A DNA stretch of 64,000 nt, from contig NZ_CP082205.1 of the NCBI RefSeq assembly GCF_019856455.1, positions 2,294,001 to 2,358,000 of the forward strand, written 5' to 3'. Made by a program: the position numbers and the translations under genes. This stretch comes from Streptococcus suis (GTDB lineage Bacteria; Bacillota; Bacilli; Lactobacillales; Streptococcaceae). This document shows positions 1 to 64,000 of the stretch, piece by piece; positions within the stretch are counted from its first letter, which is position 1, and every line of letters starts with the position of its first letter. The notes under the pieces are model-generated. The model had not been told where the DNA came from. It saw nothing but the letters and a program-made list of their open reading frames with translations, and ran no database searches.

Positions 1-410
1 TGAGCCCATCCATACGAGCCAGTATCAAACTATGAAAGCCGATACCAACATAGAAACTTGATGCAATTGGAAAGACCACATCGGAATAGTTGTAATGACC
101 GATATTAAAAACCGTCGAACCAAGCAGTAAAAATACTACAATGGCGTAGGCTGTGTAATTTCCATCCGTCGGTAAAAATGTCAGATAATTCTGGAGCGGA
201 AGAGCCAAGACTAAACTGGCCAACATAGCTAAGACACCCTCGATAGAATTTGGTGCTAGGCGATGCATTTTAATCAATTCAGCCGTAGCAATGATGGCTA
301 ACAGGCCTACAAAAAATTGAAATGCCATCCCACCAGCCAACAAAAAGGGAATGAAAATAGCTAGAGCAACGCCACCAAATATCACTCGTTTCTGTAAATC
401 GTTTGTCATA
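1..410 (-). CDS. cdsA: Phosphatidate cytidylyltransferase, N-terminal part
   Basis: Partial gene running off the left edge; about 136 N-terminal residues are present. CdsA makes CDP-diacylglycerol from phosphatidic acid and CTP in the membrane, the branch point of phospholipid synthesis. The visible part begins MTNDLQKRVIFGG and is a series of hydrophobic helices, as expected for the CdsA N terminus. The catalytic C-terminal signature lies outside the window. The start codon is 8 bases from the uppS stop, and the order uppS-cdsA on one strand is the standard streptococcal arrangement. Identification rests on this context and the N-terminal sequence. Confidence 0.85.
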
Positions 411-418
411 CCTTCTCC

Positions 419-1174
419 TTATACACCGCCAAAACGTCTGTGGCGACGGTTGTATTCTTTAATCGCTAATTTAAGTGCTTCTCCATCAAAATCAGGCCAA
501 GCAATATCTGTAAAGTACAGCTCGCTGTAAGCTGTTTGCCACGGCAGGAAGTTGCTAAGACGAAGTTCACCACTTGTACGGATAACTAGATCGGGATCGC
601 GTAACGTTGGTGATAAGGTTCCTGTATAGAGGTAATCCGCTATTAATTTCTCATCAATATCTCCAGGATTGAACTTGGCATCCAAGACATCTTGCGCAAT
701 AGCCTTTACTGCGCGGGTCACCTCATCACGACCGCCATAGTTAAGAGCGAAATTGAGAATCAAACCAGTGTTACTCTTTGTCTTTTGTTCGGCTTTATAA
801 AGCGCATTGAGAGTCGGGACAGGAAGTTTTGAATGGTCACCAATCATCTGAATTTTGACATTATTGGCATGGAGTTCAGGAACATACTTATCATAAAACT
901 CCACAGGTAGATTCATGATAAACTTCACTTCTTTTTCCGGTCGAGACCAGTTTTCTGTAGAAAAGGCATAGACAGTTAACACCTTTACTCCCAAATCAGA
1001 AGCCGTCTTGGTAACCTTTTGCAGTGCATCCATACCAGCCTTATGCCCCATAATACGTGGCTGCATCCGCTTTTTCGCCCAACGGCCATTGCCATCCATA
1101 ATCACAGCGATATGCTTAGGGACTTCAATTGCTGTTTCAATGCTTTCTTTCTTTTTAAAATTAAATTTAAACAT
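419..1174 (-). CDS. uppS: Isoprenyl (undecaprenyl) diphosphate synthase
   Basis: Condenses isopentenyl diphosphate onto farnesyl diphosphate to give undecaprenyl diphosphate, the lipid carrier for wall and capsule building blocks. The cis-prenyltransferase signature HIAVIMDGNGRWAKKR lies near residue 25, YAFSTENW near residue 75, and the C-terminal DLVIRTSGELRLSNFLPWQ and ELYF blocks are present. I chose the ATG giving MFKFNFKKK (251 residues) because AAGGA sits just upstream. A longer reading frame starting 30 bases earlier has no such site. It is followed directly by cdsA on the same strand. Confidence 0.95.
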   Translation of the reverse strand: MFKFNFKKKESIETAIEVPKHIAVIMDGNGRWAKKRMQPRIMGHKAGMDALQKVTKTASDLGVKVLTVYAFSTENWSRPEKEVKFIMNLPVEFYDKYVPELHANNVKIQMIGDHSKLPVPTLNALYKAEQKTKSNTGLILNFALNYGGRDEVTRAVKAIAQDVLDAKFNPGDIDEKLIADYLYTGTLSPTLRDPDLVIRTSGELRLSNFLPWQTAYSELYFTDIAWPDFDGEALKLAIKEYNRRHRRFGGV

Positions 1175-1256
1175 GGTATTTTCCTTATTGTATAATCGTT
1201 TCATTATACCATATTTTTACCTAGGATAGCAAAAATCAGGCAGGGCTAAAACAAGA

Positions 1257-1280
1257 GAAAACCAAGGTTTCCCTCGGTTT
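1257..1280 (-). terminator. Terminator hairpin downstream of yajC
   Basis: On the minus strand the arms AAAACCGAGG and CCTTGGTTTT pair around GAAA just after the yajC stop and are followed by a T-rich run. This probably separates yajC from uppS. Confidence 0.65.
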
Positions 1281-1287
1281 TTCATCC

Positions 1288-1611
1288 TTATTCTTCAATT
1301 GCAGATTCTGGAGTTGCTTCTGTCGTTTCAACTGCCACTTCTTCAACAACTGCCGATGTAGTATCTGAACTTGCTACACGATTACGAATAGCACCACGTT
1401 CAAAGGTCAAGTAAACACCATCAACATCCAAAACTACTTTTTGGTCATCGATTTCATCGACAATACCAAACAAGCCACCGATAGTGACAATCTCATCGCC
1501 TTTTTTAATTTGGCTCAGAGCTTCTTGGCGTTGCTTTTGTTGTTTACGTTGCGAATAGAACATAAAACCAATCATGGCAACCATGACAAGCGGCAAAAAT
1601 AAACCTTCCAT
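1288..1611 (-). CDS. yajC: Preprotein translocase subunit YajC
   Basis: A 107-residue protein with one N-terminal membrane helix (about residues 4-21), a basic KQQKQRQEAL stretch, and the YajC core KKGDEIVTIGGLFGIVDEID. YajC associates with the SecYEG-SecDF complex. The acidic Thr/Glu/Ala-rich tail after residue 85 is low complexity and typical of streptococcal versions. It has its own short upstream gap, and a hairpin follows. Confidence 0.9.
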   Translation of the reverse strand: MEGLFLPLVMVAMIGFMFYSQRKQQKQRQEALSQIKKGDEIVTIGGLFGIVDEIDDQKVVLDVDGVYLTFERGAIRNRVASSDTTSAVVEEVAVETTEATPESAIEE

Positions 1612-1670
1612 TTGTTTACCTCTTTTATTGTTTGATAAGCATGATTATATCAAATTCTGGACAAGAAAGC

Positions 1671-1703
1671 AAAGTTCGACCAAACAGAAAAAGACCGAAC
1701 TTT
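1671..1703 (-). terminator. Hairpin downstream of purA
   Basis: Arms AAAGTTCG and CGAACTTT flank a 17-base loop just after the purA stop. On the minus strand the loop is U-rich. It is a plausible terminator; its CGAAC arms also resemble PurBox cores, probably by chance. Confidence 0.45.
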
Positions 1704-1720
1704 TGTTCAGTCTTCGCACA

Positions 1721-3145
<1,425 letters not shown>

Positions 3146-3375
3146 TCATATATAACGAATGTTTTTATTTTTTTAAAGTATATTTCAAAAAAATCCGATT
3201 AAACACACGAGGTAGACATGTGTAAATATGCTTTTAACAGAGAAATCCGAAGTCTTTGTTTGCTTTCAGTGATTTTTAGTACATTTTTCACCAGAAACGT
3301 AGCAGAAATTTGTATTTGTTTTATAAACTAGATAAAATTGGTGTAAGACACTATCAGAAATTGGACGGATTGCTT

Positions 3376-5607
3376 ATGTTACAGAAATTATCCCAAAACA
3401 GCCCCATCCTCCAAGCCACCTTTGGTTTGGAACGGGAATCCTTACGAATAAATAGCGACAACCGCGTTGCTCAAACACCACACCCTGAAGCGTTGGGCTC
3501 ACGCAGTTTTCACCCCTATATCCAGACCGATTACAGCGAGCCACAACTAGAGCTGATTACCCCTGTGGCTCATTCGACCAAGGAAGCTCGTCGTTTCCTC
3601 GGAGCTATCACGGATGTAGCGGTGCGGTCTATGGAAAAAACGGAATACCTCTGGCCCCTGTCCATGCCACCTGTGATTTCAGCGGATGATATTCAGATTG
3701 CTCAACTGGAGAGCGACTTCGAGTACCAGTACCGTGTCGGTTTGGCAGAACGCTATGGTAAGTTGCTCCAGTCTATGTCAGGCATCCACTACAACTTCGA
3801 GCTCGGCAAGGACCTGACCCAGCAACTCTTTGAAGCGAGCGATTACGACGACCTCATCACCTTCAAAAACGCCCTCTATCTCAAGCTGGCTCAGAATTTC
3901 CTACGCTACCGCTGGTTCTTGACCTACCTCTACGGAGCAAGTAGTCTGGCTGAAAAAGGATTTTTGACAGAGGAAATTGGCTGCGTGCGGTCCATCCGCA
4001 ACTCCAACTACGGCTATGTCAACTCCGATGATGTTCATATTTCCTTTTCTTCTCTCCAACAGTACGTGGCCGACATCGAACAAGCTGTCCAATCTGGTCA
4101 ACTATCCGCTGAGAAGGAATTTTACTCTTCCGTCCGACTACGTGGAGCAAAGACTAGCCGTGACTACCTCAGCAAGGGGATTTCTTATTTAGAATTCCGG
4201 TCCTTCGACCTGAACCCCTATGACCCGCTTGCTATTAGTCAAGAAACCCTTGATACAGTCCACCTCTTTATCTTATCTCTTCTTTGGCTAGACCAACCGA
4301 CAGATGTTGATAACACCTTAGCCAAAGCAGATAAACTTAACAATCTCATCGCCCTCAGTCACCCACACACACCTCTACCTAACGATGCCGATGCCACGCC
4401 AATCTTGACGGCCATGAAAGCCATAGTTCTACACTTTGGACTGGATGACTACTATGGCCAGCTCATTGCACATGTGGAGGCAGCACTTCAAGACCCTCGT
4501 CTGACCCTTTCCGGAAAAATAGCAGAGCAGGTTGAAGATGGGTCTCTAGAAAAGTTCGGTCAGCAGCAGGGACAAGTCTTCCATGACTATGCTTGGACAG
4601 CCCCATACGCCCTCAAGGGCTATGAAAACATGGAACTCTCCACCCAGATGATCCTCTTTGACGCCATTCAAATGGGCTTACATGTCGAGATCTTGGATGA
4701 AGAAGACCAGTTTCTCAAGCTCAGGCATGGTGACCATGTTGAGTACATCAAAAATGGCAACATGACCTCCAAAGATAACTACGTCATTCCTCTGGCCATG
4801 GCCAACAAGGTCGTAACCAAAAAGATTTTGGACCAGGCTGGTTTCCCAGTGCCTGCGGGAGCTGAATTTTCTAACAAGGAAGAGGCCCTGCGGTATTACG
4901 GACAGGTAGCCAGCTCTGCTATTGTTGTCAAACCAAAGTCCACCAACTTCGGCCTCGGCATCTCTATCTTCCAAGAGCCTGCCAGCCTTTCAGACTATGA
5001 AAAAGCCCTTGATATCGCCTTTTCGGAAGATAGCCATGTGCTCGTGGAGGAATTCGTGGCGGGAACCGAGTACCGTTTCTTCATCTTGGACGGCAAGTGC
5101 GAGGCTGTCCTGCTCCGCGTCGCAGCCAATGTCGTGGGTGACGGTAGCTCAACCATCCGTGAATTGGTGGACCAAAAAAACCAAGATCCACTGCGAGGGC
5201 GTGACCACCGTTCACCGCTGGAAATCATTAACTTGGGCGACATCGAGCTACTCATGTTAGAACAGCAGGGCTACACACCCGATACAGTTTTGCCAGAGGG
5301 CATTCAAGCCTTTCTACGTGGCAATTCCAATATCTCAACGGGTGGTGACTCCATCGATATGACCGACCAGATGGACGAGTCCTACAAGCAACTGGCTGCC
5401 GCTATGGCGACTGCTATGGGAGCTTGGGCCTGCGGTGTAGATCTGATTATCCCCGACCGCACCAAGCCAGCCAGCAAAGACGAGCCCAACTGTACCTGTA
5501 TTGAGCTCAACTTCAACCCTGCCATGTACCTGCACACCTACACCTACGCAGGACCTGGTCAGAGCATTACGCCGAAGATTTTGAAAAAATTGTTTCCAGA
5601 GCTATAG
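3376..5607 (+). CDS. gshAB: Bifunctional glutamate-cysteine ligase/glutathione synthetase
   Basis: A fused enzyme making glutathione from glutamate, cysteine and glycine. The N-terminal half (to about residue 460) is the ligase domain, beginning LQATFGLERESLRI with later SIRNSNYGY and SYLEFRSFDLNPY blocks. The C-terminal part is an ATP-grasp domain with KPKSTNFGLGI, LVEEFVAGTEYRFFILDG and CIELNFNPAMY. About 743 residues from the ATG at 3376; a longer frame from a TTG at 3310 is possible but has no better start signal. It stands alone, divergent from purA. Confidence 0.95.
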   Translation: MLQKLSQNSPILQATFGLERESLRINSDNRVAQTPHPEALGSRSFHPYIQTDYSEPQLELITPVAHSTKEARRFLGAITDVAVRSMEKTEYLWPLSMPPVISADDIQIAQLESDFEYQYRVGLAERYGKLLQSMSGIHYNFELGKDLTQQLFEASDYDDLITFKNALYLKLAQNFLRYRWFLTYLYGASSLAEKGFLTEEIGCVRSIRNSNYGYVNSDDVHISFSSLQQYVADIEQAVQSGQLSAEKEFYSSVRLRGAKTSRDYLSKGISYLEFRSFDLNPYDPLAISQETLDTVHLFILSLLWLDQPTDVDNTLAKADKLNNLIALSHPHTPLPNDADATPILTAMKAIVLHFGLDDYYGQLIAHVEAALQDPRLTLSGKIAEQVEDGSLEKFGQQQGQVFHDYAWTAPYALKGYENMELSTQMILFDAIQMGLHVEILDEEDQFLKLRHGDHVEYIKNGNMTSKDNYVIPLAMANKVVTKKILDQAGFPVPAGAEFSNKEEALRYYGQVASSAIVVKPKSTNFGLGISIFQEPASLSDYEKALDIAFSEDSHVLVEEFVAGTEYRFFILDGKCEAVLLRVAANVVGDGSSTIRELVDQKNQDPLRGRDHRSPLEIINLGDIELLMLEQQGYTPDTVLPEGIQAFLRGNSNISTGGDSIDMTDQMDESYKQLAAAMATAMGAWACGVDLIIPDRTKPASKDEPNCTCIELNFNPAMYLHTYTYAGPGQSITPKILKKLFPEL

Positions 5608-6080
5608 TTTCCCATTTTCCTTACTTTGTTAGTGCTTACTTCAAAGGTTCGTGGAACTTTTGAAGGCCGGAGATAAGGCAAAGCACGTTCGCCTCAATAG
5701 CTGCAGGTTGCTGGGAGTGGGAAAGAACTCGACCAAGATAAAAAGAGTTCGTCAACAAGTCTTTATTTCTAGTTGTTGAGCTGAAACAGTCTATTCCCAG
5801 ACATCAATTTATGTGAGCTGACTGCCGTCAGCTTATATCTCCCACTTTAAAAGGTCTCCCAGACCTTTTAAACTCCCAACTAATGTTAAATAAAATGAAT
5901 ATGGCACCAAGATAATCATTTATATCTGGGTGCTTTTTATGAACCAATTTCCAGCATCTCACTATATCGTTCGTTATTTATTTTGTTTTCTAATGTATTT
6001 TTACTATTTCATTTGAATTTTTAAAAATATCCGTATTATATCTAAAAAAAGTATTCCAAACAACTCATTTTTTGTTAAAC
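5608..6080. other. Gene-free spacer with dispersed-repeat sequence
   Basis: About 470 bases with no credible reading frame. At 5641-5700 the segment CAAAGGTT..GGAAC..TTTG followed by GGAGATA and GTTCG aligns with the RUP-like repeat at 50526-50684. At about 5850-5873 AAAAGGTCT and AGACCTTTT form a compact hairpin. The rest is AT-rich and leads into the ssnA promoter region. I see no RNA gene here. Confidence 0.6.
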
Positions 6081-6126
6081 TATATATAACAACTGCAGAC
6101 GTTTTGATAACGTCCATATATAACAA
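6081..6126 (+). promoter_or_regulatory. ssnA upstream hairpin between direct repeats
   Basis: GACGTT (6098-6103) and AACGTC (6109-6114) form a perfect 6-base stem with loop TTGAT. It is bracketed by direct copies of ATATATAACAA (about 6082-6092 and 6116-6126), just before the AAGGAG ribosome site. It could be an operator or an mRNA 5' structure; its role is unknown. Confidence 0.45.
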
Positions 6127-6139
6127 AAAGGAGTTTTAT

Positions 6140-9100
6140 ATGAAAATTAGAAACCGTTCTCTCTTCTATACCGTAGGGTCTGTAGCGGTAACAGCCGGAC
6201 TCTTGCTTAGTCTTGCCACTTCGCCCATACCATCTGTGCACGCTACTGAAGTGGCGATAGAGAATTATCCGTCGCTTGCAATAACCAAGTCGGAGGTCAC
6301 GATACAAGGCTATCTTATTGCACCACTTAATAGTAGCGGAACCGCTTTTGACGCTACTAACAAAACAAATCTAGCCCTTGGTGCAAGCATGGATACTGCG
6401 GCCGCCGACACTATCCCTATTCAACTAAAAGAACCTCTTCGCAGCCAATTCAACCTCGTTGATCATCCCGAACTAGTCGGAAAATTGGTTCGCATCACAG
6501 GAACTAGCGATACATACATGAAGCGAGCTGGAATCAAACCAGCTACAGCGATTGAAATCGTAGATTCATCTTCTACTAATGTTCAGCCACCAACCAGTGA
6601 AAATACGACTACCGAGTCAAGCGACCTTGTTTCTACACCGATTGCTACTGTTCGCTCTAGTGCACAAGGAACAGAGTACACCGTTTCTGGTAAAATTATT
6701 AGCCTAGTAAACGGTTGGGGAGGAAATGGCTTTTACCTCCAAGATTCTGACGGTGCTGGTATCTATATCTACCCTGGGGCTGCCTTGGGCTATCAGCCTG
6801 GTGATACAGTCCAATTAACAGGAACATTGGGTGAGTATAAAGGCGAACTCCAACTAACCACAGTTAGCAACCACAAGGCTATCTCTGAGAATTTCAACAC
6901 TCCTATTACAGAAACAAACATCGCTCAGTTAGCAACGCAAGCACAGGCAACACTAGTTTCTCTAAAAAACTTGACTGTCGGAGAGATTCAAAGCGATAGC
7001 TATCAAAATGCTACCTTTACCGTAACTGATTCCGAAGGACAAACTGTGGATGTGCGTTTAGATAGTCGAACAGGTATCAAAACGGCTGATCTTTTGAACC
7101 ATATCAATAAGGGAGATAAGATTAATCTAACCGCTATTTTATCCACCTATAATGGAAAAATACAATTAAAACCATTTGACCTCTCTCATTTTGAAGTCGT
7201 TGAAAAGGCAACAACAGAAACAGCACCTGGCAAGACCGAAACTGTAACAGTCGGTCACATTCAAGGTGCAAGTCACCAATCACCTCTAACCAATCAATCT
7301 GTGATTCTTAAAAACGTCGTAGTAACCTACGTTACCTCTGCCAATAACTTCTATGTGCAAGATGTCACACCAGATGGAGACGTCAAAACATCTGACGGTA
7401 TTAATATTTTTACTGACAAATTAAAAACAAATGTCAAGGTAGGAGATCTTGTCACTATCGCAGGACGTGTAGAAGAATACCTCGGAAAAGGTTATACAGA
7501 ACGTGGGGAAACAGACTTAACCATCACACAAATTCGAGCTACTGAAGTAACTGTGGATGGGACTGCACCTGTACCATCTCCTATAGTCCTTGGTCTTGAT
7601 CGGACCATCCCAGCAGATATTATTGACAACGACGGTTTGGCTCAATTTGATCCAGAACAAGATGCGCTCGATTTCTGGGAATCCGTTGAAGGCATGGTGG
7701 TTGCCGTGGATGATGCAAAAATCCTTGGTCCACTAAAAAACAAGGAAATCTATGTCACTCCTGCCACTAGTCAACTTCCTTTAAATAATGTTGGAGGCGT
7801 CAACCTTCGCCCTGAAGGGAATAATACCAATATCATTCCCCTACTTTTGAAAAATGGAAAACAGATCGTCAAATCAGGAGACTATTTCACCGGTCGTATC
7901 GCTGGACCAGTCACCTACTCTTACACCAATTATAAAGTCTATGTAGATGATAGCACCCTTCCAACCTTGCACGAAGGAGCTACAAAACCAGAAACAACAA
8001 CCATTATCCCAAATGATGACAAGCTGACTATCGCTTCTTATAACATCGAAAACTTTTCTGCTGACAGTAAATCAACATCAGACGCTAAAGTCCAACGCAT
8101 TGCCAAATCCTTTGTTTCAGACCTACATTCTCCAGATATTATCGGATTGATTGAAGTGCAGGACAACAACGGTGCTACAAATGACGGCACAACTGATGCT
8201 AGTAAGAGTGCTGAGCGCCTAATTGCAGCCATTCAAGCAGCCGGCGGACCAACATATACCTATGTGGATATTGCTCCTGAAAACAACAAAGACGGCGGAC
8301 AGGAAGGAGGCAATATTCGCGTCGGCTTCCTCTACAACTCAAAACGTGTCAACCTATCTGACAAACCAATCGGTACCGCAACACAGGCAGTTGCATGGGA
8401 AAACGGCGAACTCAATCTCAGCCTGGGCCGAATCGACCCAACCAACCCTGCTTGGGCAGCTGTCCGCAAAACACTTGCAGCTGAATTCGTCTTCAACGGC
8501 GAGAAAGTCGTTGTCCTTGCCAACCATCTCAACTCAAAACGCGGTGACAATGGTCTCTACGGAAAAATCCAACCTGTCAGCTTCAAGTCCGAAGAAAAAC
8601 GCCACATACTAGCACAAACTATCGCTGACTTTACAAAAGCAGGCTTAGCTCAAAATCCAAATGCTAATATCGTTATGCTAGGCGACTTCAATGACTATGA
8701 ATTTACTAAAACCATAGAAATTTTAGAAACAGGAGGAATGGCTAACCTCGTTAGTCGTCATGATGCATCCGATCGCTTCTCTTACTTCTATAACGGAAAC
8801 AATCAGTCTCTTGACAATATGCTAGTATCAACTAACTTGTTGGACCGCTATGCCTTTGATATGGTCCATGTCAATTCAGCCTTTATGGAAGAACATGGCA
8901 GAGCTTCTGACCACGATCCACTATTGGTACAACTGGACGTGACAAAGGCACAAGAACCAACTCAACCAGAACCAAGCGACAAGCAGACAGATGACTCAGG
9001 AACAGTCAATAATAGTGATGACAATGGTACGACCAACAATAACAAGCCAACAAATCTTTCAACTTCTAATCAAACAGCTGTAAATGCTGATAACCGTTCT

Positions 9101-9259
9101 GGCGCTACAGACAAGGGACAAACAACCGTGACCCCTACTGCCAACAACAGTCAAAAGAAAATCCTTCCAAAGACAGGAGGAGAAACAAGCTTTGTACTTA
9201 TCACAATCGGTCTCGTAATCTTGAGCGCCTGCCTTGTCAAAAAACAAAAAGAATCCTAA
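6140..9259 (+). CDS. ssnA: Cell-wall-anchored secreted nuclease SsnA
   Basis: A 1039-residue surface DNase. Residues 1-35 are a signal peptide (SVAVTAGLLLSLA, cleavage near VHA-TE). The middle contains repeated OB-fold-like modules (QDSDGAGIYIYPG, QDVTPDGDVKTSDGINIF) typical of extracellular nucleases. From about residue 630 an endonuclease/exonuclease/phosphatase domain carries the family motifs SYNIENF, IGLIEVQDNNG, ANHLNSKRGDN, MLGDFNDYE (near 847) and RASDHDP (near 923). After a Thr/Asn-rich spacer comes the sortase signal LPKTGG, a hydrophobic stretch and a basic tail. It degrades extracellular DNA; in S. suis SsnA is a described nuclease. Start chosen at MKIRNRS behind AAGGAG. Confidence 0.93.
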   Translation: MKIRNRSLFYTVGSVAVTAGLLLSLATSPIPSVHATEVAIENYPSLAITKSEVTIQGYLIAPLNSSGTAFDATNKTNLALGASMDTAAADTIPIQLKEPLRSQFNLVDHPELVGKLVRITGTSDTYMKRAGIKPATAIEIVDSSSTNVQPPTSENTTTESSDLVSTPIATVRSSAQGTEYTVSGKIISLVNGWGGNGFYLQDSDGAGIYIYPGAALGYQPGDTVQLTGTLGEYKGELQLTTVSNHKAISENFNTPITETNIAQLATQAQATLVSLKNLTVGEIQSDSYQNATFTVTDSEGQTVDVRLDSRTGIKTADLLNHINKGDKINLTAILSTYNGKIQLKPFDLSHFEVVEKATTETAPGKTETVTVGHIQGASHQSPLTNQSVILKNVVVTYVTSANNFYVQDVTPDGDVKTSDGINIFTDKLKTNVKVGDLVTIAGRVEEYLGKGYTERGETDLTITQIRATEVTVDGTAPVPSPIVLGLDRTIPADIIDNDGLAQFDPEQDALDFWESVEGMVVAVDDAKILGPLKNKEIYVTPATSQLPLNNVGGVNLRPEGNNTNIIPLLLKNGKQIVKSGDYFTGRIAGPVTYSYTNYKVYVDDSTLPTLHEGATKPETTTIIPNDDKLTIASYNIENFSADSKSTSDAKVQRIAKSFVSDLHSPDIIGLIEVQDNNGATNDGTTDASKSAERLIAAIQAAGGPTYTYVDIAPENNKDGGQEGGNIRVGFLYNSKRVNLSDKPIGTATQAVAWENGELNLSLGRIDPTNPAWAAVRKTLAAEFVFNGEKVVVLANHLNSKRGDNGLYGKIQPVSFKSEEKRHILAQTIADFTKAGLAQNPNANIVMLGDFNDYEFTKTIEILETGGMANLVSRHDASDRFSYFYNGNNQSLDNMLVSTNLLDRYAFDMVHVNSAFMEEHGRASDHDPLLVQLDVTKAQEPTQPEPSDKQTDDSGTVNNSDDNGTTNNNKPTNLSTSNQTAVNADNRSGATDKGQTTVTPTANNSQKKILPKTGGETSFVLITIGLVILSACLVKKQKES

Positions 9260-9267
9260 TCATTTTT

Positions 9268-9302
9268 TGAGCTTGAAAGCATGACTTTCAGGCTCATTTT
9301 TC
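9268..9302 (+). terminator. ssnA terminator
   Basis: GAGC..GAAAG and CTTTC..GCTC pair around CATGA and are followed by ATTTTTCT, 9 bases after the ssnA stop. Confidence 0.75.
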
Positions 9303-9325
9303 TACTGCTCCACCTCCACTTGTGC

Positions 9326-9331
9326 TATAAT
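9326..9331 (+). promoter_or_regulatory. hslO extended -10, probable leaderless start
   Basis: TGCTATAAT is an extended -10 (TGN-TATAAT). Only 7 bases separate it from the hslO ATG at 9339, so transcription would begin at or next to the start codon. No ribosome site is visible. Confidence 0.6.
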
Positions 9332-9338
9332 TAAAGTT

Positions 9339-10205
9339 ATGGATAAAATTATTAAAACACTATCAAAAAGCGGGCATTTTCGTGCCTTTGTGCTAGACAG
9401 CACAGAAACCGTGAAAACAGCCCAAGAAAAACACGATACTATGGCGTCGTCCACCGTTGCTCTGGGCCGCACTCTCATTGCCAATCAGATTTTGGCTGCC
9501 AATGAAAAAGGTGATACCAAGATCACCCTGAAAATATTGGCCAGCGGTGCTGTTGGGGCTATCATCTCCGTTGCCAATACCAAAGGTCAGGTCAAGGGCT
9601 ACATTCAAAATCCTGACTTAGACTACAAACGGACAGCGACTGGCGAAGTTATCGTTGGACCACTTGTAGGCAATGGTCAATTCCTGGTCATCACAGACTA
9701 CGGAACAGGGCATCCTTACAATTCCATGACCCCCTTAATCTCTGGTGAAATCGGTGAAGACTTTGCCTACTTCCTAACGGACAGCCAGCAGACCCCATCT
9801 GCGGTGGGGCTCAATGTCTTGTTGGATGAAGAAGATAAGGTCAAGGTAGCTGGTGGCTTCTTACTCCAAGTTTTACCTGGAGCGACCGAGGCTGAAATTG
9901 CTCGCTTTGAAAAACGTATCCAAGAAATGTCTGCCATTTCAAGCCTGCTGGCTTCTGATAACCACATAGAAGCTCTGCTATCCGCCATTTATGGCGACGA
10001 CGACTTCAAACGCCTGTCAGAAGAAGAAATCGGTTTTGTCTGCGACTGCTCTAAAGACCGCTTCCTTGATGCTCTGGCCAGCTTGCCAAAAGCGGACCTG
10101 CAAGAGATGAAAGAAGAAGACAAGGGCGTGGACATCACCTGTCAATTCTGCCAGACCCATTACCACTTTGACGAAAACGATTTGGAGGAACTCATCAATG
10201 GCTAA
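9339..10205 (+). CDS. hslO: Redox-regulated chaperone Hsp33
   Basis: A cytosolic holdase activated by oxidation, 288 residues. The N-terminal substrate-binding domain begins [22 protein letters not shown]. The zinc redox switch is complete at the C terminus, with CDC near residue 235 and CQFC near residue 268, so the protein should be switchable. It overlaps the next gene, dusB, by 8 bases and the two are probably co-translated. The ATG has no visible Shine-Dalgarno and lies right behind a -10 element. Confidence 0.95.
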
Positions 10206-11202
10206 TCTCAATACCCCTTTTATGATTGGTGATGTGGAAATTCCCAATCGCTGCGTGCTGGCCCCAATGGCTGGCGTGACCAACTCGGCCTTCCGCACCA
10301 TTGCCAAAGAAATGGGCGCGGGCCTGGTCGTGATGGAAATGATTTCTGAAAAAGGCCTTCTCTACAACAACGAGAAGACCCTCCATATGCTCCATATCGA
10401 CGACAACGAATACCCTATGTCTATCCAGCTTTTCGGCGGCGATGCCGAAGGACTAAAACGGGCTGCCGACTTCATCCAAACCAACACCAAGGCTAATATC
10501 GTGGATATTAACATGGGCTGCCCTGTCAACAAGGTCGTTAAAAACGAAGCTGGTGCCAAGTGGCTCAAGGACCCCGACAAGATTTACCACATCATCAAGG
10601 AAGTGACTTCGGTCCTCGATATTCCCTTGACTGTTAAAATGCGGACGGGTTGGAACAATACCGACCTAGCGGTCGAAAATGCCCTGGCCGCAGAAAGCGC
10701 CGGTGTGGCTGCCCTGGCCATGCACGGACGGACCCGCGAGCAGATGTACACAGGAACCGTTGACCTGGAAACCCTCACCAAGGTAGCTGGCAGCCTGACC
10801 AAGATTCCCTTCATCGCAAACGGCGACATCCGCACTGTAGAAGATGCCCGCCAGCGAATCGAGGAAGTTGGTGCTGATGCTGTCATGGTCGGACGGACTG
10901 CTATGGGAAATCCTTACATCTTCAACCAAATCAACCACTACCTTGAAACAGGAGAAGTCCTGCCCGACCTCTCCTTTGACGACAAACTCAATGTCGCCTT
11001 TGACCACCTGACCCGATTGACCAACCTCAAGGGAGAGTCAGTTGCCGTCCGCGAATTCCGTGGCCTTGCTCCCCACTATCTCCGTGGTTCAGCAGGTGCT
11101 GCCAAGATCCGTGGAGCCGTTGCCCGAGCAGAGACTATCGAGCAGGTCCAAGAACTCTTTGACCAAGCACGAGAAGCCTATCAGGAACGGATTGCTAAAT
11201 AA
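10198..11202 (+). CDS. dusB: tRNA-dihydrouridine synthase
   Basis: An FMN enzyme reducing uridine to dihydrouridine in tRNA D-loops, 334 residues. The FMN-binding [13 protein letters not shown] is near residue 20, the catalytic-cysteine segment NMGCPVNKV near residue 100, then [17 protein letters not shown] and the phosphate-binding [11 protein letters not shown] chose [21 protein letters not shown], whose ATG lies inside the end of hslO. The hslO-dusB pairing is common in streptococci. A terminator follows. Confidence 0.93.
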
Positions 11203-11242
11203 GATAAACTGGCAGGTTAAAACTCGCTAACAATGAAACAGA

Positions 11243-11287
11243 AAAACGCATAAAACCAAGATGATAACTTGATTTTATGCGTTTTTT
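11243..11287 (+). terminator. Bidirectional terminator between dusB and the NadR-like gene
   Basis: AAAACGCATAAAA..CAAG pairs with CTTG..TTTTATGCGTTTTTT. The arms end in A and T runs, so it can serve dusB (plus) and the convergent gene at 11298 (minus). Confidence 0.85.
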
Positions 11288-11297
11288 CTATACTGTT

Positions 11298-11789
11298 TTA
11301 CATGACTTCCTTTCCAAAAAAAGCAAGAAAGGCTGGAGCAATGTAATCCTGATATTGTTGAGGATGTTCACGAATGAGGGTTGCTGAAATGCCAAATTTT
11401 CTAGGACTGAAATGTGCTTGATAACCTCGCCTATGCAGTTCCTGAGCGTATTCTTCCTCGGATACATAGAAGACTGGCACTTGATGTTCAGACAGGTCCA
11501 ACAGCCCAAGCAAGCGTTCTAGCCAAAGGTCCCAACCATCTGGATAGGCTGGCAAGTCCGTTTCATCCAGGGCACGAACTTCGACAAAATCATCACCCTC
11601 AAACTGGGATTGAATAGCTCTAAAGCGAGTCAATAAATCCAAGCCAATCAAGTCGCCACGATCCCTATCATAGCCTGAAACCACCACACAAACCTGACCA
11701 CAGGCCAACTTTGCTCGCTCGATCAAATCCAAATGTCCCTTGTGCATAGGGGCAAAAGTTCCGAAAACAACAGCTATGGTTTGATTCAT
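11298..11789 (-). CDS. NadR-like nicotinamide-nucleotide adenylyltransferase domain protein
   Basis: A 163-residue nucleotidyltransferase. The HxGH-type motif is present as FGTFAPMHKGHLDLIERA near residue 10, and the C-terminal FGISATLIREHPQQY carries the ISxTxIR-type nucleotide-binding signature. This is the NMN adenylyltransferase module of NadR, which makes NAD+ from NMN and ATP. NadR proteins usually continue into a P-loop kinase domain; here translation stops right at the domain boundary (AFFGKEVM) and a terminator follows. It is either a single-domain form or a truncation. It faces dusB convergently. Confidence 0.75.
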   Translation of the reverse strand: MNQTIAVVFGTFAPMHKGHLDLIERAKLACGQVCVVVSGYDRDRGDLIGLDLLTRFRAIQSQFEGDDFVEVRALDETDLPAYPDGWDLWLERLLGLLDLSEHQVPVFYVSEEEYAQELHRRGYQAHFSPRKFGISATLIREHPQQYQDYIAPAFLAFFGKEVM

Positions 11790-11907
11790 AGATTTCCTTT
11801 CTACTTGCTAAAGAGGCGAGCAAGCTCACCTCTCCAACTATTTCATCCTTTTTTCAAAACGGAAGAATAATTCTGCATCTGGAAAGGATAGCAACAACAA
11901 GCACTCC

Positions 11908-14361
11908 TTATCCCTTTACCACATCAAACTTGAGCTCTTCACCCTTGACCCCAACCTTCAAGGTCGAACCAGTAGTCAAGTCACCACGGAGCAACATCTC
12001 TGCCAATGGATCTTCCAACTTGGTCTGCAAGAGTCTACGAAGAGGACGAGCCCCCATTTCTGGGTCGTAACCTTGTTTAGCCAATAACTTAAGGGCTGAC
12101 GGTTGCAGTTTAAGAGTAATTCCTTTCTCAGCTGTTACAGCCAACAAAGGTTTAATCATGACCTTGACAACATCCTGCATATGAGTTTCCGTTAGGCTAT
12201 GGAAGACAACTTTCTCGTCAATACGGTTGATAAATTCTGGACGATAGGCTTTTTTCAATTCCTCAAAAATGCGTTTCTCCACTTCCTTGTGGTCCTTAGA
12301 TAAATCAAGGGCACCAAAACCAACTGTCTTATCATCACGAAGGGCTGTTGCTCCAAGGTTTGACGTCATGATAATGATAGTATTGGAGAAATCAACCTTG
12401 CGCCCTTTACTGTCCGTCAGAACACCATCATCCAAGACCTGCAAGAGAACATTGAAAATATCTGGATGAGCCTTTTCAACCTCATCAAAAAGAAGAACAG
12501 AATAAGGTTTGTTACGAACTTTTTCTGTCAATTCGCCACCTTCTTCATAGCCCACGTAGCCTGGAGGCGCTCCATTGAGACGGCTGGCCGCAAATTTCTC
12601 CATATACTCAGACATATCAAAACGGATAAGAGCAGATTCATCATCAAAGAGAACCTCTGCCAAGGCTTTAGCAAGCTCTGTCTTACCGACACCAGTTGGT
12701 CCCAAGAACATAAAGGAACCAATCGGTCTGCGACCTGTACGAATCCCTGACTGATTACGGCGAATAGCTCTGCTAACTGCAGAAATAGCTTCTTCCTGCC
12801 CAATCACACGCTTGTGCAATTCTGCTTCCAGATTCAGATACTTCTTAGTATCTGATTGGCTAAGCTTGGCTACTGGGATACCTGACAAGCGGCTAAGTGT
12901 TTCTAAAACATCTTCTTCTGTTACTTCAAGGTCATAGTTTTGACTAGCCTCGGCATCTTCTTTCGTTTTAATCAACAGCTTGCTGACAGTCTTATATTTT
13001 TTATCCATCAAGGCCTTGTCTATGCTCGTCAGTCCTGTTTCCTCAGCCTGCCCTTTCACTCGATTTTGTACCGTTGCACTGGCTTCATCCAGCAAATCAA
13101 TGGCTGAATCTGGCAGGTTTTTACTGGTCAAATACCGCTTAGCGTAGGTCACAGCAGTCTCTACAGCTGCTTGTCCAATACGGACCCTGTGGTATTTTTC
13201 AAAAGTACCTTTTAAACCAGTCAAAATGGCAATGCTATCTTCCACTGTCGGCTCTTCAATGGTGACTTTGGCAAAACGACGAACCAGGGCTGCGTCTTTC
13301 TCAATATGCTTTTGGTACTCTGTCTGAGTCGTCGCTCCGACCGTACGGAGGGTGCCACGAGCAAGAGCTGGTTTGAGGATATTGGCCGCATCCAAGGTCG
13401 AATCAATCCCCGAGCCAGAACCCATAATGGTATGCAACTCATCGATGAAAAGGATGACCTGACCATCTTCCTCGATGTCGTTGATGATATTATTCATCCG
13501 CTCTTCGAAATCACCACGGAAACGAGTTCCAGCGATAACGTTCATCAAGTCAAGTTCCAAAACCCGCATCTTAGCCAAGCTGACAGGGACATCACCTGCA
13601 GCAACACGTTGAGCAAGACCCAAAGCAAGCGCAGTTTTTCCGACACCAGCATCACCAACTAGAACTGGATTATTCTTAGTTTTACGTGATAGAATTTGAA
13701 TCATCCGTGCAATCTCAGCGTCTCGACCGATGACAGGTTCAATCTTCCCTTCACGCGCCAAAGCTGTCAAATCACGAGTGTAGTCTTCTAATCCACCACT
13801 TTGAGGTGCTGGGGGCATTCCCATCATCTGTCCCATATTGGCAGGTTTGGCTTTGCCACCCTTCATCACACTGCGGATAGCTTTAAGGTCCTCTTTGGTA
13901 AATCCCGCACGTGCCTCCAAGTTTTTACGCAAATCCAAGAAACGAAACTTATCATCTGAGTCTTCAAAACAAAAACCTACCTTGTCCAAAATCTGACTAG
14001 CTGTTGACCGCTTGTCCAACAACATAGCCATAAACAAATGTTCCGTTCCCAACTCCTTAGCCTTGACGACTTCTGCAATTTTCTTGGCAAAACTAGCTGT
14101 TTCATCCAAACGTTTAGAAGATGGTAAAATACGAAAACTATCCAACTCTTCACGATAGACCTTGTCGGTCACAACAAAAGTTGCATGTTCATAGTCAGAA
14201 ATTGAAATAGGATATTCTGCCAAAACAGCGCCAGCGACTGTATCATGGTTGATAACGAAAGACAAGAGAACATGCCAGGTTTCCAAGTAATCACAGGCAT
14301 AACGTTGGGCCACTAACTGGGCATCTTCAAAAACCCGCTGTAAACCAGTTGAAATTTTCAT
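11908..14361 (-). CDS. clpC: Clp protease ATP-binding subunit ClpC
   Basis: An 817-residue AAA+ unfoldase that partners ClpP in protein quality control. N-terminal Clp-N repeats (to about residue 140) precede AAA module 1 with Walker A GDAGVGKTAL and Walker B LFIDELH. The coiled middle domain follows, then AAA module 2 with GPTGVGKTEL and LLFDEVEKAH, and the C-terminal D2 domain. The KMISTGLQRVFEDAQ-type N terminus is complete. It lies 3 bases behind ctsR and must be co-transcribed under CtsR control. Confidence 0.95.
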   Translation of the reverse strand: MKISTGLQRVFEDAQLVAQRYACDYLETWHVLLSFVINHDTVAGAVLAEYPISISDYEHATFVVTDKVYREELDSFRILPSSKRLDETASFAKKIAEVVKAKELGTEHLFMAMLLDKRSTASQILDKVGFCFEDSDDKFRFLDLRKNLEARAGFTKEDLKAIRSVMKGGKAKPANMGQMMGMPPAPQSGGLEDYTRDLTALAREGKIEPVIGRDAEIARMIQILSRKTKNNPVLVGDAGVGKTALALGLAQRVAAGDVPVSLAKMRVLELDLMNVIAGTRFRGDFEERMNNIINDIEEDGQVILFIDELHTIMGSGSGIDSTLDAANILKPALARGTLRTVGATTQTEYQKHIEKDAALVRRFAKVTIEEPTVEDSIAILTGLKGTFEKYHRVRIGQAAVETAVTYAKRYLTSKNLPDSAIDLLDEASATVQNRVKGQAEETGLTSIDKALMDKKYKTVSKLLIKTKEDAEASQNYDLEVTEEDVLETLSRLSGIPVAKLSQSDTKKYLNLEAELHKRVIGQEEAISAVSRAIRRNQSGIRTGRRPIGSFMFLGPTGVGKTELAKALAEVLFDDESALIRFDMSEYMEKFAASRLNGAPPGYVGYEEGGELTEKVRNKPYSVLLFDEVEKAHPDIFNVLLQVLDDGVLTDSKGRKVDFSNTIIIMTSNLGATALRDDKTVGFGALDLSKDHKEVEKRIFEELKKAYRPEFINRIDEKVVFHSLTETHMQDVVKVMIKPLLAVTAEKGITLKLQPSALKLLAKQGYDPEMGARPLRRLLQTKLEDPLAEMLLRGDLTTGSTLKVGVKGEELKFDVVKG

Positions 14362-14364
14362 GAA

Positions 14365-14823
14365 TTATTCCTCTTTCCTATCTAAACGTCGTAGTATTTG
14401 ACGCATCATGCGTGCTCGAATGGTACTTGCATCTTTTCCTAATATTTCATCAGATCCTGTGGACAAAAAGAGATTGCCTTCTCGTTCTGTCATCAATCCT
14501 TCATCAAAAAGGAGCTGTAAAATATCCGCATAAACCGTCGCAGACAACTGCTCACCCATATTGTTTAACAAATCATGGACCAGTTCGTGCTTATCCGAAA
14601 AGGTAATCCGCCCAATTCGGATATAACCACCACCACCACGCTTACTCTCAACAATATAGCCACGGCTGGCTGTAAAACGAGTTTTAATGACGTAGTTAAT
14701 CTGACTTGGCACCACTTCAAACCGACTAGCCAATTCACTTCGACGCAACTCAGCTACACTGACTTGGTCCAAGATGGCTTTGATGTGCTCTTCTATATAA
14801 TCCGATGTATTCTTCATCGCCAT
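14365..14823 (-). CDS. ctsR: Class III stress gene repressor CtsR
   Basis: A 152-residue winged-helix repressor of clp and other heat-shock genes. It begins KNTSDYIEEHIKAILDQ; the DNA-binding wing with the glycine-rich ESKRGGGGYIRI is near residue 63, and a C-terminal dimerisation domain follows. It heads the ctsR-clpC operon and has a CtsR operator 16 bases before its start, so it should autoregulate. The ATG at 14823 has AGAGG about 8 bases upstream; a second ATG lies two codons in. The McsA/McsB genes of Bacillus operons are absent, as is usual in streptococci. Confidence 0.95.
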   Translation of the reverse strand: MAMKNTSDYIEEHIKAILDQVSVAELRRSELASRFEVVPSQINYVIKTRFTASRGYIVESKRGGGGYIRIGRITFSDKHELVHDLLNNMGEQLSATVYADILQLLFDEGLMTEREGNLFLSTGSDEILGKDASTIRARMMRQILRRLDRKEE

Positions 14824-14838
14824 AGTATCGCCTCTTTC

Positions 14839-14855
14839 TTTGACTATCTTTGACC
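14839..14855 (-). promoter_or_regulatory. CtsR operator
   Basis: The minus strand reads GGTCAAAGATAGTCAAA, matching the direct-repeat heptad consensus RGTCAAA-N3-RGTCAAA recognised by CtsR, placed just upstream of ctsR. Confidence 0.9.
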
Positions 14856-14959
14856 ATTATACCTTAAAATGACGAATTTTGAAAGCAAAAGCCTAGCAAC
14901 TAGCGTAGCAGAATTTTGAAATCTGCTCTGCTTTATCCTATAATAAAAGAAAAAACAGA

Positions 14960-15070
14960 AAGGACTAGGGCTTCCGTATTTAGTTGAACTGAATACGGGC
15001 TACGGACTAGGGCAAAAAGATAAACGAGAACTAGTCGTCGTTCTGTTTCCTATTTTTTCTGTGTCCACTT
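14960..15070. repeat. Dispersed repeat-like spacer
   Basis: Holds the hairpin CCGTATT..AATACGG. This is followed by AAAAAGATAAAC..GTTTCCTATTTT, the same pair of boxes seen inside the repeat at 17699-17807. No reading frame of note. Confidence 0.5.
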
Positions 15071-15092
15071 AAGGCCCTTTATATCTTATACC

Positions 15093-15431
15093 ATGAACTT
15101 TCAAGATTACATTCAAGACTTTACAAGTGTGACTGTGGAGCAGGCACAGAACCTTCTAGCCACCAAAGAGAGGGCTGTTCTCTTCATCGGACGAGCAACC
15201 TGTCCTTACTGCAACCGCTTCGCACCAAAACTCCACAAGGTAGCCCAAGACAAGCAAGTGACCGTCCACTTCCTCGACTCCAGCCAAATCAGTCCAGAAC
15301 TCCAGGCCCTCCGCGACCACTACCAAGTCCCAACTGTTCCAGGCCTCCTGGTCGCTAAATCTACTGGTGTCCAAGTCCGCTGCGATTCCAGCATGACCGA
15401 AGAAGAAATTGCGGCTTTTATTCAAGACTAA
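15093..15431 (+). CDS. Thioredoxin-fold protein, PedC/BrcD-like
   Basis: A 112-residue thioredoxin-like protein with the redox motif CPYC in FIGRATCPYCNRFAPKL (near residue 38) and the cis-proline segment VPTVPGLLV. Lacking a signal peptide, it should act in the cytosol. The family includes the 'bacteriocin transport accessory' proteins PedC/BrcD, but no bacteriocin gene lies beside it, so a general disulfide role is equally likely. It overlaps the next gene by one base (TAATG). No Shine-Dalgarno is obvious close to the ATG. Confidence 0.75.
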   Translation: MNFQDYIQDFTSVTVEQAQNLLATKERAVLFIGRATCPYCNRFAPKLHKVAQDKQVTVHFLDSSQISPELQALRDHYQVPTVPGLLVAKSTGVQVRCDSSMTEEEIAAFIQD

Positions 15432-16132
15432 TGCTAGACATTTCCTACCAAGCCAACACCTTCCACATCTCTCATCACGGAAGACCAATCGGCAGCATCC
15501 ATACCTACAGCAACCCCTACCACCAGACCAATATCTATCTGCGACTGGATTTGGCCGATTACGATTGCACCATAGCAGAGCAGCTCTTCCAGTCCCTACA
15601 GACTTCCTTAGGCGGAAAAACTCTTCAAGTTATGCTCTCCTCTGCAGAGCAGGAAAAAATTCACTTTCTCACCGCAGCTGGCTTTGTCTGCAAACGAAAG
15701 TGTTATGAGTTTGAAGTGACCAAACAAGACTACCTTAGTCAAACAGTCACTTCCAACTTAGGCATAGTCCGCAAAGGCACCGCACCTTATCAAATAGCCT
15801 GTCAGCAAATTTTTGACCACTATCAAACAGTCCACCAAGACATCAATCCATGGACTGCCAGTCAAGAAGAATTCGAGAAGGACTTACCTGATCTGGTTTA
15901 TACAGACTCAGAAAATTGTGCCTTCATAGATACCGATGAAATTGCCTACGTATGCGGAAAAGATGAACAAACTTTTGATTTCTTCATCCAAACAGTTATT
16001 TGCCAACTATTTGAACAGTATGAGCAAATTAGCTTTGAGGCCGATGATTGCGATCCTATCGCCATGTGTTTGGCTGACCAATTCCAACAACCAAACAAGC
16101 CTAGCTGGGATACTTATATCTTAAAAAGCTAG
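15431..16132 (+). CDS. GNAT-like acetyltransferase-family protein
   Basis: A 233-residue cytosolic protein translationally coupled to the thioredoxin-like gene through TAATG. Two halves, each ending in a GNAT-like segment (LTAAGFVCKRKCYEFEV near residue 85 and the C-terminal FEADDCDPIAMCLADQF), suggest a tandem acetyltransferase fold. I cannot see a convincing acetyl-CoA-binding R/QxxGxG/A loop, so this call is tentative and the substrate is unknown. A strong terminator follows directly. Confidence 0.5.
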   Translation: MLDISYQANTFHISHHGRPIGSIHTYSNPYHQTNIYLRLDLADYDCTIAEQLFQSLQTSLGGKTLQVMLSSAEQEKIHFLTAAGFVCKRKCYEFEVTKQDYLSQTVTSNLGIVRKGTAPYQIACQQIFDHYQTVHQDINPWTASQEEFEKDLPDLVYTDSENCAFIDTDEIAYVCGKDEQTFDFFIQTVICQLFEQYEQISFEADDCDPIAMCLADQFQQPNKPSWDTYILKS

Positions 16133-16134
16133 CA

Positions 16135-16166
16135 AAAAGCACCGACCACAAGGCCGGTGCTTTTTA
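16135..16166 (+). terminator. Terminator after the GNAT-like gene
   Basis: AAAAGCACCGACC pairs with GGCCGGTGCTTTTT around ACAA, directly after the stop. Confidence 0.85.
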
Positions 16167-16440
16167 AGGAGATTATGAAAAATATTTAGGATTGATACTA
16201 GTATAACTCACTCAACCTGTTCAGGCATCAGACCTAAGACCGATTTTACCAAAAAAGAACTCCCATTCGGAAGTTCTTGTGATTTTGAATAGTCTATCAG
16301 TTTGCTTTTAGTACTAGGAAACGAGCCGCAGGCTGTACTGAAGTACAGCACGGCGAGTTCAAATACTCCAGTGGAGTATTTGAAGTTGGAAATATGGAAA
16401 CGGCATTTCCTCATACGTCGAAGTAATAAAAGATAAAATG
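16167..16440. repeat. Spacer with repeat-family hairpins
   Basis: AAGAACT..AGTTCTT, CTGTACT..AGTACAG and TTCAAATACTCcagtgGAGTATTTGAA are nested hairpins. The last is followed by GTTGGAAATA, the layout seen in the RUP-like repeats at 5641 and 50526. A 68-codon frame on the minus strand is judged spurious. Confidence 0.5.
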
Positions 16441-16451
16441 AAGACTAGCAA

Positions 16452-17492
16452 TTATTTACCAAGAGCTGCTGCCATCGTAGCTGCAACTTCTGCTTCAAAG
16501 TCGTTTGAAGCTTTCTCGATACCTTCACCTACTTCGAAACGAGCAAATTCTACAACTGAAGCATTCACTGAGTTCAAGTAAGCTTCAACTGTTTTGCTGT
16601 CGTCCATGATGTACACTTGTGCAAGAAGTGTGTAAGCTTGGTCAACTTGAGTGTTGTCGAGCAAGAAGCGATCCATTTTACCTGGGATGATTTTATCCCA
16701 GATTTTTTCTGGTTTGCCTTCTGCTGCCAATTCTGCTTTGATAGCTTCTTCAGCTGCTGCAATCACTTCGTCAGTCAATTGAGCTTTTGAACCGTATTTC
16801 AACAAAGGCAATGCTGGTTTGTCAACCATTGCACGGCTTTCGTTGTCTTGTTCGATCTTGTGGTTGATTTGTGCCAACTCATCTTTAACGAATTGTTCAT
16901 CCAATTCAGTGTAAGAAAGAACAGTTGGTTTCATCGCAGCGATGTGCATTGAGATTTGTTTAGCAAGAGTTTCGTCGCCACCTTCAACAACTGAGATAAC
17001 ACCGATACGGCCGCCGTTATGTTGGTATGCACCAAATGCTTGAGCATCTGTTTTTTCAACCAAAGCAAAGCGACGGAATGAGATTTTCTCACCGATTGTT
17101 GCAGTTGCGTTTACGTATGCTTCTTCAAGGGTTTCACCTGAAGGCATAGCCAATTTAAGAGCTGCTTCGTTGTCAGCTGGTTTACCTTCTGCAATTACTT
17201 TAGCAGTAGTGTTTACCAATTCAACGAATTGAGCGTTTTTCGCAACGAAGTCTGTTTCAGCGTTAACTTCAACAACTGCTGCTACGTTACCATCAACGTA
17301 AACACCTGTCAAACCTTCAGCTGCTACACGGTCAGCTTTCTTAGCTGCCTTAGCCATACCTTTTTCGCGAAGCAATTCAATCGCTTTTTCGATATCACCT
17401 TCAGTTTCAACCAATGCTTTTTTCGCGTCCATAACGCCAGCACCTGATTTTTCACGCAATTCTTTAACGAGAGCTGCTGTAATTTCTGCCAT
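16452..17492 (-). CDS. tsf: Elongation factor Ts
   Basis: Guanine-nucleotide exchange factor for EF-Tu. The N-terminal UBA-like domain carries [16 protein letters not shown] and the core has [16 protein letters not shown] with the TDFVAKN exchange motif near residue 80. The 346 residues fit the long streptococcal form. It follows rpsB on the same strand with a 308-base spacer holding a hairpin and repeats, so tsf expression may be partly uncoupled from rpsB. An AAGGAG site precedes the ATG. Confidence 0.97.
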
Positions 17493-17522
17493 GTCTATTC
17501 TCCTTGTTTGTATTTATAAAAT

Positions 17523-17550
17523 AGAGGAGCGGGCTCAGCCCTGCCCCTCT
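17523..17550 (-). terminator. Hairpin between rpsB and tsf
   Basis: On the minus strand AGAGGGGCAGGGC and GCCCGCTCCTCT pair with one bulge, followed by ATTTTAT. This is a GC-rich intercistronic hairpin, either a weak attenuator or an mRNA-end stabiliser. Confidence 0.5.
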
Positions 17551-17585
17551 AGGATTGTTTTTGTGTCTGATAAATGATGTAGAAT

Positions 17586-17807
17586 GTACTCGGACTAAAA
17601 AGCTAGGATTTAGACAAATCTCCTTGCAGTCCCCAGACTGCTACGTCCATTTTCTAAAATCTAACGCTTTTTTTAACGTCCTCGTTACTTATTTTATTGT
17701 ACTCAGGCTAAAATCTTAGTGAAAAAGATAAACTTCCTTGTATGCAAGCATACTGCGTCAGTTTCCTATTTTCATACAGATTTCTAAACGCCTTCGTTAC
17801 TTATTTT
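17586..17807. repeat. Diverged tandem repeat (two ~110-bp units)
   Basis: Unit 1 (17586-17695) and unit 2 (17699-17807) both begin GTACTC.G.CTAAAA and end in CGTTACTTATTTT, with the same internal order but much substitution. Unit 2 includes the rpsB stop codon at its end. Unit 2 contains AAAAAGATAAAC..GTTTCCTATTTT, shared with 15020-15055. Confidence 0.65.
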
Positions 17808-18577
17808 CCTTCTACAACTTCAACCAATTCTTCGATTGATTCTGTAGATGCTGGCTCAGCTGCCAATTCAGCTTCAACTGCTGCTACGCTGTCTTCACCT
17901 TGGTTGCCTTCGATGATAGCGTCAGCCATTTTAGCTGTGATCAATTTAACAGCGCGGATAGCGTCGTCATTAGCTGGGATGATAACATCAATATCATCTG
18001 GATCTGTGTTTGTGTCAACCATCGCTACAACTGGGATACCCAATTTTTTAGCTTCTTTAACAGCGATTTGCTCTTTGTGTGGGTCAACAACGAACATTAC
18101 ATCTGGAATGCGTGGCATGTCAGCGATACCGCCCAAGAATTTTTCAAGACGAGCACGTTGTTTGTTCAACAATGCTACTTCTTTCTTAGGAAGCACGTCG
18201 AAAGTTCCATCTTCTTCCATACGGTTGATTTCTTTCAAACGAGCAATACGTTTTTGGATTGTACCCCAGTTTGTAAGAGTTCCACCCAACCAACGGTGGT
18301 TGATGAAGTATTGACCAGCGCGGATAGCTTCGTCTTTAACAGCTTCAGCAGCTTGTTTTTTTGTACCTACGAACAAGATAACTGCGTCGTTTGCTGCAGC
18401 GTCACGGATGAATTCGTAAGCTTGGTCAGCCAATTTTACAGTTTGTTGCAAGTCGATAACGTGGATACCGTTACGCTCTGTGAAGATGTACTTAGCCATC
18501 TTAGGATTCCAGCGACGAGTTTGGTGACCGAAGTGTACACCAGCCTCAAGAAGTTGTTTCATTGAAATTACTGCCAT
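17801..18577 (-). CDS. rpsB: Ribosomal protein S2
   Basis: A 258-residue protein of the 30S subunit. It begins [27 protein letters not shown], the S2 signature, with [13 protein letters not shown] and [30 protein letters not shown] toward the C terminus. The short Glu/Ala-rich tail is usual for streptococci. It is the first gene of the rpsB-tsf unit and has a consensus promoter about 120 bases upstream. Confidence 0.98.
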
Positions 18578-18722
18578 GAGTATTTCTCCTTTTTGTTTTT
18601 TCTCCTCTCCCGAACTTCGACTTGCAGCCTAACCTTTCGGCAACAAGACCACAATTGGTCCGAGATGAGTATTTGTTGCACAGCAACTCTATTAGTATAT
18701 CAGAATACCTCCCTATTTTCAA
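18578..18722 (-). promoter_or_regulatory. rpsB promoter and structured leader
   Basis: Minus-strand -35 TTGAAA (18717-18722) and -10 TATACT (18694-18699) are 17 bases apart, giving a leader of about 105 bases. The leader contains pairable stretches (GGACCAATTGTGGTC, CCGAAAGG), which would suit autoregulation by S2. Such regulation is inferred, not shown. Confidence 0.75.
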
Positions 18723-18763
18723 GTAAAATAGCAGAGAAATTCGTCAAAATTCAGCACGGTAAA

Positions 18764-18812
18764 TTCTCAAAGTAAGTTCTAGTTCCCGTCCTTCCAGAAG
18801 TTACTTTGAGAA
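18764..18812. repeat. Palindrome matching the adjacent IS end
   Basis: TTCTCAAAGTAA and TTACTTTGAGAA form a perfect 12-base inverted repeat around a 25-base loop. The left arm plus the following bases (18765-18782) repeat exactly the 18 bases at 18943-18960 at the left end of the IS30-family element. Confidence 0.7.
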
Positions 18813-18945
18813 AACTGCATAACATCAACAGAATTTAGTCTCAGACTAAGTTCTGTTTTTGACTAAAAATGTTGATAATAGTGAGTTTTAGGGTTGAAAA
18901 TGTTGAAAAAAAGAGTACACTAAAGTTACTGGCTCTGAGACGTCT
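18813..18945. other. Short spacer between repeat and IS
   Basis: Contains another near-palindrome, CAGAATTTAGTCT..AGACTAAGTTCTG (about 18829-18855). No reading frame. Confidence 0.5.
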
Positions 18946-20295
18946 CAAAGTAAGTTCTAGCTATCTGGAATTTTGGATGGGACAAGTTCCTTTCTATTTT
19001 GAAATTATTTTTTGATAAAAACTAACGATTATTTATCCAATAATCGAGGTGATTGGATGACGTTCTCAGGGTCAATTTTAGAGATTCCCAAAAGTGTTGC
19101 CAATTCCTCACCGTAGGTAAATGTAAAGAGTTCATAGGCGGATTTTCCGTTGAAAGAAGCTCGTCTGACGCTGTTGACATGCGAACAAACCAGGTTGATG
19201 TCCTCCTGTGTCAAGTTATCAAACGAACTTCCTTTAGGAAGAATATCTCTGATAAGTGTGTGATTCTTCTCAATTCTCCCTTTCTGGTCAGAACGATTTG
19301 GGTCACAGAAGAATAGCTTAGATTCTCCACGAACATCCATTTCGATATCGTCCACTCTAGCGAATTCACCGCCATTATCGGTCAGAATGACAGGGAATAG
19401 TTCGCAGAAGTCCATCTCTTTCTGATGCAGGTCATTCTTGATAGCGTAGAGATGTTTAGCGACCTCATTAGCTGTTTTATTATCAAGTAATCGAGCGAAG
19501 ATAAAGTTACAGAAGGAGAGGTTAAAGGTGAGAAGTACCTTTCCACCGATCCGTCCAGTAACGGTGTCCATTTCCAGCCAATAGCTGATTCCTTTCTCTA
19601 TGAGAAAGCGTTGGAAGTCCTCGTAAGACCGTCCATCTTTGGCAGTTTTAGGAATGGGTTGTAGGTTTCTGGTTCTCCGCTTTCTGAATTTCACGACACG
19701 GGGGAAATCAATGGGCTTTGTGGACAGATAGCCTTTTTCAAGGTATCTGTAGATAGAAGCTCTGGATGCCGAAAGTTCGTTTGAGGCGATGATGTGGTTG
19801 AGGTGTTGGCCCTTTTGGATGGCAGCAGAAACAATCTCATCCATGCGATAGAATTCTTCCTTGTTTAGTGCAACACCCGTTCTCGAGTCTGAGAGCTTAG
19901 TTTCATAATCAAGCTGAGCTCTTTTTGCGTAGTAGAACTGTTTCTGGTATCCGCAGTTGCTTCTCTTTTTCGGACAGGCATTACAAACGTAGGGAGCCTT
20001 TTTGAGTAAAGGGCAAGAATCACAATTGGATGTCACAGAATTTTCTTTAGCCACTCGATTTCTCCGAACTTCTTTTGAGATTGTAGAAGGATCTTTACCT
20101 AACTTAGCTGCTATAGCTAAGAAGGGCTTAAGTTGTTCAATTCCTATTTGAATATCGTTGCGATCAGAGAGGGTTAAGTGTTTGTTTTTCATTTAGCCTT
20201 TTTGTCAGTTACCAACTTGTCCCATAGTAAGTTCTACCTTATTTCTTTGTCTCAGTCTAATTTCCAGTTTTTAAGACAGACTAGAACTTACTTTG
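18946..20295 (-). mobile_element. IS30-family insertion sequence
   Basis: The terminal inverted repeats are CAAAGTAAGTTCTAG (18946-18960) and its exact complement (20281-20295). Subterminal GGGACAAGTT (left) and AACTTGTCCC (right) are also inverted. One full-length transposase gene lies inside. The right end sits about 45 bases from the tRNA-Cys promoter. I did not find a clean target duplication. Confidence 0.75.
19029..20192 (-). CDS. IS30-family transposase
   Basis: A 387-residue DDE transposase. The N-terminal helix-turn-helix (LTLSDRNDIQIGIEQ, then LGKDPSTISKEVRRNR) is the IS30 signature. A CxxC-rich segment follows (CDSCPLL, CNACPKK). The catalytic residues are visible as WLEMDTVTG (D), VILTDNGGEF (D) and QKGRIEKNH (E). 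The reading frame is uninterrupted and the ends are present, so the element could be active. Confidence 0.93.
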   Translation of the reverse strand: MKNKHLTLSDRNDIQIGIEQLKPFLAIAAKLGKDPSTISKEVRRNRVAKENSVTSNCDSCPLLKKAPYVCNACPKKRSNCGYQKQFYYAKRAQLDYETKLSDSRTGVALNKEEFYRMDEIVSAAIQKGQHLNHIIASNELSASRASIYRYLEKGYLSTKPIDFPRVVKFRKRRTRNLQPIPKTAKDGRSYEDFQRFLIEKGISYWLEMDTVTGRIGGKVLLTFNLSFCNFIFARLLDNKTANEVAKHLYAIKNDLHQKEMDFCELFPVILTDNGGEFARVDDIEMDVRGESKLFFCDPNRSDQKGRIEKNHTLIRDILPKGSSFDNLTQEDINLVCSHVNSVRRASFNGKSAYELFTFTYGEELATLLGISKIDPENVIQSPRLLDK

Positions 20296-20340
20296 GGAAT
20301 TTAGCAAAATTAGAAATGGGGCTGATACGAAAATTTCCAC

Positions 20341-20369
20341 TTGACCAATTTCACTATTTAAGGTACAAT
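20341..20369 (+). promoter_or_regulatory. tRNA-Cys promoter
   Basis: -35 TTGACC (20341-20346) and -10 TACAAT (20364-20369) with 17-base spacing, 12 bases before the tRNA. Confidence 0.8.
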
Positions 20370-20381
20370 ATTATTTGTTAT

Positions 20382-20452
20382 GGCGGTATAGCCAAGTGGT
20401 AAGGCACGGCTCTGCAAAAGCTTGATCGTCGGTTCAAATCCGTCTACCGCCT
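20382..20452 (+). tRNA. tRNA-Cys (GCA)
   Basis: A 71-base cloverleaf. The acceptor arms GGCGGTA and TACCGCC pair fully, the D arm has GCC..GGC, the anticodon loop CTGCAAA gives GCA, and the T arm contains GGTTCAAATCC. CCA is not encoded. It lies alone between the IS30 element and a shared terminator. Confidence 0.95.
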
Positions 20453-20463
20453 TTTAATCTTCT

Positions 20464-20493
20464 AAAAAACCTAGGAATCTTCCTAGGTTTTTT
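20464..20493. terminator. Bidirectional terminator of tRNA-Cys and sspA
   Basis: AAAAAACCTAGGA and TCCTAGGTTTTTT form a near-perfect stem with A and T runs at both ends, between tRNA-Cys (plus) and the sspA stop (minus). Confidence 0.9.
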
Positions 20494-20494
20494 A

Positions 20495-23400
20495 CTATTC
20501 TTTTCGCTTCAGATTTCCGAGGGCCATAGCTCCACCAAATAGACCTAACAAAGCACTTATAAAGACACTTCCAAGGCTATCCCCAGTTTGAGGCAGTTTC
20601 CCACTAGTATCCGCCGCTAATGCACTTGTCTCTCCTCTTCCGCTTCTTTCAAATAATTCTCTGTGAGGTACGGACACTTCTATTCTCTCGTCAGAAATTC
20701 CTAGTGCCTCCTCATGTTTTGTAAGTCTCACCAAATGCTCCACACCATCTTCTATTGTATCGCCAGTTAACAGCGCGATTTCAGTGGATTCTGTTTGCGG
20801 AGCAAGCGAATTATCTTCTTTTGGCATTGGTACATACGCTTCCGATTTCGGAACAGGAATGCTAGGGGCTTGATCCTTATCTGATTGCTCCACATGAAGG
20901 TCTTTTTCAGGAACCTGCTCAGATACTTCCTTGTCATTTAACCGTACCTTATATTTCTTCACAACAGCATTTCCAAAACTGTCACTCAAATCAAGTTTGA
21001 CTGTATCCCCGTCTTTCAGACTATGTAGCTCATAGCGAAAGGCTTTTTCATTATTTCCATACTGCCTCCAGAAGCCTCCTCGAGCTACAAAATCTTCGTT
21101 GATCTTCAAGGACCAATAAATTCCATTATCCTTGGCGCTTCCGGTAAGTGTCAAGTGCCCATCAGCATCTGCCAGGAGAACTCCTGCATACTGATTTTCC
21201 TCGTCTTCATCTTCTTCACTATCCACTACCTGTCTTTCCAATGGTAGCACCTCATTTTCCAGCTGTAAAACAGGATTTTCTGTATCAACCAACATCTGAT
21301 ATTTCTTCGTGTAAGTCAACTCATCCTCCTCATTGTACACACTTATATCCACAACATTTCCCTCTTCAATCAGAGTAACTGGATAGGTCAACTTGCCATC
21401 CTCAAAATAGCGTTTTTCACCACCATTGATGCGCACAGAATGAGCTTGTTCGGTTTCTGATTTTATTTCAAATGTAAATAGATAAGTCCCATCTTCTTGC
21501 TTTTTGAAGTCAACTAACCCGCTATCTAGCTCACGACCAAGACTTTCTTTATTGAAACGAATTGGGTCAATCAACCAGTTATTGACAGTAATCGGAACTT
21601 CTGTTTCCTCCTCCTCATCCAGACTCTCTGGACTTGTATTGATACGAAGGTCCTTTAATTTATTGCCTTTCTCATCTACCGCTGTTAATATGATGGCTCT
21701 AGGAAAATCGGATTTAAAGAAGTCTTGCTCAAAACTGCCGTCTTCTTTTACATCTATGAATTTCAGCTCGCCCTTACCAATGTCTAGATTGGAATAGTAA
21801 AGTTTGATGTTCTTAGGAAGACTAACATTATCACTCACTTTCCCCTTCAATGTAAAACGCCCGTTTTTGCCAATCTGGATAACCTCTTCATCCTCTTCAA
21901 TATCAAGATCAATCGTCGGCTTTTCATTATCTACCAAATAATTCAAGGTTTTAGTGTAAATAAGCTTGCCATCCTTATCTTTCAAGATTAATTCAAAACT
22001 ATGACGTCCATCTGATTGCTCTGGAATCTGGAGAGATAGTTGACCATTCTCAAGAGAGTAATTCACAACCTGAGCATCCAAGTTAGCCTGCACATCGGAA
22101 ACTTGCGCTGAGACGTTCGCTTTAATTTCTACAGTTTTCTTACTTCGAATTGCCATCAAATCTTCCAAATTTTTAAACTGGATTACAGGCGCCACCAAGT
22201 CTTTTTCAACAGCAACCACATTACCCGCTATATCCATCACCTCAACACGGAGATGATTTTTAGCATCGAGTGGCAGTTCCACTTCTTTGAGATGGTAATG
22301 TAGTTGACCTGCATCATCTACAACCTTTTCAACAAGAAGATCTTCTCCATTTAGATTAGCTCGAACCTCCCAAACTTTATTATTATCCTTGGCTGTAACG
22401 ACTAGTTCTCTATGGCTGGTTAGACGATTGGTATCAATCGCGACAATCTCTGGCTTTTGATTATCAATTTTGACTGGCAGATAAGTATACTGATAGGCCC
22501 CGTTTTCTTTGTTTTTCACCCGCAATCTGAAGAAATATTGTCCTTCTGGTGCTGGTATGTTTTCATCCTGACTTGCATCGTACAGTTTTCCATCCCAGCG
22601 GTGCAATTCTATCGGAGTACGAAGCTTGGAATACTCCGAAAGACTTTCAAAATAATCTACATAGCGAACACGAGACAGCATGGTTCCTGTGTCAATCCGC
22701 CTCAGAACAGGAGCATCTTCTGTAGCCTCTTTTACAATATCCAAGTCATAGTTGGTAATATCCCTCAATAGTACAAATCGAACAAAAGCATTCCCTGTTT
22801 GGCTATCTGAATGTTGGTTTTGAATTGCAATATCTTCTGGATTTATAGGTGATTGATTATCTTGAATCTTTTCACGCCCAAGTTCAATATAGCGCCCAGA
22901 CTTATTGTGTTTATAGCTAGATAAAACCGAGGTCAGTTTCAATTTAGAACCAGTTTCCCAAGCCGGTGCATCGACAATCCTTTCTTTTGACCAGTCACCC
23001 ACAAAGCCAAAATAAGGAATGCTGATGTCAGACTGCCCCTCCGTCAATGATTTGAAGTAAATATACCCTTCTGCAAACTGGTCTTTCGCTTCTCCTGCAT
23101 CCAATCTCAGGCGAATGGTTTTCTTCTCTTTCGGCCCCAGTTGAATAGATTGCTCAGAAAGATGAAGACTCGAACCCTTGATTTCTGTCGCATGAATCTC
23201 TTTAACTACTTTTCCAGAACGTCCTATTCTATCAACAGGAACATCTTGACTAGTCAATACTTTCCCAGCTGAAATAGCAAAGTTTCTTTGTTGGTTTCCC
23301 AGATTTTCCAAGGTCACCTCAAATTCTGTCTCACGCCCTATTTCTTTTAATTCCACCCCTCCTTTTAGACGGTGGTGAAGAATCACATCTGTTTCAAAGG

Positions 23401-25564
23401 CTCTATCGATCTGCAGCAGACCAGCACCTTGTTGTCTCGGAGAATTTTCCAAAGCATGCCCAGATGAATCTAGAACATCAACCAAAGGGGTAGCAGTATT
23501 CATCAAAATGATTCTCAGCAAATCCATCCTAGTCATGCCTTCTGGTGGTGTCATTTGGCGAATCCGTGGCAATAAAAGTGCACTGGCACCCGCCACAATT
23601 GGCGAAGCCATCGAAGTCCCTGACATGGAGCCATAACGATTGTCATTCAAGGTTGCATAAACATCCTCCCCTGGTGCCACAATCTCTGGCTTCAATTCTA
23701 AGTTGACCGTAGGACCCCAACTAGAAAAACCTGATACAGTCGGCACTTCAATTAACTTCTTCATTCCAATTGTAGGTTTAAGAACCAAACCAGTGTTACC
23801 TTGCGATTGGTTGGCAACTTCTAATAATCGCCTTCCATCTTCCCCACTAAGACTGATGCCCCAGATAGAGGAATAGGAAAGCAAAGTCTTATCGTCTACC
23901 AATAACTGATGGGTCTTATAATAATCCTTATTCCATCCCTGATCAGTATTTATCACAATAATTCCAGCAACATCCTTGAATTTCAAATTACGAACGGCAT
24001 CTTTCAAGTCAAACTTATCTTTTTTGATAATCGCTACTTTACCAGCCAAATCAAGCCCCTGCACTTCTTCCCAGCGACCATTTCCAGCATCTACAAATTC
24101 ATATTTTCCCTCTGTAAGCGTTGTATAGCCAATAGGATAGTAGCCAAAAGACTGTCCATTCAGCATAAATTCACGTTGAACAAGATGGGTATTTCTTGCC
24201 GAACCAACCCCGATAACTGCGGGAGTCGCTGCCACACCAACTGTTGTTGCCGTATCCACAGCTCCTAAGGCATTATTTGTATGCAAGTCAAAGGAGGTGT
24301 CTGAAGAGGAGGCACCAGCATTACCAATAGCTGCTGTAATGATAATCCCCTTTTCTGCTGCCCTCTTAGCAATCGTGTAGTAAGCATTCCCTGGCAGCCC
24401 GCTATCATAATAACCAACGCTCAAACTAATGACATCTGCCCCGTGTTTGATAGCATCTTCAATAGCAGCATAAGCAGCATCCTCCGTCTCAGCCTTATAA
24501 TTTTTAGGGTCATTTGAAAAAATCTTGTAGACTAGCAGCTGTGCGTTGGGAGCAATCCCATCAATCCCCTGTTTAGACGCAACTTCTTCGTCTGTTGCAT
24601 TTCCAGCCAGGGTTCCTGCTATGTGCATACCATGTGGTTCGTGGGTATCATCGTAGAGATTATCATTACCGGATACGTAATTATAGCCATGGGGAACTTT
24701 CAGTGTGTATGTCCCTGTCGTAGATGGAGTAATTTCCTTGATTTTAGGGACGACACCTTCATCCAACCTCATGTCTTTGTGCTTAATATCCAAACCAGAG
24801 TCAATGACTGCAATCACCATTCCCCGACCATCTGTCTGGTATTTAGAACTTGCTTTTAAGGTACCAACCAGCTGTTTAGCAGTATGAAGAGTCGGTCTGA
24901 TACGGCGACTCTCTTCTAAAGAGGTTAATTCGGTAATTGCCTTCACATCAGACAAACTTTCTTTCCCCACCTCTACAGATGCTCCCGTTAAAACCTCCTT
25001 ATACTCATGAACAATTTTAACGCCATCAATTTTCTTTAATTTATCCAATACAAGATTTCGGTTCTCGTCGGAAAATTGTAAAATATAGCGCCCTCTTGTC
25101 ACCTCTTCTGGCTCAACCGGTGATTCCTGCGGGCTTGTTTGAGGAGCACTAGCTTCTTTTCCGCTAATGTCTTCTTTTTCCCTTGACTCATCTGTTGTCT
25201 TACCAGCTGTAGTTTTTATCTCGGTCGCAGCTCGATCTGTGAGAAGACCTGATTCTTCACCCGCCTCTGTATCTACAACTTCTTCGACCCCTCCCTCTTC
25301 AGCAACTGGTTCATCCACCTGATCCATGTTAACTGGCTCATCTGATAATGGTCCATCTTCTTTTTTCTCTGCCACAGAATCTGGCCTACTATCCATATCC
25401 GTTGCGACCGCAACCGTAGACTCCAATCCTTCTCCACTAGTATCTGCTTGAACCATCGGAATACCTGTGATAAAAAATCCTATTGATACCGATGCCACAC
25501 CGACACTTAACTTCTTGATACTAAAGCGTTGTTTATTCTCAATCTGAGACCACTTCTGTTTCAT
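20495..25564 (-). CDS. sspA: Cell-wall-anchored subtilisin-like serine protease
   Basis: A 1689-residue surface protease. The N terminus carries a YSIRK-type signal (FSIKKLSVGVASVSIGFF) cleaved near VQA-DT, followed by an acidic Glu/Val/Asp-rich stretch and an inhibitor I9-like propeptide region (RYILQFSDENRNLVLDKL). The S8 catalytic triad is complete: Asp in VIAVIDSGLD (near 252), His in HGMHIAGTLAG (near 310) and Ser in GTSMASPIVAG (near 650). A PA-type insert lies between His and Ser. Fn3-like and Ig-like repeats follow, then LPQTGD, a membrane helix and KRKE. It belongs to the lactocepin/C5a-peptidase group and corresponds to the described S. suis protease SspA. It has a promoter with an operator-like palindrome. 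Confidence 0.9.
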   Translation of the reverse strand: MKQKWSQIENKQRFSIKKLSVGVASVSIGFFITGIPMVQADTSGEGLESTVAVATDMDSRPDSVAEKKEDGPLSDEPVNMDQVDEPVAEEGGVEEVVDTEAGEESGLLTDRAATEIKTTAGKTTDESREKEDISGKEASAPQTSPQESPVEPEEVTRGRYILQFSDENRNLVLDKLKKIDGVKIVHEYKEVLTGASVEVGKESLSDVKAITELTSLEESRRIRPTLHTAKQLVGTLKASSKYQTDGRGMVIAVIDSGLDIKHKDMRLDEGVVPKIKEITPSTTGTYTLKVPHGYNYVSGNDNLYDDTHEPHGMHIAGTLAGNATDEEVASKQGIDGIAPNAQLLVYKIFSNDPKNYKAETEDAAYAAIEDAIKHGADVISLSVGYYDSGLPGNAYYTIAKRAAEKGIIITAAIGNAGASSSDTSFDLHTNNALGAVDTATTVGVAATPAVIGVGSARNTHLVQREFMLNGQSFGYYPIGYTTLTEGKYEFVDAGNGRWEEVQGLDLAGKVAIIKKDKFDLKDAVRNLKFKDVAGIIVINTDQGWNKDYYKTHQLLVDDKTLLSYSSIWGISLSGEDGRRLLEVANQSQGNTGLVLKPTIGMKKLIEVPTVSGFSSWGPTVNLELKPEIVAPGEDVYATLNDNRYGSMSGTSMASPIVAGASALLLPRIRQMTPPEGMTRMDLLRIILMNTATPLVDVLDSSGHALENSPRQQGAGLLQIDRAFETDVILHHRLKGGVELKEIGRETEFEVTLENLGNQQRNFAISAGKVLTSQDVPVDRIGRSGKVVKEIHATEIKGSSLHLSEQSIQLGPKEKKTIRLRLDAGEAKDQFAEGYIYFKSLTEGQSDISIPYFGFVGDWSKERIVDAPAWETGSKLKLTSVLSSYKHNKSGRYIELGREKIQDNQSPINPEDIAIQNQHSDSQTGNAFVRFVLLRDITNYDLDIVKEATEDAPVLRRIDTGTMLSRVRYVDYFESLSEYSKLRTPIELHRWDGKLYDASQDENIPAPEGQYFFRLRVKNKENGAYQYTYLPVKIDNQKPEIVAIDTNRLTSHRELVVTAKDNNKVWEVRANLNGEDLLVEKVVDDAGQLHYHLKEVELPLDAKNHLRVEVMDIAGNVVAVEKDLVAPVIQFKNLEDLMAIRSKKTVEIKANVSAQVSDVQANLDAQVVNYSLENGQLSLQIPEQSDGRHSFELILKDKDGKLIYTKTLNYLVDNEKPTIDLDIEEDEEVIQIGKNGRFTLKGKVSDNVSLPKNIKLYYSNLDIGKGELKFIDVKEDGSFEQDFFKSDFPRAIILTAVDEKGNKLKDLRINTSPESLDEEEETEVPITVNNWLIDPIRFNKESLGRELDSGLVDFKKQEDGTYLFTFEIKSETEQAHSVRINGGEKRYFEDGKLTYPVTLIEEGNVVDISVYNEEDELTYTKKYQMLVDTENPVLQLENEVLPLERQVVDSEEDEDEENQYAGVLLADADGHLTLTGSAKDNGIYWSLKINEDFVARGGFWRQYGNNEKAFRYELHSLKDGDTVKLDLSDSFGNAVVKKYKVRLNDKEVSEQVPEKDLHVEQSDKDQAPSIPVPKSEAYVPMPKEDNSLAPQTESTEIALLTGDTIEDGVEHLVRLTKHEEALGISDERIEVSVPHRELFERSGRGETSALAADTSGKLPQTGDSLGSVFISALLGLFGGAMALGNLKRKE

Positions 25565-25600
25565 AAAACCTCCATTTTTTAAGATTAATTAATTTATAAG

Positions 25601-25642
25601 TTAGGTATACCTAATTCTATAAAATTTTTAAATCTTTGGCAA
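25601..25642 (-). promoter_or_regulatory. sspA promoter with palindromic operator
   Basis: Minus-strand -35 TTGCCA (25637-25642) and -10 TAGAAT (25614-25619) are 17 bases apart. The perfect 14-base palindrome TTAGGTATACCTAA (25601-25614) starts on the last base of the -10 and covers the expected start of transcription, an ideal repressor position. The TTAGG half-sites recall DtxR-family metal regulators; that link is inference. Confidence 0.7.
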
Positions 25643-25708
25643 GTTTTTTTGAATTTGCGCCCTCAAAAACAAGAAAAAGCACAGGTCTCCCTGCGCTTTA
25701 ACAACTTA

Positions 25709-26248
25709 TTACAACTCAGCAATCTGGCTCAAATTAACTTCAGCAATGGTATCATTACCAAACATAGAGATAACCATCTTAACCTTGTTGTTGTCGATTT
25801 CTGTAATTTTACCTGTATAGTCTGTGAAAGCACCGTCAATGATACGCACAGTGTCGCCAACTTTTACATCAAGATCAAATTCTTGAACGGTTTGTCCCAT
25901 AGACACCAAGATTTGACGAATTTCTTCTTCCAAAAGTGGCGTTGGTTTTGAACGGTTACCGTGTGAACCCACGAAACCTGTAACGTTTGGCGTGTTACGA
26001 ACCACAAACCAAGCTTCATCGGTCATAACCATTTCAACCAAAACATAACCAGGGAAACGGTTTTCTTCCACTTCCTTGACCTCACCGTTCTTTTCAACCT
26101 GAACAGTCTGAGTTGGAATTTCTACACGAAGGATGTTTTCCAACATGTTATAAGTGTGGGCACGTTGGAGCAAGTTTTCCTTCACTTTATTTTCATATCC
26201 TGAGTAGGTCTGTAAAACAAACCAGCCTTTATCAAAACTATCGTACAT
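25709..26248 (-). CDS. nusG: Transcription antitermination factor NusG
   Basis: A 179-residue protein binding RNA polymerase and coupling it to ribosomes or Rho. The NGN domain starts KGWFVLQTYSGYENKVKENL and includes RFPGYVLVEMVMTDEAWFVVRNTPNVTGF; the C-terminal KOW domain reads VKVGDTVRIIDGAFTDYTGKI. It ends the pbp2A-rpmG-secE-nusG run, its start lying about 110 bases after the secE stop. Confidence 0.97.
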   Translation of the reverse strand: MYDSFDKGWFVLQTYSGYENKVKENLLQRAHTYNMLENILRVEIPTQTVQVEKNGEVKEVEENRFPGYVLVEMVMTDEAWFVVRNTPNVTGFVGSHGNRSKPTPLLEEEIRQILVSMGQTVQEFDLDVKVGDTVRIIDGAFTDYTGKITEIDNNKVKMVISMFGNDTIAEVNLSQIAEL

Positions 26249-26357
26249 TGTTACTTCCTTTCTTTGGAAACACGGAATTTTTAGACGCTAAAAAAAGCCC
26301 GAAGGCTTTCGCTTTTCTTTATTATATCACTTCCATTTTACAAATGGCAAGTGTTTT

Positions 26358-26534
26358 CTAGAAAAGATTGATCAAGCTCATGATTCCTCGTGACAAGATC
26401 AAGTCAAAGAGGTAAACCACCGCTACGAAAAAGGCAGTATATTCCACTACAGACACGAAATCCGTCCAGCTCTGCTTACGAGTTGGCCAAGACGTATCTT
26501 TTAAAATGCGGATAATGTCTTTGATAAATTTCAT
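26358..26534 (-). CDS. secE: Preprotein translocase subunit SecE
   Basis: A 58-residue single-helix subunit of the SecYEG channel. It begins MKFIKDIIRILKDTSWPTRKQSW; the amphipathic helix with the conserved SWPTRKQ is followed by one membrane helix (EYTAFFVAVVYLFDLIL). It starts 9 bases after the rpmG stop and has GGAG in front. The position between L33 and NusG is the classic one. Confidence 0.95.
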   Translation of the reverse strand: MKFIKDIIRILKDTSWPTRKQSWTDFVSVVEYTAFFVAVVYLFDLILSRGIMSLINLF

Positions 26535-26543
26535 GCGTGACTC

Positions 26544-26696
26544 CTATCTGGTTTCCTTGTGAACAGTGTATTGTCCACAGTGTTTACAAAATTTATTTAC
26601 TTCTAACCGTGTTGGCTTGGGATTGCTCGAAAGGCTGATTGAATAGTTTCGAGAACCACAAACAGTACAGGCTAGGCTTGCTTTTTTTAGTGCCAT
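26544..26696 (-). CDS. rpmG: Ribosomal protein L33, zinc-binding form
   Basis: A 50-residue 50S protein. Both cysteine pairs, CTVCG and CKHCG, are present, so this is the zinc-dependent C+ type rather than the cysteine-free paralogue used under zinc shortage. Sequence: [15 protein letters not shown], then [20 protein letters not shown]. It lies between pbp2A and secE. Confidence 0.93.
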
Positions 26697-26729
26697 AAAG
26701 CCCTCCATCCTTTTCATTCTACCATGTTT

Positions 26730-28943
26730 TTATGGATTTGACAACTCTCCAAACCAAGACGTAATGTTATCCCACAAGGTTTTTGCTCGTTCTGGTAACT
26801 GGGCATCGATTAGATTTTGTTTGGTTTGCTCAATCAAGTTTTTCGCCTGATCTGAAATTTCTTGTACCTGTTCTTGACCAAGGCTTGATTCAGTTTGCGT
26901 AGCCTCATCTGGAGCTACTTCTACAATACCATTTTGTGCATAGGCATTTTCTACTTCGAACTGAGTTCCTGCAGTATATGGCAAGATTGAATTGGCTACA
27001 GTCTGGAAGACCGACGGAGCCATCCAGTAGCTACTGCTATCTATATAATGATTTTCATCTGTCTGCTCAAAACCAACCCACTGACTGATGACCAAATCAG
27101 GTGTGTAAGCAATATGCCACTGATCATTGACAAGATTGACATCAAAACTTGTTTCGGTTGTTCCTGTTTTCCCAGCAATATAATAATTGGCCGCATCTGC
27201 TGTCACTCCCGTACCATTGGTATAGGTTCCAAGCATCATTGCTGTCATCTTATCTGCGACAGAGCGGTCAATCACCTTGGTACTTGTTTCTCGATGCTCT
27301 GCTAAAACCTTTCCACTAGCTGTTTCAATACGAGTGATGAGGTGGGCATCCTTCATCACACCCTTATTCGCAAAAGTAGCGTAGGCCTGGGCCATTTGCA
27401 GAGGATTAGTCTCCACTCCAGAACCAATTGAAACACCCAAAACTTTCTCGACATTTTCCATATCAAGTCCAAACTTTTGTCCATACTCGAAGGCTTTGTC
27501 AATCCCCAAGGTGTTCACTATATAAGCTACTGGTAAATTGTAAGAGAGAGCCAAAGCTTGATACATTGGAATGGTATCAGAAGTCGAATAATCATAGTTA
27601 TGCAAGGTGTAATCGCCGTAGGTTTCTGTATGGTTATCCAGAGCCATATCAATCGACCAGCCCGCCGCTACTGCTGGAGCATAGGCAACAAGAGGCTTGA
27701 TTGTTGAACCAGGACTGCGCTTGGCTTGTGTTGCAAAGTTGAAAGTCCGAAAGACCGCATCCTCTGAACTGTTAACTCGACCAACCAAGGCGCGAACTCC
27801 ACCAGTCCTAGGATCAAGAGCTACGCTGGCAGCCTGAGCATGGGTACCATCAAAACTTGACGTTGGGAACATAGTCTCATCATTAAAAATCACCTGCATG
27901 CTGGCTTGAGAATTTTGATCCATCTCTGTGTAAATCCTATAGCCGTTATTAATAATGTCTGATTCTTTCAGTCCGTATCGCTCAATCGCCTCAGCAATCA
28001 CAGCATCAAAATAGGATGGATAGGAATAATTGCTTTGTTTCCCTGTATAGGTATCTGAAAGCTGACTGGCTAGGTCTACTTGGAAACCTGCATCTGCAGT
28101 CGCCTGATCAATATAACCAGCATTGACCATATTTTGCAGGACTGTATCCCGACGATTAACTGCATTTTCTAGAGAATAATAAGGATTATAAATCTCAGGT
28201 CCCTTGAGCATACCTGCTATGACGGCTGCTTGCTCAAGAGTAAGATCACTGGCTGGAATACCGAAGTATTTTTGGCTTGCATCTTCCACTCCCCAGACCC
28301 CGTTTCCAAAGTAGGCATTGTTGAGATACATGGTCAAAATTTCTTGCTTGCTGTACTTTTTATTGATTTCCAGAGCCAAAAAGAATTCTCGAGCCTTTCG
28401 ACTGATGGTCTGATCCTGAGTTAGAAAGGCATTTTTTGCCAATTGCTGGGTAATAGTTGAACCACCTCCAGACCGACCTAACGTCAAGGCAGCCAAAATT
28501 GTACGCTGGTAATTAATGCCTGAATTTTTGTAGAAGCTCCGATCTTCTGTAGCGATAACGGCATTCTCTAAATTATCAGAGACAGCATCCAGCTCTACAT
28601 AGGTCCCCTTCTGACCAGACAATGTCCCAGCTTCCGCACCATCTTTATCGTAAATAATCGTTGTGGCTTTTAGCGCCTGTTGTAAATCACCAACATTAGC
28701 TGTCTTTGCAAGGAAAAATAGATAGCCACCTACTGTAAGAACTGTCAGGACCATTAAAATGATTAAAATTTTAGTCAGTTGATAACGGCGCCAAAATTTA
28801 CGAATCGGCTCTGGAATACGTGATTTTTTCTTTGGTTTATCAACAGAGCCACGATTTCCCCTGCGGCGACGGCTAGGTCGGTCTTCATGATCAATTTGGA
28901 AATCTTCTGGAACTTCGATTGGCTGGTATTGCAAATCGTCCAT
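26730..28943 (-). CDS. pbp2A: Class A penicillin-binding protein 2A
   Basis: A 737-residue bifunctional peptidoglycan synthase. A basic cytosolic N terminus (RPSRRRRGNRG) and one membrane anchor (ILIILMVLTVLTVGGYLFF, near residues 60-78) precede a GT51 glycosyltransferase domain with IATEDRSFYKNSG and GGSTITQQLAKNAFL. The transpeptidase domain carries SPGSTIKP (nucleophile Ser), SYNLP and GKTGTT. All catalytic motifs look intact. It is the first gene of the run into rpmG-secE-nusG. Confidence 0.95.
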   Translation of the reverse strand: MDDLQYQPIEVPEDFQIDHEDRPSRRRRGNRGSVDKPKKKSRIPEPIRKFWRRYQLTKILIILMVLTVLTVGGYLFFLAKTANVGDLQQALKATTIIYDKDGAEAGTLSGQKGTYVELDAVSDNLENAVIATEDRSFYKNSGINYQRTILAALTLGRSGGGSTITQQLAKNAFLTQDQTISRKAREFFLALEINKKYSKQEILTMYLNNAYFGNGVWGVEDASQKYFGIPASDLTLEQAAVIAGMLKGPEIYNPYYSLENAVNRRDTVLQNMVNAGYIDQATADAGFQVDLASQLSDTYTGKQSNYSYPSYFDAVIAEAIERYGLKESDIINNGYRIYTEMDQNSQASMQVIFNDETMFPTSSFDGTHAQAASVALDPRTGGVRALVGRVNSSEDAVFRTFNFATQAKRSPGSTIKPLVAYAPAVAAGWSIDMALDNHTETYGDYTLHNYDYSTSDTIPMYQALALSYNLPVAYIVNTLGIDKAFEYGQKFGLDMENVEKVLGVSIGSGVETNPLQMAQAYATFANKGVMKDAHLITRIETASGKVLAEHRETSTKVIDRSVADKMTAMMLGTYTNGTGVTADAANYYIAGKTGTTETSFDVNLVNDQWHIAYTPDLVISQWVGFEQTDENHYIDSSSYWMAPSVFQTVANSILPYTAGTQFEVENAYAQNGIVEVAPDEATQTESSLGQEQVQEISDQAKNLIEQTKQNLIDAQLPERAKTLWDNITSWFGELSNP

Positions 28944-29095
28944 ACTTTACCTCTTTCTAGTGAATTTTGTACCATTATACACCATTTCCTAAAAACTAGC
29001 AGAAAAAAGCCTGCGACAACTTGTGACAACAGACAGAGAAAATTTTCCAAAAATATGATAAAATAGGGTCATTCTGAACAAAGAAGAGGATTCCC

Positions 29096-30064
29096 ATGAC
29101 ACAAGTATATGACATTACTATCATCGGTGGCGGTCCAGTCGGTTTATTCGCCGCTTTCTACGCCCACCTCCGTCAAGCCAAGGTCAAAATCATTGACTCC
29201 CTGCCCCAACTGGGTGGCCAGCCTGCCATTCTCTATCCTGAAAAGGCCATTTTGGACATTCCTGCCTTCCCAAGTCTGACAGGACAAGAGTTGACCGACA
29301 ACCTCCTCGCTCAACTGGCTCCATTTGATACTACCATCTGCCTCAATGAAACCCTGACTGCTATCAAACCTGGGGAAACCATTACCCTAACAACCAACAA
29401 GGGCTGCCACCAGACCAAGACTCTGATTATCGCCATGGGTGGCGGGGCCTTCAAGCCACGTCCGCTGGAGATTGATGGTGCTGACAGCTTTGACAACGTC
29501 CATTACCACGTGTCTAATATCCAGCAGTATGCCGACAAGGACATCGTCGTCTTGGGTGGTGGTGATTCTGCGGTCGATTGGTCCCTGGCCTTTGAAAAAA
29601 TTGCTAAGACTACTCACATTGTCCACCGTCGCGACAACTTCCGCGCCCTTGAACACAGCGTAGAGGAACTCAAGCAGTCCAGCGTCACCATCCACACACC
29701 TTTTATCCCTAAAGGGCTTTCTGGGGAAAATGGCAGAGCTTCTGCCATTGATTTCGATAAGGTAAAAAGCGAGGACAAGCTCACCCTGTCTTTTGACCAC
29801 CTCTTTGTCAACTACGGTTTCAAATCATCTATCGGCACGCTAAAAGAATGGGGATTGGAGCTCAATCGCCACCGCATCGTGGTCAACAGCAAACAAGAAA
29901 CCTCTGTCCCTGGTATCTATGCCATCGGTGACTGTTGCTTCTACGAGGGTAAAATCGACCTGATTGCGACTGGACTGGGCGAAGCCCCAACCGCTGTTAA
30001 CAATGCCATGAACTACCTCAATCCAAACGAAAAAGTGCAACCAAAGCACTCAACCAGCCTATAA
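29096..30064 (+). CDS. Ferredoxin/flavodoxin-NADP+ reductase, TrxR-like type
   Basis: A 322-residue FAD/NADPH oxidoreductase. The FAD-binding ITIIGGGPVGLFAAF is at the N terminus, the NADPH-binding VLGGGDSAVDW lies near residue 155, and IYAIGDCC near residue 275. The CxxC of true thioredoxin reductases is absent, which places it with the Bacillus YumC-type ferredoxin-NADP reductases. AGAGGA precedes the ATG. The next gene starts 1 base after its stop. Confidence 0.9.
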   Translation: MTQVYDITIIGGGPVGLFAAFYAHLRQAKVKIIDSLPQLGGQPAILYPEKAILDIPAFPSLTGQELTDNLLAQLAPFDTTICLNETLTAIKPGETITLTTNKGCHQTKTLIIAMGGGAFKPRPLEIDGADSFDNVHYHVSNIQQYADKDIVVLGGGDSAVDWSLAFEKIAKTTHIVHRRDNFRALEHSVEELKQSSVTIHTPFIPKGLSGENGRASAIDFDKVKSEDKLTLSFDHLFVNYGFKSSIGTLKEWGLELNRHRIVVNSKQETSVPGIYAIGDCCFYEGKIDLIATGLGEAPTAVNNAMNYLNPNEKVQPKHSTSL

Positions 30065-30065
30065 G

Positions 30066-30935
30066 ATGAAAATTGACATTCGCATTCCCCAAGCCTTTCC
30101 CCAACTCACTGTCAAGGAAGTCTTGGAAGATTATTTTCTCATTCCTAGAAAAATCCGTCACTTCCTCCGCACCAAGAAACAGGTCCGTGTCAACGGTGAG
30201 CTGATTAATTGGCAGAGCCCGATTACCGCAGGCGACTTGTTAGAATTGACCTTTGACCAGGAAGATTATCCTGAAAAAAGCATTCCACTTGGACAAGCGG
30301 ACTTGGTGAAGGAACTCTATCAAGATGAGCATTTGATTATCGTCAACAAGCCTGAGGGTATGAAAACCCACGGCAATGAGCCGACGGAGATTGCCCTGCT
30401 CAACCATGTATCTGCCTATGTCGGCCAGACCTGCTATGTGGTCCATAGGCTGGATATGGAAACCAGCGGAGCCATTCTCTTCGCCAAAAATCCCTTTATC
30501 CTGCCCATTCTCAATCGGCTTTTGGAAGACAAGGTCATCTACCGTGACTACCTAGCCCTCTGCCAAGGCCAGCTAAAAAAGACAGACTGGACTATTACTG
30601 ATAAAATCGGACGGGACCGACACGACCGCAGAAAGCGGGTGGTCGATAACCGCAAGGGGCAGGCAGCCCTTACCCAGGTCCACCTCTTGAAGCCCCTTGG
30701 CAAAAATAGTCTAGTTTCCTGTCGTCTCCAGACAGGAAGGACCCACCAGATTCGGGTGCATTTGTCTCATCATGGTCATGCTCTAATCGGTGACCCGCTT
30801 TACAGTCGAGTCGCAGCACCTCGCCTCATGCTCCACGCCCAAAAACTCAGCCTGACCCACCCGCTGACACTCGAAGAAATCAGCGTAGAAGCACGGTCGG
30901 AGACTTTTGAGAAAGTGTTGAGAAACAGCAATTAA
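30066..30935 (+). CDS. RluA-family pseudouridine synthase
   Basis: A 289-residue RNA-modifying enzyme. An S4-like N-terminal segment (IRHFLRTKKQVRVNGELINW) precedes the catalytic domain with VVHRLDMETSGAILFAK (active-site Asp in HRLD, near residue 135) and the C-terminal LQTGRTHQIRVHLSHHGHALIGDPLY. The RNA target (23S rRNA or tRNA) cannot be told from sequence alone. It is coupled to the reductase gene and followed by a terminator. Confidence 0.9.
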   Translation: MKIDIRIPQAFPQLTVKEVLEDYFLIPRKIRHFLRTKKQVRVNGELINWQSPITAGDLLELTFDQEDYPEKSIPLGQADLVKELYQDEHLIIVNKPEGMKTHGNEPTEIALLNHVSAYVGQTCYVVHRLDMETSGAILFAKNPFILPILNRLLEDKVIYRDYLALCQGQLKKTDWTITDKIGRDRHDRRKRVVDNRKGQAALTQVHLLKPLGKNSLVSCRLQTGRTHQIRVHLSHHGHALIGDPLYSRVAAPRLMLHAQKLSLTHPLTLEEISVEARSETFEKVLRNSN

Positions 30936-30943
30936 GGAAACCC

Positions 30944-30980
30944 AAAAACCTCCAGAGTTAGACAAAACTTTTGGAGGTTT
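30944..30980 (+). terminator. Terminator after the pseudouridine synthase gene
   Basis: AAAACCTCCA and TGGAGGTTTTA pair around a 14-16-base loop, followed by T-rich sequence. Confidence 0.7.
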
Positions 30981-31033
30981 TATTGTTCCTTTTTATTGAA
31001 TGAAGCATTTTAAGCAAAACAATTATCTCGACC

Positions 31034-31942
31034 TTAAAGGATTTGACGGTTGCTTATCAATAACTTGCGTGGCCTAATCTTATCATACTCCCGATTCAAA
31101 CAGCATTCAAAATTGTAGCGTAACCAACTTGTATAACAGAAAAAATCCAATTGATTGATGACGATCAGTTGCTTTCTAATCTGTTCGCCCTTTTCTAAAC
31201 TACCTTGATGATTGCTAATAGATAGTTCATACAACAGTAGCTCTACCAATCCTGTACACAAAATAACATTCTTGGTATCTACAACTCTTTCCAGAATCGG
31301 TTCAACTAAATCATTGTCAATTAAAAAGCAGCATTGGTGAATCGCATCGTAAAGAAGAAGGCACATCAAATCAGAATAAACCAGCCCTAATTGTTCTAGT
31401 CGTTCCGTCACAGTTTGATACAAATAAGGTTCAAATGAGGTTTCTCTTTTCCACCTATACTGGTTGAATACTGGTTCTATGGCATTAAAAGTCAAATGAG
31501 TAATGTCCACTATATTCCACAAAAACAGGCTTGTAAACAATATAGATAGGACAGTCTTGTTCAAAATAAGTGTTAGGAAAATCAACAGTAAGAGAAGAAA
31601 ACTGATTTTCGATTCATATTTTAAACTAGCTGTTGACAGTGTTTTACGATGGAAGGAAAAATACGGCGAGAATCTCACGTTTATTGTTTCTCCGCTGATA
31701 ATAATAAAAGGGAAAATCGTAATAATCCGCTCTCTCTTGTACACATCTCTACATGCGAATAGCAGGTCTAGAAGGATCTTTACCAACAGCAAGACTAAAA
31801 AAGTAAGAGCCAGAACCACTATAAAATCAAAGGGTACAGCTAGACTGAATGGCAATCGATTCATCAGCAAATATAACTCCAACCACAGTCCATACATAGA
31901 AAGAAAGAGTAAACCTCTACTAATTCTAGGCGTCATATCCAT
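31034..31942 (-). CDS. Membrane protein of the bacteriocin-like island, unknown function
   Basis: About 302 residues. Hydrophobic helices fall at roughly residues 8-30, 38-65 and 105-145, followed by a soluble C-terminal half rich in Leu and Cys (CCFLID, FECCLNREYD). I see no HExxH, ABC or kinase motif and do not recognise the family. The frame is open to 32071, but MDMTPRISRGLL behind AAAGGA is the likelier start; the ATG two codons in (31936) has better spacing. It lies 41 bases behind the 85-residue membrane gene and ends the precursor A cassette. A role in immunity or maturation is inferred from position only. Confidence 0.6.
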   Translation of the reverse strand: MDMTPRISRGLLFLSMYGLWLELYLLMNRLPFSLAVPFDFIVVLALTFLVLLLVKILLDLLFACRDVYKRERIITIFPFIIISGETINVRFSPYFSFHRKTLSTASLKYESKISFLLLLLIFLTLILNKTVLSILFTSLFLWNIVDITHLTFNAIEPVFNQYRWKRETSFEPYLYQTVTERLEQLGLVYSDLMCLLLYDAIHQCCFLIDNDLVEPILERVVDTKNVILCTGLVELLLYELSISNHQGSLEKGEQIRKQLIVINQLDFFCYTSWLRYNFECCLNREYDKIRPRKLLISNRQIL

Positions 31943-31983
31943 TATCCTTTCATCACAGGTAGATCTCCATAAAATATCCGCAA

Positions 31984-32241
31984 CTACGGTTTGTTTGCAT
32001 GTTTTCTCCAAGAAGCCAATCTGGAATAGACAAAACTTCCCAAGTAGATAATCACAACAGAGCCCGTACACAAGCCTAGAATCGCATTTAAATTTTCTGC
32101 ATTAGGCAGAACCGTCACAAGTAAGCAGACCAGAAAAGCAACTGTGCTATTCAACTCTTCCTTCTTCTTGTAAAGGAGATAGAGTTGGTTCAGCACAACT
32201 ACATTTAGCGATAGGGCAACAAATATATAGAGAGTATTCAT
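31984..32241 (-). CDS. Small membrane protein, immunity candidate for precursor A
   Basis: An 85-residue protein with three predicted membrane helices (LYIFVALSLNVVVLNQLYLL; TVAFLVCLLVTVLP; AILGLCTGSVVIIYLGSFVY) separated by a short KKKEE loop, with a basic C terminus. Its ATG is one base after the precursor A stop (TAAGATG), so the two are translationally coupled. Small multi-helix proteins coupled to double-glycine precursors are typically immunity proteins; I see no specific family match. Confidence 0.65.
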   Translation of the reverse strand: MNTLYIFVALSLNVVVLNQLYLLYKKKEELNSTVAFLVCLLVTVLPNAENLNAILGLCTGSVVIIYLGSFVYSRLASWRKHANKP

Positions 32242-32242
32242 C

Positions 32243-32587
32243 TTAATAAAATACCCTATTATTACCAAGATAAGTCAATGCTGCTCCTGCACTAAATCCA
32301 GCTAAAAATCCAGTCCAAAATCCACCAATTATCCCTACAAACTTCCCAATTGCCCAGGATATCTTACCTACAATAAATGAAAAACTTCCTTTTAAGGCAG
32401 CTAAAGCACCTGCATTAACATAACCCAATGATTTTGCCATTGCATTAACAACCGAGAATACTACCGCAAATTTTTTAGCTGCTCCCCAAAGATTATTTCC
32501 TAAAACAGAAGCACTCCATCCCCCATCAAGGTACATCATTTCTTCTTCTTCAAGAACTACATAGTTATTCGGCATTACTAATTCCAT
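32243..32587 (-). CDS. Double-glycine bacteriocin-like precursor A
   Basis: A 114-residue precursor. The 23-residue leader starts MELVMPNNYV and ends EEMMYLDGG, with hydrophobic residues at the positions class II leaders use for C39 peptidase recognition. The mature part (about 91 residues) is Gly/Ala-rich and hydrophobic with GxxxG spacings (GKFVG, GFWTG) and no cysteine, so neither a lantibiotic nor a disulfide pediocin type. AAAGGAG precedes the ATG in a 5' region shared with precursors B and C. The matching peptidase-transporter lies at 36487-38706. Confidence 0.85.
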   Translation of the reverse strand: MELVMPNNYVVLEEEEMMYLDGGWSASVLGNNLWGAAKKFAVVFSVVNAMAKSLGYVNAGALAALKGSFSFIVGKISWAIGKFVGIIGGFWTGFLAGFSAGAALTYLGNNRVFY

Positions 32588-32670
32588 AAAAATTCTCCTT
32601 TAAAAATCATGGTTAGACGCAATCCTCTAACTGGATATAATCAACGTTTCTCATTCTTGCCTCGATAACA
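32588..32670 (-). repeat. 5' region copy A, shared by the three precursor genes
   Basis: About 80 bases upstream of precursor A nearly identical to the regions before precursors B and C. They include AAAGGAG, the hairpin GTTAGA..TCTAAC (32612-32631) and the conserved GAGAAACGTTGAT. Similarity fades beyond about 32670. Confidence 0.8.
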
Positions 32671-32749
32671 GAAGAGGCTCTCCTCTATGCTGTTTTGTAA
32701 TGCTAAACGTTACCATTCTAAGTGTCCATCTTCACCAAAAACTTTATTT

Positions 32750-33409
32750 TTACTCCACTAGATAGAATAAAATCATTGACAATATAGAATAAATGATGAA
32801 TTGAAAGACATGACTAAGTATTGCTTGGAGTGAGAGACATTTCACAAGTCTATTTTGCTCTATGTACTGCTTTTCTTCTAAAAAGGAGAGAGCTCCTTTA
32901 GAAGCGTATGTTTCTATAGATAGTGTGATGGGTATACAAACCAATAACATGACCGAATCAATTAGCAATAGCGACTTCAAAAAGGGAATGTATTTTTGAA
33001 ACAATAATGAATACGAAGCTAATAGCTTCAGAAATACTGAAATCAGATTAAAATAAAGAGATGTAAAGGATTGTAGCTTTAGCAATCTATTTCTGTCCTT
33101 AGAATGATAGAGTTCATGTAAAAAAGCAAAGGCATCCACCAAATAATTGCTTTCTATATTTTTTACTCCGATTGTATGAGACATTGGGCGATACCAAAAT
33201 GTCTTCGATGCAACAATTTTAGGGGTATCTACAGCTTCTATCTCACAAAACTGTAGAAAAATCGTATGTAAACCATCCCTTATTCTTAGTTCTTTACGAA
33301 TGTGTCTGTTTAAAATAATTTTATTCGTTACACTCAAAATACTTATTATAAAAAAAAGAATAAGTAGTATAACAACCATCAATATCTCTTTTTCACTATG
33401 AAGTTTCAT
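32750..33409 (-). CDS. Membrane zinc metallopeptidase, YugP-like
   Basis: A 219-residue membrane protein. One N-terminal helix (VVILLILFFIISIL) is followed by a zinc motif, FLHELYHSKD (HExxH near residue 116), two or three further helices, and the segment LSIETYASKGALSFL. This layout matches the YugP/neutral zinc metallopeptidase 2 family, where a later Glu-x-x-Ala-Ser segment supplies the third ligand. Start chosen at the ATG overlapping the precursor B stop (TGATG). Position suggests it processes, or protects against, precursor B; that is inference, as is the family call from motifs. Confidence 0.7.
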   Translation of the reverse strand: MKLHSEKEILMVVILLILFFIISILSVTNKIILNRHIRKELRIRDGLHTIFLQFCEIEAVDTPKIVASKTFWYRPMSHTIGVKNIESNYLVDAFAFLHELYHSKDRNRLLKLQSFTSLYFNLISVFLKLLASYSLLFQKYIPFLKSLLLIDSVMLLVCIPITLSIETYASKGALSFLEEKQYIEQNRLVKCLSLQAILSHVFQFIIYSILSMILFYLVE

Positions 33410-33723
33410 CACCAGAACTTGTAATGTCTCCCTGTATAATATACAGCCAAACCAACAACTGCTGCACCACCCACTACTGCAAATGCACCTCCTGGATTAA
33501 GCCACGCTGATATCACTAATGCGTTAATGGTATTAGCAACCCATCCACCAGCAATATTGATTGCTGCACCAACAAAGCTTTTTTTCACGGCATAACCAAC
33601 TATCTGGGACACCACCCCACCAACAACAGCAATTGCTGCGTCTCTAATCCAATCACCCCCGTCAAGATACATCATTTCTTCTTGTTCAAGAGCCACATAA
33701 TTATTTGGTAGTACTAATTCCAT
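33409..33723 (-). CDS. Double-glycine bacteriocin-like precursor B
   Basis: A 104-residue precursor. The leader (23 residues, MELVLPNNYV to EEMMYLDGG) differs from those of A and C at a few positions. The mature part of about 81 residues starts DWIRDAAIAVVGG, is Gly/Ala/Val-rich, and ends with an aromatic-basic tail GRHYKFW. No cysteine. It is coupled to the downstream zinc-peptidase gene by a TGATG overlap. The upstream region is the duplicated block at 33721-33910. Confidence 0.85.
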   Translation of the reverse strand: MELVLPNNYVALEQEEMMYLDGGDWIRDAAIAVVGGVVSQIVGYAVKKSFVGAAINIAGGWVANTINALVISAWLNPGGAFAVVGGAAVVGLAVYYTGRHYKFW

Positions 33724-33910
33724 AAAAATTCTCCTTTAAAAATCATGGTTAGACGCAATCCTCTAACTGGATATAATCAACGTTTCTCATTCTTTACCTA
33801 GATAGCAGAAGGACCTTTCATCTACACTGTTGGGATTTATCTACTGTAAAGATGTAAAACCATTATTGTTTAAAACTCAACAAGTCTAGAATCCAATCCA
33901 AATAGGTTTC
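33721..33910 (-). repeat. Duplicated block copy 1 (relict of accessory gene 3' end plus 5' region)
   Basis: 190 bases aligning without gaps, with only about 6 mismatches, to 34485-34674. The outer 45 bases (33866-33910) still encode ETYLDWILDLLSFKQ-stop, the C terminus of the HlyD-like protein, although no such gene is here. The similarity continues into the leader codons. Confidence 0.9.
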
Positions 33911-33998
33911 TTTAATATTTTTTATAAAGATAGTACCATTAGATTTATCTTCATAAATAAATTATTGACAAATAATGTTACAACCTTTTAATACAAAG
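33911..33998. other. AT-rich spacer
   Basis: 88 bases of AT-rich sequence between the duplicated block and the 57-residue gene; no feature seen. Confidence 0.5.
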
Positions 33999-34172
33999 CT
34001 ATTTTACTTTTATCAATAAGTAATAAGAAATTAGCATACAAATTTGTGCTAATGTAACAATAAGTGCAACCCCCGATAACTGATTAAACTCATTTTGCGA
34101 AAAATATATTGTACCGCATAACAAAAGAACAATACTGCCTTCTATGAATAAGAACAAAGGTAAATATTTCAT
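33999..34172 (-). CDS. 57-residue membrane protein, immunity candidate for precursor C
   Basis: A small gene of 57 codons and a stop, beginning MKYLPLFLFIEGS. Two membrane helices are evident (LFLFIEGSIVLLLCGTIYF and GVALIVTLAQICMLISYYLL), with a basic end (LLIKVK). It starts 6 bases after the precursor C stop. By size, topology and position it is a candidate immunity protein; no family recognised. Confidence 0.65.
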   Translation of the reverse strand: MKYLPLFLFIEGSIVLLLCGTIYFSQNEFNQLSGVALIVTLAQICMLISYYLLIKVK

Positions 34173-34178
34173 AAATGA

Positions 34179-34487
34179 TTACTTCCCAGTTACTTTTGCA
34201 TAGAAAGCGTTTTCAAATCCAGTCATAAAAATACCTCCCCAAACATTTCCAACAACTAGTGCCGCCGCCCGAACTTGCCATTTGATTTTTTGATATTGCG
34301 AATTTCTTAACCCTGCATAGTATACTCTAGTACCTGCAGCTAAGCCAGCTCCATAAGCTGCTCCACCCGCAGCTACGGCAGCTGATATTATCCCTAATAC
34401 AGTAGCTGTGGCTATTTCACCCCCATCAAGGTACATCATTTCTTCTTCTTCAAGAACTACATAGTTATTCGGCATTACTAATTCCAT
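34179..34487 (-). CDS. Double-glycine bacteriocin-like precursor C
   Basis: A 102-residue precursor. The leader is identical in sequence to that of precursor A and ends EEMMYLDGG. The mature part (about 79 residues) starts EIATATVLGIISAAVAAGG and is Ala/Gly-rich in its first half with AAYGAGLAAG, then more basic and aromatic (QYQKIKWQVR). No cysteine. It lies 139 bases behind the HlyD-like gene and is the first of the three cassettes in transcription order. Confidence 0.85.
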   Translation of the reverse strand: MELVMPNNYVVLEEEEMMYLDGGEIATATVLGIISAAVAAGGAAYGAGLAAGTRVYYAGLRNSQYQKIKWQVRAAALVVGNVWGGIFMTGFENAFYAKVTGK

Positions 34488-34674
34488 AAAAATTCTCCTT
34501 TAAAAATCATGGTTAGACGCAATCCTCTAACTGGATATAATCAACGTTTCTCATTCTTTACCTAGATAGCAGAAGGGCCTTTCATCCACACTGTTGGGAT
34601 TTATCTACTGTAAAGATGTAAAACCACTATTGTTTAAAACTCAACAATTCTAGAATCCAATCTAAATAGGTTTC
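34485..34674 (-). repeat. Duplicated block copy 2 (true accessory gene 3' end plus 5' region)
   Basis: The parental copy of the block at 33721-33910. Here the outer part is the real end of the HlyD-like gene (stop at 34627) and the inner part is the 5' region of precursor C with the GTTAGA..TCTAAC hairpin and AAAGGAG. Confidence 0.9.
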
Positions 34675-36030
34675 ATTATCATAAACGATACGAGCCTCCA
34701 CTGGCATATCTTTTTGTAAAACTACAATTTCTTCATCTTTTTTTAGAGTCAATTCTTCAAGAGCAACAACTACTTTGTAAAGACTAACATTACCATTCTG
34801 AGTTTCCTGAGTAATCGTTCCAGAGTCTATCTGAGTTACAGCACCCTTTAAGGTACCAAATTTCTGACTATTTACACCCGTGATAGCTATGTCTACCTCT
34901 GCACCGACTGTTACACGGGAAATATCTGTCGCAAGAACAAAGGCTTCTACATAGGCTTCTCTATCACTACCAGCAATTTCAGCGATAGTCTGATTTTGTT
35001 GGACAGACATCCCCTGCTTAAGCGGAGTAACATAATGTAGAGTTCCATCACTGGAGGCAGAAACAGTTAGCCCTCTATCCTGACCTATGGAAATCCCTAA
35101 ATTGGCTTCTAACTCTGTTATGCTTTTATTATTGGCTGCCCTTGCTGTCCCTAACTCACTGATTAACTGGGCATAAGTGTTGTAAGCTTGAGAAGTAGGA
35201 TCATTGTAAGAACGCTCCATCTCCCTAATACTAGACTGTAGGGACTCTATTTCCGTCCCCTTTCCCTGTATAGAAGAAGTTGTCGTTTCAATTTTTGTTT
35301 TGACTTCTGATATTTTTGTATTTAGCTGCTCCAACTGAATGCTATTAGGAGAAGAGTCAGTAGATGATGAATTGGTCTCACTATCGGAATTCGTTTCTGC
35401 TGTCTCTTGAACAGAGAGAGTTGACAATTCTGCCTCTAAATTAGCAAGTTGCGATTGGTAACTAGACAAGTCCGTTTCTAATTGACTTTTCTCCGCCACT
35501 AATTTATTCAACTTAGTGTACTCTTCCTGCAACTTAGCATATTGACTACCATCATTATAGTTTTCTGAGCTAAGTTGAGATAGATAATATTCTACCTTCC
35601 CGTAATACTCCTGCTCTTCACCTGAATTTGCCATATAATTAACTTTTTCATTCAGAGACTGTTCATACTTTTGAAAGAGACTCTCTTTAGCTTTGAGCTT
35701 GTCCAATTGTTTAGTTAAAGATTCAGTCTGAAGTCCTTCTTGTCCACTAGATAGAGAAAGAATAACCTCACCAGCTTTTACACTATCCCCTTCCTTTTTA
35801 TGAAGTGTCACAATCTTCCCATTGCTCAGAGCAGATACATACTCTGTTCCTGTTATCACGGAAGTCCCCCTAGCTTTGACTATGTAATTTTTAGGCAAAT
35901 AGGCAGATACTGCAAAAGCTATAATCAAAGTAGCTAGTGTACTAAAGATTAGGATAAACGCGTAGGCTGGAGGACGCTTATCGAAGAAGATTCTAGAATA
36001 ACGAAGTTCAGATTTGTTATATAGTTTCAT
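34627..36030 (-). CDS. HlyD-type accessory protein of peptide export
   Basis: A 467-residue adaptor linking the ABC transporter to the exterior. A short basic cytosolic N terminus, one membrane helix (AFILIFSTLATLIIAFAVSAYL, residues 24-45), a biotinyl-lipoyl-like half (GKIVTLHKKEGDSVKAGEVIL), a long coiled coil (about 100-310) with a Ser/Thr/Asn-rich insert, then the second lipoyl half (SDGTLHYVTPLKQGMSVQQNQTIAEIAG) and beta-barrel. It is of the LcnD/ComB/BlpB kind. The ATG overlaps the previous stop (ATGA), so it is coupled to the transporter operon. Confidence 0.88.
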   Translation of the reverse strand: MKLYNKSELRYSRIFFDKRPPAYAFILIFSTLATLIIAFAVSAYLPKNYIVKARGTSVITGTEYVSALSNGKIVTLHKKEGDSVKAGEVILSLSSGQEGLQTESLTKQLDKLKAKESLFQKYEQSLNEKVNYMANSGEEQEYYGKVEYYLSQLSSENYNDGSQYAKLQEEYTKLNKLVAEKSQLETDLSSYQSQLANLEAELSTLSVQETAETNSDSETNSSSTDSSPNSIQLEQLNTKISEVKTKIETTTSSIQGKGTEIESLQSSIREMERSYNDPTSQAYNTYAQLISELGTARAANNKSITELEANLGISIGQDRGLTVSASSDGTLHYVTPLKQGMSVQQNQTIAEIAGSDREAYVEAFVLATDISRVTVGAEVDIAITGVNSQKFGTLKGAVTQIDSGTITQETQNGNVSLYKVVVALEELTLKKDEEIVVLQKDMPVEARIVYDNETYLDWILELLSFKQ

Positions 36031-36494
36031 AAGCTAATAATCGGTCTAAAAATATCCACCGTCATGGTTTCATTATTTGTATTGACATAGACGGTGTAAA
36101 TAATGCCATTTGTTTCCAAATCATTTTCATAGAAATGTAAATCTAGTTTAGAATATGCATATTGCAAATACTCTGGACTATCTTCAAATCGTACATAGAC
36201 ACAATGTGGACAAACAATTTCTTCATAAACAGTATAAAACTTATCATACTGGCGAAAATCATGAGCTTGGACATACAAATCATAGTCTACAGTAATAGTC
36301 CCATCTTCATGAAGAATAGTTCCACTATTTTTTACAATCAAAGGGCCAAACATTTGCACTTTCAGTAATTGTAAGTGCTGATAAAACTTATCTATTTCTT
36401 GTTCCAAGTCTTCAAACTGAAGGCTACTTAGCTTCTTACAAATCACTTTTTTCAAAACTAATTTCTTGTTTTCTAATACTTCTAACTTACTCAT
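36027..36494 (-). CDS. GyrI-like small protein inside the export operon
   Basis: A 155-residue cytosolic protein. The first 50 residues are helical and charged (VLKKVICKKLSSLQFEDLEQEIDKF), followed by an alpha/beta region resembling GyrI/BmrR-type effector-binding domains (GPLIVKNSGTILHEDG, CPHCVYVRFEDSPEYLQYAYSKL, VDIFRPI). It overlaps the transporter gene by 8 bases and the HlyD-like gene by 4, so all three are translationally coupled. I do not know a function for it in export; sensing or chaperoning a peptide is conceivable but unproven. Confidence 0.6.
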   Translation of the reverse strand: MSKLEVLENKKLVLKKVICKKLSSLQFEDLEQEIDKFYQHLQLLKVQMFGPLIVKNSGTILHEDGTITVDYDLYVQAHDFRQYDKFYTVYEEIVCPHCVYVRFEDSPEYLQYAYSKLDLHFYENDLETNGIIYTVYVNTNNETMTVDIFRPIISL

Positions 36495-38706
36495 ATACCA
36501 CCTCTTCTGACCAGCTAGTAGCAACTGTTTTTTCTTGCTTATCTAGTTGAATGCTTTGTAAACCAACCATTGTTGCATAGCGGCCACCCAACTTCATCAA
36601 CTCATCATGCGTCCCATATTCTGCAATTTTCCCGTCTTCCAAAAAACAGATTTTATCACAACGTAGAATCGTTGATAATCTGTGGGCCACTACAACTGTC
36701 GTCTTGCCAATAATTTTTTCAAATATTAAATTTTGGATAATCTGTTCACTAAAGGAATCTAGATTGGAAGTTGCTTCATCAAAAATATAAAGATCTGCTT
36801 TACTAAGAAGAGCTCGGGCAATAGCAAGACGTTGTTTTTCTCCTCCTGAGAAATTCTGGCCACCTTCTTCAACAAAAGAACCATATCGGTTTTGTAATTT
36901 TTGAATTGTGTCATGAATCCCTACTATGCGGCATACACGTATCATATCCTCATAGCTAGCTTCTGGATTTCCTATCTTTAAATTATCAATTATAGTCCCT
37001 GAAAAGAGCTCGACTATTTGAGGGATATAAGCTATTCTTTTCCGTAATTCTCCATAATCTAGATCCCCTAAGTCATACTCACCAAACTTTATTTGACCTT
37101 CAATAGGCTGAATGAAATGAAGAAGAAGTCGTACAAGAGTACTCTTTCCTGCTCCACTTTCACCTACAAAAGCTATTTTTTCACCTTGTTTGATTATCAA
37201 ACTAAAATCTCGAATAATAGGCGGTCTAGACCCGTAAGCGAAAGAAACGTTTTTGAAGACAATATCTTCCAATAACGAAAAATTATGGATACTATTCCCT
37301 ACTTGACTATCTTCACGCTCAACATCCATCAATTCTTGAAGTCGGCTAACAGCAACCTGAACTTCCTGGAAAGTAAGTTGGAGACCAACCAAATTCTGAA
37401 CAGGCTCAGTAAAATACTGACTCAAGGTCTGAAAAACAAGAAGATCACCAATTGTCATCTTGTTATCAATAATAAATAAGGCTCCCACTCCCATAAAAAT
37501 CAAATTCCCTAGAGTTCCGGCTATAGAAGAAATTGTAGATTGAATATTTTGTAAAAAACCTTCTTTATAGCCAATTTCTAAGGTGTGAACAAAATTCTCT
37601 TCTAGTTTATCCAAACGTTGTCGTTCATCATGCTGTGATTTTATGGTATCTATGTTACGAATAGATTCTATCAATTGCGAATTAAGCATAGAGTTTGCTT
37701 CCATCTGCTCATTATTAATCTTCTTATAAGGTTTCTTGAAGCAATAAATTAACACGATATTCACAATCACTATCATAACCAATATTAGAAATAAAGTGGG
37801 GTTGAGATGCCATAAAACAAAGGCACTTATCAGTGATAGGCTAATATCCATAACTAACGAAATAGAAACCGAGGTAAAAACATTCTTTATCGTCATGGCA
37901 TCTTGAAACCGTGTCAAGACATCACCCACCCTTCTGCTACCGAAAAAACTATAAGGTAGGTGAATAATATGGTCATAATAGCCCAGGAGCACAGGAATAT
38001 CAATTTTTCTTGATAGAAATAGCAAAATATGTTGCCTAAAAGCAGATAAGAGACTCTGCACTAAAGAAACGATGCCAAAAACAATCAAGAATAAGTATAA
38101 GCTGTTCTTTAATCCAAAGGGAATAATCTCATCCATAATAACTTTGGAAAAAAGACTAGACAAAATACCAACGATACTTAGCAAGAATGATGCTAAGATG
38201 ATTGTCCCCACAAGTCCTTTCTGTGTTAATATCAGAGCTGAAAATAAGTCAAATAGTCCTTTGCCTTTCATGTTTCCTTTTTCAAACTCGCTATTTGGAA
38301 CCATGAAAATGGCTATTCCTTGATAAACTTCCTCAAGTTCTGTAATTGAAAGCATATCCAGTCCTTTTGCTGGATCAGCTACCAAATAATTACCATCTTT
38401 CTTTATCTTATGAATCACTATAAAATGATTCTGCCCCAGACTATTCCGTATTTGTAGTATAGCTGGAAAGCTAATATCTCCAGTTAAGTCATCCAAGGAT
38501 ACTCGAACTGCCTTTACGGTAAAATTTAACTTTTCAAGACCAGAAACAATTCCGTGAACGGTCGTTCCATACATATCTGTTCCAATAATTTCCCGAATTT
38601 TCATTATTGAAAGTTCTTTTTTATAGGTCAATAATACAGTGGAGACAACAGCTGCTGCACAATCTGACTGGTCATGTTGCAAAGTGCAAGCATATTTTTT
38701 AAACAT
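36487..38706 (-). CDS. Peptidase-containing (C39) ABC transporter
   Basis: A 739-residue bacteriocin-type exporter that cuts double-glycine leaders and exports the product. The C39 peptidase domain (1-150) has Cys in QHDQSDCAAAVV, His in QNHFIVIHKIKK and Asp in VADPAKG. Six membrane helices follow (about 160-440), then the ATPase with Walker A GESGAGKST (near 513), signature FSGGEKQRL and Walker B LYIFDEAT. All catalytic residues are present. It is preceded by GGCGGAG and lies 16 bases behind the 40-residue peptide gene. Partner substrates are the three precursors downstream. Confidence 0.95.
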   Translation of the reverse strand: MFKKYACTLQHDQSDCAAAVVSTVLLTYKKELSIMKIREIIGTDMYGTTVHGIVSGLEKLNFTVKAVRVSLDDLTGDISFPAILQIRNSLGQNHFIVIHKIKKDGNYLVADPAKGLDMLSITELEEVYQGIAIFMVPNSEFEKGNMKGKGLFDLFSALILTQKGLVGTIILASFLLSIVGILSSLFSKVIMDEIIPFGLKNSLYLFLIVFGIVSLVQSLLSAFRQHILLFLSRKIDIPVLLGYYDHIIHLPYSFFGSRRVGDVLTRFQDAMTIKNVFTSVSISLVMDISLSLISAFVLWHLNPTLFLILVMIVIVNIVLIYCFKKPYKKINNEQMEANSMLNSQLIESIRNIDTIKSQHDERQRLDKLEENFVHTLEIGYKEGFLQNIQSTISSIAGTLGNLIFMGVGALFIIDNKMTIGDLLVFQTLSQYFTEPVQNLVGLQLTFQEVQVAVSRLQELMDVEREDSQVGNSIHNFSLLEDIVFKNVSFAYGSRPPIIRDFSLIIKQGEKIAFVGESGAGKSTLVRLLLHFIQPIEGQIKFGEYDLGDLDYGELRKRIAYIPQIVELFSGTIIDNLKIGNPEASYEDMIRVCRIVGIHDTIQKLQNRYGSFVEEGGQNFSGGEKQRLAIARALLSKADLYIFDEATSNLDSFSEQIIQNLIFEKIIGKTTVVVAHRLSTILRCDKICFLEDGKIAEYGTHDELMKLGGRYATMVGLQSIQLDKQEKTVATSWSEEVVYE

Positions 38707-38722
38707 ATATACTCCGCCCTAA

Positions 38723-38845
38723 CTATTTTGCATAGATAAATATTTCTTCTCTATCTACACCAAAAACTCTCGGCAATTGTGGAACTCTAATTAAAATAAC
38801 CGCTAGTAATCCCACCACCAAAACACTCTTAACTATTCTTTTCAT
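38723..38845 (-). CDS. 40-residue hydrophobic peptide, candidate signalling peptide
   Basis: A short gene with its own consensus promoter and AAAGGGG ribosome site. The peptide has a basic start (MKRIVKS), a hydrophobic stretch (VLVVGLLAVILI) and a C-terminal tail ending GVDREEIFIYAK. It lies between the HTH/TPR regulator and the C39 transporter, the position of Phr/SHP/RtgS-type pheromone precursors. The acidic-then-hydrophobic tail (EEIFIYAK) recalls Rgg-associated short hydrophobic peptides. Its coding status rests on promoter, ribosome site and context; the pheromone role is inference. Confidence 0.65.
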   Translation of the reverse strand: MKRIVKSVLVVGLLAVILIRVPQLPRVFGVDREEIFIYAK

Positions 38846-38868
38846 TTTGTAACCCCTTTCTTTCCTAT

Positions 38869-38897
38869 AGTATAACCGTTTCGTTACCTATTGTCAA
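38869..38897 (-). promoter_or_regulatory. Promoter of the peptide-transporter operon
   Basis: A perfect -35 TTGACA (38892-38897) and a -10 TATACT (38869-38874) with a 17-base spacer on the minus strand. The spacer contains TAACGAAACGGTTA, an imperfect inverted repeat placed where the adjacent regulator could bind. GAAACG recurs in the 5' regions of all three precursor genes. Confidence 0.85.
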
Positions 38898-38949
38898 TGT
38901 TTTTTGATATTTTTCTAACAAAATTTATTATTGTTATATTTTTGATATA

Positions 38950-38983
38950 AAAAGAAGCCTGCCCCTCTGGAGCAAGCTCAATC
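38950..38983 (-). terminator. Terminator of the HTH/TPR regulator gene
   Basis: On the minus strand GAGCTTGCTCC and GGGGCAGGCTTC pair (with G-U) around AGA, followed by TTTTT. It overlaps the stop codon region. Confidence 0.65.
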
Positions 38984-39847
38984 TGTATAGGTTTCTTTGA
39001 GGTATTTTTCTATTTTCAAAGCAATAGCATCAATGCCTGCTAACTCGTAAAGAAGTCGTGATAGTTCATAGCGTTTTTTGACCAGTTGCTTATCCGCAAA
39101 GTCTTCTGTCACATTTCCTAAGTCACAATAAAAATCTGCCAAGAAATGGATAGGATAGATTGACTTGAATTCCTCAATGCAGGCTGTAACCAGCTCAATT
39201 CCCTTTTCCAACTGATTTGTCAACCATAGGTAGCGGATGTAGTTGGACTGAATACTGAAGTAAGCATCTATATCCACCAATAAATCCAACTTATTTTTAT
39301 CAATCTTTTCGATTACCTCACTATAGAATTGCTCTGCCTCAGCATTCTTCTCATCTCGAATCAATAGAATCAATAAACTATTGTACAGATAGAGGTAGCC
39401 TCTCCTATTCTCCCCAACTCGTTCCAGCAACTCCCTCAATTTCTGAATAGCATCTTCTCGCCTTGCTTCCAAATTCTCTGCTAAAACAGCCTCCACCCAT
39501 TCCAAATAAACTTGGTCTGGAAAGTTCAGATGAGATAGGGTGCCCTTTTCCCTTTCATATAGAAAGCCCAAAGCCTCATAATCTCTTTGCATAAGACAGT
39601 TTTTGGCAAGTTTTCTAAACTGTTTCAAGTCAGAGACAATTTCGCTTTCCTCTTCATCAAAAAAATAGTCCATTCTGACTTGGAGTTTTTTAGCAAGGGC
39701 ATGAAGCAAGTCTGCACCAGGCATGTAGGTTCCCTTCTCAATGCGGCTAATCTGCCCTTGATCACAGACCCCTTCTGCCAACTCCTTCTGCGACCAGCCC
39801 AATTCTTTTCTTCTATTTTTTAACCTTGTTGCTAGTAAAACTTTCAT
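38978..39847 (-). CDS. HTH/TPR peptide-responsive regulator (PlcR/Rgg-like)
   Basis: A 289-residue cytosolic regulator. Residues 1-65 are a helix-turn-helix domain (LKNRRKELGWSQKELAEGVCDQGQISRIEKG). The rest is helical repeats of the TPR type that in this superfamily (PlcR, TprA, Rgg, ComR) bind an imported short peptide. Directly downstream lie a strong promoter and a 40-residue peptide gene, then the C39 export operon, so it very likely controls that operon. Whether it activates or represses cannot be read from sequence. Confidence 0.85.
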   Translation of the reverse strand: MKVLLATRLKNRRKELGWSQKELAEGVCDQGQISRIEKGTYMPGADLLHALAKKLQVRMDYFFDEEESEIVSDLKQFRKLAKNCLMQRDYEALGFLYEREKGTLSHLNFPDQVYLEWVEAVLAENLEARREDAIQKLRELLERVGENRRGYLYLYNSLLILLIRDEKNAEAEQFYSEVIEKIDKNKLDLLVDIDAYFSIQSNYIRYLWLTNQLEKGIELVTACIEEFKSIYPIHFLADFYCDLGNVTEDFADKQLVKKRYELSRLLYELAGIDAIALKIEKYLKETYTD

Positions 39848-39910
39848 ATCAACCTCTCAGAATCCAATCTATATTTATTATAACAGGTTAAGCCCTAGCA
39901 GACAAACAAC

Positions 39911-39934
39911 AAAAAACCTCTCATCAAGAGAGGC
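39911..39934 (-). terminator. purR terminator
   Basis: Minus-strand CCTCTC and GAGAGG around TTGAT, followed by TTTTTTG, just after the purR stop. Confidence 0.85.
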
Positions 39935-39941
39935 TTAACGA

Positions 39942-40754
39942 TTAATCAAAAATATTTCCCAACTCAACATCCACGCGATTTTCTTTGACATTGATGTCGG
40001 TCACAGCGAGCAAAGACTTGTAGTTAGCTACGCTACGGTCCCCTTTTTGGTTTTCTGCAAAGACAGCTACGCCTACCAAGGTTGAGTCAAACTCAGACAA
40101 GAGGCTAATCATACCATTGATGGTACCACCATTTTTCAAGAAGTCATCGACGATTAAGACACGGCTTCCTGCCTTCAAACTACGCTTAGACAGGAACATC
40201 TTTTCGATACGGTCGCTAGAGCCTGACACATAGTTGACAGAAACGGTTGAACCTTCTGTGATTTTCAAATCACGACGCACAATAACAAACGGTACATTAA
40301 GGACATTGGCAACAGCATTGGCCAAGGGCACACCTTTGGTTGCAACCGTCATCACTGCATCAATTTTTTCATCTTTAAAAGCGTCAGCTATGATACGACC
40401 GACATTTTTCAAAATATGTGGTGTAGACAGCAAGTCAGATGAATAGATATAACCGCCTGGCAAGATACGATTACTTTCGGCCATCTGATCACGAAGGGCC
40501 TGTGCAATTTCGACAGACTCTGCCTTAGAGATTGATGGAGTAAAAACAACTCCTCCACTGGCACCTGTAATGGTTTCAATATGCCCGATAGAGCTTTCCT
40601 CAAAAGCCTTTTTAATGATGGCAATATCCTCTGAGATAGATGACTTGGCAGATTCATACTTTTCCGCAAAGGTATTCAAACTAGTTAATTCATAAGGGTG
40701 GTTGATGAGGTAATTGGAAATGACAACCATACGCTCACTTCTTCTTAATTTCAT
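39942..40754 (-). CDS. purR: Purine operon repressor PurR
   Basis: A 270-residue regulator of purine genes. The N-terminal winged helix (LRRSERMVVISNYLINHPYELT) is followed by a phosphoribosyltransferase-fold domain with the PRPP loop RVLIVDDFLKNGGTI near residue 200. PRPP binding relieves DNA binding. Two inverted CGAAC boxes 16 bases apart lie just upstream over its promoter, indicating autoregulation, and purA in this window has a matching site. Confidence 0.95.
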   Translation of the reverse strand: MKLRRSERMVVISNYLINHPYELTSLNTFAEKYESAKSSISEDIAIIKKAFEESSIGHIETITGASGGVVFTPSISKAESVEIAQALRDQMAESNRILPGGYIYSSDLLSTPHILKNVGRIIADAFKDEKIDAVMTVATKGVPLANAVANVLNVPFVIVRRDLKITEGSTVSVNYVSGSSDRIEKMFLSKRSLKAGSRVLIVDDFLKNGGTINGMISLLSEFDSTLVGVAVFAENQKGDRSVANYKSLLAVTDINVKENRVDVELGNIFD

Positions 40755-40780
40755 ATTGTTCTCCTTTTTGGCTTTTTCCT

Positions 40781-40838
40781 ATTATAGCACATAAAAACAC
40801 AAAAAGCGAACCTTTTTTCTTGAAAAAGTTCGCTTTTT
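40781..40838 (-). promoter_or_regulatory. purR promoter with inverted PurBox pair doubling as upstream terminator
   Basis: GCGAAC (40806-40811) and GTTCGC (40828-40833) are inverted and separated by exactly 16 bases, the PurBox geometry known from Bacillus. The extended -10 TGCTATAAT reads into purR (-10 at 40781-40786), placing one box at the -35. The same sequence is a long hairpin ending in TTTTT (40801-40838), a terminator for the operon ending at 40844. Confidence 0.7.
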
Positions 40839-40843
40839 CGTAT

Positions 40844-41722
40844 TTAGCTATAAACTTGTAGATACCACGTTGGAATCCAGCGAGTAAAGTCCGCATACCA
40901 TTCTGAGATGGTGGCTGCCTGTTCCTGCATCAAGGGGATTTGGAGGGGATCTACGCGCTCTGCCCAAGAAAGAGCGCCTAGACTATTTACTGTTACATAA
41001 AGAGCCATGAGTTTCCAAAATTCCTCTGGAATATCCCCCTCAAAATAGGCATCCACCTGACCACGCGCAAAGGCTGGAGACAAGTCTGCCGTAAAAATCA
41101 AACGGTTGAATTCTTCCCAGGGGTCCCCTATGTCGTAGCGATCAAAGTCTAATATTTTCAGTTTCCCATCCGCACCCAGTAGGAAGTTACCAGTGTGAAA
41201 ATCACCGTGATGGTAGGCAATTGGTCTTCCTGCCAGCAAGTGACGGTTGGCTTGGACAAAGTCTATCATGGCTTGACCATTTGGATAGGAATGACTAGCT
41301 GCTCGGTAGGTAGCTAATTTACTGTCAATCTTAGCCTGATAAAAACTGTTCCAGTCGCGCAGACTTTGATCAATCGGTAGGGCATGCAAGATTCGCAAAA
41401 ACTTCCCTGACTGACAGCCCAAATCATATAAGACAGAATCAGACAAACTAGAAGCCACTTCATTCATATCCTGACCTTCCACCCATTCATAGAGGGTGTA
41501 GACTGACAAGTCATCCGCCCAAAGACTTAGTGGCTCTGCCACAGGCAAACCTAGACCAAACAGGTTTTCAACTAACTGAAACTCTAATCGCTTAGCCTCA
41601 TAGGCTGGCCGCTCTGCTATTCTCAAAAGACCAAGGCGACCATCTTCCAGCTGGACCTTGTACTTTTGGTCCGTGGACCAGCCTTTGGTGAGGGGCTGTC
41701 GAGACACTATCCTAACTGCCAT
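40844..41722 (-). CDS. Aminoglycoside phosphotransferase-family kinase-like protein
   Basis: A 292-residue protein with the APH/choline-kinase fold. The nucleotide-binding lobe is at the N terminus (KGWSTDQKYKVQLEDG). The catalytic loop is AYHHGDFHTGNFLL (Asp near residue 175) and the metal-binding segment LKILDFDRYDIGDPWEEF. These proteins phosphorylate small hydroxyl compounds; the substrate here is unknown and drug resistance should not be assumed. It overlaps the yhaM stop by one base (TGATG) and ends the yhaM-side operon at a terminator. Confidence 0.8.
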   Translation of the reverse strand: MAVRIVSRQPLTKGWSTDQKYKVQLEDGRLGLLRIAERPAYEAKRLEFQLVENLFGLGLPVAEPLSLWADDLSVYTLYEWVEGQDMNEVASSLSDSVLYDLGCQSGKFLRILHALPIDQSLRDWNSFYQAKIDSKLATYRAASHSYPNGQAMIDFVQANRHLLAGRPIAYHHGDFHTGNFLLGADGKLKILDFDRYDIGDPWEEFNRLIFTADLSPAFARGQVDAYFEGDIPEEFWKLMALYVTVNSLGALSWAERVDPLQIPLMQEQAATISEWYADFTRWIPTWYLQVYS

Positions 41723-42663
41723 CAGTCGATGTTGGGCTTATAGAAGGCGCGGTTATCCATGGCAAAGATGCGGTTGGTCATCTCGCCTGGGCCAACCTTG
41801 TCCAAGGCCGATAGCATCATCATCATTTCCGCATCGATGTTGTCAATCATGTGGAGGATTTCCGCCTCCATAATCTGCGGACGGACAGGGCTTCCATACT
41901 CCAAGAGACCGTGGTGGCTGAGGATAACGTGGCGCAGAACAGTCACTTCCTCCAGACTGTCATCGATGCCCAATTCCATCAAGACCTTGGTAATCTCCTC
42001 ATCAATCAAGGAAATATGCCCAATCAGATTACCACGCACTGTATAACCTGTGTTATCAGGACCGGTCAACTCAATAACCTTGGCCAAGTCGTGCAACATA
42101 ATGCCTGCAAAAAGCAGGCTCTTATTGAGCTGAGGATAAATATCTCCAATAGCATCCGCCAAACGCACCATAGTCGCCGTGTGATAGGACAGGCCTGAAT
42201 AGAAGGCGTGGTGGTTGGTCTTGGCAGCTGGGTAGGAATAAAATTCCTTGTCGTACTTGCTGTAAAGAGCACGCACAATCCGCTGCCAAGTCGCATTTTC
42301 AATGCGGAAAATCATCTGGCTCAAATAGTCCTTGGTGTCCTTGACATCAACAGGCGGCTTTTCCTTGAAATCAGCAGGGTCGTTGGGCTCGCCTGCCTTT
42401 GGTAAACGAAGAACCAGTTGGTTGACTTGGGGGGTGTTGTTGTAAACCTCACGGCGACCCTGCATGTGAACAACAGTTCCAGCAGTAAAGTCCTTGATTT
42501 TCCCTGGTTGGGCATCCCAGACCTTTCCTTCAATCTCGCCAGTATCATCTTGGAAGGTCAGAGCTAGGTAGTCTTTGCCAGCTCGTGTTTGACGGACTTC
42601 AGCAGTCTTGATCAGATAGAATCCTTCGAAGAATTCATCTTTTTTCATTTGGTTAATTTTCAT
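41722..42663 (-). CDS. yhaM: 3'-5' exoribonuclease YhaM
   Basis: A 313-residue RNase. The N-terminal OB-fold nucleic-acid domain (YLIKTAEVRQTRAGKDYLAL) is followed by an HD hydrolase domain with SGLSYHTATMV, LLFAGIMLHDLAKV (HD near residue 195) and VILSHHGLLEYGSP. It trims RNA 3' ends. The ATG used (MKINQMKKDEFF) lies inside the last codons of rmuC, an 11-base overlap, so it is coupled to rmuC. Confidence 0.93.
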   Translation of the reverse strand: MKINQMKKDEFFEGFYLIKTAEVRQTRAGKDYLALTFQDDTGEIEGKVWDAQPGKIKDFTAGTVVHMQGRREVYNNTPQVNQLVLRLPKAGEPNDPADFKEKPPVDVKDTKDYLSQMIFRIENATWQRIVRALYSKYDKEFYSYPAAKTNHHAFYSGLSYHTATMVRLADAIGDIYPQLNKSLLFAGIMLHDLAKVIELTGPDNTGYTVRGNLIGHISLIDEEITKVLMELGIDDSLEEVTVLRHVILSHHGLLEYGSPVRPQIMEAEILHMIDNIDAEMMMMLSALDKVGPGEMTNRIFAMDNRAFYKPNID

Positions 42664-43891
42664 TATCTTCCTCATCTAATGGGGACAGGCCAAGCAGTCC
42701 CTTGGTTTGGTCATCTTCGTACAGGTCAATGGTCCGAAGACTACGCTCAATAGCGTTGGTGCGAGTGGTTAGGAGTTTGTCAATATTGCTGCTGGCTTGA
42801 TTAAGTTGTTTCTGAGCCTTAAGCAAGAGGTCAGAAAACTTGCCAAATTCCAGCTTGACATTGCCCAAGACCTTGGAAATATCATCGGCTGACCGTTGAA
42901 TGTTAAGAGTCTTAAAGCCGACGGAGAGGGAATTGAGCAGGGCAGACAGGGTGGTCGGTCCTGCTACCACGATATTTTCCTGACGGCGAAGCTCATCAAA
43001 GAAAATCGGATTGCGGACCACTTCTGAATACAGCCCTTCGGTCGGCAAGAACAAGACACCAAAGTTGGTGGTTTCAGGCGGATTGAGGTACTTGCTCTGA
43101 ATGTCCTTGGCAAAGCGCTTGATAGCCGCCAAGAGATTTTTGCGATGGAGGTCAATCTGGTCCTTATCCCCACTTTCATAAGCATCTTCCAAGCGGTAGT
43201 AATCCGCCAGCGGAAACTTGGAGTCAATCGGCAGATAGATATAGTCTCCCTCGGTCCGTCCTGGTAGCTTGACCGCATACTCCACACGCTCACTAGAGCC
43301 TGAAACCGTGGCAAACTCTCGCTCATATTGGCTAGGTGTTAAAATATCCTCGATAATCTGTCCCAGCTGCAACTCACCCATGATGCCACGGGTTTTGGTA
43401 CCAGACAGAACCTTGTTAAGACTGCCCACATCACGCGCCACCGTCTGCATTTCACCCAGACCACGATTGACCGATTCCAACTGCTTGGACACCGTTTCAA
43501 AGGAGGCTTGTAGGCGGGTTTGCAGGGTTTTCTCCAGCTTTTCCTCAACCGTCTGCCGCATTTCTTCCAGGCGTTTTTCATTAGACTCCTGAATGGCCTG
43601 CAAGCGACGGTCGGTGGCATCTCGCGTTTCCAAGTGGCTCTTATTCAGCTCTTGGCGAATGTCAGTTAGCTGTTGGTAAAGCTCCGTGCGGAGTCTTTCC
43701 ACCTCCTGATGAATGGCCTGCTGCTGTTTGAGAGTTGCGTTTTCTAGTTGATAGCTGAGCTGGTCAGACAAGTTGTCTGCTGTATCTTCGGCTTGATCTT
43801 GCAAAAGCAGGGTCAAGCTCTGCCATTTTCCATAAAGAAAAACCAAGGCAAGCAAGACCAGTATCAGCAAAATAAGTAATACAATATCCAT
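42653..43891 (-). CDS. rmuC: DNA recombination protein RmuC
   Basis: A 412-residue protein with one N-terminal membrane helix (IVLLILLILVLLALVFLY), a long coiled coil (about 30-170) and the RmuC nuclease-like domain (GIMGELQLGQIIEDIL, YLPIDSKFPLADYYRLEDA, VLFLPTEGLYSEVV). It is linked to limiting inverted-repeat recombination. Its ATG follows the thiN stop without a gap; it overlaps yhaM by 11 bases. Confidence 0.93.
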   Translation of the reverse strand: MDIVLLILLILVLLALVFLYGKWQSLTLLLQDQAEDTADNLSDQLSYQLENATLKQQQAIHQEVERLRTELYQQLTDIRQELNKSHLETRDATDRRLQAIQESNEKRLEEMRQTVEEKLEKTLQTRLQASFETVSKQLESVNRGLGEMQTVARDVGSLNKVLSGTKTRGIMGELQLGQIIEDILTPSQYEREFATVSGSSERVEYAVKLPGRTEGDYIYLPIDSKFPLADYYRLEDAYESGDKDQIDLHRKNLLAAIKRFAKDIQSKYLNPPETTNFGVLFLPTEGLYSEVVRNPIFFDELRRQENIVVAGPTTLSALLNSLSVGFKTLNIQRSADDISKVLGNVKLEFGKFSDLLLKAQKQLNQASSNIDKLLTTRTNAIERSLRTIDLYEDDQTKGLLGLSPLDEEDNEN

Positions 43892-44524
43892 CTAATCCTT
43901 GTCCTTACTGTAGATAAGGACCACGTAGCCCTTATCCAGTTGAATGTCTATGTCCCTATCTATAAATTCGTTAGAAGCATAGCATTTTTTGAAAAAATAA
44001 TTGCTGGCATCCAGCGGGTACTTGGCATGACGAATGGTCAGGCAACTCTGGTCCGACGGCATAAAGGAAATGTAGTTCATACCAGCAATCGGTGACAAAC
44101 GGTGCTGACCTGCAGGTCGAAATCGGACGATGTTCTGACTATCCACCAATTCAATCTGCTCCACATAGGCTGCCAAGTCTGGTTCAGCTGGTAAAAAGAG
44201 ATTGCTCATCATGTGGTCCATGCGACCACCCAAGGCTCCGTATATGCGAACCTTGGCCTGCGGATAAACCTTGAAGATTTCCTTTAAAGCCAGCTCCAAA
44301 TCTGTATCATCTTTTTCAGCAGGAGCTTGCAAAAAACGCTCTGCTAGATCCTTTATCTGCCCTAATTCTTCAGGTGTCACCGAGTCAAAATCACCGATAG
44401 CCCAGTCAAGAGGCAGAAAATGGTCCAGAAGACGAAGAGAGCCTGCATCTACCCCCACATAGAGGTCGGCAGGCTCAGGAAGGCAGTCAAAGGAACCGCC
44501 TGCAATGACAGCAATCTTAATCAT
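43892..44524 (-). CDS. thiN: Thiamine pyrophosphokinase
   Basis: A 210-residue enzyme making thiamine diphosphate from thiamine and ATP. Motifs: VGVDAGSLRLLDHFLPLDWAIGDFDSV near residue 25 (acidic ATP/Mg site), EKDDTDLELAL near 92, and GALGGRMDHMMSNL near 118. The C-terminal beta region binds thiamine. It overlaps rpe by 8 bases and abuts rmuC, continuing the rsgA-rpe-thiN-rmuC string common in streptococci. Confidence 0.93.
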   Translation of the reverse strand: MIKIAVIAGGSFDCLPEPADLYVGVDAGSLRLLDHFLPLDWAIGDFDSVTPEELGQIKDLAERFLQAPAEKDDTDLELALKEIFKVYPQAKVRIYGALGGRMDHMMSNLFLPAEPDLAAYVEQIELVDSQNIVRFRPAGQHRLSPIAGMNYISFMPSDQSCLTIRHAKYPLDASNYFFKKCYASNEFIDRDIDIQLDKGYVVLIYSKDKD

Positions 44525-45176
44525 TGAGGGCAGCTCTCAATTTGGCAACGTTGGCATCCAAATCGCCTTTGAAGAGGTAGGAACCAGCCACAAAGACATT
44601 GGCACCCGCATTTTTGGCTGAATGAATAGTCTTATCGTCAATCCCGCCGTCCACTTCGATGTCAAAGTTCAAGCCTTTGGCTTCACGCAATTTAACCAAA
44701 TCCGCAATCTTCTCAGCCACTTCTGGAATGTAGGCTTGTCCACCAAAACCTGGGTTGACCGTCATGAGAAGCACCTGATCCACCAAGTTAAGCACAGGCT
44801 CAATGGTCACAAGGGGAGTGCCTGGATTGATGACCACACCCACCTTCATACCAGCAGCACGGATTTTTTGTAGGGTCCCATGCAGGTGAACCGTTGCTTC
44901 TGCGTGAATGGTTAAAATATCTGCACCTGCGCGGGCAAAGGTCTCAATATGATTTTCAGGATTGGACACCATGAGATGGCAATCAAAAACCAGCTTGCTA
45001 TGAGGACGCATAGCCGCAACCACATCCGCCCCAAAGCTGATATTTGGCACAAAATGACCGTCCATGATGTCAATATGAACGTATTCCACACCTGTCTTTT
45101 CTAGACGCTTGAGCTCTTTTTCAAAATTTGCATAATCTGCCGCCAAAATAGACGGTGCAATCTTATAATGTGACAT
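44517..45176 (-). CDS. rpe: Ribulose-phosphate 3-epimerase
   Basis: A 219-residue TIM-barrel enzyme of the pentose phosphate pathway interconverting ribulose-5-phosphate and xylulose-5-phosphate. It begins SHYKIAPSILAADYANFEKEL. The metal and catalytic motifs HIDIMDGHFVPNISFG and VDGGIDDKTI and the MTVNPGFGGQ phosphate-site segment are all present. It lies 14 bases behind rsgA. Confidence 0.97.
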   Translation of the reverse strand: MSHYKIAPSILAADYANFEKELKRLEKTGVEYVHIDIMDGHFVPNISFGADVVAAMRPHSKLVFDCHLMVSNPENHIETFARAGADILTIHAEATVHLHGTLQKIRAAGMKVGVVINPGTPLVTIEPVLNLVDQVLLMTVNPGFGGQAYIPEVAEKIADLVKLREAKGLNFDIEVDGGIDDKTIHSAKNAGANVFVAGSYLFKGDLDANVAKLRAALND

Positions 45177-45190
45177 ACAGAACCAACTTT

Positions 45191-46066
45191 CTATTTGAAT
45201 TTCTTACTTACCTTGGTATAGGTTTCACGCTGATTTTGGATTTCGCTGAGGAATTGGAGATAATTATCAAAGCGGCTTTGGGAAATGGCAGAGCTGGCAA
45301 CAGCTTCCTTGACCGCACAATCCGGCTCATGGGTATGGGTACAGGTCCTAAATTTGCAGTCCTGGCTGGCTTCCGCAATTTCTGGGAAACAATCTGTCAG
45401 AGCCTCCGCCTCCTTGACTTCATAGTCTAGGGATGAAAATCCTGGCGTATCCGCAATTTTCCCACCGAAGACATTGTAGAAACTGACCGCACGAGTGGTA
45501 TGGCGACCACGCCCCAGACTATCTGAAATCGCACCTGTTTCCAAGGCTAATTCTGGCGCAATGCGATTGAGAAGAGTCGATTTACCAACCCCTGTCTGCC
45601 CCATAAAGACGGTCACCTTATCCTGCAATAATGGCGTCAGTTCCTCCAAACTATAGACAAAAGGATAGCCAATTTTCTCATAGATAGTCTTGAAGGCATC
45701 CATTCCCGTCTGATCTTCTACCAAGTCCATCTTAGAGATATAGATAATGGGATCCATATCCTTCTGTTCAAGGAGAACTAGGAAACGATCCAGTAGATTG
45801 GCATTAAAATCAGGTTCCTTAGCCGACATGATAACCACCGCCTGATCGATATTGACAATTGGAGGTCGAACCAAACTATTCTTTCTCTCGTGGATTTTTA
45901 AAATATAGCCTTCTGAGTTTTCCTCCGCAGAAAAGTCCACAAAATCACCCACGTAGGGCGTTTGGCCTTTCTTACGAAAATTTCCTCTAGCTCTGGTTTG
46001 ATAAACCTGTCCATCCGCCTCGACATAGTAAAAACCTGCCAAGGCCTTGATAATTCTTCCTTGCAA
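45191..46066 (-). CDS. rsgA: Ribosome small-subunit-dependent GTPase RsgA
   Basis: A 291-residue circularly permuted GTPase acting late in 30S assembly. An OB-fold N terminus is followed by the G-domain in permuted order: YISKMDLV (G4), then [13 protein letters not shown] (G1, near residue 170), GRHTTRAV (G2) and DTPGF (G3). A C-terminal zinc site is formed by [14 protein letters not shown]. It is first in the rsgA-rpe-thiN-rmuC-yhaM run. Confidence 0.95.
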
Positions 46067-46181
46067 TGAAGACTCCTTTGTGTGTACTTGTTCCTATTAT
46101 ACCAAATTTCCTAGGAAAAAGGGAGCAAAGCCAAATCCTGCACAGCTAGTATTTTCTTGCCAATGGAAATATATACAATAG

Positions 46182-46206
46182 AAAAAGCCCTCAAACGAGA
46201 GCTTTC
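46182..46206 (-). terminator. Terminator of the LPXTG protein gene
   Basis: Minus-strand AGCTCTC and GAGGGCTTTTT pair around GTTT, shortly after the gene's stop. Confidence 0.75.
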
Positions 46207-46224
46207 TTGGGATACATAGATGGA

Positions 46225-47199
46225 CTAGTCTCTTTTGCGTGATGTAGCAGCTAATCCCAGACCAGAAAGACCGGACAAGACGCCCCCTAAGACTAGGAGC
46301 ATAGAGCTGCTATCACCTGTTTTTGGCAAGGTTTTGGCAACAGGTTGTGATACTTCCTGTGGTTTAACAGCAGGAGTGCTTGGAGCGGACTTGTCTACCG
46401 TTTTCTTATCAGTTGCTGCCACTACTTGAACCTTGCCAGCTGTCTGGTCAGTTAAGGACGAGGCATCTGTTAGCTGTTCAACTGGTTTGTCTGTCGGAGT
46501 TTCAGCTGGTTTTTCGACTGGTTGCTCAACTGGAACTTCAGCAGGTTGTTCAACTGGCTGCTCAACTGGAACTTCAGCAGGTTGTTCAACTGGTTGTTCA
46601 ACTGGTTGTTCAACTGGCTGGTCAGCTGGTTGTTCAGTTGGCTGTTCAACTGGTTGTTCAGTTGGTTGTTCAGTTGGTTGTTCAGCTGGCTGTTCGGCTG
46701 GTTGTTCAGCTGGAGTTTCAACTGGCTGTTCAACTGGTTGTTCAACTGGCTGGTCAGCTGGTTGTTCAACTGGTTTGGTTTCAGCTGGTTTTGGTACATC
46801 TACCTTATCATAAAAGAAGCTAGCCGTAGGATACCAATCTTCATCATGCCAAACATTATCACCTGTAAATTTTTCGTAGGTTACCTCAATAGAATCTTTA
46901 CCCCAAGACTCAGTAGTGGGGGCGTATCCATCAATATGAGGAGCTACTTCCACTACTACTTCACCCTTTGAAATCACACCCTCCTTATAAGGTGCAATAT
47001 CTGTGTAAGAAGGAGTACCCCCATTCTCCGCCACATCATTCAGGAAGTAATGAATGCGATAAGTGATGGATTGCTCATCCGCATAAACAACAGCAGGACC
47101 ACCTAGCAGCCGACCGCCCACAGGGGCAACCACACCACCCAAAACAAGGGTTGAAGTAAGGGCTACGCCCCATTTAACCAATTTTTTAGTATTCATCAT
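46225..47199 (-). CDS. LPXTG surface protein with proline-rich tetrapeptide repeats
   Basis: A 324-residue wall-anchored protein. The signal peptide ends near VVYA-DE (residue 41). A compact N-terminal domain of about 90 residues ([17 protein letters not shown] to TASFFYDKV) is of unknown function. Then come about 25 four-residue units of the PxEQ type, a Lys/Thr-rich stretch, LPKTGD, a membrane helix and RKRD. The repeats probably form a rigid stalk through the wall. The second ATG (47196) is equally good given AGGAAAAT upstream. Just upstream lie two 28-bp palindromes and a broken recombinase gene. Confidence 0.85.
46500..46795 (-). repeat. 12-base tandem repeats in the LPXTG gene
   Basis: Plus strand units such as TTGTTCAACTGG with variants (GTTGGT, GCTGGT) repeat about 24 times, encoding [16 protein letters not shown]. 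Such a tract should vary in copy number between strains. It keeps several other frames open, which are not genes. Confidence 0.9.
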
Positions 47200-47275
47200 A
47201 TTTTCCTAAGGTCTTATCGACCTTTCCTTTCTTTTAAACCTCTTATAAACCCCTGCTACAATAGGGTTTGTACCT

Positions 47276-47303
47276 GTTTTAGTTAAGGGTCGTTAACTAA
47301 AAC
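47276..47303. other. 28-bp palindrome 1, putative recombinase site
   Basis: GTTTTAGTTAA and TTAACTAAAAC, perfect 11-base arms around 6 bases. Same length and end sequence as the site at 47392-47419. Confidence 0.65.
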
Positions 47304-47391
47304 ATAGAAAAATCAAAAAATGCCAACTTGATAAGGCTTGAAAAGCCCGTCAAATCAGCATTTTGAATATTTTCTATTGACAACTTTGATT

Positions 47392-47419
47392 GTTTTACCA
47401 AACGACCGTTTGCTAAAAC
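47392..47419. other. 28-bp palindrome 2, putative recombinase site
   Basis: GTTTTACCAAAC and GTTTGCTAAAAC, one mismatch in 12-base arms around 4 bases. It sits 13 bases from the recombinase gene and 88 bases from palindrome 1, a res-like arrangement. Confidence 0.65.
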
Positions 47420-47431
47420 ACACATATTCGC

Positions 47432-48099
47432 TTACAGTTTATCATTTTCTCCTGTTTCTGTCAAAGAATTATGTGCTTTTTGACGACGAAATGGGATATT
47501 ATTTCGTTTTAAGACTTGATAGATGGTTGCTGTTGAAATATTGAGTTGGTTGTCCATGTCTCGAACGGTTGTTTCTTCTACCACATAGCTCTGAATCACT
47601 TGTTTTTCTTTTGATTTTGAAATACCCTTATTGCCCAATTTTACACCACGTTCTCTGGCCTTACGTAAACCGTCTTTTGTACGGTCAGAAATGGCTTGGA
47701 GTTCCCATTCTGCCACATAGCCTAGCATGAGGCAGAAGAATCGGCCTGTCAGCGAGTCAGTTTCGATTTGTTCGTGGATGGATTGCAGGCGGATCTGATG
47801 GCTGGTCAAGTCTGAGATGATAGCAGACAGATGGAGCATCTTTCTGGTTAGGCGGTCTAGCTTATAGACTACAAATCTGGTCTCTATCCCGCTTTCAGCA
47901 CAGGCTTTGGCTAGCTTGATAGCTTTTTGAAGTTGTGGGCGGTCTTGATGACCTCCCGATTCCTTTTCCATGTAGAGTCTGTCACAGAAGTGTAGGGCTT
48001 CTTTTTGCACTTCTAGTCCCAGTTCTTGCCGATTATCCCTCGAGCGTAGCCAATGACAACAAATCCTTTTTCTTGGTATTGCTTGATGATTCTCTTCAT
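47432..48099 (-). pseudogene. Serine recombinase/resolvase, catalytic serine lost
   Basis: A resolvase-family gene with a strong AAGGAGG site and start MKRIIKQYQEKGFVVIGYAR. Family members continue YARVSTxxQ, where Ser is catalytic; here the sequence jumps near 48038-48046 into another frame at DNRQELGLEVQKEALHF. About ten bases, including the serine codon, appear deleted, and the original frame stops soon after. The rest (YKLDRLTRKMLHL, FCLMLGYVAEWE, C-terminal HTH DNQLNISTATIYQVLKR) is intact. The apparent longer frame from 48157 uses out-of-frame sequence. Confidence 0.8.
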
Positions 48100-48229
48100 A
48101 TTTTCCTCCTTGTTCTACTATTGTAGCGGGGGTTGGTATAAAAGGTCTGATGAACATGTGATCATGGTTTGATAATCATTCCATTTTCCCCTAGCCAAGT
48201 CAAGAAAAAAATAGTATAATAAAAAACAA

Positions 48230-48311
48230 GCGGAGGTGGTGGAACGGCAGACACGCATGCTTCAGGCGCATGTGCCCATCGGGTGTGAGGGTTCAAATCC
48301 CTTCCTCCGCA
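48230..48311 (+). tRNA. tRNA-Leu (CAG)
   Basis: 82 bases with a variable arm (TGCCCATCGGGT). The acceptor arms GCGGAGG and CCTCCGC pair fully, the anticodon stem CATGC/GCATG encloses TTCAGGC giving CAG, and the T arm has GGTTCAAATCC. A -10 TATAAT lies at 48215-48220. CCA is not encoded. Confidence 0.95.
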
Positions 48312-48325
48312 TGATAAACGAGAAA

Positions 48326-48352
48326 CCCCAAGTCAGAGTTGATGACTTGAGG
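48326..48352. terminator. Hairpin between tRNA-Leu and the RelE-like gene
   Basis: CCCCAAGTCA and TGACTTGAGG with a 7-base loop. Nearly identical to the hairpin at 49088-49114 on the other side of the toxin-antitoxin pair. Confidence 0.6.
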
Positions 48353-48383
48353 TGATACTTTATGCTAGTTATTTGGCTTCAAA

Positions 48384-48725
48384 TCATTTAAGTAATGTTA
48401 TCCAGTTTTGCTTTGAATGCAAGATACGGGCTACAAAAACCTGATAGCCCTCTATGAAATAAAAAACGAGATAATGTTCTATCGGCATATAACGGTAGGG
48501 CTTTCCATCGGCAGTTAGGTTGCCAAATCCTCTGCTAGATACCAAGGGACAGACTTCAGGGAATAACTCTAATATTTCCAAAGCCTTCAATATCAAATCA
48601 ATTTTGCTAGCCGCTGCTTGTTGGCTGTAAAAATTGATTAGAATGTAATCATATATAGCCTGCAAATCCTGTTTGGCTCTATCAGAAATAACAAGCTCAT
48701 ATTTTTTCTTATCAGTCAAGACCAA
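48384..48725 (-). CDS. RelE/ParE-type toxin
   Basis: A 113-residue basic protein with the RelE/ParE fold: YELVISDRAKQDLQAIYDYI at the N terminus, YRYMPIEHYLVFYFIEGYQVFVARILHSKQNW at the C terminus. It overlaps the upstream antitoxin gene by 14 bases, the usual antitoxin-first coupling. Target (mRNA at the ribosome or gyrase) cannot be told. Confidence 0.88.
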   Translation of the reverse strand: MVLTDKKKYELVISDRAKQDLQAIYDYILINFYSQQAAASKIDLILKALEILELFPEVCPLVSSRGFGNLTADGKPYRYMPIEHYLVFYFIEGYQVFVARILHSKQNWITLLK

Positions 48726-49005
48726 ATTCCTTTCTGACAGCCACGAGAGAACTTGTCTTACCTGCTAGAATATCCTGATGTCCTAACAAGATTTCTTTCT
48801 TTAACTCTTCAAAAGCAATCTTGTTGCTATCCTCCCTACCGTCTTTTGTAACAAATTCTTGGACATCAATAGTACCTGTCGCAATTTTTCTCAAGGTCGC
48901 ATTCAGCACATCTGAAACTGTCATGCTTTCTCCTGCTAATAGCTCCTTTGTTTGCTGGTAATAAAATGAATCTGCCCTAAAGTTTACCTGTTGTGTCGCT
49001 CCCAT
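48712..49005 (-). CDS. RelB/DinJ-type antitoxin
   Basis: A 97-residue protein whose N terminus (GATQQVNFRADSFYYQQTKELL, then MTVSDVLNATLRKIA) is the ribbon-helix-helix domain of RelB/DinJ antitoxins; the C-terminal part wraps the toxin. The ATG at 49005 has AAAGGAG 9 bases upstream; a TTG three codons earlier is less likely. An operator-like inverted repeat precedes it. Confidence 0.88.
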   Translation of the reverse strand: MGATQQVNFRADSFYYQQTKELLAGESMTVSDVLNATLRKIATGTIDVQEFVTKDGREDSNKIAFEELKKEILLGHQDILAGKTSSLVAVRKEFGLD

Positions 49006-49020
49006 TATTCTCAACTCCTT

Positions 49021-49043
49021 TGTATAGACATTTTGTACATACA
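49021..49043. promoter_or_regulatory. Operator-like repeat upstream of the RelB-type gene
   Basis: TGTATAGAC and GTACATACA, inverted with 7 of 9 positions matching around 5 bases, directly upstream of the ribosome site. Probably bound by the antitoxin complex. Confidence 0.55.
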
Positions 49044-49087
49044 GTTTATCCCTTTTTCAGAAGTTGGTCAAGATATTCGCTAAATAA

Positions 49088-49114
49088 CCCCAAGTCAAAG
49101 TTGATGACTTGGGG
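49088..49114. terminator. Hairpin after the broken exporter gene
   Basis: CCCCAAGTCA and TGACTTGGGG, perfect 10-base arms around 7 bases, with T-rich flanks on the plus strand. It lies just past the stop of the pseudogene at 49121. Confidence 0.7.
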
Positions 49115-49120
49115 CCATTT

Positions 49121-50872
49121 TTATATCTTCTCACGCAATTTCCCATCACGCATTTCCAAAACCACATCAAACATGTCAAGTATGGCAGAGTCTGATTCAT
49201 GCAAGATGGTGATGATAAGTTTGTCCTCCAGCTGCAAGAGGTTGGTCAAAACCTGCTTGGTCAGGGCAGGATCTAAATGAGCGGGCGGTTCATCCAAGAG
49301 CAAGACATCCTTACCACTCATCAAGGCACGGAGCAGGCACAGGACATTTTTCTCGCCTCCACTCAAGAGACTGGGGTCTGTTGTTGTACGCAAGGTGTCC
49401 TGTAAACTCATTGGCAAGCTCCTTAACAAGCCAAGCATGACATCTCTTCCCTTCTCATAGGTTCCAAAAACAGACACATTGCTTTCAAAATCGGTATGGT
49501 AAAGATGCTCAAACTGGCTGAGATAGAAGGCGGTAGCTGCTTCCATTTCATGCAAAACATCGTTTTCCAGATAGGAAACACTCCCCTTGTCCAGAGCCAG
49601 TTCTCCTGCCAACACTCGTAAAAAAGTGGATTTTCCACTGGCTGACGGACCAATGATGGCATACTTTTTCCCCTTGTCAAACCGATAGGAAAAATCTGCT
49701 ACCGCTAATTCTCCCACATGATAGGCCACGTCCCTGACTTCCAAGGCTGTCACATTGGGATAGCTTGGTACTTGCTCAGACAAGACCTGACCAGCAAGAT
49801 AACCTTCTAAATTGGCAACCGTTTCCTTGGTCGAATGGATATAATTGACATCCATGAGGATGTATTTCATGGGATAGATGAAATTTTCAACATAGCTGAA
49901 GGTTGCAATGGCAGCACCGATGGTCAACTCTTTTTGCAGCAAGAGATAGCCGACCAAGCCAAAAGCCGTTAATTGCACCAAAAACATGGAAAATCCATTG
50001 ACAACATTGGCCAGGGTTTTGAATTGCCCAAAGCGAAAACGAGCCTGTTCACTTTCTTCTACCGACCGATGGTGGACACGACTGATGGAGCCGAAGGTTT
50101 CACTATTAACGCGGTTCTTAGCAGAAAAGAGGTCAGTCACCACCTGAAAATAACTTTCCAAACTCTGTAAAAATGCCCGCTGACGCTGAGAAAGAGGACC
50201 TGAAATCCATTTAGGAATGAAAACCGCCAAGGCAGACGACAGAATAATCCCAACCGCAATCAGCGGATGAACAAAGAGAAAGAGGGAAACCGCATAGATG
50301 ACCATGCTCAAACTAGAGCGGATAATGTCCATGAGGGGACTCAGGTAACTCTCCTCAATGGTTTCCAAATCGTTGTCAAAAATGGATAGATAGGCAGAGA
50401 CATTCTTCTCTGAAAATTTGGATAAAGGCTGTGATAACAAGCTGTTTGCCAGGCCTTTTTAGCATTGACATAGAAGCCCTGAGACACCTTCCACTCATAA
50501 ACCTGGGAAATGTACTGAAAGACTGATACTCAATGAAAATCAAAATCAGACTAGCTCCAAAGGTTTGGGGAACCTTTGGAGGTTGGAGATAGAGCGAACG
50601 TAGTTCGTTTCTACTTACGCAGATAGAACCCTGTTCTATTTTGTTTCAAGTCAACAACGTCTGATTTTGATTTTCGAAGAGTATGAATTAGCAATGATGG
50701 TCAAAGCGTAGGCCAACAAGAGCCAGACAAGCCCTGTCCAGCCCATCTGAAAAATATGATCAAAAAGATACTTATTTAACTCCGGCAAAGCGACATTGGT
50801 CAAACTATATAAGATATGGAAAATCAACTGAATGGCAATAACAGACCTCAATTGATAGATGATTTTTTTCAT
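49121..50872 (-). pseudogene. ABC exporter 2 (permease-ATPase), broken
   Basis: Remains of a peptide/drug-type exporter. The N-terminal part (50872 down to 50685, MKKIIYQLRSVIAIQLIFHI) is cut by a 159-base RUP-like repeat at 50526-50684. Coding resumes (SVFQYISQVYEWKVSQGF) and shifts frame near 50455. The long remainder (439 residues) holds the rest of the membrane domain and the ATPase with GPSASGKSTF, SGGEKNVLCLL and VLLLDEPPAHLD. Each piece reads cleanly, so decay is recent. It follows exporter 1, with which it probably formed a heterodimer. Confidence 0.88.
50526..50684. repeat. RUP-like repeat inserted in exporter 2
   Basis: 159 bases with inverted ends: ATACTC-aat-GAAAATCAAAATCAG and CTGATTTTGATTTTC-gaa-GAGTAT. 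Inside are CAAAGGTTTGGGGAACCTTTG and GAGATAGAGCGAACG. It resembles the pneumococcal RUP type of non-autonomous element. Related sequence occurs at 5641 and 16305. Confidence 0.8.
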
Positions 50873-51201
50873 AACTCCTCCTAGATAGGAACAATCTGAC
50901 AAAAATTAATTGCTCTCCCCAATCCGTACCACCCCATCATAACGGCTAAGGACCTCATCGGACACGCGGTGGGAAATATGAATGAGCGTCTTATCAGCTA
51001 GAGAGGTAAGGTAGGCTTCAATCACTGCATAGGTTTCCTGATCCAAGGCAGACAGACTTTCATCCAGCAACAAGACATCCTTATCTTGCAGCAAGGCACG
51101 AATCAAGAGTAGGCGCTGCTTTTGTCCGCCAGACAGTCCGCTATCATCACTAATTTCCTCGCTCAAAGAAGCATAACTTGGGAAACGACTGATATGTAAA
51201 G

Positions 51202-51565
51202 CCCTTTGTCAAGTAAAAACAATCGAACTGATTAAAAAATGAAAAGTATCTAGAAAGAGCCTAGTTCTTAGCTTCGGGCATTGGCCACTCTGATATTCGT
51301 GGATTGGTTACCTACAGGTCAATGGTTCTGCCGCGAGTCCTACTCTCTATAAGCGTGGATCACAATTGTGCCACTTAGTCGTTTCGTAGATGACTCAAAC
51401 CTTGAAGTCCTAAACTCCTTCAAGATACTTTCCATTCAAACATGATTTCAATCCTTATTTCTGTCCAAATTCACCCAGTGATTTTGGATAGAAATAGGGA
51501 TTCCTCATCGCTCTGCGATGATAAAACTTAATGGTCAAAAGTGTACATGAAAACAAGCGCTAACT
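51202..51565 (-). ncRNA. Candidate bridge RNA region of the IS110-family element
   Basis: The long non-coding 3' flank of the transposase gene. It contains stems such as CATCGCAGAGCGATG and several paired purine/pyrimidine tracts. IS110-family elements express a bridge RNA from a non-coding end; in the IS1111 group this lies downstream of the transposase, as here. Assignment is by position and structure only. Confidence 0.4.
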
Positions 51566-52687
51566 TCAAGCTATTCTTCCTGTCATCATCCCCCAAATAA
51601 AACCAGACAATTCTCGTGCAATAGCTGTTTTAGCAACATTTTGTTTCTTATTTTTTCCTAGAACAAGTGTGCGATAACGTCTTCTTAAGCGTTCATTAGC
51701 CTTATCCGCATAAGCAATCACCTCCACTCGGTTTCCACTTTGTCTCCTTTTCAATTCTTTGGATTTATACCCAATCGTCCCCTTAGCCAATGATTGTGCA
51801 GCTTCTATCAGAAGTCGTCTCACATGGCTATTCCCAGCTTTGGTGATAGCACCTCTTCTCTCCTTGTCGCCGCTAGAATTTTCGCTAGGAGTTAGCCCAA
51901 GATAAGAAGCAAAATGTTGAGCTGTCGCAAAGCGATTAAAATCACCGATTTCTGTCACAATGGAAAGAGCAGTTAGTGTTTTAATGCCAATAAAGCAAGA
52001 AAGCCGTGAGACCTTCTCTTGATAACTGTCGCTTTGACCCAGTTGCTCAATTCGTGCATCATACCGTTCTATTTGATCTACTAATTTCTCATAGGTCAAT
52101 AGATATTCTGTCAAAATCTCTGCGTAAAGTCCCTCAGGTTTTAGGGAACGGAGCCAGCGAACATGTTTCTGTGTCCAATTACTGCTTCCCTCGGTATAGC
52201 GAAAATCATGTCGGAGACAGAAGGCAAGAATTTGTTGTTTGATTTTCTTCAGAGCCACTTTGTGGTCTGTTCTCATACGGATATATTCTTTGACTTGTTC
52301 ATCCTCAGCAGTAGGAATATGAACAGGCTGATAGCTACGAAAGGCCAGAGCTTTTGCGAGCTGAGCCGCATCTTTCTTATCAGTCTTAACACGCTTAGAT
52401 CCTTCCTTCATTACCGTTGTAGGTGCCATCACGATACAGGGAATCCCGTGAGCTTGTAGCTGGTGATATAGGGTAAATCCGAGGCATCCAGCTTCGTAGC
52501 CACATAACACTTCTGCATCTTGACCATATAAACGACGAAGCTCATTCACATAGTTCACAATATAGCTAACATTTGGACCAACTTTAGTGCTATGTTTGAA
52601 TTGATTCGCCATCATATCATAATAGCAGAGTGAAAAACTTTCTTTGTGAACATCCATTCCGATGAAAAGTGTGGTAAAATGAAACAT
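51566..52687 (-). CDS. IS110-family transposase
   Basis: A 373-residue recombinase. The N-terminal RuvC-like DEDD domain shows FIGMDVHKESF (D), LCGYEAG (E) and RVKTDKKDAAQLAKAL (DD). The C-terminal Tnp_20 domain has SCFIGIKTLTALSIVTEIGDF and YLGLTPSENSSGDKERRGAITKAGNSHVRRLL, containing the conserved Ser region. The frame is uninterrupted. The transposase reads in the same direction as the exporter genes it disrupts. Confidence 0.93.
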   Translation of the reverse strand: MFHFTTLFIGMDVHKESFSLCYYDMMANQFKHSTKVGPNVSYIVNYVNELRRLYGQDAEVLCGYEAGCLGFTLYHQLQAHGIPCIVMAPTTVMKEGSKRVKTDKKDAAQLAKALAFRSYQPVHIPTAEDEQVKEYIRMRTDHKVALKKIKQQILAFCLRHDFRYTEGSSNWTQKHVRWLRSLKPEGLYAEILTEYLLTYEKLVDQIERYDARIEQLGQSDSYQEKVSRLSCFIGIKTLTALSIVTEIGDFNRFATAQHFASYLGLTPSENSSGDKERRGAITKAGNSHVRRLLIEAAQSLAKGTIGYKSKELKRRQSGNRVEVIAYADKANERLRRRYRTLVLGKNKKQNVAKTAIARELSGFIWGMMTGRIA

Positions 52688-54192
52688 ATAAGACCTCCAA
52701 TTGAGTGTGGTAATTCCTGTTAGAAGTTGATTGTTTTTTTATTCTAGTGTACAGGTAAATCCACGAATTCTCAACTGGGGGTCTTTACATATTGTCTATC
52801 AAGGTTCATGGTCTTAATGAGAAACATCAGCCTATCTTCTGAAACCTCCCGTCCCATGGTCAAGTTGTAAAGAACAGTATCATGGAAAAGGGCTCCCTCT
52901 TGTGGCAAATAGGCAATCTTGTCTTGAATGGCTTGGTAGGACAAGTCTAATAGAGAGGTTTTATCAAAGTAAATATCCCCTGCTTGCAGTTGGCTATTCT
53001 TGGTTAAAATAAGAGCCAAGGAAGATTTGCCAGAACCACTTTCCCCAAGAATTAAATACTTCTTGCCACGTTCAAACGCTACGGTCAGGTCTTCAAAGAC
53101 CTGTTTCTCACCGACAGCATAACTAGCCTTGACCAGTTGCATGCTCTGGAAAGCTGAAGCTAGTTCCTGTCCCTTCGTTTCTTGACCCAGAGTAGATGGC
53201 TCAAACTCTTGCTTCAATTTCTTAACGGCATGCCTGTCCAAAAAGGCTGCCGCAATGCTGTTAATGGGATCCACCAACTGCTCTGAAATGGTCAGAATAG
53301 CTGTCAAGCCACCGATGGTCAAGGCCCCAGAAAAAACCTGAAAACCACCAATAAAGATAATCGAAAGCGTGGTCAGATAAAAGACCAAACCGACTAAGAG
53401 CCGCATGGTTACTGTCGTTCGATTGGCCTGATTGACCTTGTCATTGACTGCTTGATAGCAATCATTCAGCCCATCTAAAACTTGCTGTCTTTGGCAGCTA
53501 TTTTTCACTTGCAAATAACTCAGAAGATATCTGAAACCCTTGTATTATAGACCTGCTGACTGTCCGAAATCGCCTCCTGATTGAGCCTTCTCCGCTTTTT
53601 AAACAAATAGGGAATCACAACTGGCAAGAATGAGATCAGAACCAAGAAAATAGCGGTCAGACCATCCAAGCTAAGCAAGGCCAAACTGGCAATGCCAAAG
53701 GTACAAGCACCTTGAAAAATCGTAAAGAAGGCGTCGTAATAATCTTCTTTCACCGTCTCCAAATCATTATTGAGCTGGGAAATATAGGCCCCTGCCCCCT
53801 GGTCAACAAACTGCCTAAAAGGTAAATCAAAAATTTTCCCAATAAAGGTCGCCTGCAATTGGAAACCTACTTGATTGAGATAGCTGACATTGGCAATCTG
53901 ACGAATGTATTCAAAAACCAGCATGACAAGGATAGTTAGCCCCATCAGCACAAAATAGGACACAAAGGCCTGTCTATCTCCAGCTGCAATAGCATCAATA
54001 ATATAGCGATATTGGTACAGAAAGCCAACATTTAGCAGGGCTACTGCAAAAATACAAGATAAGGTTAGCCAAAAATTCCTCTTTTTCATTTCTCCTCCAC
54101 CGTTTGATAGAATTCTAAGCAAACATTTGGTCGCTTTCATCTATATTATAGAATAGGAATTGGAGACGATTTTATTTGTCCCCTATATGCAA

Positions 54193-55059
54193 CTATTTCT
54201 CGTTCACTATTTTTTCAAGTATCGTTTCATACCAATCTGCTATATTCTGGCTATCGACCGCTCGTAAAAGTCCAATACACTTTCTCATCTCCAAAATAGC
54301 ATTAGAAGTTCCGGTATTTTGATAATCATAAAAAGCCTTACCAAATTTAAACAAAATCCGTTCAAAAATTTCCGTTTCATCGAAAAATAGACCTTTGATG
54401 GTCTTTTCAAGAAAGATTGCGTCGACAAGTTCCTTATGTTGAACGCTGACGAGATAGGCACTAAGTAAAATTTGAGAAACTGCCAATCGATGTAGTTTCA
54501 TTTCACGATAAAACTGTGTACGACCAATTAGTTCCCTGCAAAAAAGCATCATAGTCTGGTGTTCTAATTCATCCATGGTATTGGCAAATAGCAAGAGCTC
54601 GTAATAACTCCAGTTGTCCACTTGAAATAAGTAATCCGTTAAAAAGGCTGTATCTTCTTTCGAAACAACTACTGTCTTATCTAAGTCGCTCAGTTTATAC
54701 GCGATTAAAATAGCATTCAACCGATGAAACTCCCTACGAGAATCTCTTTCTGCTTTTGCTAATTGTTCAGACAAGATTTTCTTTATGGTTACAACATCTC
54801 TGATATAGATGGATTGTTTTAGTTGTTCCAAAATTCTAGTCAGCTCATCTTTTTTGAAATCCTGACTGGCATACACGAACTCGTCCACATCCACATTCAT
54901 TTCTGCCAGCACACCAAATAATTTACTAACAGTAATGTCGGATTCTCCATTTTCAAACCGAGAAAGTTGAGAAGTAGAAATATGTCCCTTGGCGACCTCC
55001 GCCAAACTCTTCCCCTTTCCCTCTCTTATCAATTTTAATGTCCTACCAAAACGATTCAT
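54193..55059 (-). CDS. Rgg/GadR/MutR-family regulator
   Basis: A 288-residue regulator. The N-terminal helix-turn-helix (LKLIREGKGKSLAEVAKGHISTSQLSRFENGESDITVSKL shortened here to its key part STSQLSRFENGESDI) is typical of Rgg, with an all-helical C-terminal domain that binds short peptides in studied members. It lies 103 bases upstream of exporter 1 on the same strand and presumably controlled that operon, which is now dead. I found no short hydrophobic peptide gene next to it. A paralogue-like regulator is at 38978. Confidence 0.88.
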   Translation of the reverse strand: MNRFGRTLKLIREGKGKSLAEVAKGHISTSQLSRFENGESDITVSKLFGVLAEMNVDVDEFVYASQDFKKDELTRILEQLKQSIYIRDVVTIKKILSEQLAKAERDSRREFHRLNAILIAYKLSDLDKTVVVSKEDTAFLTDYLFQVDNWSYYELLLFANTMDELEHQTMMLFCRELIGRTQFYREMKLHRLAVSQILLSAYLVSVQHKELVDAIFLEKTIKGLFFDETEIFERILFKFGKAFYDYQNTGTSNAILEMRKCIGLLRAVDSQNIADWYETILEKIVNEK

Positions 55060-55155
55060 GCTTTACCTCTACACTCACGATTAAAAAATCATTTGTAAAC
55101 ATAATTATTATACCACAACTTCCCATATTTGTGTATGTTTTCACATAAAGAAGAA

Positions 55156-55179
55156 ACCAAGCCAGCTATCTGACTTGGT
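55156..55179 (-). terminator. Terminator of the LTA-synthase-family gene
   Basis: Minus-strand ACCAAGTCAG and CTGGCTTGGT pair around ATAG, followed by TTCTTCTTT, just past the stop at 55187. Confidence 0.75.
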
Positions 55180-55186
55180 CATATTT

Positions 55187-57631
55187 TTATTCTGTCGTTT
55201 CAGTCGCTACTTTGAAAAAATCTTTGTATTTCAAAAGGTAGCCTTTTCCTGTGGATAGGTCATATTGGACCAGTTTGAGCTCTTCTGCAACTTTCGCATC
55301 TCGCTCAGCCTGTCCTACTCGGTCCTTATGGAGCACTTCTGTCAAGAGGGCATAGTAAGGACTGACCTTGTTGTTGGTCGTCTCCAGCATCAGTGCATTC
55401 ATGTCGCTAGAATTGACCAAATCATAATGGTAGTCTTCTGTTTCAAAATTACTCCACACGAAATAATCTGTCTTATACTGCGCGCTTGGGTCCGTCACGA
55501 AAGCAGACTCTGGATACAAACCTGGTAGGTGGTCACCGTAAAAAACAACTGTCACTTTCTTATCCAAGGTCTTAAGCTGGTCTAGAAAATCCCTTGTTGC
55601 CTGATCCGTAAAGGATAGGAGGCGAACATAGCTGGTCAAGTTTTCATTTTCCTCAGCCGTGAAGCCCTCACCCGAAGCTGTAATACTTGCAGGCTCAGCA
55701 GAGTTCCACTGCACATGGTTTTGCATGGTAATGGCAGAAACGAATGTATTTGTTCCTGAACGCACCTGATCCAAAATCAAATCATAGGTCTTCTTGTCAC
55801 TGACAAAATTCCCCTGATAATCTTCAGCCGTCACTGCAAGTGGATAGTTGGCACTATTAAGAGTATAGAACTGTTCAATCCCCAACTGTTTATAGATAGA
55901 ATTACGATTGTAACTGGTATCAAAGTAGGGGTGAATAGCCACACGACTATCTGCTGGATAGAGGTCGCTGATACTTGGCAACTTCTTCATATTTGGTGCC
56001 ACATCCAGATAGACAGATGAAATAGAAGAGTTATAATTGTAAAGTGGTAAACCACTATAAACCTGAAACTCGATATTGGCAGTCCCACCACCATAGTGGT
56101 CACTCTTCATCAAGCCACTGGTAGTCTGGCTCATGATGTACTCAATATTTGGTAGAACATTTTGGCTGAGGGTTACACCGGGAATCCGACGAGGGTCAGC
56201 CAAGCTCTCACTAAGAATGTAGATAACCGTCTGGTCAGTCAATTGACCTGTCCGCTCTGCATTGATTTCCTCAGCCAAGGCAGTGTATTTCTTCACAATG
56301 GCCTTCATGGTCTTCTCAGAGTAATTCTCAGGCATTTCCATACTGGTCTTGCTGAGCTGCTGCAACCAGAGGAATGAAAGAGTGCGATAACGAGCCACAA
56401 AGGCGTAGCCCTTCCAGTCTACGTTACGCCAGTTATTGACCTGAGAAAGAATAGGAATCCAGCCAGCAATCTTATGGTCTTTTTCATTGCGAATAGCCCA
56501 CCCCATTCCCAAAATCAAGGACACAATGACTGAAATCCCTGCCAACCGTTTCCAGATAGAAGCGACAATCCTTCCTTGGAAGTAGTTCTTATGAATTTTC
56601 CGATAAAGAAAGAACAGAAGAACTAAAAAGAATAGCGATATGAGCACAACACGCAGACTGATAAAGCTGAGAATCATTCCCAAGTTCCCGACCCACTTGA
56701 AATCATTGGGAGTCAATGGCTCCGAACGGTAGCGGAATTTTAGGAAATTGGCCGTAACCAAAATGACGTTTAGACTAGCAATCACGGCAACAGATAAGAT
56801 TTGGCGATTGATAACTAGGCTAATGATGACATTGAGGAAAAAGAGGCAGGCAATCTGGAAGACAATAGCCCCTGGAAAGAGATGACGTGTGAAATAAGAA
56901 CCCGTTCCCCCAGCCATAGAAGCCTGATAACCGATATGCGACAACATAGCCAGAGCCAGACTGATAAAGAGCATACTGTGAACGTTGGTCCGATTGGCCT
57001 TAAACTCTACAAATGCCTTATGAAGATAGCGAAGAAAAATGTAGGTCCCTATAAAATGAATAGGTGCAAACAGCGGTGTCTGGCTGAAAAACTCTATGTA
57101 AGAACCTTTCTCAACCAAACTCTCATAATGGCTATCTTTCCAGTAAGATATGGCGAGAGGACTGAGCGAGAGTAAGCTGGTCAAGAGCAAATAGCCATCT
57201 GGTACCAAGTGATTGGCTGACCACTGGCTTAATTTTTCTCGAATTCCCGTCTTCTTCCGCCACAAAAATGCCAATAATACAGGAAGAGCCAACATCAATA
57301 GAAGTTCAAATTGAAAGAGATTATTACGGAAAATATTCCAGGGTTGATACTTCTTGGCATTGAGCCGATAGACTAGGTTGACAAGATACAGAAAGCCTAG
57401 AAAACAGCCGACATACTTGGCAAAGCTCTTAGTCTTGATAAACTGTTCGTACTTATCCAGCAGGACCAGAATATAAAAAGTAAAAATAAGATAGGCAAGT
57501 AAGGGCAGGGGGACAAGCCAGAGCGGAAAAGATACTCCACTAAGCAATAGAGCCCGACCCATCGCAAGTAAAATGGTCATAATCATAACCAGAATAAATT
57601 GCTTGCTTGCCTTTGGATTGATTTGTTTCAT
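55187..57631 (-). CDS. LTA-synthase-family phosphoglycerol transferase (GacH-like)
   Basis: An 814-residue membrane enzyme. About eleven membrane helices fill residues 10-400. The extracellular alkaline-phosphatase-fold domain follows, with the catalytic Thr in HYGGGTANIEFQVYSG (near 525), FVSAITMQNHVQW, and VVFYGDHLPGLYP near residue 695. The family transfers glycerol phosphate from phosphatidylglycerol to teichoic acids or, for GacH in S. pyogenes, to a rhamnose polymer. The GGGTAN context and multi-helix N terminus favour the GacH-like branch over LtaS. Its start lies 12 bases after the stop of the next membrane protein gene, so they are probably co-transcribed. Confidence 0.82.
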   Translation of the reverse strand: MKQINPKASKQFILVMIMTILLAMGRALLLSGVSFPLWLVPLPLLAYLIFTFYILVLLDKYEQFIKTKSFAKYVGCFLGFLYLVNLVYRLNAKKYQPWNIFRNNLFQFELLLMLALPVLLAFLWRKKTGIREKLSQWSANHLVPDGYLLLTSLLSLSPLAISYWKDSHYESLVEKGSYIEFFSQTPLFAPIHFIGTYIFLRYLHKAFVEFKANRTNVHSMLFISLALAMLSHIGYQASMAGGTGSYFTRHLFPGAIVFQIACLFFLNVIISLVINRQILSVAVIASLNVILVTANFLKFRYRSEPLTPNDFKWVGNLGMILSFISLRVVLISLFFLVLLFFLYRKIHKNYFQGRIVASIWKRLAGISVIVSLILGMGWAIRNEKDHKIAGWIPILSQVNNWRNVDWKGYAFVARYRTLSFLWLQQLSKTSMEMPENYSEKTMKAIVKKYTALAEEINAERTGQLTDQTVIYILSESLADPRRIPGVTLSQNVLPNIEYIMSQTTSGLMKSDHYGGGTANIEFQVYSGLPLYNYNSSISSVYLDVAPNMKKLPSISDLYPADSRVAIHPYFDTSYNRNSIYKQLGIEQFYTLNSANYPLAVTAEDYQGNFVSDKKTYDLILDQVRSGTNTFVSAITMQNHVQWNSAEPASITASGEGFTAEENENLTSYVRLLSFTDQATRDFLDQLKTLDKKVTVVFYGDHLPGLYPESAFVTDPSAQYKTDYFVWSNFETEDYHYDLVNSSDMNALMLETTNNKVSPYYALLTEVLHKDRVGQAERDAKVAEELKLVQYDLSTGKGYLLKYKDFFKVATETTE

Positions 57632-57643
57632 AACATTTCTCTC

Positions 57644-59374
57644 TTAGGAAAGGTTTGATTTTCGGTAAATAAAGCCGTAGTACATCGACCAGATTAGCCA
57701 TCCAGTCAAGCTAATCACGATAACAGGCAGTAACCACCACTGTTGCTTGTAGGATAGGACAAGGGTATTCTGCCCTTTTTTGCTGGTAACCGTTGGTACT
57801 CCAATAGTGGAAAGAATCATATCTTCTCTATCTAAAACGGTATCATTCAAAATAAGCTGACTGTCTTGGTAAACAATAACTGGTACCGCAGTTTCTTCTG
57901 CTTCTGACGCCGTCCAAGTTACCACCAGCTGATCACCATCAACTTCTTTGGTAAACTCTTGATTTGGTAAAATCACTTGGTCACGATAGGTAAAATAGGT
58001 ATTATCCGACTCTTCATTGGTGATATGACCAGACTTTTCAGACAAGTCTGGTACATAGTCTGGCGTTGATTTCTGAGCAATGTGGATAAATTCGCCCAAG
58101 TCTTTAGAATGGAAAGAAGCTCGTAACTCTTCCGTCGTGCCATACAAGGTCGTATGAATGCGTTTTTGCAGGAAGGTATCGCTATAGTAATGCCCATTGA
58201 TTTCCTTATAACTTTCATTCCAGAGGAAACCAACCGAAACAAGCAAAGAAATAACAGTCAAACCAGAAAAGATTTTCTGCATCTTTTCTGATAAACCAGA
58301 AACCTGGACCCCCACAACTGCCAACAACAAGGCATTGGCATAGAGGAAGAAGCGGAAAGGAAATTGAATCAATTCGACAAGTGTAATTCCTTTACCTGCA
58401 AACAACTGCCAAGGGAAGAGGTTGGTTGACAAGATTAAAAATACTGCGTAGGTCAAAGCAAGACCAGCCAGAACCAGCGATTGTTTCTTCCAATTTTTCA
58501 CCAAGAAATAGAGATAGATTCCAAAGAAAATTGGCAATGGATATGGATAGTATAGAAAGGCTGTTTTGAGCCATGTTACGGTATTGAGGACAAATTTCTT
58601 GTTAACAAATGGTGGTACCAAAGTGTTGGTCGCGTTGATATAAATAAGTGGCAACCAGATATTGATGGTCAGAAGCAAAAAAATTCCTACCGATAGAGCT
58701 ACTTGCCCAATAATCTTCATTTTTTGGTCTGATTTCCACCAACCAATAAGGAAGAGTACACCATAGGCAATGACCAAGAACAAGGTCGATAGCATATGAA
58801 CCTGCAACATGAGCCCTACCGCTCCTGCCATGAGGAATATCGGTACTTTTTTAGTCTGTAAGAAACGAACCGCAGGAATCAAACAAAGCGGAAAGAGAGC
58901 CACTCCCCAGCTGGTAAATCCTTGGGTCGCCCACCAATACTGAATGGAGTAGGTGGTCACAAAGAACATAGACAAGAGAATGGAGTGAGCATATTTGACC
59001 TTGACCTCACGCATGAGGAAATAGAGGGAGGTCGCACTCAGAGTTCCCAAGAGAAAATTGGATAAAATCTGATAGCGGAACCAGGTCCCACTCAAGAGTA
59101 CCAAGGCTCCCTGTAGATAGGCAAAATAAGGCCCATAGAGGGCATTGACAATCCGTCCTGACTGTTGGTAGCCATACAAACTGATGATATAGGAGAAATT
59201 GCCCTCCTTCATCTGCATAGCCGCATCATAGAAACGATTGTAATGGAAAATCAAGTCCGCACCTGTCACCATTCCCTTGGTTAGCAAGTGGGGAACCAAT
59301 AATAATAAAGAAAAGCCCACAAATAGGCCCAGGGCTACTAAATGGGGATGCTTTTTCAGCATAGTTTTTAACAT
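57644..59374 (-). CDS. Polytopic membrane protein, GT-C/YfhO-like
   Basis: A 576-residue protein with 11-13 membrane helices (for example LVALGLFVGFSLLLLVPHLL, FLMAGAVGLMLQVHML), an acidic extracellular loop region near residues 420-540, and a last helix before YRKSNLS. The layout, with an early MVTGADLIFHYNRFYDAA loop carrying Asp, is that of GT-C-type glycosyltransferases or YfhO-like proteins that use lipid-linked sugars. I cannot name a substrate. Start set at MLKTMLKKHPHL; a longer frame would run through the leader hairpin. It has a consensus promoter and a two-hairpin leader, and leads the pair with the LTA-synthase-family gene. Confidence 0.7.
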   Translation of the reverse strand: MLKTMLKKHPHLVALGLFVGFSLLLLVPHLLTKGMVTGADLIFHYNRFYDAAMQMKEGNFSYIISLYGYQQSGRIVNALYGPYFAYLQGALVLLSGTWFRYQILSNFLLGTLSATSLYFLMREVKVKYAHSILLSMFFVTTYSIQYWWATQGFTSWGVALFPLCLIPAVRFLQTKKVPIFLMAGAVGLMLQVHMLSTLFLVIAYGVLFLIGWWKSDQKMKIIGQVALSVGIFLLLTINIWLPLIYINATNTLVPPFVNKKFVLNTVTWLKTAFLYYPYPLPIFFGIYLYFLVKNWKKQSLVLAGLALTYAVFLILSTNLFPWQLFAGKGITLVELIQFPFRFFLYANALLLAVVGVQVSGLSEKMQKIFSGLTVISLLVSVGFLWNESYKEINGHYYSDTFLQKRIHTTLYGTTEELRASFHSKDLGEFIHIAQKSTPDYVPDLSEKSGHITNEESDNTYFTYRDQVILPNQEFTKEVDGDQLVVTWTASEAEETAVPVIVYQDSQLILNDTVLDREDMILSTIGVPTVTSKKGQNTLVLSYKQQWWLLPVIVISLTGWLIWSMYYGFIYRKSNLS

Positions 59375-59387
59375 ATAGATACCTTCA

Positions 59388-59450
59388 TAAAAAAAGAGGG
59401 AAACCCTCTCTTGTTTTTGTAAATATTCTGCCAATTTGCAGACAATATTT
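59388..59450 (-). promoter_or_regulatory. Two-hairpin leader (attenuator-like)
   Basis: In transcript order: AAATATT-g-TCTGC and GCAGA-ATATTT form the first stem (59421-59450). AGAGGG and CCCTCT with loop TTT followed by TTTTTTT form a terminator-like stem (59388-59410), which ends 13 bases before the membrane protein start. No upstream gene on this strand needs this terminator because the promoter lies at 59472-59500. Confidence 0.6.
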
Positions 59451-59471
59451 TTCAAAAGTTAGTCACATTTC

Positions 59472-59500
59472 AGTATAGCAAGCTTTCCACCCACTGTCAA
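59472..59500 (-). promoter_or_regulatory. Promoter of the two envelope membrane proteins
   Basis: Minus-strand -35 TTGACA (59495-59500) and -10 TATACT (59472-59477) with a 17-base spacer. Confidence 0.85.
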
Positions 59501-59576
59501 CGAACAAGGCAAACAGGAAAACAATTTTCCATTAAAATAAATATTGATTGCAGATTTCTCCGCAATCAATACTTGC

Positions 59577-60449
59577 TTATAAACCGACTTCTTGGAGGCT
59601 GTCAGATAGACGTGCGAAGTCAGTCATGGAAAGGGCTTCTCCACGAACACTGGCTTCCAGCTCTGCCATGCCAAGTGCCTGCGTCAGCTTGTCCTTGACC
59701 TCGTCGGACTTACCAAAATGGTTGGTCAGGTTGTTCCACAAGGTCTTACGGCGGTGAACAAAGCTGGCCTTGGACACCCGGAAGAAGAAATCCTCGTCCT
59801 TGACACTCACCAAGGGTTGCTCGCGGCGGACCATTTTGAGAATGGCGGAGTCCACGTTTGGAGCGGGCACAAAGACAGTGCGAGGCACGATGAAGGCCAC
59901 CTTGGCAGTCATGTAGTACTGGACCGCAATGGACAGACTGCCGTAAGCCTTGGTGTTTGGATCGGCAGAAATGCGGTCGGCCACCTCCCGCTGCATCATG
60001 ACCACGAACTCGCTGAAAGGAATCTTGCTCTCAATCAGGTGCATGAGGATGGGAGTAGTGATGTAGTAAGGCAGATTGGCCACGACCTTGATAGGCAGGT
60101 CAGGATTCTTGAAATTCTGAATCTGGGTCTGCAGGTCGGTCTTGAGGATGTCTTGGTTGACCACAGTCACATTGTCAAAGCGACCCAAGGTGTCTGCCAA
60201 AATCGGAATCAGGCGGTCGTCAATCTCAAAGGCCATGACCTCAGCAGCACTCTCCGCCAAAAACTCGGTCAAGGCTCCGATTCCAGGACCAATCTCGATG
60301 ACATTGACATTCTGGTCAATCTCAGCCGTGTCCACAATTTTCTGTAAAATATTGGTATCGGTCAAAAAGTTCTGACCGAAGGATTTCTTAAAGGTAAACC
60401 CGTGGCATTCAAGGACGGCACGAGTAACGTTTTTGTCTGCGATTCTCAT
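59577..60449 (-). CDS. rsmA: 16S rRNA dimethyladenosine transferase KsgA/RsmA
   Basis: A 290-residue methyltransferase that dimethylates the two adjacent adenines near the 3' end of 16S rRNA. It has [19 protein letters not shown], the SAM site [17 protein letters not shown] (near residue 50), [15 protein letters not shown], and the catalytic [18 protein letters not shown]. The C-terminal helical domain is complete. It lies in the usual tatD-rnmV-ksgA neighbourhood, here with several inserted genes between rnmV and ksgA. Confidence 0.96.
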
Positions 60450-60460
60450 GTGTGTTCTTT

Positions 60461-61093
60461 CTAAATTATTTGATAGGTAGCCATCAATTCTCTAACTTCG
60501 TTCGCCCCAATATCATCTCCTGCTTCCTCAAAAGCAGTAATGGATTGCATGAATGCATGTTCAGCTAAATCAGTTATTCTGCTTGTAGCATAGATTTCCC
60601 CCAAACCTCGATAGGCACAAGCTTGGGCAATGAGGTCATCTGTCATTAAAGCATTCTCTAAACTTCGTTTCATAAAATGCAGAGCAGATTCTAGCTCTCC
60701 TAATTGCAATCGCAAATAGCCTTGCTCATACTCATTAACCGACCATTTCAATTTGTCTTCTGAAAAATCAGTTGCTAGCAACTTAGCCTCTTCCTCAATT
60801 AACTCCAAAGCCTTCTCAAAGTTACCTTGACTCCGATAGACCATGGCAAATTGGTGCAAACCGATATGCTCTTGCTCCACGTCTTTTTCATCGCGAGATA
60901 GTTGAATGTAGCGTTGACAAGCTAATAAAGCTTTTTCAAAGTTTTGTTCGTCAAGATAAATGTAGGCAAATAAATTGAGAACAGCATATTCCAAACAAGT
61001 CTCAACCCGATAATCTTCCTCAATCAACTGCTTTGCTTCTACTATTTTTCCTTCAAAAAAATACTCCCATGCCTTGTCTATAGTATTACTCAT
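60461..61093 (-). CDS. TPR-repeat protein
   Basis: A 210-residue soluble helical protein of tetratricopeptide-like repeats ([86 protein letters not shown]). No enzymatic motif and no membrane helix. Start [13 protein letters not shown] behind GGGAGA. It ends 11 bases before ksgA; function unknown, probably a protein-interaction scaffold. Confidence 0.7.
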
Positions 61094-61178
61094 ATACATC
61101 TCCCATCGTATCTTCACATTATTCTGAGTTCATAATCTTGATTTTACCAACGGTTACTAGATAGTCTCCATTCTATCC

Positions 61179-61436
61179 TCACTTATAATGGTCCTTTAAC
61201 GACAAGATATACAACTGGTCTGCTTCTACCATATAAATCAACCGATTCTCCGCATCAATCCGTCTCGACCAGGCACCCTGATAATCATACTTCAAAGGTT
61301 CTGGCTTGGCAATTCCTTCAAAAGGATGTCGTTGCATATCCTTGATAATCTTATTGATTCGCTTCAGTGTTTTCTTATCCTGACCCTGCCAATTAAGATA
61401 GTCTTCCCAAGCATCCTCTGTAAAATGGATTCCCAT
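61179..61436 (-). CDS. yoeB: YoeB-type mRNA interferase toxin
   Basis: An 85-residue toxin. It begins IHFTEDAWEDYLNWQGQDKKTLKRINKIIKD and ends WSRRIDAENRLIYMVEADQLYILSLKDHY, the Txe/YoeB signature with the conserved C-terminal His-Tyr and the RRID..NRLIY catalytic segment. It cleaves mRNA at the ribosome when free. Its ATG follows the yefM stop after one base. Confidence 0.95.
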   Translation of the reverse strand: MGIHFTEDAWEDYLNWQGQDKKTLKRINKIIKDMQRHPFEGIAKPEPLKYDYQGAWSRRIDAENRLIYMVEADQLYILSLKDHYK

Positions 61437-61437
61437 G

Positions 61438-61698
61438 CTAGTCAGCCTCTATCAGGTTTCGTTCTTGAGTTTGTCCCGCTTTGACTTGAGCCATACCACG
61501 TAGAACTTTTTGGGACAGATAAGTGTTCCGAGCAACAGCAAGGGTTTCTTGTAAGCTATCCCACTCACTCTTTGAGAGTACAACAATATCTTCCTCTGGA
61601 TTTTTATTAACCACGACCAAGGGCTCAAACTCGTCATTGACCTTTTTCATATAGTCCTTTAAGTGATTTCGAAAATGGGAATATACAATAGCTTCCAT
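61438..61698 (-). CDS. yefM: YefM-type antitoxin
   Basis: An 86-residue Phd/YefM-fold antitoxin starting MEAIVYSHFRNHLKDYMKKV, with VVVNKNPEEDIVVLSKSEWDSLQETL in the middle and a toxin-binding tail. It should bind its own promoter with YoeB. I use the ATG at 61698; the frame is open slightly further upstream. The promoter upstream has a TTGTACAA palindrome. Confidence 0.92.
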   Translation of the reverse strand: MEAIVYSHFRNHLKDYMKKVNDEFEPLVVVNKNPEEDIVVLSKSEWDSLQETLAVARNTYLSQKVLRGMAQVKAGQTQERNLIEAD

Positions 61699-61727
61699 AT
61701 GCAATACCTCTCATCATTTCTAGGCTT

Positions 61728-61769
61728 ACTATAGCACAGAAAAAAAGAGTTGTCAAACTTATTGTACAA
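61728..61769 (-). promoter_or_regulatory. yefM-yoeB promoter and operator
   Basis: Minus-strand -35 TTGACA (61751-61756) and -10 TATAGT (61728-61733) with a 17-base spacer. TTGTACAA (61762-61769) just upstream contains the TGTACA hexamer that forms the core of the E. coli YefM operator. Confidence 0.75.
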
Positions 61770-61773
61770 CCTT

Positions 61774-62229
61774 TTAGCGATTCTCCACTTTCCACTCCCC
61801 GTCTTCAAACCAGTAAAAATTCTCCGTCAGTTGAGGCTGTTCAAAGATTTCCAACATAGCTTCAAAACCGTCTGCCAGCTGAACATTCTTCAGGTCCGCA
61901 CGATCAATCCAAAAGACTTCTCCCTCATCTGAGGATTGAAGAACACCTGAAAACTGGTTGGTTTTGTAGCAAAATACCAGATAGCGATAATGGTCAGTAG
62001 GATCCGTCCAGTTTTGAATACCACAGAGTTCTAGATTGGATACCGTCAAGCCTGTTTCTTCTTTGACCTCGCGGACGACGGAGGAAACAAGTGACTCATT
62101 TGGCTCGATATGGCCACCTGGAAAACTCACACCAGGCCATTTCTTTGACTTCCTATCCTGAACTAATACCTGCTGACCGTCTGTAATCATGCACATATTG
62201 GTTAGGATGACTTGCTCTGTTCTACTCAT
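61774..62229 (-). CDS. Nudix hydrolase, MutT/MutX-like
   Basis: A 151-residue hydrolase. The Nudix box reads GGHIEPNESLVSSVVREVKE followed by ETGL (residues 38-61), with all catalytic Glu present. Proteins of this group hydrolyse 8-oxo-dGTP or other nucleoside diphosphate derivatives. A DRKSKKWPGVSFPGGH start of the domain is close to MutX of streptococci, but substrate is unproven. It lies 6 bases behind the ParE-like toxin gene. Confidence 0.85.
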   Translation of the reverse strand: MSRTEQVILTNMCMITDGQQVLVQDRKSKKWPGVSFPGGHIEPNESLVSSVVREVKEETGLTVSNLELCGIQNWTDPTDHYRYLVFCYKTNQFSGVLQSSDEGEVFWIDRADLKNVQLADGFEAMLEIFEQPQLTENFYWFEDGEWKVENR

Positions 62230-62235
62230 ACTCTC

Positions 62236-62565
62236 TCACTTCAACAACTTAAGATAATCACTCTTGGTCGCAAAAAGGTGACCAACTCGCACTTCATTTT
62301 CTACCACGCGATAGAGGGCGATGTAGTCTTTTCCAATGACATAGCCTCGGGTTAGATGAGGCGGGTCTATCTGCTTACCAAAACGGTTATCGGCGTTAAA
62401 ACCACGTTCAGGAAAAATTTGCAAACTCTCCAAAGCTTGGACAATCATCCCAATTCGTCTTTTGGCAATTTCTTCTGAGAATTGTGCCGAGAAATAGGCG
62501 TAAATCTCTGCAAGTTCCTGCTCTACTGCTGGAGCAAGTATCACTGAATAAGAATCAAATTCCAT
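62236..62565 (-). CDS. ParE/RelE-type toxin 2
   Basis: A 109-residue protein with the RelE/ParE fold: YSVILAPAVEQELAEIYAYFSAQFSEEIAKRR and LTRGYVIGKDYIALYRVVENEVRVGHLFATKSDYLKLL. Start MEFDSYS chosen; it overlaps the antitoxin gene by 11 bases. A different subgroup from the toxin at 48384. Confidence 0.87.
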   Translation of the reverse strand: MEFDSYSVILAPAVEQELAEIYAYFSAQFSEEIAKRRIGMIVQALESLQIFPERGFNADNRFGKQIDPPHLTRGYVIGKDYIALYRVVENEVRVGHLFATKSDYLKLLK

Positions 62566-62842
62566 ACTTCTCTTTGACACTTTCTAGGCTGATCCCTTGA
62601 CCTGCCTCAATCGCCTGCTGATTTTCCTGGATTTCCTTCTGAAGCTGTAAAAACAACTCTTCTCTTTCCAACTCTTCTTCTGTCAGAATGGGCAACTCAT
62701 TTTTTACAGCGATATTTTGCAAGAAGAGGTTAAAACCAGCAGTCAAATCCAACTGGTTCATAGCAAATATTTCCTTGGCTTTTTCCAAAAGTCTGGAATC
62801 AGTTTTAAAATTTACTTGGGCATCTTTTTTTATAGTTATCAA
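62555..62842 (-). CDS. RelB/DinJ-type antitoxin 2
   Basis: A 95-residue protein beginning with the ribbon-helix-helix segment KKDAQVNFKTDSRLLEKAKEIFAMNQLDLTAGFNLFLQNIA in the RelB/DinJ style, followed by a charged toxin-binding tail (EEELEREELFLQLQKEIQEN). AGGAGG precedes the ATG. First gene of the pair. Confidence 0.87.
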   Translation of the reverse strand: MITIKKDAQVNFKTDSRLLEKAKEIFAMNQLDLTAGFNLFLQNIAVKNELPILTEEELEREELFLQLQKEIQENQQAIEAGQGISLESVKEKYGI

Positions 62843-62939
62843 GCTAGTCCACCTCCTAGTTTTCTATATTGTAACACGAATAGACATCAGTAGCAATCTT
62901 CAAAAAAGCAGAAATAGTAACATTTCCGTTCTAGATTGT

Positions 62940-63308
62940 CTATCTCCCCAAATCATCAAAATAATAGAGATTCAAAAATTCTTCCTCAGTAACTAGACGT
63001 TCAAAATTGTAAAACCAGCGATAGACTTCCACGGCTGGGCCATCAAACTCTACCCTGTCGTCCATTTCTTGCACACCGGCAATATGAAACAAACGACTCT
63101 GCTTCCAAATACCATCCGCATTAACATAGCCATCTTCAACTGAACCACGCAAATAGTCAGCTAGTTTGTTCTTATCAACCTGCTCATCCTCCCAAACAAG
63201 GACATTAGCCGGCAGCAAGTAGGTCACTTCTTCATAAGATGAATAATTTTCATAAGAAGGTTCAAACTCGTTTTTTACCAAGCACTTAACAGCGTAGCCC
63301 CTATCCAT
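62940..63308 (-). CDS. Conserved-looking small protein, unknown function
   Basis: A 122-residue acidic soluble protein starting MDRGYAVKCLVKN. The ATG lies inside the end of rnmV (8-base overlap), so it is translationally coupled to it. Aromatic-rich C-terminal half (YRWFYNFERLVTEEEFLNLYYFDD). I do not recognise the family and see no catalytic motif. Confidence 0.6.
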   Translation of the reverse strand: MDRGYAVKCLVKNEFEPSYENYSSYEEVTYLLPANVLVWEDEQVDKNKLADYLRGSVEDGYVNADGIWKQSRLFHIAGVQEMDDRVEFDGPAVEVYRWFYNFERLVTEEEFLNLYYFDDLGR

Positions 63309-63891
63309 GATAGCTCCCCATACACTCCTCAACCTCTGCCAAGCTAATCCCAAACAATTCCAAGCGTTTCAGTAACTGTTTGCCGTTGCAGTAGCCGATA
63401 CGGAGCTTTTCTCCCAGATACTCCCTCCGCTTGCGGCTGTCGCCACCCATGAGGAGGCCAAGGCGCATCAGATCTGACTTGCTGATGTCAAAGTTGTTTT
63501 CATCATCATAGTAGCCACGCACGCCTGCTAGGGCCTTTTCCAAGTCCTCAAAGCTGGCGTGCTCAATGCCCAAGGACCGCCCTTTTGTCTTGGACTTGGG
63601 AGCAGCCTCGTCCCGCTGTAAAAAAGCGTGTTTGACCGTAGGAATGGCCTGCATAATGATTTTTCGAATCCGCTCGCCATTGTAGTCTGGGTCAGTAAAG
63701 ACAATGACGCCACGCAGGTCATGGAGTTTCTCGATGCGTTCCAAGTCATCATCTGATATGGCAGAGCCTCTGGTTTCGTAGGTGTCCACCTCGTAAAACC
63801 GCTTCAAGTTTGCCGTGTCATCCTTGCCCTCGACAACGAGGACTTCTTGTATCTTAATTTTCTGAGTCAATTCTGAACAAACTCCTTGCAT
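63301..63891 (-). CDS. rnmV: Ribonuclease M5
   Basis: A 196-residue enzyme maturing 5S rRNA. The N-terminal Toprim domain shows KIQEVLVVEGKDDTANLKRFY (Glu near residue 20), RGSAISDDDLERI and VIVFTDPDYNGERIRKII (DxD-type site). The C-terminal part (LMRLGLLMGGDSRKRREYLGEKL) is typical. The longer reading frame to 63993 runs through tatD; MQGVCSELTQ is the likelier start. It overlaps tatD by 38 bases. Confidence 0.93.
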   Translation of the reverse strand: MQGVCSELTQKIKIQEVLVVEGKDDTANLKRFYEVDTYETRGSAISDDDLERIEKLHDLRGVIVFTDPDYNGERIRKIIMQAIPTVKHAFLQRDEAAPKSKTKGRSLGIEHASFEDLEKALAGVRGYYDDENNFDISKSDLMRLGLLMGGDSRKRREYLGEKLRIGYCNGKQLLKRLELFGISLAEVEECMGSYHG

Positions 63892-64000
63892 TCTCGTAGG
63901 TCGCTCTCGCCACCTCTTCGACCGACTGGTTGCGAAGCTGGGCCAGCATATCCACCACATATCTGGTGTAGCCGGTGCGATTTTCCCGACCACGCTTGGG
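63854..64000 (-). CDS. tatD: TatD-family hydrolase, C-terminal end
   Basis: Only the last 48 codons are in the window: KRGRENRTGYTRYVVDMLAQL followed by RNQSVEEVARATYENARSLF and a stop at 63854-63856. This is the conserved C-terminal helix region of TatD-type metal-dependent DNases. The tatD-rnmV order is standard in Firmicutes. Catalytic residues lie outside the window. Confidence 0.85.
   Translation of the reverse strand, partial: PKRGRENRTGYTRYVVDMLAQLRNQSVEEVARATYENARSLFRIDSEN

Follow-up and report, generated by a model that had tools for sequence, protein, structure and literature searches.

Here we describe an intact rtg-type export island on the minus strand of the window (the whole 64,000-nucleotide stretch of DNA analysed), at positions 31034-39847, in which an RtgA-, RtgX- and RtgB-like core would export three independent bacteriocin-like peptides and a PlcR/TprA-type regulator replaces RtgR; we put the probability of this reading at about 0.7. 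Judged by its sequence, the island is of a known pneumococcal kind but coupled to another peptide-sensing switch. Its genes probably serve to make and export three bacteriocin-like peptides; regulation, export and killing are what we infer. The ORF reading of the window showed all island genes to be present with open frames: a regulator, a 40-codon peptide, a complete C39 ABC exporter, a GyrI-fold protein, an HlyD-type adaptor and three double-glycine precursors (Table 1). Every gene named in an earlier note on this DNA was found where the note puts it, with an open frame on the minus strand, and the note's picture of an intact island with a regulator-peptide-C39 layout in an S. suis-like host was borne out.

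Table 1. Features of the export island, in window coordinates.
Feature	Position	Strand	Basis
PlcR/TprA-type regulator, HTH + TPR-type C-terminus, 289 aa	38978..39847	-	HTH_3, PlcR match
Terminator-like stem, 11 pairs + T tract, after regulator	38955..38979	-	pattern scan
Promoter TTGACA-17-TATACT, TAAC-N6-GTTA dyad in spacer (operator candidate)	38869..38897	-	11/12
Pheromone-precursor candidate, 40 aa, C-terminus FGVDREEIFIYAK	38723..38845	-	Phr/PapR-like position + promoter class
RtgA-like peptidase-containing ABC transporter, 739 aa	36487..38706	-	TIGR01193, PF03412, PF00664, PF00005
RtgX-like GyrI-fold protein, 155 aa	36027..36494	-	predicted-structure match
RtgB-like HlyD-type adaptor, 467 aa	34627..36030	-	HlyD_3 5e-16
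5'-UTR dyad GTTAG..CTAAC before GG1	34512..34531	-	pattern scan
Precursor GG1, 102 aa (23-aa leader, 79-aa core)	34179..34487	-	sequence
57-aa membrane protein, GG1 partner (likely immunity)	33999..34172	-	co-occurrence with GG1 core
262-nt direct repeat, 94% identical to 34417-34678	33653..33914	.	sequence comparison
5'-UTR dyad before GG2	33748..33767	-	pattern scan
Precursor GG2, 104 aa (81-aa core)	33409..33723	-	relative in S. ruminantium P0090
220-aa membrane protein, HELYH motif, GG2 partner	32750..33412	-	HExxH in relatives
5'-UTR dyad before GG3	32612..32631	-	pattern scan
Precursor GG3, 114 aa (91-aa core)	32243..32587	-	sequence
85-aa membrane protein, presumed GG3 partner	31984..32241	-	relatives in L018, L065
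300-aa membrane protein, accessory gene common to other rtg-type loci	31034..31936	-	relatives

The same note had likened the island to the pneumococcal Rtg locus, a kinship that stands for the leader residues and RtgX but fails for the regulator, which is PlcR/TprA-type and not Rgg. As in the published rtg locus (RtgR/RtgS, RtgAB; PMC7018657), a C39 exporter, an HlyD-type adaptor and a GyrI-like RtgX (recognised here by fold match) accompany several double-glycine peptides, whose leader conserves Y/L/M/L at -15/-12/-7/-4 together with Pro-18 (three of three leaders in the window), as well as immunity-like partners and a small pheromone gene preceding the exporter. In contrast to that locus, with its divergent Rgg, the window regulator is co-oriented, its pheromone candidate lacks a Trp-Gly-Trp motif, the host is S. 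suis-like and the locus is intact. Because the window holds a PlcR-type regulator and neither an Rgg-family RtgR nor a WxW pheromone RtgS, we use the name "rtg-type export island" rather than the strict "rtg locus". Secretion of local peptides by the exporter has been published for pneumococcal RtgC and RtgG (PMC7018657).

The HMM search suggested in the note, run with Pfam and NCBIfam, matched the exporter, the adaptor and the HTH of the regulator. The exporter, previously described as a complete C39-peptidase ABC transporter, scored 552.7 bits against TIGR01193 (cut-off 523.85) and carries all three domains (Peptidase_C39, ABC_membrane and ABC_tran), with Cys16, His94 and Asp111 invariant relative to L013 (comparison loci are given by L numbers, proteins by P numbers); the single sub-threshold Rfam match, a CRISPR repeat inside the exporter gene, was taken as chance. 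The RtgX-like protein matched no Pfam or NCBIfam family, and it is the fold of its model (pLDDT 93.8), matching SAV2435, CTR107, CtaZ, STM3175 and SbmC/GyrI, that backs the name GyrI-like. It has a homologue at 59% in S. pneumoniae (P0148) and was found in 10 of 284 genomes of the genus. Since rtgX is present in 21.1% of 318 pneumococcal loci (PMC7018657), RtgX is typical of rtg, not required. The idea that it is exclusive to rtg islands was rejected on the strength of a 40% homologue in L096, where no C39 exporter lies within the 19 kb fetched. The exporter-RtgX-adaptor gene order is conserved among streptococci and in one clostridium.

The regulator matches HTH_3 in Pfam (5e-14) and PlcR in the PDB (9e-11, spanning residues 5-249), TPR models giving sub-cut-off matches only, and it is 62% identical to its relative in L064 and 94% to that of S. 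suis YS56. By these matches it is a PlcR/TprA-type protein and not the Rgg (RtgR) of rtg, and its control logic therefore likely differs from that of rtg: in the published system TprA represses and its peptide relieves that repression (PMC5436883), and RtgR is needed for activation in pneumococcus (PMC7018657). Like the TprA/PhrA and TprA2/PhrA2 pairs of S. pneumoniae (PMC5436883), the window sets a PlcR-type HTH-TPR regulator and a small hydrophobic peptide beside a bacteriocin-type locus. Unlike the published divergent pair, the window regulator is 34% identical (to TprA of L090, which is divergent from a phrA whose product ends LDVGKAD), its peptide gene is co-oriented and directly precedes an rtg-type exporter, the peptide C-terminus differs and the cargo is not a lanthipeptide. 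The PapR/TprA-like pairs of the salivarius group likewise join a regulator to a small peptide with an I/V-D core, and the part of that source considered here makes no mention of their controlling an rtg-type export core (PMC12445099). A terminator-like stem follows the regulator, in a scan that returned 8 such sites against 5.3 expected.

The 40-aa peptide, which has an N-terminal hydrophobic stretch and no family match in Pfam or NCBIfam, is encoded by a gene whose stop codon lies 16 nt upstream of the exporter start. Its promoter, called consensus in the earlier note, has 11 of 12 matches, the top score of 41 promoter-like sites in 30900-40000, a number of sites that is itself unremarkable because shuffles average 31.8. 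Downstream of related regulators, 18 of 24 rows show a promoter of the same class, by a loose pattern applied without a shuffle control and with some loci counted twice. Small peptides with a G/E-I/V-D core were seen downstream of several related regulators; the L064 peptide has no G-I/V-D core. The spacer core GTAACGAAAC-GTTA recurs in L018 and L065, and the operator remains a weak candidate because the dyad is confined to near-identical S. suis-like loci, the spacers of other relatives being different.

We propose that a strong promoter of its own drives synthesis of the 40-aa precursor and that export and trimming leave a C-terminal peptide near GVDREEIFIYAK, which at high density would be re-imported and, by analogy with TprA and PlcR, bind the TPR domain of the regulator. 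Binding would lift repression at the operator, which does sit within the -35/-10 spacer, so that the peptide, exporter, RtgX, adaptor and precursor genes, arranged in one run, would switch on with positive feedback. The opposite switch, in which the regulator of the same island is an activator that requires its peptide, as PlcR does PapR, seems to us unlikely if far from implausible: the solved full-length relative is PlcR, termed a transcriptional activator, and RtgR, which occupies the corresponding place in L014, is needed for pneumococcal activation, but a near-consensus promoter should work without an activator, the dyad is located between -35 and -10, and the literature describes TprA and TprA2 of streptococci as repressors. 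With a derepressed repressor as the preferred reading, the rtg-type leader would then be recognised by the exporter, in part through the region around Pro-18, and cut behind the double glycine by the exporter's C39 domain; leader and catalytic residues are in place, and export and cleavage are argued from RtgAB. The regulator and the 40-aa peptide are newly named as a candidate pheromone-receptor pair.

Comparison with other loci indicates that bacteriocin loci can exchange quorum switches. Among loci from nine streptococcal species, a PlcR-type regulator is present in eight, co-oriented in seven and divergent in one; the ninth, L014, has RtgR, with a pheromone ending AIIFPWGWPI, the published RtgS type A. 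The exporters of S. mitis SK608 and L014 are 98.7% identical, yet the former is under PlcR-type control and the latter under RtgR, and the rtg-side regulator of SK608 is 98.3% identical to the one preceding a Lactococcin_972 gene in L014. In L083, whose precursors are 96% and 99% identical to two of the named S. pneumoniae proteins, Rgg fragments that match the Rgg of L014 at 90% and 95% identity lie beside the precursors. We tentatively suggest, at somewhat less than even odds for the whole, that the rtg export core is a chassis with a plug-in switch and payload, near-identical exporters serving unrelated receptor and pheromone classes (RtgR/WGW or PlcR/Phr-like), and that the Pro-18 leader is an old cross-phylum tag. 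As part of the same proposal, the PlcR-type module may be one that rtg-type loci share with lactococcin-972-like loci, and one pheromone may therefore fire two unrelated bacteriocin systems.

That the island is a relic with little or no expression, retained only for its immunity genes, we consider highly improbable. Pneumococcal rtgA is disrupted in 59.1% of 318 loci (PMC7018657), L068 and L083 are degraded, the RtgX and adaptor frames of L017 are interrupted, and L018 and L065 keep partner-like genes whose precursor is missing; against this, all island genes in the window are open, as are regulator, peptide, exporter, RtgX and adaptor in L065 and L018, whose exporters are 97-99% identical. 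What was a pneumococcal orphan locus becomes part of a family that includes intact loci in S. suis-like strains.

The leaders of the three precursors are nearly identical and their mature parts distinct, cysteine-free and 79, 81 and 91 residues long, in line with the earlier note, and the cores are cationic and hydrophobic. An alignment-based search of the 2.56-Mb genome found these three precursors and no others. The leaders carry the published RtgG residues Y-15, L-12, M-7, L-4 and P-18, and the leader is also present in the named S. pneumoniae proteins P0012, P0102, P0110 and P0111. The GG1 homologue survey covered 76 proteins among the best 120 of 191 matches, leaving out P0006 and P0083-P0125 (mostly leader matches), and sorted them into 49 with a GG leader, 16 with a Sec-like or long N-terminus, assigned by a rough rule and not by a signal-peptide predictor, and 11 unclassified. 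All 49 recognised leaders keep P-18, although they share descent. The leader rule did not demand Pro; it did demand acidic residues and an aromatic residue somewhere between about -23 and -14, so that Y/F-15 is partly built into the count (P0056, excluded from the 49, has Pro-18 but Ser-15). A motif containing P-18 has been published as exclusive to rtg (PMC7018657), and our survey suggests Pro-18 as a sequence rule linking orphan double-glycine peptides to RtgAB-like exporters.

Rather than being a housekeeping membrane protein, an outcome that the earlier note held would overturn its reading, the GG1 core is found again in other phyla, as short peptides of secreted type. The family extends to actinobacteria, where, under the tentative proposal above, this cargo would also have moved behind Sec-like signals. 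Searches for GG1 kin in viral contigs confirmed none of 68 stretches, and plasmid tblastn with an actinobacterial GG1 homologue gave no match. The class IIb model for lactobin A/cerein 7B (TIGR03949) describes peptides that share the double-glycine leader, and GG1 matches it weakly (15.0 bits, below the cut-off of 21.5); unlike that class, recurring cores of the window type mostly come with their own partner. GG1 homologue P0054 just attains the cut-off, and TIGR03949 did not match GG2 or GG3. Bacteriocin models matched GG1 below cut-off and GG2 not at all; for GG3, Pfam and NCBIfam gave no family and one sub-threshold Pfam match. Foldseek with the GG1 model (pLDDT 72.9, pTM 0.64, 16 sequences) gave no match at E<=0.001 among PDB or viral models, and the fold is therefore uninformative on mode of action.

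Each cassette's membrane protein would give self-protection once the cationic hydrophobic peptides were released, probably to permeabilise competitors. The GG1 core and the 57-aa partner family occur together in the window, L065, L014 and L017. The HExxH motif of the GG2 partner is kept in three of three aligned relatives; the protein itself reached 15.6 bits against a curated peptidase family (cut-off 27), and its L080 relative (20% identical) matches Peptidase_M48 above cut-off (1.8e-17). Under the tentative proposal above, an HExxH membrane protease may be the immunity protein for the GG2 cargo. Relatives of the 85-aa protein (71-77%), best read from the ATG at 32241, lie in L018 and L065, where GG3 is absent. 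The 300-aa protein, for which the start at 31936 matching L065 is preferred over a 345-aa reading from GTG, has relatives at 51-53% in L083, L085 and L086 and at 92% in L065. Most partner proteins tested have no Pfam or NCBIfam family.

Same-core pairs had a common partner family in 11 of 15 cases (10,000 shuffles: mean 1.3, maximum 7), with the large membrane protein taken as the GG3 partner in place of the 85-aa protein, and dropping L064_966, which has no partner within the fetched stretch. Two of the four failures stem from an IS200-type transposase after the L017 precursor, beyond which lies a 317-aa gene with 26% identity (E 5e-25) to the partner in L018; the other two involve L064_7145 and the loose cluster of cores around it. 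Six different-core pairs also had a common partner family (L063_5423 with GG1 partners, L080 with GG2 partners). Because cores mostly travel with their own partners, the suggestion that the three products act together is unsupported, and a multi-component bacteriocin of obligately joint peptides is to us the least probable alternative. The precursors are co-located, presumably co-expressed and have near-identical leaders, but two-peptide bacteriocins have one immunity protein in common, core combinations vary among loci, L018 has one precursor that is the sole match in its genome, and L015 also shows one, on a contig ending about 600 nt further on. It is likewise improbable, if less so, that the exported peptides are signals, adhesion or biofilm factors with the partners as receptors or processing enzymes. 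Biofilm and adherence factors exist among pneumococcal double-glycine peptides, one partner bears a metallopeptidase motif, and the rtg authors gave no activity for the rtg peptides and could not determine their function (PMC7018657); the cores, however, are cationic and hydrophobic, many distinct cores come with recurring partners, and the listed GG1 homologues P0038 and P0054 are labelled class IIb bacteriocin, lactobin A/cerein 7B, at source.

The 262-nt direct repeat, which includes a copy of the final 52 nt of the hlyD gene, is, read from its sequence, the scar of a cassette duplication, and independent cassettes may swap by recombination in this repeated leader, UTR and hlyD-tail sequence. 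The dyad before each precursor (scanned with gaps of 5-12 allowed; the gap is 10 at all three window sites) precedes 26 of 30 genes in 16 of the 17 loci scanned, L088_8966 being L064_966 seen again in truncated form; upstream of the L080 precursor, whose start pattern was unmatched, the region is without GTTAG..CTAAC. We rejected the dyad as a regulator operator, as L014 (Rgg), PlcR-type loci and pneumococcal L083 all have it in identical form; an RNA or recombination role remains. Its alignment holds one covarying pair, with shuffles often or always equal on two of five measures. When four streptococcal 5' regions were folded as RNA, their stabilities did not exceed those of shuffles (z -0.06 to -0.70); the clostridial 5' region, which differs in sequence, stands out at z -2.29.

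Between its two flanking genes the island lies entirely on the minus strand and comprises a regulator, a peptide, a C39 exporter, a 155-aa protein, an HlyD-type adaptor, three cassettes (each a double-glycine precursor, GG1 to GG3, with a partner membrane protein) and a 300-aa membrane protein. The exporter scores above the TIGR01193 cut-off, and its Cys16, His94 and Asp111, the C39 catalytic triad, are invariant against its L013 relative. This gene run, together with the TIGR01193 score and the three precursors, bears out the earlier note's reading of an intact island with a regulator, a peptide gene and a C39 exporter. The suggested kinship with the pneumococcal Rtg layout holds for the kind of island but not for the quorum switch, which here has a PlcR-type regulator. 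The island is thus a member of a known export-island kind with a swapped switch and a modular payload, for which we infer regulation, export and killing.

Coordinates of features in the window, its genome and the compared loci
Feature	Coordinates	Strand	Remark
Pseudouridine-synthase-type gene	30066-30935	plus	island flank; name assigned by eye
purR-type gene	39942-40754	minus	island flank; name assigned by eye
GG2-paired membrane protein	32750-33412
GTTAG..CTAAC inverted repeat	32612-32631		before a precursor
GTTAG..CTAAC inverted repeat	33748-33767		before a precursor
GTTAG..CTAAC inverted repeat	34512-34531		before a precursor
Precursor, altered glycine pair	L063:5121-5423
Precursor, altered glycine pair	L064:4805-5086
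Precursor, altered glycine pair	L083:4584-4970
Precursor, altered glycine pair			P0109
PlcR-type regulator and 53-aa peptide	L014:2887-4515		ahead of Lactococcin_972 gene
Further PlcR-type regulator	G000:C1:686850-687704		window's genome
Further PlcR-type regulator	G000:C1:693960-694799		window's genome
Exporter with two serine recombinases	L080:1765-4537		clostridial
Exporter with two serine recombinases	L019:3742-9658		clostridial

The genome is a single contig of 2,561,054 bases. Three flanking genes share 96-97% identity with their S. suis YS56 (L018) counterparts, and the host is S. suis or very close to it. The same exporter occurs at 97-99% identity in two more S. suis-like genomes (L018, and L065 from G132). 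The literature searched, mostly without subscription papers, yielded no description of an rtg-type island for S. suis; in the text available, rtg is described for pneumococcus.

The window regulator matches PlcR. Its counterpart in L013 and L014 matches other regulators including ComR, and Rgg_C only below the cut-off; similarity between the two is largely confined to 53 HTH residues. In L014 (Streptococcus sp. LQJ-218) this Rgg is divergent, and a 28-aa peptide ends in AIIFPWGWPI, which the available part of PMC13361665 lists as RtgS type A. Across nine streptococcal species loci having this exporter, a co-oriented PlcR-type regulator is present in seven (window, L065, L018, L064, L015, L016/L062, L063), a divergent one with 56% identity to TprA in L017, and Rgg in L014 alone. 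Available passages among PMC5436883, PMC12445099, PMC7595303, PMC9067509 and PMC9782415 describe TprA as a repressor relieved by a Phr peptide. The exporters of L014 and L016 are 98.7% identical under unrelated regulators, and the L016/L062 regulator shares 98.3% identity with one preceding a Lactococcin_972 gene (Pfam 2e-21) in L014, with nearly the same peptide; on this sequence comparison, the switch module appears to move among bacteriocin loci. In S. mitis SK608 nearly the same module stands before an rtg-type exporter. Elsewhere in the window's genome lie two further PlcR-type regulators (37% and 30% identity), ~6 kb apart.

The peptide's promoter (11/12 matches) is the region's best and follows a terminator-like stem closing the regulator gene; 16 nt separate the peptide stop codon from the exporter start. 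Promoters of this class follow related regulators in 18 of 24 rows, by a loose pattern with no control. Small peptides contain IDPGPAN in L042, L044, L048 and L049, and GIDTG in L015, L014, L062 and L063; the corresponding stretch of the window peptide is GVDREE, and PhrA has LDVGKAD at its C-terminus. The L064 peptide does not fit this pattern, and in the remaining rows the filter showed no such peptide. Between the window and YS56, three residues of the peptide are replaced and one further change is silent, all of them within the last seven residues, and the regulator has 18 differing positions, two of them in residues 1-70; in this one comparison the differences look like early pherotype divergence.

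The window leaders follow MELV[ML]PNNYV[VA]LE[EQ]EEMMYLDGG, and their P-18, Y-15, L-12, M-7 and L-4 are the residues published for RtgG (PMC7018657). Close relatives of this leader occur in the S. pneumoniae proteins P0012, P0102, P0110 and P0111, two of which bear the source names SPH_0218 and SPH_0224 family bacteriocin-like peptide. Exactly three such precursor genes occur in the window's genome; across the genus, 24 of 284 genomes give a match at E<=1e-6, some of these weak or fragmentary. In rtg-type precursors of different species one of the paired glycines has been lost (DGEG, NGEG, DGEA, DEGD), a recurrent and odd change at the expected cleavage site. L083, probably an S. pneumoniae rtg locus, retains three precursor genes (one with DGEA) and two Rgg fragments, and the 19.5 kb covered contain no frame resembling rtgA.

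Scoring the best 8000 candidates gave at least 191 GG1 homologues at E<=0.01, with Microbacterium, Frigoribacterium and Labedella among the 120 listed. Of 76 examined, 49 had a recognised GG leader, all with Pro-18, Leu/Met/Ile-21 and Tyr/Phe-15 (the last partly selected for) and 47 with Glu-8; positions -17, -16, -14 and -11 were highly variable. Sixteen had longer, Sec-like N-termini by eye and a crude rule, including Frigoribacterium P0070. The accessible part of PMC7018657 puts the RtgAB motif at positions -22 to -18 and describes it as exclusive to rtg peptides; at the sequence level, Pro-18 is not. Clostridial L080 combines an exporter (63%), RtgX (56%) and adaptor (39%) with an rtg-type precursor. 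Since two serine recombinases adjoin the exporter in both L080 and L019, the evidence suggests a mobile element; the L019 exporter frame is broken.

Precursors with the same core share a partner family in 11 of 15 pairs (10,000 shuffles: mean 1.3, maximum 7), as do six pairs of differing cores. In four loci the partner of GG1 is a membrane protein of 57-68 aa, and in two streptococci that of GG2 is an HExxH protein of 218-220 aa; in L080 a precursor is followed by a distantly related HExxH protein (20% identity). The motif in the window is HELYH; it would be out of the ordinary for a metallopeptidase to serve in immunity or processing. A 262-nt repeat (94% identical) places a copy of hlyD's last 52 nt ahead of GG2, and hlyD tails also lie near precursors in L017, L064 and L087; the payload likely changes when the leader, UTR and hlyD tail sequences recombine.

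Of 30 precursor genes, 26 have a GTTAG-loop-CTAAC dyad 37-47 nt upstream of the start codon, whatever the regulator class. Its three occurrences in the 64-kb window all precede precursors (0.40 expected; three reached in 1 of 100 shuffles). One pair covaries: among 15 distinct rows it is GC in 8 and AU in 7. What counts against an RNA structure is the folding of four streptococcal 5' regions, for which shuffled sequences do just as well; the clostridial region, different in sequence, folds better (z -2.29).

The gene for the 155-aa protein overlaps those of the exporter and adaptor by 8 and 4 nt. Its predicted model (pLDDT 93.8) matches GyrI-like SAV2435, CTR107, CtaZ, the albicidin-resistance protein STM3175 and SbmC/GyrI. 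Because several proteins of this fold bind antibiotics, this RtgX-like protein may, by analogy, protect the cytoplasm of the producer or act as a carrier for precursors. A GyrI-like rtgX is listed for pneumococcal rtg in the available part of Wang et al. 2020 (PMC7018657), and the S. pneumoniae protein P0148 is a homologue (59%). Of 284 Streptococcus genomes, 10 carry RtgX; in G017 there are only degraded pieces of it, and in G278 (L017) it has an internal stop.
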